Source of the DNA: Bacteroidota bacterium
GTDB taxonomy: Bacteria; Bacteroidota; Bacteroidia; Chitinophagales; Chitinophagaceae
Length of the DNA: 39,243 nucleotides
Reading direction: 5' to 3'
NCBI GenBank assembly: GCA_029560415.1
Contig: JAKQKY010000299.1
Coordinates: 1-39,243, forward strand
Made by a program: the position numbers and the translations under genes. Shown here one piece after another: positions 1-39,243 of this stretch (positions are counted from its first letter, which is position 1; the number at the start of each line of letters is the position of its first letter). Below the pieces are notes generated by a model, which did not search any database, had not been told where the DNA came from, and worked only from the letters and a program-made list of their open reading frames with translations.

Positions 1-2
1 TT

Positions 3-623
3 GTAGATTCTATTAATTATGCCGTTACCGTTCGGGATACCATGGGATGTCCCAAACCCGTTACCGACAGCATGAAGCTTACCATTATCCGGATCATTGC
101 CGATGCCGGCCCAAGGGATACAGCCGTTGTACTGGGGCAACCATTGCAGCTAACCGCCACCGGTAGTGACCGTTTTCTCTGGACATCTACATCTCCCCCG
201 GAAACGCCACCTAACTGGTTAAGCAATCCAAATATTTTTAACCCGGTTGTACTCGCACAGGATGATATTGAATATGTAGTTACTGCCAGCAATAGCATTG
301 GTTGTGCAGATACCGATACGATCCTGGTTAAATTATACAAACTGGCTGCAGACATTTATGTTCCTACTGCATTCAGCCCGAATGGTGATGGCACCAATGA
401 TGTATTAAAACCACTTGCGTTAGGTCTCTTATCCATCGATGCTTTCAGGATATATAACCGATGGGGACAACTGTTGTTTACTACTTCACAAATCGGGGAA
501 GGCTGGAATGGCATGTTCAAAGGAAGTGATCAGTCAACAGGCACTTACGTATGGTATGCTGAAGGCCGAAATTATAAGAATCAACGATTCCAGAAAAAGG
601 GTTACGTGGTATTGATCAGGTAA
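3..623 (+). CDS. C-terminal part of a large secreted protein with gliding-motility/CHU_C (T9SS type B) sorting domain, 5'-truncated by the window edge
   Basis: The frame is open from the first bases of the window and ends with TAA at 621-623, so this is the C-terminal end of a longer protein; the first internal ATG (42) is not a likely start. The N-terminal part of the visible segment looks like PKD/Ig-type repeats (GCPKPVTDS, then SIGCADTDTI, a typical Bacteroidota surface-repeat ending). The last ~90 residues are a CHU_C / gliding-motility C-terminal domain: YVPTAFSPNGDGTNDVLKP, then FRIYNRWGQLLF, GWNG and TGTYVWYAEG. This domain is the type B signal for export through the type IX secretion system and surface attachment. 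The translocon gene sprA lies 1.8 kb downstream. The function of the full protein cannot be seen. Confidence 0.88.
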   Translation, partial: VDSINYAVTVRDTMGCPKPVTDSMKLTIIRIIADAGPRDTAVVLGQPLQLTATGSDRFLWTSTSPPETPPNWLSNPNIFNPVVLAQDDIEYVVTASNSIGCADTDTILVKLYKLAADIYVPTAFSPNGDGTNDVLKPLALGLLSIDAFRIYNRWGQLLFTTSQIGEGWNGMFKGSDQSTGTYVWYAEGRNYKNQRFQKKGYVVLIR

Positions 624-686
624 ACAATTCCGGGAAAAAAGACCGTCTTCCTTTTTTTATTAACCTCACTAAACTATTTTGCATCA

Positions 687-1451
687 ATGAATGCTATCGT
701 TTTAATTACCGGTGCCACCGCCGGAATAGGCAAAGCCTGCGCAGAAAAATTTGCAGCTGCAGGCTATGATTTGATCATCACTGGACGTAGAAAGACCAGG
801 CTTGCGGAACTCAAATCAACACTGGAATCAACATTTGGAATTAAAGTATACCCCCTCGCGTTTGACATTCAAAAAAGGGAATCGGTATTTTCAGCTATTC
901 AGGAATTGCCGGAAGATTGGAAAAACATCAGCATCCTGGTCAATAATGCAGGGCTGGCATTGGGTAGGGATAGTTTTGAAAATGCCGACCTGGATGATTG
1001 GGATACCATGATGCATACCAATGTTGACGGGCTATTGTATATGAGCAGGGCCGTTTTACCATGTATGATCAAACATAAAAAAGGACATATCATCAATATC
1101 GGATCCATTGCAGGAAAAGAGGTTTATGAGAATGGCAATGTTTATTGTGCCAGTAAGTTTGCGGTAGATGCCATCAGTAAATCGATGCGGATCGATCTTT
1201 TAAAATATGGAATTAAAGTGACTGCCATTCACCCCGGGGCTGTAGAAACGGAATTCTCACTGGTGAGATATAAAGGAGATGAAACAAAAGCGAATGCAGC
1301 GTATGACGGCTTTATCCCATTAACTGCCATGGACATCGCTGACACGGTTTTTTACAGTGCCAGCCTCCCCTCCCATGTTTGTATCAACGAACTCATTATT
1401 ACCTGTACCCAACAGGCCGGGACCTACTATTTTAATAAAAACGCTTCATAA
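687..1451 (+). CDS. SDR-family NAD(P)-dependent oxidoreductase (YdfG-like)
   Basis: A 254-residue protein, the usual length of a classical short-chain dehydrogenase. The cofactor-binding TGATAGIG motif is at residues 8-15, NNAG at 86-89, and the catalytic triad reads as Ser140 (INIGS), Tyr153 and Lys157 (YCASK), followed by the PG motif (HPGAVETEF). An Arg-Arg pair after the second strand (GRRKTR, about residues 33-38) suggests NADP preference. The closest general resemblance is to YdfG-type 3-hydroxy acid dehydrogenases or serine dehydrogenases, but the substrate cannot be read from sequence. The start ATG at 687 gives a standard N-terminus. It follows the secreted-protein gene by 63 bases and is probably transcribed independently. 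Confidence 0.9.
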   Translation: MNAIVLITGATAGIGKACAEKFAAAGYDLIITGRRKTRLAELKSTLESTFGIKVYPLAFDIQKRESVFSAIQELPEDWKNISILVNNAGLALGRDSFENADLDDWDTMMHTNVDGLLYMSRAVLPCMIKHKKGHIINIGSIAGKEVYENGNVYCASKFAVDAISKSMRIDLLKYGIKVTAIHPGAVETEFSLVRYKGDETKANAAYDGFIPLTAMDIADTVFYSASLPSHVCINELIITCTQQAGTYYFNKNAS

Positions 1452-1584
1452 AGCCGGGTTTTTACGTAAAAATGGGCAAATATCACAATATTAGGTATTG
1501 AATTGCGTTCATACTACATCAGATTCTCATGCAATAATAAGATGAGCATGACCCTTGATTATCCAACATCCAAAAGAAAAGGCA

Positions 1585-2061
1585 ATGAAACGCCGAAGTC
1601 TACTTACTATGCTGTTATTTACAGCAGTTTTTGGTTACCGAGCCACCGCTCAGAATGTTATAAGGCAGGTTCCTTGTAGCAATGAATCCATCAAACACCA
1701 GGCTGATAGTATTAAACAAGACATGGCCAATCAAGGCTTTATCGTGGTAAAAGAAGCTTCCATGACCATGGAAAGTGAATATGAAATGCCCGTGATCGTT
1801 CCATTAACGCAGGGTAGCTGGTACCAGTTTGTATTTATCGGAGATATGTCTTCCAAATTATATGAAGTGCGTATGTTCGACTGGAACGAAAAGCAGGTTG
1901 TTTACCAGAAAAAAATGTGGGGTGATGTTGATGGAAACGTTATTAGCTATTCCTATATCCCCCAGTTCAGCGAATATCATATGATCAAACCACTGCAGGT
2001 TAATAAAAAGAAAAAGACCGACCTCTGTGGTTATGTAATGCTGCTGAAAAAGACAAAGTAA
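1585..2061 (+). CDS. Small secreted protein of unknown function
   Basis: I chose the ATG at 1585 rather than the in-frame TTG at 1555 because it places a classic signal peptide at the N-terminus: MKRRS, a hydrophobic core LLTMLLFTAVFG, and a likely cleavage after ATAQ near residue 24. A purine-rich AGAAAAGG lies just upstream. The mature protein of about 135 residues has alternating hydrophobic/polar strands (WYQFVFIGDMSSKLYEVRMFDW) and a Lys-rich stretch near the C-terminus (NKKKKTDLCGYVMLLKKTK). It lacks a lipobox and a T9SS sorting domain, so it is probably periplasmic. I recognise no family. A good rho-independent terminator follows at 2091-2115, so it is likely a monocistronic unit. Confidence 0.75.
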   Translation: MKRRSLLTMLLFTAVFGYRATAQNVIRQVPCSNESIKHQADSIKQDMANQGFIVVKEASMTMESEYEMPVIVPLTQGSWYQFVFIGDMSSKLYEVRMFDWNEKQVVYQKKMWGDVDGNVISYSYIPQFSEYHMIKPLQVNKKKKTDLCGYVMLLKKTK

Positions 2062-2090
2062 TTACATTTTTAAATAACTTAATACCACGT

Positions 2091-2115
2091 TCCCCGGCAT
2101 TACCGGGGATTTTTT
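2091..2115 (+). terminator. Rho-independent terminator of the small secreted protein gene
   Basis: Seven-base-pair stem TCCCCGG/CCGGGGA (2091-2097 with 2103-2109), five-base loop CATTA, followed directly by a run of T to 2115. It lies 30 bases after the stop codon. Confidence 0.8.
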
Positions 2116-2328
2116 ATATCGCTCCATTTCTAAAATTAACCTGGATCACCGGTTCAGCAATCAAAACTTACTTAACACTCAACTTTATTTATTATCACAT
2201 TAACGGGCAGCTGAAAATAAGAATACATAAAAACCAGAGATTGATATTCAACAATAAATATATTCTTGCCTGTTACTTTACTTCATACAAGTAAATGAAT
2301 GGCATAATGTTTATCGCTATCATCCAAT

Positions 2329-2358
2329 AAAAAAAGCCGGAATCAAGTTCCGGCTTTT
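2329..2358 (-). terminator. Rho-independent terminator of sprA
   Basis: On the minus strand the stem AAAAGCCGGAA/TTCCGGCTTTT (2348-2358 with 2332-2342, loop of five) is followed by further T residues. It sits 15 bases beyond the sprA stop codon and ends the ruvA-sprA transcript. Confidence 0.8.
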
Positions 2359-2373
2359 AAATATCGTGATTTT

Positions 2374-5300
2374 TTAAGGTGCTAATGAAATCCTGATCTG
2401 TACCCCTGCCCTGGTATTGGTTGTGGGGGCGCTGGAAGATATATAAGGCTTCACCTTGCGTTGATCGTAATAGAGTTTGATGTTTACCCTGTTGTTGAGG
2501 AAGTAATCAACAGTTGGACTGATGGTGATCTCTTTGCTACCACCTGTTGCAAAATTATTATCCTGGTCGAGCCTGCTGTTGGCAGTAACGTTATCCCTTA
2601 TGCGAAAATCGACCCTGAAATTAATTTCGTTCTCAAGCTTGTTGCCGCCCTTAGGATTCAGGAACTTTGGCAATTTCAATCCGCCCAATAATTTCAATCC
2701 TCTTTTACGGTATCCAGCTCCAATGATAAACTCTGTACTCCTCACTTCACTCAGCTGGTAATCATAAAGGCTCAGGCTCAACTGCCTTGATTTGGCATAT
2801 TCAAATTTAGCCTGGAACTGGTTTGTAAACATCATATCGAACCCGATCAATGGTGCAAACTGTTCCTGGATAGACACGTTTGGAACCAGGAAATATGGAA
2901 CAAAGTTTTTAGAACTGGTATCATAGAATGATGGGTATCCAAATTGTGATATATCCTGGTACAATAAGGCTGAAGTAAATCCATTCATGCTCAGGTTGCC
3001 ATTATATCCATGAGATACATTGAAACTGGTAAATATTTTTTCAAGTCCCTTGATCTTACTGATGCCATTGTAATCGATCTTCCAGTTTGGCTTTGGCAGT
3101 ATCGCTTTGAAAGGATTTGCTTTGGTGTATGGATTATTCTGTTTGATCAGCCCCACTTTACCGGGATCCTGGCCGGTATAAGCAGCAATAAAAGATGGAA
3201 TCAGCACATCCACTGCATAGCGCCCATATCCATAATAGAAGCCATCGGTACCAACCGGCCGGCTGGCACTGTATGGATTGGATTTACCCAATCTTTCAGA
3301 TAAGATAATCCTGTTATCCTGGAACTTCTTAAAAGTTTCTGAAACACGGTTTGGATCAAATTTTCCAAATAAAGTTTTGAAGGCAATATAGGACACATCA
3401 AAGCCACCACCTGCGTAAGGATTCAAATGCTGGAATTTTGGATTTAATCCCGTACCGGTTGTATCAATGAATTTGAACGTTTCACTGTAATTCTTACTGA
3501 ATGTCTTACTTAGGTTAATCGTGATCGTTAGATCACGAACCGGTTCCAACTGTGCTGTTAATGTGATACGCTGATCAAAATTCTGCTGGAACAGTGAATT
3601 GAAATTCGTATCCCTTGTAATCAGCCCCTGCTGCGCTTTTCGGTTCAGCCAATTCGTATCGGGTTGTTTACCCAGGATGAAATCGAAACCTGGCGCCATG
3701 CTCTTGAAATTCTGTCCAAGGAACTGTGTACTATCAGTATAACCCGGTAACCTGGTATTTCCAACTTCTGAAACGGAAAAGTTCACCTGCTTCACACTCG
3801 TTAACAATTTGCCGAATACTTTCAATGGCGTGCTTACATATGGCATTGCACCTTTGTCTACCACTCTCCTCGTACGAAGTACTTTCTTGCCCGATTTCGT
3901 TGTTACCGAATCTGTTACTTTGGTGATGCGGTTTTTCCATCGTGTTTGGTCCTCCTTATTTGAAGGGGCATCCAATTGTCTTAACCATTTCGACTTCTGG
4001 TATAACCTCGTAAAATCCATCTGCAGGGTTCCTTCCTTCTGCTGACCATTCTCCAGGAAATTACCCAGGTTTACTGCTAACCTTGAAGCGCCGATCCAGC
4101 GATATGTTGCCTGGTACTTCAGGTTTACGGTTGCCCAGTCAAGTGCCGGTATTTTGGCCATGGGCACGGTATAAGAGAAATTTGCCGTCTGGTTAAATAA
4201 AGTATTCCGTCCGCCTTTTATCAAATTCCTCCAAACAGTATCTTTTTTAGGTTTTGTATCAATTCTTCCAAAAGGTTCATCTATACGTGAATTATTTGTT
4301 GCCGTATAATCGAAGTTTAAAGACCTCGTAAAATTCCAGCGCATGATATAGTCCCGCTGGAAGATGAAATACTTATCATAAGTTTCCGGGATGGCATATT
4401 TCGATACCCCTATGCTCCTGGGTCGGATGGCACCGAATTGCCTGCTTATATCGGCCCTGAAACTTAATTGCGATGGAACATAGTTGAAATTAAAATCCTT
4501 TATCAGGTCGAACCAATGCGTTTTGGTTTTACGGAACATTTTTTTAAATGGTTCGATATACTTTGGCTGAGGTGCAAAATTATAACCAATGGCCCCACGG
4601 TGACGGGTAACCTCATTATTCTCGATCAAAGGATTATGACTTACTGTTTTTATGTAAGAATAACTAAGATCAATATTTTCCACATCATAGATCTTTGGCT
4701 TTTTCCCATTGGTCTTATTCTTACGAACGTTGGTAAAATTCAATGTTTTAACTGATGTAAAATCTATGGCATTTTTCTTAATAGAATCCCGTTGTGATTT
4801 ATCAACTGCATTCAGTTTATCCTTCAGTTTAATATCCAGGTCATACGGATCATATTCCGGTGTGCTCACCGACTGGGAATAGCTTGCATAAACCGGTATC
4901 GACATGCCAATATTCTTTGGCAGGAGTTTACCAAGTTCAAGGTTTGCGGCAATATCGAACTGTAGGAAATCATCGCGGTAACGTTCGTTCGCCCTTTGTT
5001 CAAGTGTACCAAATCCTTTTGAGTGAGTGTTGGCAGAAATCGACAACGTTCCAAGATCAGCCAGGGTAAGATCCACCCTGCCCAGCGCAGCCCATCCGCC
5101 CTGTTCATCGATGGAGGATAAACGCAGTTCATTCACCCAAATCTGTCCGCATGCAATGGTTGCCTTTGTATTTTCAACACCCAATAAAATGCCCCTGACT
5201 TCACCAAGGTTTGGATTTCCAACTACCGAGTACACCTGGCCGTTAGCCTGCAGCTGGCGATACACCTGGTTGAGTGGAGAAGATGAAAGGTTACGTTGTT

Positions 5301-8300
5301 GTTTCATTTTGGTTAATGCATCCAGGTCAAGCTCCAGTGAGTTTGCCGGGTTCCACAACGTATCATTATATGCGTCGGTATCAGGATTCAGGTTTACATC
5401 AAGCGGTGTTTTGATCAAAGGTATCCTGATCTCATAATAATTATTTACAAAATCGGTACCTAACCTTACAACTGCGGTAAGATCTTTATCCTGGAATGAG
5501 TTGACAGATTTGGAAGATTCTTCTGCATGTATGTACATTGATAACTTCCTGAATTGACGAAGATCCCTGTTGGCAAAAGTTTGGAATACACCTTTTGCAT
5601 CATCTTTTTTCAGGTCGCAGAATACAAGGCTCATGGCCTGTTCGTTCTGTAAAAGATTTACCCCGTTATTACTCAGTGTTTGTACCCTTTCAATTTCTCT
5701 TGGTGTACGATAAGGTAAAGGAACACGCTTATCATTTTCTTCAATGTTAACTGCTTCTACATTAAATATAGAACCTGTTGTTGGCGCATAGACGCCGCTT
5801 GAATCGATCCTGTACTGGAACTTACGCCAGATATTACGGGTCAGCTGAAGTAAACCAAAACGCATCGTAACACTATCCGAAAAATCGGTCATGAACATCC
5901 TCATGAAGCGGATAGATTTGAAATCGGGAATATTGCCGATCTTCTTTTCATAGTTACCGATCGGGATCCTGAACTGGTACCAGGTTTCATCGCGGGTTGT
6001 ACCATTCACAAGATTAACCGGAACCGTTTTTTTATCAACGATGAAGTTGGTGCCGATATTCATTTCCGTAGCGGTCGGCGGCTTGATGTCGACGATATAC
6101 TGGAAATATTCTTCTGTTTCATTCAGCGTATTGTCACGATTCAGATCTTCTGCATCGGGATACAAAGTGGCAGCTGATGAAAATTCACCTCCATCAGAGA
6201 TCGGCGAGTTGCCATCCGGGCTATTGTAGTTTTTATAACGGGCAAGGATACCGTCTGATGCGCCAAAGGCTGCATCTCGGTAATTGCGATAGTTATCGCT
6301 GGAAGGATCGTTTACAGCATCCTGGTATGCTTTGGAACCTGTACCAAAGTTGCCTGCAATATTATTCAGATAAGCCTGGCGCCTTGATCTTTCGTCATTA
6401 TCATTCAATCCATCGAAACCAATATCCTGGAAAAGCCTGTCTTCCGGAATATTGCTGAACGCATTGGTAACCTGTATCGGGTTACGGGGAACCTTACCCC
6501 AGATGGTACTATCTTCAGGCGAAGGCGCATTGGGCGTGCTGAGGCCATTTTCATAAAACCTGCGGCCATCTTTCAACACATCTTCAGAAATATTTCCCAG
6601 GTTGAAATAAAGTTTACCACCTTCTGAAATACTTGCGTTTGGCCTGCGGGGTGTATTGATGAAAGGATCCTGCATCCAGAATTCGATGAATTCAATATTA
6701 CTGGTTTCAAAATCGGTCTGATCTAAACTTCTCATTAAGCCACCGAATTTTCTCTTTGCTTCTGCAGCATCAATAAATTTACCCTCCGGAGTTAACCTGG
6801 TTGAAGCATCTTCATAATTGTAAGGGCCTTTTTCCTGCGGATAATAAGACATATCAAAAGTTACCAGCTGGCTTTCGCCAAAACCGGTAGTACGTTGCGG
6901 GAATATTTCTTTTTGATACACCTGGCGAACCCGGGGATCACTGAGTTCATCCCGGTCGGAAATAGGATTATTCTGTCCGTTGATTTGTTGCAATGTCTGT
7001 TCGATCTGGTACCATGCGATCTTTGCCCTGTTTTTACCATAGGTTAAACTATTGGTTGAATCTGCTTCTGGAAATAACAATGTTTGATTGCCACGTTGGG
7101 TAGCACCTTTCGGAACAGAAGCCAATCCCCAGCTGATCAAAGGGAAGCGAAGATCGATACCTGATTTACTTCCTTCGAAATCATCGATGTACACCAATCC
7201 ATTTTTACCCCTTCCGATCTGCGGCGCATGACCAGGTTTTAATAGTGCGCCTTCTCCATAAAAATTTAATGTTGATGGTGCAGTGGTTGTATAGAAAGGA
7301 AGCTTATCCAGCAACTTGGTGAGTCGCGGCATATCTTTCCTGTAGTTTACATCCAGGCCATACATGGTATTTCGGATTGGATCTTCGTTATAATTCACCT
7401 TGGTAAAAAATGGCCTTTCTCCTAACCTAACAATGGTGCCACCGAAAGAAAGCTGCTCTTTTGCCGTATTCTTAGCCATGTAATCGAGTCGTAACCCGAG
7501 ATAATTACGTTGCTGTAAACCAAAAGATGCATTGTTTTCAAAATTCACCTGCACGGGTAAACCAGCATTTAAAATGGCCTGGTTGGTCATCTTGATGGTA
7601 CCGAGGTCGTAATTGATATCATAGTCTACCCCTTCCTGTAAGGTTCTGCCTCCGGCACTTACCGTAACAGATCCTTTGGGTATATTATAACCAATGCTGA
7701 TCTCGGAAGATCCCGATGTTTTGGCACTTCCTTTCAGTACGAAACGGTTAAGGTTAGGATACTGTTGGGCTACTGCTTTAATGGAATCATACAAAGCATA
7801 ATATAATGTATCCTTTATGTTAGGTTGCGATGGGCTGTTATACAAACCTGCTGCCAGGTCGCGACCAAAAGGTTCCAGCACCGGGAACATGACTCGACTA
7901 TATTGCGATATCACCGTAAAATTCTCAACATAATCGAATACCCCATCCGGTTGTGGATCGAGCTGGCTGTTTAGCCTGTCTAAGTTGATGAGTGAAATGA
8001 TTGGTGAACCCTGGTTCTTATCTCCGAATGGTGCATACCTTTTTTCTCCCAACCCTGGTTCCTGGTAAAGTACATCCAATTTAAAATCGGTAGGTGATAA
8101 TACTCCATACCCGATCGTATAAACGTTTTTCAACATCAGGCCCCAGATCGGTAAGCTTGTACGCTGAGAGGTGGCTTTTAATAATTTAAGGAACAATACT
8201 TTTTGAGTGGCCGAAGTACTATCTGGTGGTATATCCTGCGAAAATTCACCCACCTGGTAAATTCGGCCATTGTATGAATATTGATAGGCTACTGCCAGCA

Positions 8301-9672
8301 CTTCGTCTGTTTGCAAAGGCTGACTTAACGAGAGGGTTCCAACCTGTGGATTATAGATATACTGGGTAGAATCCAGTTTACGGGCAAATGTTTTTTCGAA
8401 ATCCTGAACCGGCCTGAGACCAATACCTAAAAGGTTTGTGAAGATTGTTGCTGGTTTACGGGCATCTGGTAAACTGATCACCCGGCTATAAAGATCATTT
8501 GTATTATTATTAGGTACTTCGTTACTGGTTAATACATTTATGACAGGTGGAGGCAAAAAGGGTTGTAATTCGGCAAGATCCATGAGGCCCACCACATCAC
8601 GGGTTTCAGTGGTTGTGCCATTCCGGTTGGTAACCCACACTTCCATCCTGAGAATCTGAACCGGGCTGGTGATCGCCGGCAGATTCTGCATCACCTTATT
8701 GTAATTATTTTTGAAATATTGTCCTACCAGGAAGTGACGGTTCTCTTCGTATTCATCAGCCTTTATTTCAAAGGGTGTTGCGGCTGCGCCACCCTGCAGG
8801 TTAACGGTTTGCCTTTGTGATTTTTGGTTGGCCAATACCGTGGTAACAAATAATTTACCAAACTGCAATTGCGTTTTGATACCAAACAACTGCTGGGCGC
8901 CGGGAATCAACGTTCCCCTGGCCGGAAAAGTAACGTTACCGGCTTCAAATCTTTTCAGGATCTCATCATCTTTACCGGTATAATCCAGTTTCAATTGGTT
9001 ATCCAGGTCAAAATTGGCGAGGGTATTGTAATTGATCGGGAATTTGAGTTTATCACCAATGCTGGCATTTACATTTAACTGGGCATTCATGTTAAAATCA
9101 AGTCCGCCGTTCTTACGGGCTCTTTCTGGAAGCGTTGGATTATCGATCTTTTGCCCCTGGTAACCTGCGGTAATATCTACGTTACCCTGTGGACTGATGT
9201 CGATCTTACCATTTCCGAATAACCGGTTGAAGAGATTATCGGTTAGTTTTAATTTTGGCCTGCTAAGTTTTCCCCGGTTAAGGATGCTGGTGGTATTGCC
9301 GCGTTGCTGAAAATATTCTACTTCTGCCTGGCGATTCCGCATCTGCCAATATTCATTAAACGTATAAGTGGTAGGTGTGCGGTAATAACGGTTTCCTACT
9401 TTTTCGTAAATAACATACTGCCTTGTTTGAGGATCGTATACTACTGAATCACGGAAATTTGATGGATTTTGAAGATCGTACACATTTGTGTAAGCCCCGG
9501 AAACATTATCGCCCCTACGGTCGCTTATTGGAAATGGAAGGCTATCGCCCGTATTTGGAACGGTGGCAGGATTATTTTGCGCTTGCGACACAGACGCACT
9601 GCCCGTAACCAGCAATAACGAAAAAGTAGAATAGCCCAGTAAATTGAGGATAGATCTTTTATTAAGCGACAT
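2374..9672 (-). CDS. sprA: SprA/Sov, type IX secretion system outer-membrane translocon
   Basis: A 2432-residue protein, the size of Flavobacterium SprA and Porphyromonas Sov. A Sec signal peptide is visible (MSLNKRSILNLLGYSTFSLL, likely cleavage after SQAQ near residue 32). The rest is dominated by alternating short beta-strands, as expected for the very large single-chain beta-barrel of this family, with SprA-typical stretches such as YIDDFEGSKSGIDLRFP, WYQFRIPIGNYEKKIGN, and the C-terminal strand ending in RAGVQIRISLAP. The family forms the outer-membrane pore through which proteins with T9SS C-terminal domains leave the cell, and it is needed for gliding where that occurs. It lies 28 bases downstream of ruvA, so the two are probably cotranscribed. 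Several candidate cargo proteins are encoded nearby (3-623, 11459-13438, 17870-19033). The frame is intact from start to stop. Confidence 0.96.
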   Translation of the reverse strand: MSLNKRSILNLLGYSTFSLLLVTGSASVSQAQNNPATVPNTGDSLPFPISDRRGDNVSGAYTNVYDLQNPSNFRDSVVYDPQTRQYVIYEKVGNRYYRTPTTYTFNEYWQMRNRQAEVEYFQQRGNTTSILNRGKLSRPKLKLTDNLFNRLFGNGKIDISPQGNVDITAGYQGQKIDNPTLPERARKNGGLDFNMNAQLNVNASIGDKLKFPINYNTLANFDLDNQLKLDYTGKDDEILKRFEAGNVTFPARGTLIPGAQQLFGIKTQLQFGKLFVTTVLANQKSQRQTVNLQGGAAATPFEIKADEYEENRHFLVGQYFKNNYNKVMQNLPAITSPVQILRMEVWVTNRNGTTTETRDVVGLMDLAELQPFLPPPVINVLTSNEVPNNNTNDLYSRVISLPDARKPATIFTNLLGIGLRPVQDFEKTFARKLDSTQYIYNPQVGTLSLSQPLQTDEVLAVAYQYSYNGRIYQVGEFSQDIPPDSTSATQKVLFLKLLKATSQRTSLPIWGLMLKNVYTIGYGVLSPTDFKLDVLYQEPGLGEKRYAPFGDKNQGSPIISLINLDRLNSQLDPQPDGVFDYVENFTVISQYSRVMFPVLEPFGRDLAAGLYNSPSQPNIKDTLYYALYDSIKAVAQQYPNLNRFVLKGSAKTSGSSEISIGYNIPKGSVTVSAGGRTLQEGVDYDINYDLGTIKMTNQAILNAGLPVQVNFENNASFGLQQRNYLGLRLDYMAKNTAKEQLSFGGTIVRLGERPFFTKVNYNEDPIRNTMYGLDVNYRKDMPRLTKLLDKLPFYTTTAPSTLNFYGEGALLKPGHAPQIGRGKNGLVYIDDFEGSKSGIDLRFPLISWGLASVPKGATQRGNQTLLFPEADSTNSLTYGKNRAKIAWYQIEQTLQQINGQNNPISDRDELSDPRVRQVYQKEIFPQRTTGFGESQLVTFDMSYYPQEKGPYNYEDASTRLTPEGKFIDAAEAKRKFGGLMRSLDQTDFETSNIEFIEFWMQDPFINTPRRPNASISEGGKLYFNLGNISEDVLKDGRRFYENGLSTPNAPSPEDSTIWGKVPRNPIQVTNAFSNIPEDRLFQDIGFDGLNDNDERSRRQAYLNNIAGNFGTGSKAYQDAVNDPSSDNYRNYRDAAFGASDGILARYKNYNSPDGNSPISDGGEFSSAATLYPDAEDLNRDNTLNETEEYFQYIVDIKPPTATEMNIGTNFIVDKKTVPVNLVNGTTRDETWYQFRIPIGNYEKKIGNIPDFKSIRFMRMFMTDFSDSVTMRFGLLQLTRNIWRKFQYRIDSSGVYAPTTGSIFNVEAVNIEENDKRVPLPYRTPREIERVQTLSNNGVNLLQNEQAMSLVFCDLKKDDAKGVFQTFANRDLRQFRKLSMYIHAEESSKSVNSFQDKDLTAVVRLGTDFVNNYYEIRIPLIKTPLDVNLNPDTDAYNDTLWNPANSLELDLDALTKMKQQRNLSSSPLNQVYRQLQANGQVYSVVGNPNLGEVRGILLGVENTKATIACGQIWVNELRLSSIDEQGGWAALGRVDLTLADLGTLSISANTHSKGFGTLEQRANERYRDDFLQFDIAANLELGKLLPKNIGMSIPVYASYSQSVSTPEYDPYDLDIKLKDKLNAVDKSQRDSIKKNAIDFTSVKTLNFTNVRKNKTNGKKPKIYDVENIDLSYSYIKTVSHNPLIENNEVTRHRGAIGYNFAPQPKYIEPFKKMFRKTKTHWFDLIKDFNFNYVPSQLSFRADISRQFGAIRPRSIGVSKYAIPETYDKYFIFQRDYIMRWNFTRSLNFDYTATNNSRIDEPFGRIDTKPKKDTVWRNLIKGGRNTLFNQTANFSYTVPMAKIPALDWATVNLKYQATYRWIGASRLAVNLGNFLENGQQKEGTLQMDFTRLYQKSKWLRQLDAPSNKEDQTRWKNRITKVTDSVTTKSGKKVLRTRRVVDKGAMPYVSTPLKVFGKLLTSVKQVNFSVSEVGNTRLPGYTDSTQFLGQNFKSMAPGFDFILGKQPDTNWLNRKAQQGLITRDTNFNSLFQQNFDQRITLTAQLEPVRDLTITINLSKTFSKNYSETFKFIDTTGTGLNPKFQHLNPYAGGGFDVSYIAFKTLFGKFDPNRVSETFKKFQDNRIILSERLGKSNPYSASRPVGTDGFYYGYGRYAVDVLIPSFIAAYTGQDPGKVGLIKQNNPYTKANPFKAILPKPNWKIDYNGISKIKGLEKIFTSFNVSHGYNGNLSMNGFTSALLYQDISQFGYPSFYDTSSKNFVPYFLVPNVSIQEQFAPLIGFDMMFTNQFQAKFEYAKSRQLSLSLYDYQLSEVRSTEFIIGAGYRKRGLKLLGGLKLPKFLNPKGGNKLENEINFRVDFRIRDNVTANSRLDQDNNFATGGSKEITISPTVDYFLNNRVNIKLYYDQRKVKPYISSSAPTTNTRAGVQIRISLAP

Positions 9673-9700
9673 TCGGTCAATCAGTTAAGGTAGAGTTTTC

Positions 9701-10285
9701 TCAAATGGCTTTCAACGCTTTTTTAATTAATTCTTCTAAAAGTGATATATCAGGTTCGGCACGGATAATTTTCTGAATGGATTGCTCCGCCTGTGTCCTG
9801 GAAATTCCGAGTGCTGTCAATGCTGTTAACGCATCCTGCTCCAAACTATTGCCCCCCATTTGCATATTTCCCGCTGCAGTAGCGTGTTTGCCAACTTTAT
9901 CTTTTAATTCAAGAACCAGTCTTTCGGCAGTTTTTTTACCAATTCCCTTCACACTTTCCAATAATCGCACATTTCCCTGAATAATGGCCCTATTGATCTC
10001 CTCGGGCCTGATAGAAGACAACATCATGCGTGCAGTAGCTGCACCAACCCCTGAAACACTGATCAATTGCAAAAAAATCTCCTTCTCACTCTTTTCCGAA
10101 AAGCCAAATAAGGTATGTCCGTCTTCCTTTACCTGCAGGTGAGTGAACAATTTACCCTCGGTTAGGTGTTGTATGTCGGAATATGTTTGTAAACTAATGT
10201 TTACTTCATAACCAACACCATTGACATCGATATACACCTGGGCCGGATTTTTATACGTAAATTTTCCCTGCAAATATGCATACAT
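9701..10285 (-). CDS. ruvA: Holliday junction branch migration protein RuvA
   Basis: A 194-residue protein of standard RuvA length. The N-terminal OB-fold domain is seen in MYAYLQGKFTYKNPAQVYID and NGVGYEVNIS. Two helix-hairpin-helix motifs follow (ISVSGVGAATARMML about residues 75-89 and VKGIGKKTAERLVLELKDK about 110-128), and a C-terminal three-helix domain III (ALTALGISRTQAEQSIQKI) that would contact RuvB. RuvA binds the four-way junction and loads the RuvB motor during recombinational repair. It is the first gene of the apparent ruvA-sprA unit. Having ruvA next to sprA is, to my knowledge, a recurrent arrangement in Bacteroidota. Confidence 0.96.
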   Translation of the reverse strand: MYAYLQGKFTYKNPAQVYIDVNGVGYEVNISLQTYSDIQHLTEGKLFTHLQVKEDGHTLFGFSEKSEKEIFLQLISVSGVGAATARMMLSSIRPEEINRAIIQGNVRLLESVKGIGKKTAERLVLELKDKVGKHATAAGNMQMGGNSLEQDALTALTALGISRTQAEQSIQKIIRAEPDISLLEELIKKALKAI

Positions 10286-10416
10286 AATTTCTTGGTCTGT
10301 CGGTAGCGAAAATAAGGATATTTTACCAGCTGTACGAGTAAAAATAACATACTGTTTTTTTACATTATTTTTACGGCCTCTAAGATTAACTGTATATCAT
10401 AAAAAAAATAGCATTC

Positions 10417-11415
10417 ATGCAAAAAATTACTGCAGCCATTACCGGGGTTGGTGGTTATGTTCCCGAATACAAGCTCACCAACCAGATATTGGAAACCATG
10501 GTGGATACCAATGATGAGTGGATCCGAAGCCGCACCGGTGTTGAAGAAAGGAGGATCTTAAAAGGCGAAGGACTCGGCAGTAGCGATATGGCCGTGGAAG
10601 CAGTGAAAGAGCTTTGTCAGAAAACAGGGATTCCGATGGATGAAATTGAGTGCCTGATCTGTGCCACGGTAACCCCGGACATGGTTTTTCCGGCTACAGC
10701 CAATATCATTTGCGATAAAGCCGGCATCAATAATGCTTTTAGTTTTGACGTAGGTGCTGCCTGTTCGGGATTCCTGTATGCGCTGACCCTTGGCAGCAGC
10801 CTCATTGAAAGTGGCAGGTATAAAAAAGTGATTGTGGTGGGCGTAGATAAGATGAGCAGCATCATCGACTATAGCGACAGGGCTACCTGTATCATTTTCG
10901 GCGATGGAGCAGGTGCTGTAATGCTGGAGCCCCAAGCTGACGGAAATGGCGTGTTAGATAGTATTTTAAAAAGCGATGGCAGCGGAAGGCAGTTCCTTCA
11001 TATGAAGGCCGGAGGATCGGTAAAGCCCGCTACAGTAGACACTGTTTTAGCCAAAGAACACTATGTTTACCAGGAAGGACAATCTGTTTTTAAATTCGCG
11101 GTAAAAGGCATGGCAGATGTAAGTTTTGAACTGATGGAACGCAATAATTTAACTGCCGATGACATTGCCTGGCTGGTTCCACACCAGGCGAACCTGCGTA
11201 TCATTGATGCTACGGCCAACAGGATGAACCTTCCTAAGGAAAAGGTGATGATCAATATTCAGAAATTTGGAAATACTACAGCGGCTACCCTGCCGTTATG
11301 TTTATGGGAATGGGAAAACCAGTTGAAAAAGGGCGACAACATCATCCTGGCTGCCTTTGGTGGTGGTTTCACCTGGGGAGCTACCTGGCTTAAATGGGCC
11401 TACGACCCTAAATAG
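10417..11415 (+). CDS. fabH: Beta-ketoacyl-ACP synthase III (FabH)
   Basis: A 332-residue thiolase-fold condensing enzyme that starts fatty acid synthesis by joining an acyl-CoA primer to malonyl-ACP. The catalytic Cys116 lies in [11 protein letters not shown], His256 in VPHQANLRI and Asn286 in [11 protein letters not shown], with the family-typical [16 protein letters not shown] near residues 31-46 and GDGAGAVML at 162-170. The C-terminal [16 protein letters not shown] matches the usual ending. It is divergent from ruvA across 131 bases. The usual FabH partners (plsX, rpmF) are not seen beside it here. The primer preference (acetyl versus branched) cannot be judged by eye. Confidence 0.95.
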
Positions 11416-11458
11416 ATCATGGTCAAATAAAGGCTTTGACTTCAAACTTAAATGCGCA

Positions 11459-13438
11459 ATGAAACTTTTGAAAAAAATGCAGGTAAAAGGATTGTTATTC
11501 ATAACATTCATTTTAGCAGGGCTAAATAGCCATGCGCAATTTTCCAGGTATATCATTCGGCTTAAGGACAAGGCCTTTAGCCCTTACTCGATCAGCAACC
11601 CCGGCGCTTTTCTCAGTCAACGGGCTTTGGACAGGAGAACCCGGTATAACATTGCCATCGACAGCAGCGATCTGCCCGTAACGCCCCGGTACCTGGATAG
11701 CATTCGGCTAGCCGGTAACGTTACCATCCTGAATACTTCTAAATGGCTGAACCAGGTGGCTATTCAAACTTCAGATGCCGCAGCTTTACAGAAAATAAAT
11801 AACTTCCCTTTTGTGATCAATAGCGCACCACTGGCTGCCCGTACATCAACAACCACTATAGATAAAAAATTAGACCTGGGAGAAACACCCATTCCGCAAG
11901 CAGATCAAAAGCTGAATAGCATAAACAACGTAAATGATCAGTTTAATTATGGACAGTCGAACGGGCAGGTAAAAATTCACCATGGTGATTTCCTGCACAA
12001 TCATGGATTCATGGGACAGCAAATGCACATTGCGATGCTGGATGCAGGTTTTTATCATTACCAGACATTGCCAACCTTTGACAGTATGCGCAATAACAGC
12101 CAGGTGTTGGGCACCTGGGATTTTGTAGCAGGAAATGCCAGTGTTAATGAAGACAATACCCATGGCATGCAATGCCTGAGCACGATTGCAGCCAATATTC
12201 CCGGGAAATTTGTTGGCACTGCACCAAAAGCATCTTTTTATTTATACCGTACTGAAGATGTTGGCAGTGAATATCCTATTGAGGAGCAAAACTGGGCTGC
12301 TGGTATTGAAAGGGCTGATAGCCTTGGGGTAGACCTTTGCACCACTTCTCTTGGTTACAATCAATTTGATAACCCGGTTTTCAATTATACATATTCCGAC
12401 ATGAATGGGAATACCACCCTCAGTGCCAAAGCTGCAGACATGGCTGCAAAAAAAGGCATGCTGATGGTGCTGGCTGCCGGCAATGCGGGGAATGATTCAT
12501 GGCATTATTTAATAACACCTTCCGATGCAGACAGTGTATTATGTGTTGGTGCAGTTGATACAATTGGCAATGTCGGAAGTTTCAGTAGTTATGGGCCCAG
12601 CAGTGATGGACAGGTTAAGCCATCTGTTGCAGCAGTAGGCCGGTTGGCCGTTGTGGCTGATGTTAATACGGGACTTCCTGTATACAGCAGTGGCACTTCA
12701 TTCGCCTGCCCCAATATGGCGGGCATTGCCACCTGTCTCTGGCAGGCATTCCCCGAAATGAATAACATGAAGATCATCCAGGTGCTGGAAGCCTCAGCTT
12801 CTAAATCGGGCAACCCCGATGACAGGGTTGGATATGGCATTCCCGATGCGAAAAAAGCATTCGTCATGTTGCAGAAAGAACTTTTTACCATGCAGGCGAA
12901 CCTGAATACTAACTGTAATGCACAACTGCAGTTTTCCCTGAAGACTGATCCTACTATGACCATCGACCTGGAAAGAAAACTTTCTACAGAACAAACCTAT
13001 ACAAACGTACAAACAACGCAGGATCCCGGCAGTTACGGCACGCATGATTTTTCTTTAACCGACATTTTGTCGAACATCCCTCAAGGGAGTATTTCATACA
13101 GGCTTAAAGTAACCATCGGTTCGGATACCAGCTTTTACCTGGACCCTGTAACACTTGATTATACAGCAAATTGTATACCTACAGAGAATAACGTAAGCAT
13201 ACATCCCAACCCGGTTTCGGATATTGTGAAAATTAACATCGCCCGCACAACTACTTCCCAGGTTGGCATTGTTATTCAGAATGCGGCTGGTCAGAAAGTT
13301 TACAGCCTCCGGTTCACACAGCAGCCAGGCGTTAGCGTTAGTCCAGTCTCCATGTCTCATATGAGCCGTGGCGTTTACTTCGTTTCCATTTTCATCGATA
13401 ACAAAAAAGAGAGCACCCGGAAAATCCTAAGGCAATAA
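11459..13438 (+). CDS. Secreted S8 (subtilisin-like) serine peptidase with T9SS type A sorting domain
   Basis: The frame is open from 11357, overlapping fabH, but the ATG at 11459 gives a proper signal peptide (MKLLKKMQVKGLLFITFILA, cleavage near NSHAQ, residue 27) and 659 residues. The catalytic triad is Asp195 (HIAMLDAGFY), His235 (NTHGMQCLS) and Ser414 (SSGTSFACPNMAG), with the oxyanion Asn342 in LAAGNAGND. A short N-terminal region (about 28-150) resembles an inhibitor/propeptide-like domain. After a beta-rich linker, the last ~75 residues form a type A C-terminal sorting domain: VSIHPNPVSDIVKINI, then GVYFVSIFIDNKKESTRKIL. It should therefore be exported by the SprA translocon and anchored or released at the surface. 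Its stop overlaps the convergent methyltransferase gene by 12 bases. Confidence 0.93.
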   Translation: MKLLKKMQVKGLLFITFILAGLNSHAQFSRYIIRLKDKAFSPYSISNPGAFLSQRALDRRTRYNIAIDSSDLPVTPRYLDSIRLAGNVTILNTSKWLNQVAIQTSDAAALQKINNFPFVINSAPLAARTSTTTIDKKLDLGETPIPQADQKLNSINNVNDQFNYGQSNGQVKIHHGDFLHNHGFMGQQMHIAMLDAGFYHYQTLPTFDSMRNNSQVLGTWDFVAGNASVNEDNTHGMQCLSTIAANIPGKFVGTAPKASFYLYRTEDVGSEYPIEEQNWAAGIERADSLGVDLCTTSLGYNQFDNPVFNYTYSDMNGNTTLSAKAADMAAKKGMLMVLAAGNAGNDSWHYLITPSDADSVLCVGAVDTIGNVGSFSSYGPSSDGQVKPSVAAVGRLAVVADVNTGLPVYSSGTSFACPNMAGIATCLWQAFPEMNNMKIIQVLEASASKSGNPDDRVGYGIPDAKKAFVMLQKELFTMQANLNTNCNAQLQFSLKTDPTMTIDLERKLSTEQTYTNVQTTQDPGSYGTHDFSLTDILSNIPQGSISYRLKVTIGSDTSFYLDPVTLDYTANCIPTENNVSIHPNPVSDIVKINIARTTTSQVGIVIQNAAGQKVYSLRFTQQPGVSVSPVSMSHMSRGVYFVSIFIDNKKESTRKILRQ

Positions 13439-14608
13439 TGGTTTTGTAAATACCGCTACAAACATTGTATCGGCTGCTATTTCATAGCCTTTGAGGTATT
13501 CCTGCTGTAAAAGTTTCAGGGAAAGAGAATTATGTATAAAAGAAACAATTTCGTCATTTTCCTGGCGGAAGACGGAACAGGTTATGTAAAAAAAGAGTCC
13601 GCCGGGTTTAAGTTTCCTGGTCACATTAGAAACGATCTGCTTCTGCCTGTTTGAAAAAATTTCTATTTGATTTTCTTTAAAATAATAAAGCTGCTCAGGT
13701 GTCCGGCTCCAGGTTCCGCTGCCTGTGCATGGCGCATCACAAACTATTATTGAAAATTCTTCTTCGGGCAAATCCGGGTCGGGCAATGAAAGATCTGCTA
13801 CAAAACTCCGGTTGATATTGATTCCGGCCTGTTGAAGACGCTGGGCCAGGTTCTGCAAAATATTATTTCGTATATCGCTTACTGTTATATTCACATTCCC
13901 TTTAAGAACATCAAATAACAGGACCGATTTACCCCCACTGGCTGCACAGCAATCCCAGGCTGAAACCCTGTTCCCGCTGAATAAAACCTTTTTTTCTTCC
14001 TGCAGGTAATTCAATACCTGCTGGGAATTGAAATCCTGAACTACCACATCTTTATTCAAAACAAAAAGATCATCCAGCGAGGTGCTGTTTTTCAACCGCA
14101 GGCAATCATTTCCCAGCCATTCATGTGCCAGGCCCGAAGTTTCCAGGATTGACCGAACACGTTGGTGCTTTCCCGGCCTTATCCTTAGATACAGCCCAGG
14201 CTGCTGTAACAATGACGTACAAAATTTATCCTTGTCAACCAGGCTTGATAAAGAATCATGAAAAGGAAAAATACCTGTAGCGTCTAAATTCAGCATGGCC
14301 AGTTTTTCTTTTTTAGAAAGGCTGATATTTTCATTCAACCCGGGGCGAAGGGTTGCAAGCATTTCACTACTTTCCTGTTCGCAGAGAAAAAGGCCTGCGA
14401 GTATTGATTCTTCTATATTATCCGACCTAACGGCATGGGCTGTCCGAAAATAGGTATAACAAAGATGGGCAATATTTTTCCGGTCCTTCGAGCCAAATTT
14501 TTTACTGGCCGAAAAGAATTTTTTCAGGTGAAACAACAGTGGCCCGCTGCCATCATAGGTTTTCAGGATGCTGGTTGCAGAAGCAATATAGGAATGAAAT
14601 CGGCTCAT
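13427..14608 (-). CDS. RsmB/NOP2-family rRNA (cytosine-C5) methyltransferase
   Basis: A 393-residue SAM-dependent RNA m5C methyltransferase. Motif I is AWDCCAASGGKSVLLFD (about 217-233). Motif IV is VCDAPCTGSGTW with Cys294, and motif VI is FYITCSVFRQEND with Cys344; these are the two cysteines used by the family, one as nucleophile and one for product release. The N-terminal half lacks a clear NusB-like domain match by eye, so the exact target (16S C967 in RsmB, or another position) is uncertain. The ATG at 14608 follows the T-run of the sucB terminator by only two bases, leaving no room for a conventional leader. The 3' end overlaps the subtilase gene by 12 bases, tail to tail. Confidence 0.9.
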   Translation of the reverse strand: MSRFHSYIASATSILKTYDGSGPLLFHLKKFFSASKKFGSKDRKNIAHLCYTYFRTAHAVRSDNIEESILAGLFLCEQESSEMLATLRPGLNENISLSKKEKLAMLNLDATGIFPFHDSLSSLVDKDKFCTSLLQQPGLYLRIRPGKHQRVRSILETSGLAHEWLGNDCLRLKNSTSLDDLFVLNKDVVVQDFNSQQVLNYLQEEKKVLFSGNRVSAWDCCAASGGKSVLLFDVLKGNVNITVSDIRNNILQNLAQRLQQAGININRSFVADLSLPDPDLPEEEFSIIVCDAPCTGSGTWSRTPEQLYYFKENQIEIFSNRQKQIVSNVTRKLKPGGLFFYITCSVFRQENDEIVSFIHNSLSLKLLQQEYLKGYEIAADTMFVAVFTKPLLP

Positions 14609-14610
14609 AA

Positions 14611-14636
14611 AAAAGGCCGGCTTTACACCGGCCTGT
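14611..14636 (-). terminator. Rho-independent terminator of sucB
   Basis: On the minus strand the stem AGGCCGG/CCGGCCT (14636-14630 with 14622-14616, loop of seven) is followed by TTTTT at 14615-14611. It lies between the sucB stop and the methyltransferase start and directly abuts the latter. Confidence 0.78.
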
Positions 14637-14652
14637 TATTGAAATTACTTGA

Positions 14653-15879
14653 TTATAGTTCGAGCATGGCTTCAACAGGATCTTTTCCGAAAAGCAGTAA
14701 TGCAGGATTTTCGAGCAATTGTTTTACCAATACGAGGAATCCAACTGATTCCCTTCCATCAATGATACGATGATCGTAGCTCAACGCAACATACATCATC
14801 GGCCTGATGACCACCTGCCCGTTAATGGCCACAGGTCTTTCAACAATATTGTGCATACCTAAAATAGCACTTTGCGGAATATTGATGATGGGTGTACTCA
14901 TCATGGAACCAAATATGCCCCCATTGGTGATGGTAAATGTTCCACCCGTCATTTCTTCAATAGTAAGCTTATTATTCTTGGCTTTTGTTGCCAGGTCTAC
15001 AACTGCTGCTTCAATCTCAGCCATACCAAGACTTTCAGCATTCCTGATCACCGGAACAACCAGGCCTTTTGGCGCACTAACGGCAATGGATATGTCGCAA
15101 TAATCATGATAAATGATATTTTCTCCGTCTATATAAGCATTTACAGATTTGAATTGTTGTAATGCGTAGCAACATGCCTTGGTAAAGAAACTCATGAATC
15201 CCAGGTTCACGCCATGCAGTTCTTTGAATTTATCCTTATATTTTTTCCGGATCTCCATGATGGCACTCATGTCAACTTCATTAAACGTGGTAAGCATAGC
15301 GGTCGTATTCTTTGCTTCCACCAACCGCCGGCTAACTGTTTTACGGAGATTGCTCATTTTTTCAGGGCGGTCGTTACGGCTGAATAATTCAATCCCTGGT
15401 TTTCTTCCGGGATGTTCCAAAGCCTCCAATACGTCCTGCTTGATGATTTTTCCATTACTTCCTGTAGGCGTGATTTTTTTACTATCAACTTTATTTTCAG
15501 CAATCATGGCTGCGGCAACAGGAGTGGCTTTTACATCAGCCGGCGCATTTTGTGCAGGCTTAACTTCAGGCTCTGCCTTTGTAACAGGTTTTATTTCAGC
15601 AGTTGCTGCTGGTGCTGCCGGCGCTGGCTTTTCCGGCCTAACAGCTTCTGTATCAATGGTACATACCGCATCACCGATGGCCAGTGTATCCCCTTCCTTG
15701 GCTATCTGATGCACTTTTCCAGCCTGCTCAGCATTTATTTCAAAAGTAGCTTTTTCGCTTTCCAGTTCGGCGATCACCTCATCCCTTTCGGCCCATTCCC
15801 CTTCAGCTTTAAGCCATTTTACCAGGGTCACTTCACTAATGCTTTCGCCTACAGTAGGTACTTTTATCTCTATTGACAT
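14653..15879 (-). CDS. sucB: Dihydrolipoyllysine succinyltransferase, E2 of 2-oxoglutarate dehydrogenase
   Basis: A 408-residue E2 component of the TCA-cycle 2-oxoglutarate dehydrogenase complex. The N-terminal lipoyl domain (residues about 2-78) carries the lipoylation Lys43 in [11 protein letters not shown]. An Ala/Pro/Glu-rich swinging linker follows (about 80-120). A peripheral subunit-binding domain comes next ([21 protein letters not shown], with the S-N-GKI-K core), and then the catalytic acyltransferase domain with the HxxxDG motif at His370-Asp374 ([10 protein letters not shown]). [11 protein letters not shown] at the start is the succinyltransferase-type N-terminus, which separates it from pyruvate dehydrogenase E2. 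The E1 gene sucA/odhA, often adjacent, is not next to it: the upstream neighbour runs the other way and a terminator lies downstream. Confidence 0.94.
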
Positions 15880-15981
15880 GTATTCTTCTTTAATTGGGGC
15901 AAATTTCGGGAAAAACGGGTTAATTCATTTTGATTTCTTTTAAAAACCCTGTTACCGGATAAATAACATAATATCTGCTAT

Positions 15982-16011
15982 TTGATATCATAATTAATTT
16001 ATTTACCTTCA
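15982..16011 (+). promoter_or_regulatory. Candidate Bacteroidota-type promoter of the 16155-19033 secreted-protein cassette
   Basis: TTG (15982-15984), a 19-base spacer, and TACCTTCA (16004-16011), which resembles the TAnnTTTG -7 element with two mismatches. The spacing is as expected. The predicted transcript would have a ~135-base leader containing a hairpin at 16065-16090. Confidence 0.35.
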
Positions 16012-16064
16012 CCCGGCCTAACATAAGGTTTTCCAATTCAATACCTTTAACAAACCAACTGCAG

Positions 16065-16090
16065 CTGTTCAATAACCTGGTTATTGACAG
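16065..16090 (+). promoter_or_regulatory. Hairpin in the leader of the secreted-protein cassette
   Basis: Inverted repeat CTGTTCAATAAC / GTTATTGACAG (16065-16076 with 16080-16090), an 11-base-pair stem with one bulged T and a three-base loop. No T-run follows, so it is not a terminator. It may influence mRNA stability or translation of the gene at 16155. Confidence 0.4.
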
Positions 16091-16154
16091 CCATCCTCAT
16101 CCTCCTGAAAAAAATTCCGCAGAACAATTTAATTATTACCATTAAAAGGTTTGT

Positions 16155-17849
16155 ATGATAAAAAGGACGTTCCCTTATGCCATGTTGATATGGGCTTTTG
16201 CCTGTATTTCCCCTGCAGCTTTTGCTCAATTGACGATCAATAATGCTCAATTGTTTATTGAATCAGGTGCTACTGTTACCGTTCAGGGTGACATGAGCAG
16301 CAACGCCAATATTGGCGGAACCGGCAAGATTCTGCTAAAGGGCAGCAGCACCCAAAATGTAAACATGAATGGTTTTACCATTCCCAACCTTGACATAGAA
16401 AATCCATTGAATGCAAATCTTACCGGGAATGCGATCATTGGAAATAACCTGAACTTTACCATCGGTTCATTAAGGATCGGAAATAATACTTTAACGGTGG
16501 CAAATAATGCAACTGTTACCAATGCAACGAATGCAAAATTCATTGTTACAAATGGCACGGGTTCGGTTAAAAAGAATAACCTGGGAGCTGCCGGAAATAC
16601 TTCATTTACTTTTCCAATTGGATATAGTGCAGCAGAATACAACCCAGTAACGGTAACGAATACAGGCACTGCTGATAATTATGCTGCAAGGGCCACTCAA
16701 CAGGTTTTGGTAGATGGCGTTACTCCTGCTACCAGCGATTTTGCAAACAATAGCTGGGTGATTACAGAGGAAGTTGCCGGTGGTTCAAATCTTGCCATTG
16801 ACGGAACCTGGAGCAGCGCAGATGAATTAAGTAATTTCAACAGGTTAAAAGCTGGTATTGCCCGTTATACAGCAGGGTCTGATTGGGACCTGCCCGCTTC
16901 AAATGTATTGGCAGCTGCCGGCGCAGGGCCTTATACCAGGAACAGGAGTGGCATTACCAATGTTGGCACATTTGCGGTTGCAGATCTGCAATTTGTAAAC
17001 AAGGCAAGAGTTAACCTGAAAGTGTTTTTACAAGGAGCCTACACCGGCAGTGGTGGTGGTATAGCCGCCGGATTGATGAGAGATCAATTAAGGGCAAATA
17101 ATATTTTACCAGTTAGCCAGCCATATAACGCAGGAAAGTTCATTCACCAGGGCGTTGAAGGTGGTACAGAAACAGTTGCAGCATCCGTTTTTAATGTAGC
17201 TGCAGTTACCGATAATAACATAGTAGACTGGGTTTTCGTTACCCTGTTAGATGGCAATGTACCAGCTACTAAATTGCAAACAAGGACTGCCCTATTGCAG
17301 AGAGATGGAGATATAGTTGACCTGGATGGCGTTTCTCCTTTATCATTGCCCATTAATCAAAACGGGAACTATCATATCAGTGTAGGTCATCGCAATCATT
17401 TAAGTGTACGCACGCCAAATGCCTCACCATTAAACCTGGTAGAGAATGCCGTTAGCCCTGTTTCATGGGATTTTACTACGGCCGTTAATAAAGCTTACGC
17501 TGATCCTACCATTACTTCAAATGCTCCATTAATTGCTGTAACGTTTAGTGGAAACACTAAATATTGCCTCATTGGTGGAAATACAGATGGAATGACCAAC
17601 ACCGGCGCTAATGGCAGGACGGTTATTTATTCTGGCTCGGGCAACGACAAAAGCAGCATCCTTTCTGCGGCACTTGCCGGCAACTCTTCTGGTAGCCTGA
17701 CAATAACCGCAGCCAATTACCAAACTCTTGGTCGTTATGACCTTAATATGAATGGCTCAGTGATCTATTCCGGTTCAGGAAATGACCCGATTGTGATTTT
17801 AAATGCACTGGGCAGCAATACATCCGTTACAGCTAAAGAACATCAATAA
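16155..17849 (+). CDS. Secreted surface protein with C-terminal dockerin-like repeat pair
   Basis: A 564-residue protein with a clear signal peptide (MIKRTFPYAMLIWAFACIS, cleavage after AFAQ near residue 25). The N-terminal third is Asn/Thr/Gly-rich with regular short strands (GNAIIGNNLNFTIGSLRIGN), as in a parallel beta-helix or filamentous surface protein. The middle contains VNLKVFLQGAYT, RTALLQRDGDIVDLDGVSP and YHISVGHRNHLSVRT, a block I know from many uncharacterised Bacteroidota surface proteins. The C-terminus holds two related units, each with an Asn/Gly-rich segment followed by VIYSGSGND (residues 490-498 and 536-544); the second is preceded by DLNMNG, like a calcium-binding loop. 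No standard T9SS sorting domain is present. It is 20 bases upstream of the next gene and probably cotranscribed. The function is unknown. Confidence 0.82.
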   Translation: MIKRTFPYAMLIWAFACISPAAFAQLTINNAQLFIESGATVTVQGDMSSNANIGGTGKILLKGSSTQNVNMNGFTIPNLDIENPLNANLTGNAIIGNNLNFTIGSLRIGNNTLTVANNATVTNATNAKFIVTNGTGSVKKNNLGAAGNTSFTFPIGYSAAEYNPVTVTNTGTADNYAARATQQVLVDGVTPATSDFANNSWVITEEVAGGSNLAIDGTWSSADELSNFNRLKAGIARYTAGSDWDLPASNVLAAAGAGPYTRNRSGITNVGTFAVADLQFVNKARVNLKVFLQGAYTGSGGGIAAGLMRDQLRANNILPVSQPYNAGKFIHQGVEGGTETVAASVFNVAAVTDNNIVDWVFVTLLDGNVPATKLQTRTALLQRDGDIVDLDGVSPLSLPINQNGNYHISVGHRNHLSVRTPNASPLNLVENAVSPVSWDFTTAVNKAYADPTITSNAPLIAVTFSGNTKYCLIGGNTDGMTNTGANGRTVIYSGSGNDKSSILSAALAGNSSGSLTITAANYQTLGRYDLNMNGSVIYSGSGNDPIVILNALGSNTSVTAKEHQ

Positions 17850-17869
17850 TTGTACATCAACTTAATATT

Positions 17870-19033
17870 ATGAAAAGTATCTTTTACATTTTTTTATTAC
17901 TGGTAACTTCACAGTCATTCGGGCAGGGAGAATGGGTAAGCGCTTCCATTGACAATGGAACAACAGCAAACAGCACCGCTTTATTCATTCAGTCAAATTC
18001 GGAATTTGATGCCAACAAATGTGATAACATTGTTTTCACTGCACGCATTCCGAAAGCAGCCGGCGCTTCTGTTACCATTTCAGAAAGCTTTCATTCAGCT
18101 TCATTTGCCCACATAACTTTTGCTATCCAAAAACTAAATGTGGATGATGGAAACTTTTACTATTACCTGATCAATGGAACTGGAACTGTTCAGGCTCCAT
18201 CAGGTTTTATAGTTCCCATCAATACGCCGCAAAAAATTGTTGAATTAACCTACGCAGGCGGTACAACAGGGCTGGTTCAACTGGCAAACATTGAAAATGA
18301 TATTCCCGGAAATAATTTTATTCGCCCACAGTTTTATATCCAGATCAACCAGGGCGACATTACCAATCTTACAACCATGTTTTATGGAACCGGTGGTGCC
18401 GTACCATTTAACAACCAGCCTGTAACAGGCGATGATTGGGTATCTACAGCAAACCTGGTAGCACTGCCGGTAAAGTTCCTTTCGTTTACTGCAACCAAAA
18501 AAGCAGACAATGCTGAACTGGTTTGGGTAGCAGATAACGAAAATGCATTGACAGATCATTATGAAATAGAGAGAAGCTTAAATGGCATAGATTTTATCAA
18601 AACAGGAACAGTGGCTGCTAAAAACAATGGCAACACACGCAACACCTATACTTCCCTTGATATGCATATTTCTGCATTGCGAAATTCGGGTGCTATCTAC
18701 TATCGTATCAAACAAATTGACAAAGATGCAAAAACGGCATATACCGATATCCGCTTTGTAAGAACCGATGGAAAGAATGCAGGTATCAGCGTTTACCCTA
18801 ACCCGGTAGTAACAAATACCACGGTTAATATTGACCTGGCAGAAGAAACCAAGATCAACCTGGTATTGGTAGATGCTTCAGGCAAGGAAGTTCAGAAAAT
18901 CAGCATCAATGGAGTGAAAGGACTGAACCAATACAAACTGAATATGGCAAAATTCGCCGCAGGTACATATATCATCAATGTGCATGCAGGTGACATGATC
19001 ACTTCTTTACCTGTTGTAAAAAGCGGTAAATAA
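17870..19033 (+). CDS. Secreted protein with T9SS type A sorting domain, partner of the upstream surface protein
   Basis: A 387-residue protein with signal peptide MKSIFYIFLLLVTSQSFGQG. The N-terminal ~180 residues form an Ig- or cohesin-like beta-sandwich by strand pattern (CDNIVFTARIPKAAGASVTI, FYYYLINGTG). Then comes LPVKFLSFTATKKADNAELVW followed by NALTDHYEIERSLNGIDF, a fibronectin-like region found in front of sorting domains in Bacteroidota. The last ~80 residues are a type A sorting domain (ISVYPNPVVTNTTVNIDL, then AAGTYIINVHAG). It should be exported by the T9SS. Its close spacing with the upstream gene, which lacks a sorting domain, suggests a functional pair; that is inference. A strong terminator follows. 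Confidence 0.85.
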   Translation: MKSIFYIFLLLVTSQSFGQGEWVSASIDNGTTANSTALFIQSNSEFDANKCDNIVFTARIPKAAGASVTISESFHSASFAHITFAIQKLNVDDGNFYYYLINGTGTVQAPSGFIVPINTPQKIVELTYAGGTTGLVQLANIENDIPGNNFIRPQFYIQINQGDITNLTTMFYGTGGAVPFNNQPVTGDDWVSTANLVALPVKFLSFTATKKADNAELVWVADNENALTDHYEIERSLNGIDFIKTGTVAAKNNGNTRNTYTSLDMHISALRNSGAIYYRIKQIDKDAKTAYTDIRFVRTDGKNAGISVYPNPVVTNTTVNIDLAEETKINLVLVDASGKEVQKISINGVKGLNQYKLNMAKFAAGTYIINVHAGDMITSLPVVKSGK

Positions 19034-19050
19034 GAATAGTATTTTAAAAT

Positions 19051-19088
19051 AAGAATCCCCGGGAGTAATTCCGGGGATTCTTATTTTC
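19051..19088. terminator. Bidirectional terminator between the secreted-protein cassette and rpoD
   Basis: A perfect 12-base-pair stem AAGAATCCCCGG/CCGGGGATTCTT (19051-19062 with 19071-19082) with an eight-base loop. T-rich sequence follows on the plus strand (ATTTTC) and on the minus strand (ATTTTAAAA), so it can end both converging transcripts. Confidence 0.82.
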
Positions 19089-19137
19089 TATAAGGGTGTT
19101 ATGTAACCGAATAATTTTCTACAAATCTACTTTTCGT

Positions 19138-20007
19138 TTATGCGCCAAGGTAACCCCTGAGTAATTTGCAGCGTGATGCTGTTCTCAGCTTGGTAATGGC
19201 TTTGTCTTTGATTTGCCTCACCCTTTCACGGGTAAGGTTGAATCTCTCCCCTATGTCTTCCAGGCTTAACGGGTGATCGATGCCAATTCCAAAGAAGAAA
19301 CGGATCACTTCTTTCTGCCTTTCGGTGAGTGTGCTCAGGGAACGTTCTATTTCTGTTTTAAGAGAAGCATTTACCGCAAGTTCATTATCTGTACTCAATG
19401 CATTGTGGTTTTCCAGCACATCAATCAATGTGCCTTCTTCCCCGTCAAACAGTGGCTGGTCCATGCTTACATGACGGGCGGCTACACCAAGTGTGGCAGC
19501 TACTTCTTCGGTATCAATATCGAGAAGGAATGCCAGCTCTTCAGGTGTAGGTTCCCTTTCGTATTCCTGTTCCAGTTGTGAATATGCTTTGCTGATCCTG
19601 TTGGTAAGTCCTACTTTATTAAGCGGCAACCTTACAATACGTGATTGTTCGGCCAGGGCCTGTAAAATGCTCTGGCGTATCCACCATACTGCATATGAGA
19701 TGAATTTAAAGCCCCTTGTTTCATCGAAACGCTGGGCAGCTTTTATAAGCCCGAGATTACCTTCATTGATCAGGTCGGGCAGTGTTAATCCTTGATTTTG
19801 ATATTGCTTTGCAACCGAAACTACGAATCGCAGGTTCGCTTTTGTTAATTTCTCCAATGCAGCCTGGTCACCCTTTTTGATCAGGATAGCGAGTTTAACC
19901 TCCTCTTCAGGAGAAATTAATTCTACCTTTCCGATTTCCTGTAAATACTTCTCCAGACTCTGGCTTTCACGATTGGTAATGGATTTCGTTATTTTCAGCT
20001 GACGCAT
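19138..20007 (-). CDS. rpoD: Primary RNA polymerase sigma factor RpoD/SigA
   Basis: The short, Bacteroidota-type housekeeping sigma-70 (289 residues from MRQLKI) that lacks region 1.1 and the non-conserved insert. Region 1.2 ([20 protein letters not shown]), region 2 ([31 protein letters not shown], then [16 protein letters not shown] for -10 recognition and melting), region 3 ([20 protein letters not shown]) and region 4 ([20 protein letters not shown], the helix-turn-helix for -33) are all present. I chose the start at 20007 because the family begins MRQLKI; an in-frame ATG two codons earlier at 20013 is also possible. It directs most transcription and recognises the TTG/TAnnTTTG promoters mentioned in this annotation. 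Confidence 0.96.
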
Positions 20008-20061
20008 ACTCATAAGCGGGTGGGGGTTTTAGGTGTTAACTGATTATAGATAGATTTTTAT

Positions 20062-20069
20062 CAAAACTA
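20062..20069 (-). promoter_or_regulatory. Candidate -7 element of rpoD
   Basis: TAGTTTTG on the minus strand matches TAnnTTTG exactly, about 55 bases upstream of the rpoD start. The -33 region is weak (TTA about 17 bases upstream), so only the -7 element is supported. Confidence 0.35.
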
Positions 20070-20224
20070 TTCTGTTTATGAAATGTTAACATGTATAACG
20101 TAATTTATGGCATTTATTATATGCAGCCAAAAAATAATTAATGTATGAAAATGCTGATTTAGGCAGGAATTGAGCCGGTTTGATAAATAAATGATGGAGA
20201 TTTGAAAATAATGATACAAATATT

Positions 20225-20253
20225 TTGTCACGTTAATAATTTTTCTATAATTG
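20225..20253 (+). promoter_or_regulatory. Candidate promoter of the START-like protein gene
   Basis: TTG (20225-20227), an 18-base spacer and TATAATTG (20246-20253), one mismatch from TAnnTTTG. The start codon is 30 bases downstream. Confidence 0.45.
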
Positions 20254-20282
20254 CACCGTACAAGTATTTTTAAATAATCAGA

Positions 20283-20663
20283 ATGAGTAAGAAAGTTTTA
20301 TATACGTTGGAATACCCGGTCAGATGCTCACCCGCAATTTTGTATGAGTTTCTGAGCACCCCGGCCGGGTTGCAGGAATGGTTTGCAGATAAAGTAGATG
20401 AACGTGACGGGATGTTTAGTTTTTCATGGAACGGTACCGAAGACAAAGCTACATTGGTAGACAAGGAGGCTGATAAATTTATACGCTTTCATTGGACCCA
20501 TATGCAAAAAGATGAGTTTTTTGAGTTCAGTATTGAAAGATCTGAAGTGACGAACCAGACCATTTTGATCGTAAAAGATTTCGCTGAAAAGAAAGAGATC
20601 AAGGATCAGAGTCAGTTATGGGAATACCAGGTAAAAGAACTTTTTCATCGCCTGGGCAGTTAA
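20283..20663 (+). CDS. START-like (SRPBCC superfamily) domain protein
   Basis: A 126-residue cytoplasmic protein. MSKKVLYTLEYPVRCSPAIL, LYEFLSTPAGLQEWFADKV and KFIRFHWTHMQKDEFFEF follow the helix-grip pattern of the AHSA1/START-like fold, with the conserved LSTPxGLxxWFA segment typical of the Bacteroidota START-like family. Such folds bind hydrophobic ligands or act as co-chaperone-like domains; no ligand is known to me for this group. It ends with a 4-base tail-to-tail overlap with the next gene (20660-20663). Confidence 0.82.
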   Translation: MSKKVLYTLEYPVRCSPAILYEFLSTPAGLQEWFADKVDERDGMFSFSWNGTEDKATLVDKEADKFIRFHWTHMQKDEFFEFSIERSEVTNQTILIVKDFAEKKEIKDQSQLWEYQVKELFHRLGS

Positions 20664-21265
20664 ACCATGAGCCTGGTTATTTTTTCATAACCTGCGTCCA
20701 ATAGCATTGGCATGCTATTCCATTCATCCAGGTTAAATTTCAAAGCCAGTTTGATAAATGATTTATTTTCTACAAACTGTGTTTTTTCTTCCCGGGATAA
20801 ATTTTCAAATAGCCTGTAATTGTTTTCTTCAAAATGATGCTGCCATTCTTCAGTGTGCACCCCAATAAAAATTCCGGGTATTCCAGTTGATAAATTATTG
20901 CGGATTTTTTCAATCAAAGCCTGCTTATACTTTCCTGATAGATGCAGGGTAATGCTGAAGAAATTTGCCCACCAGAACATGGTTCGGATCGCAAAAATAT
21001 GCTCCTTATCAAAACACCTGGGATAATCCATCATTACATATGGAAGCTGCAGGTATTGCTCCCCTTTATATATCTTGGGCACTGAATCTGTTATTTCATC
21101 TGAAAGGAATAAGCCTTGTTTTAAACAGGAATTGATAGCAGGTATTCTATCGGCCATCATTTCGTAAACCTTTTGTATGATGACCTGTTTCGTTAAAATC
21201 CAGCCCGCATCCTTAACCAGCGCAAGTTCCTGATCAGAAAGCATTATTTTTGTTGTTGGAGACAT
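20660..21265 (-). CDS. Conserved hypothetical protein
   Basis: A 201-residue protein without signal peptide or membrane segment. It is rich in aromatic residues in the middle (IRTMFWWANFFSITLHLSG) and has a His/Glu cluster (VHTEEWQHHFEENNYRLFENL). The strand/helix pattern suggests a mostly alpha-helical soluble protein. I do not recognise a family. It overlaps the convergent START-like gene by 4 bases and is divergent from the Lpt permease gene across 49 bases. Confidence 0.72.
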   Translation of the reverse strand: MSPTTKIMLSDQELALVKDAGWILTKQVIIQKVYEMMADRIPAINSCLKQGLFLSDEITDSVPKIYKGEQYLQLPYVMMDYPRCFDKEHIFAIRTMFWWANFFSITLHLSGKYKQALIEKIRNNLSTGIPGIFIGVHTEEWQHHFEENNYRLFENLSREEKTQFVENKSFIKLALKFNLDEWNSMPMLLDAGYEKITRLMV

Positions 21266-21314
21266 ACTGAAAAATTAATGTATTTTCCACTACGCCGTTT
21301 TAGAAATTTCCCGC

Positions 21315-22754
21315 ATGATAAAAAAACTCGATAAGCTTATTTTAAAATCTTTCATTGGCCCCTTTATTGGAACTTTTTTTATTGCGTTTTTTGTGTTGAT
21401 GATGCAGAGTTTGTGGAAGTACCTGGATGACCTGGTAGGCAAAGGACTCGACTTTTTAACGATCGGCGAATTTTTATGGTATGCAAGTGCTTCATTGCTC
21501 ATGCTGGCCATGCCCATTGCCATTTTGATCTCTTCCATTATGACCTTTGGCAACCTTGGGGAAAGCTTTGAACTGGTAGCCATAAAAGCCGCGGGCATTT
21601 CTCTCCTGCGGTTCATGCGGCCATTGATGTGGGTGGCCATTTTCTTATGCGGTGTTACATTTGTGTTTGCCAATTATGTGATCCCTTATGCCAATTTAAA
21701 ATTCGTTACCCTATACAATGATATCTACCTGAAAAAACCTGCATTCGATCTCAAAGAAGGTGTTTTCTTTACGCATATTCCCAATTACGCCATAAAGGTT
21801 GGCAAGAAAGAATCAGATAATAAAACAATCAGGAATGTGATCATTTACGAGCAAGGCAATTTGTTACAGGACAATTGCATTGTTGCCGAAAAAGGTGTCA
21901 TGAATATTTCTCCTGATAACAATTACCTCGAATTTAATTTGGAAAATGGTTATCGCTACCAGGAAAGAGGAAATTCGATGGATTCCACCACGGAATTTAT
22001 CAGGCTTGGTTTTAAAAATTTCAAGAAACTATTTGACCTGAGTATTTTACAAAAACAAACGACTCCCGACAGCCTTTTCAAAAACAATTATAAGATGTTA
22101 AGTTCGAGGCAGCTTAATAAAAATATCGATTCCCTGGTTAAATCGGAAGACAGCCTTGTTCGTAAGATGGGAACCAGTTTAACTTATTATGTACACTATG
22201 GAAATATAGCAGACAGCATTTGGAAAAAACTACCTGCCCTTGATTCTAAAAATGCCCCTAACCGCCTAATACCCGATTCTGCACTCGAGATTGTTGCGGG
22301 ACGTGCTAGTTCCATTGCTTCGGACCTGAGAAATACAGTACAATTCGCCTCTACAGATATTGATGCCCGGCAAAAAGACATCCGTTATCATAAAATAGAA
22401 TGGCACCGTAAATTCTCTCTATCACTCGCTTGCCTGGTGTTGTTTTTTATTGGGGCACCCCTGGGTTCCATTATAAGAAAAGGCGGACTAGGTATGCCTC
22501 TTGTAGTTGCCATTATTTTCTTCCTGATATTTCACCTGCTGAATATGTTTGGTGAGAAGTTTGTGAAAGAAAGTATTGTAACACCTTTTACTGGCATGTG
22601 GCTTGCAATCATAACGTTAGTGCCGGTTGGTGTTTTTCTCACTTATAAAGCCATGCACGATTCACAGCTTTTTAGCAAAGAATACTATTTCAGGATTTAT
22701 AAAAAAATAAAACCATTATTCACTATATTTATTAAAGCAATCCGTAAATCTTAA
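21315..22754 (+). CDS. LptF/LptG-family (YjgP/YjgQ) permease, LPS export
   Basis: A 479-residue inner-membrane protein with three N-terminal membrane segments (about residues 13-33, 52-75 and 100-120), a large periplasmic beta-rich domain (about 130-350) and three C-terminal membrane segments ending near residue 460. The N-terminus MIKKLDKLILKSFIGPFIGT, with helix 1 and the coupling segment LGESFELVAIKAAGISLLRFM, is typical. LptF and LptG form with LptB the ABC transporter that pulls lipopolysaccharide out of the inner membrane. Only one of the pair is in the window, so F versus G cannot be assigned. The protein is longer than the enterobacterial homologues, as is common in Bacteroidota because of a bigger periplasmic insert. 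Confidence 0.9.
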   Translation: MIKKLDKLILKSFIGPFIGTFFIAFFVLMMQSLWKYLDDLVGKGLDFLTIGEFLWYASASLLMLAMPIAILISSIMTFGNLGESFELVAIKAAGISLLRFMRPLMWVAIFLCGVTFVFANYVIPYANLKFVTLYNDIYLKKPAFDLKEGVFFTHIPNYAIKVGKKESDNKTIRNVIIYEQGNLLQDNCIVAEKGVMNISPDNNYLEFNLENGYRYQERGNSMDSTTEFIRLGFKNFKKLFDLSILQKQTTPDSLFKNNYKMLSSRQLNKNIDSLVKSEDSLVRKMGTSLTYYVHYGNIADSIWKKLPALDSKNAPNRLIPDSALEIVAGRASSIASDLRNTVQFASTDIDARQKDIRYHKIEWHRKFSLSLACLVLFFIGAPLGSIIRKGGLGMPLVVAIIFFLIFHLLNMFGEKFVKESIVTPFTGMWLAIITLVPVGVFLTYKAMHDSQLFSKEYYFRIYKKIKPLFTIFIKAIRKS

Positions 22755-22763
22755 ACAAATACT

Positions 22764-23528
22764 ATGAGCAATTCAGGCACATCCGGCAGAAGAAAGTTTA
22801 TAAAAACAACGGCCGGGGGTACAGTTGCCTTCACACTTGGCCTTACCGGGTTAAATAGTTTACTTTCCTCTTTTGCAGAACCAGGCCAGGATGACATCCA
22901 TGTAAAATTTAATACCGGCTTCGATCAACAACCGTTACCATATGCTTATGATGCATTAGAGAATGTGATCGATGCAAAAACAATGGAGATCCACTATTCA
23001 AAACATGCAGCCGCTTATGCAAAAAACCTGAAGGAAGCTGCTATTGCAGAAAAGGTAGACATCAACCAGCCAGTTGAAAAAATATTTGCAAAAGTAGATG
23101 GCTATTCTGCTAAAATAAGAAACAATGCCGGCGGTCATTACAACCATGAAATGTTCTGGAAATGTATGCGGCCAAAAACAGAAAATAATAAACCGGTTGG
23201 GTCGTTAAAAGATGCCATTGAAAAAGAACTCGGAGGTTTTGACAAATTCAAAGGATTGTTCTCTGATGCTGCTAAAAATCGATTTGGAAGTGGATGGGCA
23301 TGGTTGTACCTTGATGCTGGCAAGCAATTGAAAATCGGGAGTACGCCTAACCAGGATAATCCATTAATGAATATCAGCGAGATCAAAGGCTTCCCTTTAT
23401 TGGGCATTGATGTTTGGGAACATGCCTATTACCTGAAGTACCAAAATAAAAGAGCAGATTATATAGAAAATTGGTGGAATGTGGTGAACTGGGATTATGT
23501 TCAACAACGCTATGAAAATAAAGGATGA
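22764..23528 (+). CDS. Exported Mn-type superoxide dismutase (Fe/Mn family)
   Basis: A 254-residue protein with about 45 extra N-terminal residues over cytosolic SodA/SodB. They contain a twin-arginine motif (GRRKFIK) followed by a hydrophobic stretch, which predicts Tat export. The SOD domain has metal ligands His77, His128, Asp216 (DVWEHAYY) and His220. The outer-sphere glutamine is Gln197 in the NQD context (GSTPNQDNP), and GGHYNHEMFW has Gly where iron enzymes have Gln, so manganese or cambialistic use is favoured. It converts superoxide to peroxide and O2 in the periplasm. Its stop overlaps the start of the next gene by four bases (ATGA), pointing to translational coupling. Confidence 0.92.
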   Translation: MSNSGTSGRRKFIKTTAGGTVAFTLGLTGLNSLLSSFAEPGQDDIHVKFNTGFDQQPLPYAYDALENVIDAKTMEIHYSKHAAAYAKNLKEAAIAEKVDINQPVEKIFAKVDGYSAKIRNNAGGHYNHEMFWKCMRPKTENNKPVGSLKDAIEKELGGFDKFKGLFSDAAKNRFGSGWAWLYLDAGKQLKIGSTPNQDNPLMNISEIKGFPLLGIDVWEHAYYLKYQNKRADYIENWWNVVNWDYVQQRYENKG

Positions 23529-24058
23529 AAAAACTTTACTGGATAATTTTAATAGCCGGAACGATCATTATGATTTTCGTAATGAAAACGACCGGTAAAT
23601 CATTAGAAACATCCGCTACCCCACTTGGCATTATTAATTTAGAGATCGCCCCGGGCAAGGTTATTGTTCAGGCAGTTTTACATGCATGGGAAAAAAAGAA
23701 CATCGATTCAACTGATAATATTTCTATTGCCAAAACGAATATATACCTCGATTTTCTTTTCATTTTGTTTTATGCTCCATTCTTATATTTCAGCACTAAA
23801 ACACTTTCTGCAGGCTTCTACAAAAAAACATTTATTGCCAGGGCGGTAAAGCCAATTACAATAGGCATCATCGGTGCTGCGGTTTTAGATGTATTAGAAA
23901 ACATTGGTATGCTGTTAAGCCTGCATGACCAGGTATCCGACAGGATCGCCTTCTTCACTACAGTTTGTTCCCTGGCCAAATGGGGATTGGTATTTCTTTC
24001 GATTGCATTTATTTTATTTGTGCTGGTATCAAAACTCTTTCAGCCAAAGAAGAAGTAA
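23525..24058 (+). CDS. Small integral membrane protein, coupled to the superoxide dismutase gene
   Basis: A 177-residue protein with four predicted membrane segments: residues about 5-20, 72-93, 105-130 and 145-169, ending in a Lys-rich tail (KLFQPKKK). A roughly 50-residue loop between segments 1 and 2 (SLETSATPLGIINLEIAPGK) is probably periplasmic. I know no function for it. It starts within the stop of the superoxide dismutase gene (ATGA overlap), so the two are probably made together. Confidence 0.75.
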   Translation: MKKLYWIILIAGTIIMIFVMKTTGKSLETSATPLGIINLEIAPGKVIVQAVLHAWEKKNIDSTDNISIAKTNIYLDFLFILFYAPFLYFSTKTLSAGFYKKTFIARAVKPITIGIIGAAVLDVLENIGMLLSLHDQVSDRIAFFTTVCSLAKWGLVFLSIAFILFVLVSKLFQPKKK

Positions 24059-24090
24059 AAAAACTCAACCGGAGAATCCTTTAAATAGAC

Positions 24091-24148
24091 TCAGCCTTTG
24101 CCAGCAAACAATCTAAAGAAGAACAGAATGTAAGCAAACAAAGGCTGA
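24091..24148. repeat. 10-base inverted repeat downstream of the SOD operon
   Basis: TCAGCCTTTG (24091-24100) is perfectly complementary to CAAAGGCTGA (24139-24148) across 38 bases. No T-run follows. It could form a long-loop hairpin at the 3' end of the SOD transcript, acting as a stabiliser or processing site. Confidence 0.4.
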
Positions 24149-24272
24149 TGAATTGACAAGCAATCGTGATGCAAATGTATCATTACATAACCTAATCATC
24201 CAAATAATAAAACATATTTTTTTGCAAAAATTTTATTCTTTCAACCTATAAAATATTGAAAGCAAAATCAAC

Positions 24273-24280
24273 TACATTTG
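24273..24280 (+). promoter_or_regulatory. Candidate -7 element of the M20 dipeptidase gene
   Basis: TACATTTG matches TAnnTTTG exactly and lies 41 bases upstream of the start codon. The TTG at 24256-24258 is closer than the usual 19-21 bases, so the -33 element is not convincing. Confidence 0.4.
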
Positions 24281-24321
24281 TACCCCTCCCTATTTTTATA
24301 TTCAATTAAAACATCATTCAT

Positions 24322-25692
24322 ATGCAGGCTTGGAAAGATTACCAGGAAAAGAACAAGGATCGTTTTTTGAACGAATTACTTGATTTGCTTCGCATCCCCA
24401 GCGTAAGCGCAAAAAAAGAACATAAGGCAGATATGGAACGTTGTGCAGAAGCAGTGAAGCAACGTTTACTTGAAGCAGGTGCCGATAAAGTTGAAATATA
24501 TCCTCTCGAAGGCGGGCATCCAATTGTGTACGGCGAAAAAATTATTGACCCGGCAAAACCAACCGTATTGGTATATGGTCATTATGATGTGCAGCCGCCT
24601 GAACCATTGGAACTTTGGAAAAGCGGACCGTTTGAACCTACCATTATTGACGGGAAAATATTTGCAAGGGGAAGTTGCGATGACAAAGGACAGTTTTACA
24701 TGCATGTAAAAGCACTGGAAACACTTGTTCAGACAAATACGCTTTCCAACAATATTAAATTTTGTATTGAAGGAGAAGAAGAAGTTGGATCTCCAAACCT
24801 GGGAAAATTTGTTGCATCGCATAAAGAACTGTTGAAGGCAGATTGCATTCTCATCAGCGATAGTGCCATGATCAGCCTGGAAACTCCGAGTATAGACATT
24901 GGCGTTAGAGGGTTAAGTTATATTGAAGTAGAAGTCACCGGACCAAACCGTGATTTGCACAGTGGCGTTTATGGAGGTGCCGTTGCCAATCCAATTACCA
25001 TACTTGCAAAAATGATTGCATCTCTTCATGATGAAAACAATCATATTACAATCCCTGGTTTTTATGATGATGTGGTGGTATCAACTCCTGAAGAAAGGGA
25101 TCTGATGGCCCGTGCACCTTTTGATGAAAAAGAATATGCAGAAGACCTGGGCGTGAAAGAACTTTGGGGTGAAAAAGGTTATACCACCAACGAAAGGACC
25201 GGCATCAGGCCTACGATAGAACTCAATGGCATCTGGGGTGGATATACCGGCGAAGGCGCCAAAACCGTATTACCTTCCAAAGCATTTGCCAAGATCTCTG
25301 CAAGGTTGGTACCCAACCAGCAATCTGATAAAATGACGGAGATCCTGATCAATCACCTGCAAAAGATCGCTCCGCCTTACGTTACCGTTAAAGCGTCCCT
25401 GCATCATGGCGGTGAACCTTACATGACGCCAATCGATAGCAAAGCTTATAAAGCAGCTGCCAAGGCCATGGAAACCACATTTGGAAAAACTCCCATCCCG
25501 GTACGTGGTGGAGGCAGCATTCCTATTTGCGCACTTTTTGAAAAAGAACTGGGTATCAAAATTGTATTTATGGGATTTGGCCTCGACAGCGACAACCTTC
25601 ATAGTCCAAATGAAAAATTCAACCTGGCCAATTTTTACAAAGGCATTGAAACAATCCCTTATTTCCATCAATATTTTACCGAGATGAGTTAA
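24322..25692 (+). CDS. M20-family dipeptidase (CNDP-like metallopeptidase)
   Basis: A 456-residue cytoplasmic di-zinc peptidase. Metal and catalytic residues are visible: His87 with Asp89 in VYGHYDVQPPEP, bridging Asp120 in GSCDDKGQ, catalytic Glu153 and metal Glu154 in EGEEEVGSPNL, Asp180 in ILISDSAM, and His427 in LHSPNEKF. The lid/dimerisation domain insert (GPNRDLHSGVYGG and on) lies between. This is the carnosinase/PepV-like branch that hydrolyses dipeptides, so a role in peptide catabolism is likely. No signal peptide is present. It follows a 260-base gap and ends at a terminator. Confidence 0.92.
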   Translation: MQAWKDYQEKNKDRFLNELLDLLRIPSVSAKKEHKADMERCAEAVKQRLLEAGADKVEIYPLEGGHPIVYGEKIIDPAKPTVLVYGHYDVQPPEPLELWKSGPFEPTIIDGKIFARGSCDDKGQFYMHVKALETLVQTNTLSNNIKFCIEGEEEVGSPNLGKFVASHKELLKADCILISDSAMISLETPSIDIGVRGLSYIEVEVTGPNRDLHSGVYGGAVANPITILAKMIASLHDENNHITIPGFYDDVVVSTPEERDLMARAPFDEKEYAEDLGVKELWGEKGYTTNERTGIRPTIELNGIWGGYTGEGAKTVLPSKAFAKISARLVPNQQSDKMTEILINHLQKIAPPYVTVKASLHHGGEPYMTPIDSKAYKAAAKAMETTFGKTPIPVRGGGSIPICALFEKELGIKIVFMGFGLDSDNLHSPNEKFNLANFYKGIETIPYFHQYFTEMS

Positions 25693-25710
25693 GCTCGTTT
25701 TTAATATTTA

Positions 25711-25746
25711 AAATGCCCGGAGATCCTGGATCAGCCGGGCATTTTT
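25711..25746 (+). terminator. Rho-independent terminator of the dipeptidase gene
   Basis: A 10-base-pair stem AAATGCCCGG/CCGGGCATTT (25711-25720 with 25735-25744). The loop itself can form a short inner hairpin (GATC repeats), and T residues follow. It lies 18 bases past the stop codon. Confidence 0.78.
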
Positions 25747-25784
25747 CATTTTGCACCGCTTTCAAAAGCCGTTTTGTTTAAACC

Positions 25785-25816
25785 TTGATAAAAATGAACT
25801 GAAAACTGTATTTTTG
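25785..25816 (+). promoter_or_regulatory. Promoter of the FkbM methyltransferase gene
   Basis: TTG (25785-25787), a 21-base spacer and TATTTTTG (25809-25816), an exact TAnnTTTG. The start codon is 48 bases downstream. This is the best complete promoter match I found in the window. Confidence 0.55.
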
Positions 25817-25864
25817 CGGCTTTCCTAACAAACCTGTCTTTACAGGCCTGAAAAATTATGCTGA

Positions 25865-26704
25865 ATGAAAATTTATAGAAATAAAAAACTGAGGAAGATC
25901 ATCATCCCACTGCTGAAAAAACTTAACCTCGGCAACATTACCATCAAGCACCATTATACAGGCTCAAAATTTAAACTCGACGCATTTACCCATAAAGGTT
26001 ATTGGTATCATGGCAAAAACCGTGAGAAAGTACAGATGGATTTTTTCGATGCCATCATAAAAGAAGGTGATACGGTATTTGAATTGGGTGCCCATATCGG
26101 GTACATCAGTGTTTATTTTTCAAAACTGGCTGGAGCTGCAGGAAAAGTATACGTATTTGAACCCGGCGCCAACAACCTGCCTTATGTAAGGGAAAATACA
26201 GCCAACTCTAAGATCAACAATATTACCCTGGTAGAAAAAGCTGTATCCGACAGCAATGGTAAAGCCACTTTTTACCTGGAGAATCTTACCGGGCAAAGTA
26301 ATTCATTGGTAAAAGATTACCGGGTAACGAAAAAAATTCAAACGAAAACATTCCTTGAATTAAAGAAAAATGAAGTAGAAGTGGAAACCATCCGACTGGA
26401 TGATTTTGCAAGGGACAATGACATTACCAGGATCGATTTTATCAAAATAGATATTGAAGGCGCTGAATATATGGCCATCAAGGGTATGCCGAATATTTTG
26501 GAGCAGCTCAAACCTGCCCTGATGATTGAGGTGACCGAAAATCATGAGCCATTGCAGGCCCTGATGAAAAGCAAAGGATATGTGATCATAGACGAGTTCA
26601 ACAATATTGTGGAAGACCTGAAGGCTTTTTATGGCAACCTGTTTTGTGTTCACAATTCAAACAAACCCCTGATCGATAAATTGCTGAAAATCGGTAAAGC
26701 ATAA
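25865..26704 (+). CDS. FkbM-family SAM-dependent methyltransferase
   Basis: A 279-residue class I methyltransferase. Motif I is VFELGAHIGYISVYFSKL (about residues 72-89), the acidic residue after strand 2 is in VYVFEPGANN, and the family-specific IDFIKIDIEGAEYMAIKGM is at about 196-214. FkbM enzymes O-methylate polyketides or sugars and are common in exopolysaccharide and O-antigen modification. No glycan locus surrounds it here, so the substrate is unknown. The basic N-terminus (MKIYRNKKLRKIIIPLLKK) may help membrane association. Confidence 0.87.
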   Translation: MKIYRNKKLRKIIIPLLKKLNLGNITIKHHYTGSKFKLDAFTHKGYWYHGKNREKVQMDFFDAIIKEGDTVFELGAHIGYISVYFSKLAGAAGKVYVFEPGANNLPYVRENTANSKINNITLVEKAVSDSNGKATFYLENLTGQSNSLVKDYRVTKKIQTKTFLELKKNEVEVETIRLDDFARDNDITRIDFIKIDIEGAEYMAIKGMPNILEQLKPALMIEVTENHEPLQALMKSKGYVIIDEFNNIVEDLKAFYGNLFCVHNSNKPLIDKLLKIGKA

Positions 26705-26732
26705 ACGAAGTTATTTTTCCAAGTTGATTTCC

Positions 26733-27710
26733 TCAGATTGGAATTTCAATAAGTAATTCGCAACCTTTCCCCTTCTGTGAATGAAGGGTGAAGGTTCCTG
26801 AAAAAGATTCAACCCGTTTACGGATATTGTTCAAACCGATACCAGATCTGATGGCAGCAGGATCAAATCCTTTTCCGTTATCGTAGATGCGCATGGCAAC
26901 TGCATTGATCTTATGGTAAATGCTGATCTCTACAATCCTGGCTCTTGAATGCCTCAACACGTTATTTAACTGTTCCTGCATTACCCTGTATAAATTCAAC
27001 TGGATATTACTGTTGATTCCTTTATTGATGTTTTCATCAATATTTACCCTGAACATAAACCGTTCATTAACATTAAAGCTCCTGATCAATTCATGTACTG
27101 CATCGGAGAAAGTTATATTGTCGAAGGAAGCTGGCGACAACCTGTGAGATAATTTGCGTATTTCATCGATTGCTTTATTGATATATTCCATTGATTCCTG
27201 GATATGGATAGATGATTGATTTGCATTTGAATGATTGGTCATCGCAAGACTCAACAACGTACCTGCAAGTATCTGGTTGATGTTATCATGTAATTCCTGC
27301 CCAATGAGGTAACGTTCTTTTTCTTGTGCATTCAGAATGGCTTTTACGATGAGTTGTTCATTTTCCTTATTCTTTTCTTCAGCGAATTTTCGGGCACTGA
27401 TATTGGTATAAAAAATCGAGAGACCCTTTACATTGGGGAATGCCCTTACTTCCAGCCACATGGCATAGGTATCGTAATATATTTCAAAAGAGCGGTCAAC
27501 GCCCAATTCCATCGCCTTCCTGAATTCAGTTTCAAATAAGCCACCTATGATATCGGGGAAAACTTCCCAGATCTCCATCCCGATCAGGTCGTCTTTTTTT
27601 TTATTCATCAAGGAAAGTGCCTTTGTATTCACAAATACATATTTCCAATTACGGTTAAGGTGCACAAAGGCATCTCCCATATTTTGCAATATATATTCCA
27701 ATGCATGCAT
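26733..27710 (-). CDS. Orphan PAS-domain sensor histidine kinase (HisKA_3/NarX type)
   Basis: A 325-residue soluble kinase. One PAS domain occupies residues about 3-110 (LQNMGDAFVHLNRNWKYVFV, IGMEIWEVFPD, IFYTNISARK). The dimerisation/phosphoacceptor region holds His141 in GQELHDNINQIL, the HisKA_3 signature, and the ATPase domain has VMQEQLNNVLRHS (N box), MRIYDNGKGFDP (G1 box) and GIGLNNIRKRVESF. No membrane segment is present, so it should sense a cytoplasmic cue. No response regulator lies next to it; the nearest NarL-type regulators are 5-10 kb away (33078, 36176, 36855). Its upstream region carries TACGG repeats described under findings. Confidence 0.9.
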   Translation of the reverse strand: MHALEYILQNMGDAFVHLNRNWKYVFVNTKALSLMNKKKDDLIGMEIWEVFPDIIGGLFETEFRKAMELGVDRSFEIYYDTYAMWLEVRAFPNVKGLSIFYTNISARKFAEEKNKENEQLIVKAILNAQEKERYLIGQELHDNINQILAGTLLSLAMTNHSNANQSSIHIQESMEYINKAIDEIRKLSHRLSPASFDNITFSDAVHELIRSFNVNERFMFRVNIDENINKGINSNIQLNLYRVMQEQLNNVLRHSRARIVEISIYHKINAVAMRIYDNGKGFDPAAIRSGIGLNNIRKRVESFSGTFTLHSQKGKGCELLIEIPI

Positions 27711-27781
27711 AGCGAGGATATATCCGATGACTAGGTTAGAAATACCGTATTCAATTTACCCCTACCCTATGGTGATTCCTA

Positions 27782-27797
27782 TACGGGAACTACGGGA
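27782..27797. promoter_or_regulatory. Possible regulator-binding site: TACGG direct repeat upstream of the PAS kinase
   Basis: TACGGGAAC-TACGGGA, two TACGG half-sites starting nine bases apart, 72 bases upstream of the kinase start. An overlapping inverted repeat TTCC-N6-GGAA spans 27776-27789. A closely similar arrangement occurs at 33775-33787. Confidence 0.3.
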
Positions 27798-27860
27798 AAT
27801 CAGTGCATAAATACGATGGGAAAAATATGGTAAGCTTAGCGACATTTACTTCGCAAATAA

Positions 27861-28937
27861 CTACCTGAATTTTTCCTTCAATCTCAAGACGTTTTTTTCA
27901 ATAAAATGATAGGAAAGAATTGCGAGGCTGGCCGTTAGAATAATATTCAAAGGGAATTGTTGTATATACAGGGTGCCACCTGGGGAAGTTCTTAAAAATA
28001 ATCCCTGGTACACGTAAAGTCCGTAAGAAATTTTTCCGATATAAGATAAAGGTTGCAATTCCAAAATCGTTGCTAACCTGCTTTGCTGGTTTACATACAA
28101 CCAAACCAGGAAAATGGCTATCCCAAAAGCCTGGAAAATATAATTAACAGGCAACAGTACATCCGGCAAATAAATGCCTGCTGAAAATAATAAAACAGGC
28201 AGTACCAGGCTTCGCAAATTGTTGTGAAAAAAATTTGTCAGCTTCTCATGATGCCTATGCAATATGATGGCCGACATAGAGCCAATGATAATGGGAGCTG
28301 CAGCCGGGATGAACCACCTCGAGGTTTTAAACCCGTCGGCAAGTAATGAATAGGTTTTACCCTTATATTCAAAAGGAATATACACTGCGTTAAAAATATA
28401 CACCGCCAGGATACTAAGAAGAATGAAAACTAAACAACCTGTAACCAGGGCTCTTTTTTTAAAATGACGAAGTAATAAAAAAGGCCAGGTAAAATAAAAC
28501 TGTTCTTCTACTGCGAGTGACCAGGTGTGGGAAAGCTCGGGCATAAAAAAAACATTGGGAACAAAATTATACAGGTAGAAAACTGAAAATAAAACAGCCG
28601 GGTAATTGGCTGGCAGATAGTGGAATCCCATCAGCAATAACAAGCAGGTAAAGAAAACGATCAAAGGAGGAAGCAAACGGAGAAACCTTCGGGCAAAAAA
28701 ATGAAGAAAATTAATCTTCCCTGTTTTTGCCAATTCATTGATCAATAACCATGTGATGAGGAAGCCACTTAATACAAAAAAAATATTGACTCCCGTAACT
28801 CCCGAAAACAAAGGAAAAATGCGAAGCCTGAAAAATGCCTGTTGTGGTAAAAGTTGCTGAATGCCGAGGTGATTGAATATGACAAACAATATCGATACCC
28901 CCCGCAATCCATCAAAACCCCTGATATGTTTTACCAT
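27861..28937 (-). CDS. Acyltransferase 3 family membrane protein (OafA/YrhL-like)
   Basis: A 358-residue integral membrane O-acyltransferase with about ten membrane segments. Family marks are RGFDGLRGVSILFVIFNHLG at residues 5-24 (with the catalytic-type His), FFVLSGFLITWLL at about 53-65, ARRFLRLLPPLIVFF at about 86-100 and HTWSLAVEEQFYFTWPFLLL at about 141-160. Proteins of this family transfer acetyl or other acyl groups to sugars of LPS, exopolysaccharide or peptidoglycan at the membrane. There is no SGNH domain. It stands alone, divergent from the tRNA unit in orientation only (both read minus). Confidence 0.9.
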   Translation of the reverse strand: MVKHIRGFDGLRGVSILFVIFNHLGIQQLLPQQAFFRLRIFPLFSGVTGVNIFFVLSGFLITWLLINELAKTGKINFLHFFARRFLRLLPPLIVFFTCLLLLMGFHYLPANYPAVLFSVFYLYNFVPNVFFMPELSHTWSLAVEEQFYFTWPFLLLRHFKKRALVTGCLVFILLSILAVYIFNAVYIPFEYKGKTYSLLADGFKTSRWFIPAAAPIIIGSMSAIILHRHHEKLTNFFHNNLRSLVLPVLLFSAGIYLPDVLLPVNYIFQAFGIAIFLVWLYVNQQSRLATILELQPLSYIGKISYGLYVYQGLFLRTSPGGTLYIQQFPLNIILTASLAILSYHFIEKNVLRLKEKFR

Positions 28938-29020
28938 ACTATATAACCATTAACTGGTTGGTTAAAGTTAATAAACGATGCCTATAAAGTTTTATCTAAT
29001 TAAATAATCAACAGGTATAA

Positions 29021-29047
29021 TTAAAAAAACCTCCATTGAGGAGGTTT
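29021..29047 (-). terminator. Rho-independent terminator of the tRNA-Met gene
   Basis: On the minus strand, stem AAACCTCC/GGAGGTTT (29047-29040 with 29034-29027, loop of five) followed by a run of T to about 29023. It begins two bases after the tRNA 3' end. Confidence 0.82.
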
Positions 29048-29048
29048 G

Positions 29049-29122
29049 TATCGGGGAGCAGACTTGAACTGCCGACCTTCGGGTTATGAATCCGATGCTC
29101 TAACCAGCTGAGCTACCCCGAC
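29049..29122 (-). tRNA. tRNA-Met (anticodon CAU), elongator type
   Basis: A 74-base cloverleaf on the minus strand: acceptor GTCGGGG/CCCCGAT (first pair G-U), D-stem GCTC/GAGC, anticodon stem TCGGA/CCCGA, loop TTCATAA with anticodon CAT, T-stem GGCAG/CTGCT with loop TTCAAGT, discriminator A. The 3' CCA is not encoded. The 1-72 pair is present and the anticodon stem lacks three G-C pairs next to the loop, so this is not an initiator. A CAU tRNA could instead be the lysidine-modified isoleucine tRNA; I judge Met more likely. The last anticodon-stem pair (31-39) is A-C. Confidence 0.93.
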
Positions 29123-29131
29123 AAAGGGGTG

Positions 29132-29139
29132 CAAAAATA
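29132..29139 (-). promoter_or_regulatory. -7 promoter element of the tRNA-Met gene
   Basis: TATTTTTG on the minus strand is an exact TAnnTTTG and ends 10 bases before the tRNA 5' end, which is the expected position. No clear TTG is seen at -33. Confidence 0.5.
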
Positions 29140-29206
29140 GAGAAATTCGTCTATAAGAAAAAATGATTGAGATGCTTTTTTATGAATCTGCATTTAAAAC
29201 GCATAT

Positions 29207-29232
29207 TAAAACCGGAATGGCATTGTTTCCGG
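29207..29232 (-). terminator. Weak terminator-like hairpin, minus strand
   Basis: CCGGAA/TTCCGG (29232-29227 with 29217-29212, loop of nine) followed on the minus strand by TTTTAATAT. It could end transcripts coming from the adenosyltransferase gene after they cross the small gene at 29262 in antisense. Confidence 0.3.
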
Positions 29233-29261
29233 CACGATTTTCTACCTGTTTATAAGAAAAC

Positions 29262-29453
29262 ATGAAAAATAACGAGACAGAAAAAAAGGAGAAAAAAAAG
29301 ACCGAAGTGTCTATTGCTGAAATCAAAAAGGAGCCTACGGATCAGGATGCGGCCAAAAAGGGATACAATGAAAAAAATCCTTTGCAGCCACAAGGTGCTT
29401 TTACGCCAGATTCTCTTGAAAAAGAAGATCCTGCCGATCCTGCTAAAGCCTAG
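29262..29453 (+). CDS. Small, highly charged hypothetical protein
   Basis: A 63-residue protein made largely of Lys, Glu and Asp (27 of 63 residues), with no Cys or Trp and few hydrophobic residues: KKEKKKTEVSIAEIKKEP in the first third, then a Pro/Asp/Ala-rich tail. It is probably intrinsically disordered. I know no function. The 3' end overlaps the convergent adenosyltransferase gene by 11 bases. The ATG at 29262 is preceded by AAGAAAAC. Its coding nature rests on composition and the clean frame only. Confidence 0.5.
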   Translation: MKNNETEKKEKKKTEVSIAEIKKEPTDQDAAKKGYNEKNPLQPQGAFTPDSLEKEDPADPAKA

Positions 29454-30003
29454 GCTTCCAGGGAATTTCGGGCACCTGCATTAAATGCCCGGTATATCTT
29501 GCCAGCATAAAAAGGTAATCGCTGAGCCTGTTGATGTATTGTATCACCAATGGGTCTACAAAGAGATTTTCTTGCTGCATGTGTACGCATAACCTTTCGG
29601 CACGCCTGCATACACACCTGGCTACATGTATGGTGGAAACAGCTGTGTGACCTCCAGGCAGGATAAAAGATTTCATGACTGGTAATGATTCATTCATGCT
29701 ATCGATCTCTTTTTCCAGCAGCTGAATATCTTCTTGCTTAAGGTCTGGAATCTTCATAAGGGGTTCTTTATCCGGGTCACAGGCGAGTGATGAACCCACC
29801 GTAAACAACCTATCCTGCACTTCCCGAAGGATCATTTTTGAATGTGCATCGGTCAAAAGATCGCCAACAAGGCCTATATAAGAATTTAATTCGTCGATGG
29901 TTCCGTAACTTTCTATGCGTAGATGGCTCTTGGGTACTTTCGTTCCGCCAATCAGGCTGGTATTCCCCAGGTCGCCCGTTTTGGTATAAATTTTAAATGC
30001 CAT
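29443..30003 (-). CDS. PduO-type cob(I)yrinic acid a,c-diamide adenosyltransferase (corrinoid adenosyltransferase)
   Basis: A 186-residue ATP:cob(I)alamin adenosyltransferase that makes coenzyme B12 from ATP and reduced corrinoid. The N-terminal ATP-binding motif is YTKTGDLGNTSLIGGTKVPK (residues 5-24), followed by YGTIDELNSYIGL. The C-terminal half holds ILPGGHTAVSTIHVARCVCRRAER with the conserved Arg/Glu cluster used for ATP and corrinoid contact. Length is typical of PduO/MMAB proteins. It is 39 bases downstream of the ABC ATPase gene and probably in the gatC-ABC-adenosyltransferase transcript. No B12-dependent enzyme gene is seen in the window. Confidence 0.93.
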   Translation of the reverse strand: MAFKIYTKTGDLGNTSLIGGTKVPKSHLRIESYGTIDELNSYIGLVGDLLTDAHSKMILREVQDRLFTVGSSLACDPDKEPLMKIPDLKQEDIQLLEKEIDSMNESLPVMKSFILPGGHTAVSTIHVARCVCRRAERLCVHMQQENLFVDPLVIQYINRLSDYLFMLARYTGHLMQVPEIPWKPRL

Positions 30004-30042
30004 GTTGCTTTTTATGGTTGAATCTAAGAAATTGAAATAAAC

Positions 30043-30756
30043 TTATGCCGGTTGTTCGATCAGGGTTGGATGTTCGTTTAATTTATCGGTTTCTATCAAA
30101 CCATCTTTCAACCTGATTACCCTGTGAGCAAAATGAGAAATGTCTTCTTCGTGGGTAACCAGGATCACCGTATTGCCATCGGAATGAATTTTACCAAGAA
30201 TATCCATGATCTCATAGGAAGTTTTCGAGTCAAGGTTACCGGTAGGTTCATCGGCCAATATGATGGCGGGATTGTTGATCAAAGCCCTCGCAATGGCAAC
30301 CCGTTGGCATTGTCCACCACTTAGTTCATTAGGCTTATGATGCATCCGGTCTTCCAGCTTCACTTTTTGCAAAACTGCGGTAGCCCTTTCGGTTCTTTCT
30401 TTCTTGGATACCCCGCTGTAAATAAGAGGCAATGCCACATTTTCAGCAGCGGTTAAACGAGGTAATAAATTGAATTGCTGAAACACAAAACCAATCTCTT
30501 TGTTGCGAACTGCTGCCAGGTCGTCATCGAGCATGCGGCTAACATCGTTTCCGTTGAGGATATATTTGCCGCCAGTAGGTGAATCGAGACATCCTAAAAT
30601 ATTCATCAGGGTAGATTTACCAGAACCGCTGGGGCCCATCAAGGCTACATATTCATTTTTAAATATATCCATGGAAATGCCTTTTAAAACAGGCAATTCC
30701 TGCTTCCCCAGGTAATAACTTTTTCGGATATTCTCCAAATGCAGGATGGATGTCAT
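30043..30756 (-). CDS. ABC transporter ATP-binding protein, LolD/MacB type
   Basis: A 237-residue ATPase subunit. Walker A is GPSGSGKST at residues 41-49, the Q loop [14 protein letters not shown] at 90-103, the signature [15 protein letters not shown] at 145-159, Walker B IILADE at 165-170 with catalytic Glu170, and the switch His in LVTHEED near 205. The overall pattern matches the MacB/LolD/FtsE branch, which drives lipoprotein release, efflux or division-site work with a FtsX-fold permease. No permease gene lies next to it, so the partner must be elsewhere. The signature has Cys at the usual Gln/Arg position (GGQCQR). Confidence 0.9.
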
Positions 30757-30815
30757 TATTTATCTTTTATTGATGCTGGTTATTTCTAATCTTTCCGTTA
30801 TTCTGACTTGCCTAT

Positions 30816-31106
30816 TTATTTTTTGATCACTTTAGGAACTTTAAAGAATGATGGATCTTTAACAGGTGAATTCTTTAATGCTTCGTGCAGGCTAATTTCC
30901 TGTTTTGGATGATCATCCCTAAGTACATTTACATTATCCCCGATAAACAACAATGGTTCCACTTCTTTTGTTTCCACCTCGTTAAGTGTTTCAACAAATC
31001 GGATCATTTTCTCAAGGTCTGACTTAATACCAACTTTCTCTGATTCATCAAACTGAAGCCTTGAAAGATTTGCAAGTTTATTCACCAGTTCATCGTTGAT
31101 TTCCAT
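30816..31106 (-). CDS. gatC: Aspartyl/glutamyl-tRNA amidotransferase subunit C
   Basis: A 96-residue protein when started at the ATG at 31106 (MEINDELVNKLANLSRLQFD); the frame extends six codons further upstream to 31124, but the family begins with this segment. LEKMIRFVETLNEVETKEVEPL and LRDDHPKQEISLHEALKNSP are classic GatC. It stabilises the GatCAB complex that amidates misacylated Glu-tRNA(Gln) or Asp-tRNA(Asn). The partner genes gatA and gatB are not in the window. It is the likely first gene of a minus-strand operon with the ABC ATPase. Confidence 0.92.
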   Translation of the reverse strand: MEINDELVNKLANLSRLQFDESEKVGIKSDLEKMIRFVETLNEVETKEVEPLLFIGDNVNVLRDDHPKQEISLHEALKNSPVKDPSFFKVPKVIKK

Positions 31107-31140
31107 GATACAAAAATAAAGCATTCACACGAGAGCCTTT

Positions 31141-31170
31141 TTGCTTTTATTTAAGCGGGTTGTATCTTTT
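31141..31170 (+). promoter_or_regulatory. Candidate promoter of trpS
   Basis: TTG (31141-31143), a 19-base spacer and TATCTTTT (31163-31170), one mismatch from TAnnTTTG. A second near-match, TATCTTCG at 31206-31213, lies closer to the start codon. Confidence 0.35.
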
Positions 31171-31231
31171 CCATGGTGGTTTGTTTACAGACTATCGACT
31201 TTTGTTATCTTCGCCGCATTATTTAAAAGAA

Positions 31232-32263
31232 ATGAAAGATTCTCAGGAATTGTCCGGAAATGTTACCGGGAACAAGATTGTTATGAGTGGCATTCGGCCA
31301 ACAGGATTTCTTCACCTGGGTAATTATTTTGGGGCGATCCGAAATTATATCAGGATGCAGGAATCGAATGAATGCTATTTCATGGTGGCAGACCTGCATT
31401 CGTTGACAACCCACCCGGATACCAAAAGTTTGAAATCGAATGTTCACAGGGTATTGGCAGAAAATATTGCCTGCGGGTTGGATCCTGATAAAGCTGCATT
31501 TTTTTGCCAGAGCCAGGTTTATGAAACGGCAGAATTATACCTGTACCTTAATATGCTTGCCTATAAAGGTGAATTGGAAAAAACAGTTACGTTCAAAGAC
31601 AAGGTTCGTCAACATCCGGAAAATGTAAATGCGGGGTTACTAACTTACCCGGTTCTACAGGCAGCGGATATCCTTTTGCACAGGGCCAGTTTTGTGCCTG
31701 TAGGCAAAGACCAGGAACAACACCTGGAAATGGCCCGCAATTTTGCCAACCGGTTTAACCACCGGTATGGCGATGTATTCCCCGAGCCACAGGCTTTTAA
31801 TTTCAATGAAACCCTGGTAAAAGTTCCAAGCCTGGATGGTACAGGCAAAATGAGTAAAAGTGAAAATGCAATGGCCACTTTATACCTGGCAGATGATGAT
31901 GATATGATCAGGAAAAAGCTAATGAAAGCTAAAACAGACAGTGGCCCGACAGAAAAAAATTCGGTAAAACCGGATTATATTGAAAATATTTTCCTGCTGA
32001 TGGGACTTGTAAGTGCACCCGATACTGTGGCATCATATGAAGCGGATTTCAATAATGCCAGCATACGATATGGCGACCTGAAAAAACAACTTGCCGAAGA
32101 TATGATTCGATTCATCAGCCCGATCAGGCAAAAAGCTGCAGATATCCTTTCCAATGAAAAATACCTGGCAGAAGTGATGGAAAAAGGAGCGCAGAAAGCC
32201 AGGGTAAGTGCCCAAAAAACCATGAAGCTCGTGAGAGAAGTCATGGGGCTCAACTATTACTAA
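31232..32263 (+). CDS. trpS: Tryptophanyl-tRNA synthetase
   Basis: A 343-residue class Ic synthetase from the ATG at 31232; the frame stays open from 31160, but that extension is not conserved-looking. The ATP-binding HIGH equivalent is TGFLHLGNYFGAIRNY (H-L-G-N) and the KMSKS loop is GTGKMSKSENAMATLY. The tryptophan pocket segment (ADLHSLTT) and QAADILLHRASFVPVGKDQEQHLE are also as expected. It charges tRNA-Trp. The N-terminal extension of about 15 residues before IVMSGIRPTG is unusual in length but ordinary in Bacteroidota. Confidence 0.95.
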   Translation: MKDSQELSGNVTGNKIVMSGIRPTGFLHLGNYFGAIRNYIRMQESNECYFMVADLHSLTTHPDTKSLKSNVHRVLAENIACGLDPDKAAFFCQSQVYETAELYLYLNMLAYKGELEKTVTFKDKVRQHPENVNAGLLTYPVLQAADILLHRASFVPVGKDQEQHLEMARNFANRFNHRYGDVFPEPQAFNFNETLVKVPSLDGTGKMSKSENAMATLYLADDDDMIRKKLMKAKTDSGPTEKNSVKPDYIENIFLLMGLVSAPDTVASYEADFNNASIRYGDLKKQLAEDMIRFISPIRQKAADILSNEKYLAEVMEKGAQKARVSAQKTMKLVREVMGLNYY

Positions 32264-32280
32264 AACTGAAAAGAATTAAA

Positions 32281-32323
32281 GCAAACTTTCCATTTTTTGA
32301 TATGGTAGTATTATAAAGTTTGC
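32281..32323. repeat. Nine-base inverted repeat between trpS and the deoxynucleoside kinase gene
   Basis: GCAAACTTT (32281-32289) and AAAGTTTGC (32315-32323) are perfectly complementary across 25 bases. It is either a weak terminator for trpS or an operator-type site near the next gene. Confidence 0.35.
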
Positions 32324-32392
32324 CTACATTCAGCCTCAAATAAAAAGTATTATTTATTAAATTAAACACCGCCCGGGCGGATTAAGGGAATC

Positions 32393-33028
32393 ATGGCCAA
32401 AATAAAGAAACCGAAACATATTGCCATTGCCGGGAATATAGGAGCAGGAAAAACAACATTGACGGAAATGCTCAGCAAGCATTATAAATGGATTCCCCAA
32501 TTTGAAGATGTGGATCACAATCCTTACCTGAATGATTTTTATGAAGACATGCCCCGCTGGAGTTTCAACCTGCAGATATTCTTTTTGAACAGCAGGCTTA
32601 ATCAGTTGCTGGAAATTCATCGTGGTACCGAGACCGTTATACAGGATCGTACAATTTATGAGGATGCCAATATTTTTGCGCCCAACCTTCATGACATGGG
32701 CCTCATGGGCAAGCGTGATTTTGATAACTACTATAAGTTTTTCGAAACACTTAAATCAATGGTAAAACCTCCAGACCTGTTGATTTACCTGAAAGCATCG
32801 GTACCTACCCTGGTAGGCCAGATACAAAAAAGAGGGCGTGAATATGAAGAAAACATCAGGCTCGATTACCTGAAGAAATTAAATGAATTATACAATAGCT
32901 GGATCGAAACATATAATGAAGGTCCTTTACTGATCATTGATGCAGATACCAATAAGTTTGCGGAAAATGAGGAAGACCTGGGTAAGGTCATTTCTAAAAT
33001 TGACTCTACCTTATTCGGATTGTTTTAG
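32393..33028 (+). CDS. Deoxynucleoside kinase (dAK/dGK/dCK family)
   Basis: A 211-residue kinase of the P-loop deoxynucleoside kinase family. The P-loop GNIGAGKT is at residues 14-21, the substrate-recognition FEDVDHNPYLNDFYED at 37-52, the QDRTIYEDANIFA motif (DRS-type, at about 84-96) and the LID arginines in IQKRGREYEENIRLDYL. It phosphorylates purine or pyrimidine deoxynucleosides in salvage; which base is preferred cannot be read by eye. The length fits the bacterial members. Confidence 0.92.
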   Translation: MAKIKKPKHIAIAGNIGAGKTTLTEMLSKHYKWIPQFEDVDHNPYLNDFYEDMPRWSFNLQIFFLNSRLNQLLEIHRGTETVIQDRTIYEDANIFAPNLHDMGLMGKRDFDNYYKFFETLKSMVKPPDLLIYLKASVPTLVGQIQKRGREYEENIRLDYLKKLNELYNSWIETYNEGPLLIIDADTNKFAENEEDLGKVISKIDSTLFGLF

Positions 33029-33077
33029 CGAGTGTGTAAATAATATCCGGAAAGAGAAAGTTTGTTTTTGAAGTGTG

Positions 33078-33734
33078 TTAGTCGATCAATTGGTTTTTCA
33101 TTGCATAAAAGACCAGTCCAACCGAGTTTTTTACGCCAAACCTTTCCATCAACCTGTCTTTAATTGCCTCCACGGTTCTTGCGCTGATATCCATTTTCAG
33201 GGAGATCTCTGATGCCGTGAATTCCATACAAACCAGGGTGAGTACTTCCTTTTCACGTTCACTCAAAACTATTTCTGAAGTAAGGCTGGGATTGAATTTC
33301 TGTTTGGAGTAATTTTTTTTGATGAGTACTTTATTCACAAAAGGATTCAGATAAAATCCGGTTCTCATCACATCCATGATGGCTTTTTTAATTTCTGCGG
33401 GATCGGTACTTTTTAATAAGTAACCTGCAGCACCACAATCCATCAGGTGACCAACAAAACGTTCGTCCTCATACATAGTTAAAATAATCACCCTGATATT
33501 GGGAAATTTTTTGGTTACCATTTTAGTGGTATCGATGCCATCTTTGACGGGCATTTTCAGATCGCATAAAATAACATCAGGCATTGATTCGGGGATCTTC
33601 TCAAGAAGATCATCTCCATTTTCTGCCTCCATTACGAACTTAATATTCGAATAAGGCCTCATGGAAAGGATAACACCTTTTCTGAAGATCTTATGATCGT
33701 CTGCAATTGCTACTTTAATTTGATTAGATACCAT
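33078..33734 (-). CDS. NarL/LuxR-type response regulator (module 1)
   Basis: A 218-residue two-component regulator. The receiver has Asp12-Asp13, phosphoacceptor Asp58 (ILCDLKMP), Thr/Met in ILTMYED and the switch Lys near 107 (YLLKSTDP). A LuxR-type helix-turn-helix occupies about 150-212 (LSEREKEVLTLVCMEFTASE, ISARTVEAIKDRLMERF). It lies 91 bases downstream of the kinase at 33826 and on the same strand, so that kinase is the probable partner. It resembles the regulator at 36176 closely (both start IK-AIADDHKIFR and end with a M-N-L-I segment). Confidence 0.93.
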   Translation of the reverse strand: MVSNQIKVAIADDHKIFRKGVILSMRPYSNIKFVMEAENGDDLLEKIPESMPDVILCDLKMPVKDGIDTTKMVTKKFPNIRVIILTMYEDERFVGHLMDCGAAGYLLKSTDPAEIKKAIMDVMRTGFYLNPFVNKVLIKKNYSKQKFNPSLTSEIVLSEREKEVLTLVCMEFTASEISLKMDISARTVEAIKDRLMERFGVKNSVGLVFYAMKNQLID

Positions 33735-33774
33735 AGTAAGGACGTAAAAATAGTAACATCTTTAGAATCAGCAT

Positions 33775-33787
33775 CGTAAATTCCGTA
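33775..33787 (-). promoter_or_regulatory. Possible regulator-binding site: TACG repeat upstream of the module 1 regulator
   Basis: On the minus strand TACGGAATTTACG has two TACG half-sites nine bases apart, the same spacing as the TACGGGAAC-TACGG repeat at 27782. It sits 41 bases upstream of the regulator start. Confidence 0.3.
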
Positions 33788-33825
33788 AAACTTATATAAA
33801 CGGCTGTATATCGGGGTAAAAAGAT

Positions 33826-34647
33826 CTAAATAATGTTCTCTTTCGGTATTTCAAGGGTTATTTTATAATAAGTCTGACTGGGATCTATTTCGAAAAATAT
33901 ACGCCCATTAAGTACTTTCATCCTGCTGGCAATGTTTTTGAGTCCCAAACCCTGTGCACTATGGTTTAATTTATCAAATTCAGCCTGTACTATACCTTTG
34001 CCATCGTGGTGTAAACGCAGGTATAGGTTATTTGCATTGGCATTCTGTGTAAGATGTATAAATCCTGCATTGCTGTGTTTGATAATATTATTTACAAGTT
34101 CCTGGATGATTCTGAATACCAACAATTCCTGTTCAACTTTCAGTCTTTCCCGGTAATCATGAAATCTTGCACTTGCGTTCAGGCTGCCGCTCCCGCTGAT
34201 CTTCTGAAACAGGTCAGAAGTTGCACTTTCAAGCCCGAAATTCTTGAGCGTTGGAGGCATAAGGCTATGACTGATATTCCGGATCAGGAGGATAGCGTCA
34301 TCGATGATCTGTTTTGCGCTAAAAATACTTTGAAGTTGCTGGGCTTTTTCCTGGTTCACCAGGTTTTCATTCAGGTATAACCGGGCCGTTGCCAGGAGTG
34401 GGCCAGCATCATCATGCAGATCGGCTGCTATTCGCTGCCGCTCTTCTTCCTGGAACCTGATGGATGCATTTAATAATATCTGTTGCTTCTCCGTTTCGAG
34501 CCTTTTCATTTGAGCCTGGTACCGGATTACTTTTCGTTGATGAAATATCACGAATACAATAATACCGATGGCCAAAATGAGCATTCCCAATGTTCCTATA
34601 AACATCAGCCTCGAAATCCCTGAAGAGTCGGCCTGTAAAAAGTACAT
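33826..34647 (-). CDS. HisKA_3-type sensor histidine kinase (module 1)
   Basis: A 273-residue kinase with one membrane helix (about residues 16-35), a short coiled-coil region (IRYQAQMKRLETEKQQILL), the phosphoacceptor His78 in AADLHDDAGPLL, and a HATPase domain with IIQELVNNIIKHS and LHHDGKGIVQ. There is no periplasmic or PAS-type sensor domain. The gene starts 5 bases after the stop of the polytopic membrane protein at 34653, and the regulator follows 91 bases downstream, forming a membrane protein - kinase - regulator module that is repeated at 36855-38939. Confidence 0.92.
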   Translation of the reverse strand: MYFLQADSSGISRLMFIGTLGMLILAIGIIVFVIFHQRKVIRYQAQMKRLETEKQQILLNASIRFQEEERQRIAADLHDDAGPLLATARLYLNENLVNQEKAQQLQSIFSAKQIIDDAILLIRNISHSLMPPTLKNFGLESATSDLFQKISGSGSLNASARFHDYRERLKVEQELLVFRIIQELVNNIIKHSNAGFIHLTQNANANNLYLRLHHDGKGIVQAEFDKLNHSAQGLGLKNIASRMKVLNGRIFFEIDPSQTYYKITLEIPKENII

Positions 34648-34652
34648 TAAAG

Positions 34653-35285
34653 TTAGTTTAGGTTGTTTTTTGGGTTAAAGCTATCCAGGTTTAATTCATT
34701 AGGGATATTAAAAGATTCTTCATTAGATTCAATTTGCTCGTGTGCTAAAAAAGCAAGACTAAGTAAAATGTTTTTAGAAATGGTAACTATACTATATATA
34801 GTTCTCAATTGCTGAAGAACAATTTTATCCGTCGTAGAATCTATGAATAATAAATAGAAAAAATTTCCTGTAAAATATAAGAAAAGACCCACACAAATCC
34901 AAAATGTTATACTTTGATAAAGAGGATTTACTACCTCAGTTTTCATTTTTTCATAGAAAAAATAAATTATAAATACAATAAATGCTAGGAATTCGGTTAG
35001 CAAAGGATAGCTACTAAATTTTGAACCATTCGACATGTAATTCAAAATACAAAATATCACAAATGGAATAATTGAGTATAAGACTATCTTTTTGGCTAGT
35101 TTATTTTTATAAAGTTGATTTAAGAAAATCGCGAATAAAACATACTCAACTATAGTATAAACTCGAATAACGTTAAAGTAAAGCGGCTTTGATTTTAAAA
35201 TATTAATTGCAATTATGTTCAATAATACGAATAAAGAAAGCAAGATAGTATAAATAAAAAATACCTTTAATCCTCTTGTATTCAA
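34653..35285 (-). CDS. Polytopic membrane protein, putative detached sensor subunit (module 1)
   Basis: A 210-residue protein from a TTG at 35285, with six predicted helices (about residues 7-28, 36-58, 66-85, 92-111, 124-148 and 160-183) and a soluble tail rich in Asn/Glu. The frame stays open for 28 codons upstream to 35369 and encodes one more hydrophobic helix (ITNFFEVIPLIFCIFFY), which aligns with helix 1 of the counterpart at 38271, so the true protein is probably a seven-helix one with a non-standard start. The sequence is very AT-rich. The motif SITFWICVGLF matches PSFWIVTGVFF of the counterpart. Function unknown; it may be the sensor for the adjacent kinase (inference). The kinase starts 5 bases after its stop. 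Confidence 0.8.
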   Translation of the reverse strand: MNTRGLKVFFIYTILLSLFVLLNIIAINILKSKPLYFNVIRVYTIVEYVLFAIFLNQLYKNKLAKKIVLYSIIPFVIFCILNYMSNGSKFSSYPLLTEFLAFIVFIIYFFYEKMKTEVVNPLYQSITFWICVGLFLYFTGNFFYLLFIDSTTDKIVLQQLRTIYSIVTISKNILLSLAFLAHEQIESNEESFNIPNELNLDSFNPKNNLN

Positions 35286-35380
35286 TTTTTTATAAAAGAA
35301 AATACAAAAGATTAAAGGTATAACTTCAAAAAAGTTTGTAATGTAAGTTAAATTTTTCAGCAGTATCAGTTAATTGAGTT

Positions 35381-35388
35381 CAAATATA
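35381..35388 (-). promoter_or_regulatory. -7 element just upstream of the module 1 membrane protein
   Basis: TATATTTG on the minus strand is an exact TAnnTTTG. A transcript start about 7 bases downstream (near 35374) would fall at the beginning of the extended reading frame (35369), so the mRNA could be nearly leaderless. No clear -33 TTG is seen. Confidence 0.4.
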
Positions 35389-35440
35389 ATGAAATCAAAT
35401 AAATTACCGCTTTAAATTTACTTAGTCATTGCAGAATAAT

Positions 35441-35454
35441 GATACCAAAGTATC
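35441..35454. repeat. Inverted repeat GATAC-N4-GTATC
   Basis: Five-base arms GATAC (35441-35445) and GTATC (35450-35454), first of the palindrome cluster. Confidence 0.4.
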
Positions 35455-35558
35455 GTTTCCAAGTGATCCTAACATTTTAAAATAATTTAGTGGTTTATGA
35501 TTAATTGCAACGTAAACTTCTATCAATTCAATTTTTCACACAAGAGACAATGTTGTTT

Positions 35559-35572
35559 ACGTATTAGTACGA
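35559..35572. repeat. Near-palindrome ACGTATTAGTACGA
   Basis: It matches 12 of 14 bases of the perfect palindrome at 35697-35710, so the two look like copies of one binding site. Confidence 0.45.
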
Positions 35573-35659
35573 TACTGATCTAACTCAATCCTGTATTGCT
35601 TTTTACAGGAATAAACGGCCAAAAATGCTTTAAAAATTAAGGTAAATGTACGAAAACGA

Positions 35660-35677
35660 AATAGTAATTTTACTATT
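35660..35677. repeat. Perfect inverted repeat AATAGTAA-TT-TTACTATT
   Basis: Eight-base arms separated by two bases, located 20 bases left of the nested palindrome at 35681-35733. Confidence 0.5.
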
Positions 35678-35680
35678 AAT

Positions 35681-35733
35681 TTTTTGTAGCTTTACCTCGT
35701 ATTAATACGAATTGCTTTAAAAAACTACAAAAA
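35681..35733. promoter_or_regulatory. Nested palindrome centred on TCGTATTAATACGA
   Basis: The central 14-base perfect palindrome lies at 35697-35710. It is flanked by a second pair of perfect nine-base arms, TTTTTGTAG (35681-35689) and CTACAAAAA (35725-35733), giving a structure of 53 bases. A GCTTTA direct repeat sits inside (35689-35694 and 35714-35719). It ends at the ATG of the possible remnant, so it may be its operator or leader. Confidence 0.5.
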
Positions 35734-36046
35734 TGAGCGAATTGGAATACCTAAATATCAATGCCATTTTCCATATCTAAATGGTTTTTAATGAATTAGG
35801 GAAGATGTAACTAGGATTGAATGTCGGAATTTGGATTAAGCACTGTTCCCTGGTTTTGCATGGATAGCTTTCATTACAACCCGTTGGGCATTAAGCTTAG
35901 GAGATAATACCAACAACGATACATTTAAACTTGCATAAGTAATTGCAACAAAAGCTATTATGTTTAAGGCGGGCGATTGGGTAGATTTAAGGTTAAAAGG
36001 GAAACAATCCAAATTTTGGAGATCTACTGAATCGTATTTTTACTAA
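35733..36046 (+). pseudogene. Possible decayed short coding sequence
   Basis: From ATG 35733 the frame reads MSELEYLNINAIFHI then stops, resumes as MVFNELGKM, stops again and continues to about 35840. There the better frame shifts to one that is open from 35840 to 36046 apart from a single TAA at 35936-35938, with protein-like content (WIAFITTRWALSLGDNTNND, then FKAGDWVDLRLKGKQSKFW). Three stops and one frameshift in ~310 bases would be a broken gene. I recognise no family, and AT-rich noncoding DNA can look like this by chance. Confidence 0.25.
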
Positions 36047-36175
36047 GTAGATTTTCAAAAAACATTTGAAAACCAATCGTATATTTTATATAAGCTGTAT
36101 TTTTTACATACTAAATTGCTTAAATTACAAACGAAACCAAGAAAAAAATACTAACCCCACCAATTAACTGAAACA

Positions 36176-36841
36176 ATGTCTGCTGAAAATCAAATCAAGA
36201 TTGCCATTGCCGATGATCATAAAATATTCCGGGATGGTATTAAAATGGCCCTATCTGGCAAGACTAACCTGAAAATGCTATGGGAAGCAGAAGACGGGAA
36301 AGATATGATGCACAAAATTGCGATCAAAAAGCCAGAAGTTCTGTTAATGGATATCAGGATGCCAGAAATTGATGGCATTAATGGTATTCAGCTTATCCGA
36401 AAGGAATTTGAGGATATCAAGATCATTGTACTTACCATGTACGACGATCAGCAAATGATCAGCAAAATGATGGAAATGGGCGCCAATGCCTATCTCACTA
36501 AAACAACCGATCCCGAAGAAATTTATGAGGCCATCCTCACCTGTATGAATGATGATTTTTATTTCAATGAATTGGTCAATAAAGCCGTGATGGGGAAATT
36601 AATGCAGAAAAAAAATGTTCGGCAACATTATGGCACCAATACTCCAGTTAATTTCAATGAAAAGGAGATAAAGATCCTTCAATTATTGTCGGAAGACAAA
36701 ACAACTGAAGAAATATCCAAGATCATCTTCCTTAGTCCACGTACAATTGAGACCATCCGCCAGAATATGAAGACCAAAGTAAATGCTAAAACGATCGGTG
36801 GATTGATCATGTATGGCATGAGAAATAAATTGATCGAGTAA
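36176..36841 (+). CDS. NarL/LuxR-type response regulator, divergent, between the two modules
   Basis: A 221-residue regulator. The receiver has Asp13-Asp14, phosphoacceptor Asp59 (LLMDIRMP), ILTMYDD (written VLTMYDD here) and the switch Lys in YLTKTTDP. The C-terminal LuxR helix-turn-helix (FNEKEIKILQLLSEDKTTEE, LSPRTIETIRQNMKTKV) follows. It has no kinase next to it on its own strand, and it converges on the module 2 regulator with only 13 bases between stops. It resembles the module 1 regulator (33078) more than the module 2 regulator, so it may be a duplicate of the former that also serves one of the two kinases (inference). Confidence 0.93.
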   Translation: MSAENQIKIAIADDHKIFRDGIKMALSGKTNLKMLWEAEDGKDMMHKIAIKKPEVLLMDIRMPEIDGINGIQLIRKEFEDIKIIVLTMYDDQQMISKMMEMGANAYLTKTTDPEEIYEAILTCMNDDFYFNELVNKAVMGKLMQKKNVRQHYGTNTPVNFNEKEIKILQLLSEDKTTEEISKIIFLSPRTIETIRQNMKTKVNAKTIGGLIMYGMRNKLIE

Positions 36842-36854
36842 TAATATATCTCTA

Positions 36855-37517
36855 CTAAAACGTTACGATCCCGTTTTTTACTGCATAAATGGCAAGGCCT
36901 ACCCTGCTCTTCACATCTAACTTATCAAAAAGGCTGTCCCTGTAACTGTCGATTGACCGGGGGGTGATCTTCATGGCATGAGCGATTTCCTTATAGGTCA
37001 AATCAGTACTTGCCAGTTTAAGAAATTCAATTTCTATTTCCGAAAGCATGGCATTTTCCAGAGAAAACGGGCGGGCATTGTTTTTCTGAAATAATGAAGC
37101 GAGCTTACCGGTAGTATCCTGCGCATAATAATATCCATTCTCGGCAACCGCCAGTAAAGCTGCCTTTAACTCAGTTGGATGGATGTCCTTTTTAAGAAAA
37201 CCTTTAACACCAACCTGTAAAAGCCTGATCAGGGCAATTTCTGAATCATACATGGTAAGGATCAGTGTTTTCACTGTGGGATGTTTTCTATAAAGCCAAT
37301 GAGCGGTTTCATAGCCATCCATCCTGGGCATATTCAGGTCGAGCAACACAATATGCGGAACATGTCCTGCTTCAACAGCGGCAACCAATTCTTTTCCATC
37401 ACCTGCTACCGAAATGACCTCAAATTCATCAAATGAATTGATCAAACGGGCCAATGCATCCCTCAATAAAATATGATCATCTGCCAGGATCACCTTAAAC
37501 TTCTTGTTGCTTTTCAT
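36855..37517 (-). CDS. NarL/LuxR-type response regulator (module 2)
   Basis: A 220-residue regulator with Asp13-Asp14, phosphoacceptor Asp60 (VLLDLNMP), LILTMYDSE, switch Lys in GFLKKDIHP and a LuxR-type helix-turn-helix (LSEIEIEFLKLASTDLTYKE, ITPRSIDSYRDSLFDKL). Its start overlaps the end of the kinase gene by 23 bases (37495-37517), which points to translational coupling and a cognate pair. The receiver differs clearly from those of 33078 and 36176. Confidence 0.93.
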   Translation of the reverse strand: MKSNKKFKVILADDHILLRDALARLINSFDEFEVISVAGDGKELVAAVEAGHVPHIVLLDLNMPRMDGYETAHWLYRKHPTVKTLILTMYDSEIALIRLLQVGVKGFLKKDIHPTELKAALLAVAENGYYYAQDTTGKLASLFQKNNARPFSLENAMLSEIEIEFLKLASTDLTYKEIAHAMKITPRSIDSYRDSLFDKLDVKSRVGLAIYAVKNGIVTF

Positions 37518-38295
37518 AAAGTGGTATTTCTATTTTGATGGTTGTTCCTTCTTTTGGTTCAGAAATGACATGGCATACCCCCTGCAACATGTTTGCCCGC
37601 CGGCTCATATTCGCAAATCCATTCCCCCTTTTAATATTTGCTCCCTCCACCATTCCGATGCCGTTGTCGCAAATTTCCAATACCAGTTCCGAACTGCAAT
37701 AATGCAACCTGATATGTATTTGGGTAGCTTCTGCATGTTTCACAATATTGTTCAATGCTTCCTGAACGATCCTGAACAACAATAATTCTTTCTGAGCTTC
37801 CATAAAAATGCTATCACCCGTAACCGATAGCTTGATATTGTATAGCCGTGTTTTATTCAGTTGGTTAACTTCAAATTCAAGTGCTTTGATAAACCCGTTG
37901 TTTAAAATAATCTCCGAACTCAGGCTCCTGCTGATGTCGCTCAGGTCGTTGATGGTTTCACCAATCATTTTTACAGAGTCCTGGATTTGCAGCAGGGCAT
38001 TTGCAGCATCCTCCATATCAAGGGTATTCAGGTGTAATTTGGCAAGGGTTAACTTCTGGCCAATATTATCATGTATTTCCTGGGAAATATTCTGAAAGGT
38101 TTGTTCCTGTATTTCAAGTTGTGATTGCAACATGGCATTTTCATGACTTGCTTTCAATTCTTCCATGTTTTTAAAAAAAACATTCTGCTTTTGTTGATAC
38201 CTATAAATAATAAAAGCAATGAAAGATATTAATAATGATATCAATAGAGTACACAGTATAATAAATATAATTACTGCCTTTGTTGAATTGAACAT
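37495..38295 (-). CDS. HisKA_3-type sensor histidine kinase (module 2)
   Basis: A 266-residue kinase with one long membrane helix (residues 8-31), a coiled-coil (VFFKNMEELKASHENAMLQS), phosphoacceptor His75 in SQEIHDNIGQKLTL, and an ATPase domain with IVQEALNNIVKHAEA, LEICDNGIGM and GNGFANMSRRANML. It has no extra sensor domain. It overlaps the membrane protein gene upstream by 25 bases and the regulator downstream by 23 bases, so the three are one tightly coupled unit. Confidence 0.93.
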   Translation of the reverse strand: MFNSTKAVIIFIILCTLLISLLISFIAFIIYRYQQKQNVFFKNMEELKASHENAMLQSQLEIQEQTFQNISQEIHDNIGQKLTLAKLHLNTLDMEDAANALLQIQDSVKMIGETINDLSDISRSLSSEIILNNGFIKALEFEVNQLNKTRLYNIKLSVTGDSIFMEAQKELLLFRIVQEALNNIVKHAEATQIHIRLHYCSSELVLEICDNGIGMVEGANIKRGNGFANMSRRANMLQGVCHVISEPKEGTTIKIEIPLYEKQQEV

Positions 38296-38939
38296 AAAAA
38301 AGCTTTTATAAAAAAAACATGCATAACTAAATAAGAGAAAGTCGCTATATCATGAATTATAATAAGATTAAATTCAGATATTTTATTTTTTAGATATCCA
38401 ATCATTGCTGATGATGGTACGATTATACTCATACAAAAAAAAACACCAGTTACAATCCAAAATGATGGCTCTTTTCTTAAGTTCAGAATTGGTAGATTAT
38501 TAAAAAGTTGGTAATAATAAATTAAGCACAAAATCGACAATCCAAATCCACTTAAAGAAAATGCTTGATAGACGTGCTTTTCAAGATTATGAGTAACTAG
38601 TAAGTATATAATTAAAATTAGAATGACTATTAAAAAAAAGTTGACTTGGCGAATTTCTTCTCTTTTAGGAGTGATTTTTATTATAAAAACACTAAGAAAT
38701 GAATAATGAAAGATTAATGAAAGATTATTAATAACAGTAGCAAAAGTGAAATTGTCAAATAAGTGTGATTTGATAAAATTATTTATAATAACTATCATAC
38801 AAACTATTGAATACCAAAAAAAACCCTTCATATAATTTGGAATACTATCATTCTTTATTAAACGTATTGATAATAGAAATGAGATCAAACCTGCAATACA
38901 TTGCAAGTCAAACAATATATAATCGATCGTCTTTCCCAT
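38271..38939 (-). CDS. Seven-helix membrane protein, putative detached sensor subunit (module 2)
   Basis: A 222-residue protein from the ATG at 38939 (MGKTIDYILF); an in-frame TTG two codons upstream (38945) is less likely. Seven predicted helices span about residues 6-27, 39-57, 67-88, 100-116, 125-146, 160-183 and 192-216, with short loops and almost no soluble domain. NLRKEPSFWIVTGVFF resembles the PLYQSITFWICVGLF segment of the module 1 protein. The sequence is strongly AT-rich. The gene overlaps the kinase by 25 bases. I recognise no named family; the position and topology suggest a sensor or signal-transducing partner of the kinase. Confidence 0.82.
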   Translation of the reverse strand: MGKTIDYILFDLQCIAGLISFLLSIRLIKNDSIPNYMKGFFWYSIVCMIVIINNFIKSHLFDNFTFATVINNLSLIFHYSFLSVFIIKITPKREEIRQVNFFLIVILILIIYLLVTHNLEKHVYQAFSLSGFGLSILCLIYYYQLFNNLPILNLRKEPSFWIVTGVFFCMSIIVPSSAMIGYLKNKISEFNLIIIHDIATFSYLVMHVFFIKAFLCSIQQRQ

Positions 38940-38945
38940 ATTCAA

Positions 38946-39243
38946 ATTTCAATTACAAGAATATAGATTAATTACAAGCCCGCATAAGGAAAAATACCAC
39001 TCAATACTGTTTTTTTTCCCTTGCAAATACTAGAAAGACTTTGCAACTTTGTTCAACGTTTTTTATCCGTACCCATGACTCAACAGGTGAGACTGCCGGG
39101 CAGTCTTACCTGTTTTAACAACCTGTTGGCCTTCCGATTTTCTGGAAGCCGACCATCTTCCCCAGGTAAATCTGCAGACAATTTTTAGCAATGAGAAAAT
39201 AGAAAAAATACTACGGGATGTATTGAAAACCAACTTTTTAGTC
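38946..39243. other. Window-end intergenic region with hairpins
   Basis: About 300 bases upstream of the module 2 membrane protein. It holds a promoter-like TTG-N20-CAACTTTG pattern near 39024-39054, the strong hairpin at 39082-39114, and a smaller inverted repeat (GGCCTTCC / GGAAGCC, 39129-39136 with 39143-39149). A TACGGGATGTA sequence near 39212 resembles the TACGG repeats elsewhere. No convincing coding frame is seen. Confidence 0.5.
39082..39114. repeat. Strong 14-base-pair hairpin near the window end
   Basis: AACAGGTGAGACTG (39082-39095) pairs with CAGTCTTACCTGTT (39101-39114), one G-U pair, loop CCGGG. Only a short TTAAC follows, so it is not a classical terminator. A third copy of the arm sequence, AACCTGTTGG, lies just downstream (39120-39129). 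Confidence 0.55.

Follow-up and report, generated by a model that had tools for sequence, protein, structure and literature searches.

UhpA of Escherichia coli and LiaR are both response regulators of the NarL type, and each belongs to a system in which the histidine kinase is accompanied by a separate protein. In UhpC-UhpB-UhpA this protein is a polytopic membrane sensor; UhpC, a member of the MFS, is described as sensing outside glucose 6-phosphate and stimulating UhpB, itself a protein of eight predicted transmembrane helices (PMC7607045). In LiaF-LiaS-LiaR it is the accessory protein LiaF, which is described as a negative regulator (PMC3543457). Seven-helix regions are also found in signalling proteins of the Bacteroidota, the phylum considered here, namely the 7TMR-DISM and HisKA_7TM receptors, where they lie within a long chain (frames mostly of 450-1,700 amino acids). 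A sensory rhodopsin and its transducer form a further pair that acts in trans.

Here, we describe two modules from a Bacteroidota genome of the Chitinophagaceae, found in a window of 39,243 nucleotides (the whole stretch of DNA analysed), in which the gene for a polytopic membrane protein (M) is followed by those for a short HisKA_3 kinase (K) and a NarL-type regulator (R), each numbered 1 or 2 by module. We consider it likely that the three proteins of a module together form a signalling system in which the receptor, M, is split from its kinase, K. As in UhpABC, a separate polytopic membrane protein lies beside a kinase related to UhpB; unlike UhpABC, the membrane protein has seven helices and no transporter family match and the kinase has one helix, and while the adjacency of M to K is seen, control of K by M is putative. 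The likeness to LiaF-LiaS-LiaR lies in a further protein alongside a LiaS-like kinase, although M is a seven-helix bundle without a family match. In contrast to the HisKA_7TM receptors, in which the seven-helix region is fused to the kinase, M and K are separate frames in the window. A preliminary description of this DNA knew of no described system with such split sensors, and there is likewise no account of them among the open-access literature matches listed.

Layout of the two modules

The reading frames bear out the order, strands and coordinates first drawn for the two units, both of which run M-K-R on the minus strand. Module 1 consists of M1 (34653-35360, from an inferred CTG start at 35360-35358), K1 (33826-34647) and R1 (33078-33734), and module 2 of M2 (38271-38939, with an ATG start), K2 (37495-38295) and R2 (36855-37517); the overlaps reported in module 2 are real, being 25 bases between M2 and K2 (38271-38295) and 23 between K2 and R2 (37495-37517). 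Between the modules, on the plus strand and so facing the other way, lies a third regulator, R3 (36176-36841), which is near the modules in relatives too. All three regulators combine a receiver with a GerE domain (Pfam Response_reg and GerE) and are of the NarL/LuxR type, R3 being 39% identical to R1 (blastp).

K1 and K2 exceed both Pfam cut-offs, with HisKA_3 followed by HATPase_c and no sensor family above cut-off, and by eye each has one N-terminal hydrophobic helix, which agrees with their initial portrayal as single-helix kinases lacking a sensor domain. The histidine box of K1, HDDAGP, reads HDD[AV]GP in all 34 K1 orthologues that the pair set contains, and that of K2, HDNIGQ, reads HDN[IV]GQ in 20 of 23 and HDSIGQ in one of 23. 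In HisKA_3 kinases a DxxxQ phosphatase motif is described as adjoining the histidine (PMC3510030); K2 has the glutamine of this motif, and K1 has a proline in its place, as do all 34 of its orthologues.

The modules had been called duplicated, a claim that the sequences do not support: M1 and M2 give no significant blastp match and K1 and K2 are 28% identical. A recent tandem duplication of the module was rejected because the orthologues of K1 and K2 form no joint clade in a tree of 322 kinases rooted at its midpoint. Taken whole, the original view of the layout is partly confirmed.

Relatives carry a fourth NarL-type regulator immediately past M2, a point before which the contig of the source DNA ends. 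Among the 18 relative loci that show both R3 and this fourth regulator in the usual order, M2-K2-R2 is complete in 10 (M1 being outside view in one of them) and wholly missing in 8, as counted by eye; this all-or-none presence is more than chance would give. Two loci were left out of the count, one with another gene in place of module 2 (L060) and one that is rearranged (L083). The neighbours in one relative (L057), namely a tRNA synthetase, a deoxynucleoside kinase, an aminotransferase, a photolyase and menaquinone biosynthesis, are housekeeping genes, and therefore no output of the system was inferred from context.

A family of seven-helix membrane proteins

The seven-helix layout attributed to both membrane proteins is present in the AlphaFold2 model of M2 (pLDDT 93.6, pTM 0.90); M1 has six helices as first drawn, from a TTG at 35285, and seven when its frame is modelled from 35369 (pLDDT 92.5, pTM 0.85). 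Within the segment P/S-x-FWI-x-x-G-x-F, said to be common to both, FWI-x-x-G-x-F is exact in each protein (FWICVGLF, FWIVTGVF), and the leading P/S-x- occurs in M2 only. By charge, the N-terminus of M is outside and the C-terminus inside, the fraction of lysine and arginine being 0.14-0.30 in the inner loops and C-terminus versus 0.06-0.10 in the outer loops. Conservation rises weakly toward the inner face (Spearman 0.18, p = 0.02; inner versus outer third, p = 0.06), an observation that we counted against a split receptor.

PDB structural matches listed for the two models are mostly GPCRs and rhodopsins, and VIA-align of the models over all helices gives Z up to 13.8 (rmsd 4.1, 204 aligned) and 14.9 (rmsd 4.3, 211 aligned), values that helical bundles may attain through arrangement alone. 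With GPCRs, microbial rhodopsins and the sensory rhodopsins, M has in common the arrangement and orientation of its seven helices (VIA-align, charge pattern); it differs from them in that no sequence relation was found, no PDB sequence falling below E 0.35 and no microbial rhodopsin family appearing in the Pfam scans, and Foldseek of the M models gave a best E of 0.024, with none at 0.001. The idea of M as a retinal protein was set aside, both for the lack of a rhodopsin family among the Pfam hits and because the TM7 lysine is kept in the M1 alignments examined and not across paralogues.

No family in Pfam or NCBIfam, whether of transporters, enzymes or otherwise, was matched by M above cut-off. 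Among 46 M proteins, 7TMR-DISM_7TM (PF07695) gave a single match, at E 0.9, and HisKA_7TM (PF16927) is absent from the 17 families listed; membership of either was rejected at hhalign probabilities of 2.3% and 6%, from a run without a positive control. The family matches also bear on whether K might read the activity or substrate load of M, which would then be a small transporter or an enzyme of the membrane, much as UhpB reads UhpC. Indeed, the closest NCBIfam matches of K1 and K2 include UhpB, conserved charged residues sit within the M bundle, and rhodopsin proton pumps are among the listed structural matches; against this, those matches are mostly receptors and M matches no transporter or enzyme family above cut-off, and we regard this explanation as improbable.

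M is found in at least 172 of 194 genomes of the source's own family, at least 105 of 149 sampled genomes of a second family and at least 77 of 395 across the phylum, counts that are lower bounds because the searches scored no more than the best 7 to 53 M candidates in each genome. Short histidine kinases lacking a sensor are hard to annotate, and should M prove to be their receptor, this would bring into view a signalling family in these shares of the sampled genomes of the two families. A search of named genomes with 12 M1 orthologues returned 38 loci, of which none is clearly from beyond the phylum. L225, a locus with an alphaproteobacterial label, is a short piece of sequence within a MAG and may have been mis-binned.

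Pairing of the membrane proteins with kinases

Pairing was counted after removing duplicates by a 40-residue window and excluding the 18 of 418 M genes with fewer than 450 bases downstream. In 345 of the remaining 400 distinct M genes the next frame matches the K profile, always within 296 bases (337 within 100) and opening before the end of M in 282; a HisKA-class kinase follows in 4 more (L161, L380, L384, L389), which brings the M genes with a kinase next to them to 349, and another M comes next in 41, several different M genes standing in tandem before one K in such arrays. The kinases that follow are of the HisKA_3, PAS-HisKA_3, HisKA, hybrid HisKA and His_kinase classes. The reverse order, with K immediately before M, occurs in 1 of 280 cases, and R comes after K in 109 of 128. 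In the source genome, where 30 of 31 HisKA_3 loci were read, the three HisKA_3 kinases found of under 300 amino acids all have M upstream, and for the other 27 the upstream gene is visible in 4, none of them M, and outside view in 23. The searches there gave at least four M matches (best 15 of 35 candidates), of which the fourth is located at the end of a contig and not near the three short kinases.

M is nearly always just upstream of a kinase that is typically short and sensorless, and M and K are therefore probably one split receptor. The proposal that M is a detached sensor for a kinase with nothing else to sense with is favoured by adjacency in nearly all cases and loses the part that spoke of duplicated modules, so that as a whole it is partly supported. 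The genomic result named beforehand as refuting it, M homologues lying mostly apart from kinases, did not turn up. Counted against a split receptor are the 8 of 400 M genes with no kinase nearby and the lack of any M-K fusion among the matches listed, the longest open frame of which is 335 amino acids. As a seven-helix receptor, M may bind a small molecule, lipid or ion within its bundle and would hand the change sideways to the single transmembrane helix and coiled coil of K, which would in turn phosphorylate R, a NarL-type transcription factor. Such a split would allow receptor and kinase to be tested separately.

Coevolution of M and K is suggestive. It was analysed in 322 of the 345 pairs, after removal of incomplete M proteins, of K proteins that were short or weak, and of those whose histidine box was unclear. 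The strongest coupling between the two proteins joins TM1 of M to the inner membrane edge of K and ranks 10th of all, with z of 7.5, as against 183rd and 192nd, and z of 6.6 and 6.7, in two shuffled pairings; columns of the K transmembrane helix account for 30 of the top 100 couplings versus 21 and 16. Several strong couplings connect the last residues of M with the first of K; as the two reading frames overlap there, these pairs were discounted. What emerges is one strong pair without clear excess over shuffled pairings, and this falls short of proof of contact. M and K could on this evidence be mere co-inherited neighbours without joint function, yet the pairing is kept across kinase classes and across a family whose mean column identity is 19%, and module 2 comes or goes as a whole; we give this explanation almost no credence.

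The same diversity of M bears on whether it is an accessory regulator and not a sensor, one that, like LiaF for LiaS, holds K off or stabilizes it while K senses the state of the membrane through its own helix. K does retain its own transmembrane helix and coiled coil, and LiaS, with its separate negative regulator, is among the NCBIfam matches of K1 and K2. M, however, is modelled as a full seven-helix bundle, and its diversity and tandem arrays fit changing inputs better than a fixed inhibitor, which makes an accessory role unlikely, though less so than a transporter.

The start codon of M1

The M1 frame is open up to 35369, and the N-terminal residues added upstream of the TTG at 35285 are conserved in relatives, so the start is probably the CTG at 35360. 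In 48 of 48 M1 orthologues (of 49, one truncated at its start being left out), CTG, TTG or ATT/ATC/ATA stands at one shared place with no ATG ahead of TM1, a pattern that was unexpected.

We put forward tentatively, at slightly under even confidence, that the Bacteroidota hold a family of receptors of GPCR topology detached from their effectors. A minimal membrane kinase would be acted on in trans by M; where M genes stand in tandem, as in some genomes, two to four different receptors would serve one kinase and could be exchanged or combined while the kinase stays as it is. Translation of the M1-clade receptor would begin at a conserved near-cognate codon (CUG or AUU/AUC/AUA), which would make the receptor scarcer than its kinase. 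Tandem arrays ahead of one kinase would represent a bacterial case of combinatorial receptors, and the non-AUG start conserved in one clade offers a test of near-cognate initiation as a natural throttle.

Programmed frameshifting into M1 was rejected because the spacing of the upstream TTG changes phase between orthologues (by eye). TAnnTTTG, which we take to be the Bacteroidota -7 promoter element, lies 12-25 nt upstream of codon -11 in 40 of the 48 orthologues, and upstream of M1 itself the minus strand carries TATATTTG (35381-35388), which resembles this element.

Two M-K-R modules and the genes that follow M

On the minus strand at 33078-38939 the window carries two units with the common order set out in the preliminary description: a seven-helix membrane protein (M), a HisKA_3 histidine kinase (K) and a NarL-type response regulator (R). 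The kinases K1 (33826-34647, minus strand) and K2 (37495-38295, minus strand) match HisKA_3 and HATPase_c, and Response_reg and GerE are matched by R1, R2 and a third regulator, R3, which lies between the modules on the plus strand and so does face the opposite way; the overlaps of 25 bases (M2/K2) and 23 bases (K2/R2) were also found again in the second unit. Neither M1 nor M2 scores above the cut-off of any Pfam or NCBIfam family. Elsewhere in the window, a PAS + HisKA_3 kinase at 26733-27710 adjoins an acyltransferase gene and has no M.

With a profile of 46 M proteins, M was found in at least 77 of 395 genomes of a phylum sample. A profile of 125 M proteins found it in at least 126 of 395 genomes of a class sample, in at least 172 of 194 from the window's own family, and in at least 105 of 149, 78 of 151 and 12 of 35 from three other families of the class, all these counts being lower bounds for which mostly the best candidates per genome were scored.

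The pairing of M with kinases was followed in 418 distinct M genes from genus relatives and from family, class and phylum loci, found by profiles of M and not of K, of which the 400 with at least 450 bases downstream were counted. The next gene, taken as the first on the same strand up to 600 bases further down, was an open reading frame matching the K profile in 345, another M in 41 and neither in 14, so that M homologues, rather than sitting mostly away from kinases, are in nearly all cases adjacent to them. The K frame opens at most 296 bases after M in all 345 pairs and at most 100 after it in 337; in 282 pairs it opens before the end of M is reached. The 14 exceptions comprise four loci with a HisKA-class kinase directly after M (L161, L380, L384, L389), two in which a further M, itself followed by K, comes only after more than 600 bases (L432, L435), and eight with no kinase near (L138, L170, L177, L225, L279, L366, L428, L437); among these eight, one is fragmentary (L225), and three (L177, L428, L437) close an array that shows no kinase within reach, arrays of M being sometimes incomplete. 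As a control for direction, K lay directly upstream of M in one of 280 cases, counted on a set of 298 M genes. R follows K in 109 of the 128 pairs with room for it.

The reverse comparison used the window's own genome, in which 30 of 31 HisKA_3 loci were read. All three kinases shorter than 300 residues have M upstream; among the remaining 27 the gene before the kinase could be seen in four, and in none of these is it M. Of four whole-genome M matches listed, two are in the window, one is at the third short kinase and the fourth, at a contig end, has no HisKA_3 kinase with it; no listed match lies beside the 27 other kinases, at most 15 of 35 candidates having been scored.

The kinases beside M are of several classes, namely HisKA_3, PAS + HisKA_3, HisKA, hybrid HisKA with receivers and His_kinase, the last three represented at L380, L384, L389, L161, L097, L117 and L165. 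Two to four different M genes can also stand in tandem, usually ahead of a single kinase (L423-L440; 18 regions were chosen as likely arrays from match lists, and 16 belong to the family of genome G263), one of the regions, L427, being two M-K pairs in a row. Since the class of the partner varies and several M can precede one kinase, M appears to be an input module.

Predicted fold, possible contact with K and proposed role of M

Read from TTG 35285, as first drawn, M1 has six helices. Its frame is open as far as 35369, and the additional upstream residues align with relatives, so M1 is longer than was drawn. The common seven-helix layout claimed for the two proteins therefore holds for M2 (model from 32 sequences, pLDDT 93.6, pTM 0.90) and for M1 modelled from 35369 (alignment of 46 M proteins, pLDDT 92.5, pTM 0.85), and fails for M1 from the TTG. 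Among the PDB matches listed for both models GPCRs and rhodopsins predominate, accompanied by a few helical proteins of designed or other origin; the best Foldseek E values are 0.17 (M1) and 0.024 (M2), none of the matches listed reaching 0.001, and top TM-scores are near 0.5. VIA-align against the GPCR-like cholesterol sensor LYCHOS gave Z up to 13.8 for M1 (rmsd 4.1, 204 aligned) and up to 14.9 for M2 (rmsd 4.3, 211 aligned). As helical bundles can reach such values, the models indicate a common arrangement and are no proof of descent. Lysine and arginine are enriched in the loops that a GPCR-like topology places inside, and the N-terminus of M is therefore probably outside and its C-terminus inside. 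Charged residues within the bundle are conserved and conservation rises weakly towards the inner face, which is compatible with, and no proof of, a binding site and a common output side.

Contact between M and K was approached through mean-field couplings, first in 239 and later in 322 M-K pairs (effective numbers 156 and 211). A coupling between TM1 of M and the inner membrane edge of K ranked third and then tenth among all couplings; after shuffling of the pairs, done twice, no inter-protein coupling ranked higher than 183rd and 192nd, although shuffling also removes shared ancestry. The best inter-protein z values, 7.5 for real and 6.7 and 6.6 for shuffled pairs, are not far apart, and the excess of K-helix columns in the top 100 inter-protein couplings is weak (30 against 21 and 16). 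Since the genes overlap, coupling of the M end to the K start is to be expected. Coevolution is thus suggestive of physical contact; no M-K fusion was seen among the matches listed.

From the gene arrangement, the association and the predicted fold, we infer sensing, contact and a direction of signalling: M is most likely a receptor that would receive the signal and act on K, the membrane-bound output, which would pass it to R, the transcription factor. The main alternatives would make M an accessory inhibitor of the LiaF kind or a transporter-like reporter. Systems in which a membrane protein is split off from the kinase are already known; what may be new is the seven-helix partner family, which has no Pfam or NCBIfam match and no PDB sequence match below E 0.35. 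No description of it as such a partner was found among the papers listed in searches of an open-access library, and within that scope the view that no split seven-helix sensor system has been described agrees with the literature, Pfam and NCBIfam. As a receptor, M is proposed to work with K much as UhpC, described as a separate sensor, stimulates the kinase UhpB (PMC7607045).

The start of M1

Of 49 M1 orthologues, 48 could be aligned on a glutamate present in all 48. All 48 lack an ATG between the upstream stop and TM1, and 38 lack GTG and TTG there as well; of 351 M genes outside this group, 252 contain an ATG and 19 contain no codon of these three kinds. A start-like codon falls at one place in all 48: at codon -11 CTG in 20 and TTG in two, and at codon -12 ATT, ATC or ATA in 31, five of these also with CTG. 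The place was spotted by eye and tested afterwards. At 25 other offsets the count ranged from 0 to 40, and as isoleucine codons abound at the offsets that gave the 40 and a 37, the isoleucine part alone is not special; CTG alone reached at most four. CTG makes up 20 of 29 leucine codons at -11 against 6.6% downstream (binomial p 1.2e-17, uncorrected for relatedness or choice of place). Conservation of the second codon position sets in at codon -10 (pairwise difference rate 0.27, with 0.53 for the third position) and is absent before it (0.60 against 0.64), and a TAnnTTTG motif precedes codon -11 by 12-25 nt in 40 of the 48 orthologues, the start and motif region being 35358-35388 (minus strand) in the window. 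Translation of these genes is likely to begin at CUG or AUU/AUC/AUA, behind a short leader; in the isoleucine group, codon -12 could alternatively be an ordinary isoleucine codon. Among the papers listed on non-AUG starts, nothing concerned such genes in this phylum.

Relationship of the two modules

The modules had been called duplicated, a description that does not hold for any recent event. Between M1 and M2 blastp gives no significant match, K1 shares 28% identity with K2, the orthologues of these two kinases do not group together in a midpoint-rooted FastTree of 322 kinases, and R1 is closer to R3 (39% identity) than to R2 (32%); judged by sequence, the modules are not recent duplicates. 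In the pair set, K1 orthologues have HDD[AV]GP in 34 of 34, with proline replacing the phosphatase-motif glutamine, which K2 orthologues keep in 21 of 23. The DxxxQ motif including that glutamine is described as required for NarX phosphatase activity (PMC3510030), and K1, in which it is absent, may lack this activity.

Relatives carry a fourth NarL-type regulator beyond M2 (e.g. L057:8597-9289), short of which the window ends. At the 18 loci where R3 and this regulator could be viewed in the usual order, module 2 is whole in 10 and absent as a whole in eight. L060 and L083 stand outside this count; in the former, the position of module 2 is occupied by the gene for a large protein (L060:6229-9075) whose PKD-like repeats were recognised by eye. 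At L077:7474-8091 an additional M2-like gene lies directly upstream of M2. A second M2-like gene, with 43% identity across 144 residues, occurs at L090 (contig C311 of genome G000), where the contig stops within it; it adjoins an R3-like regulator and, the assembly being listed at 7.3% contamination, may belong to a different strain.
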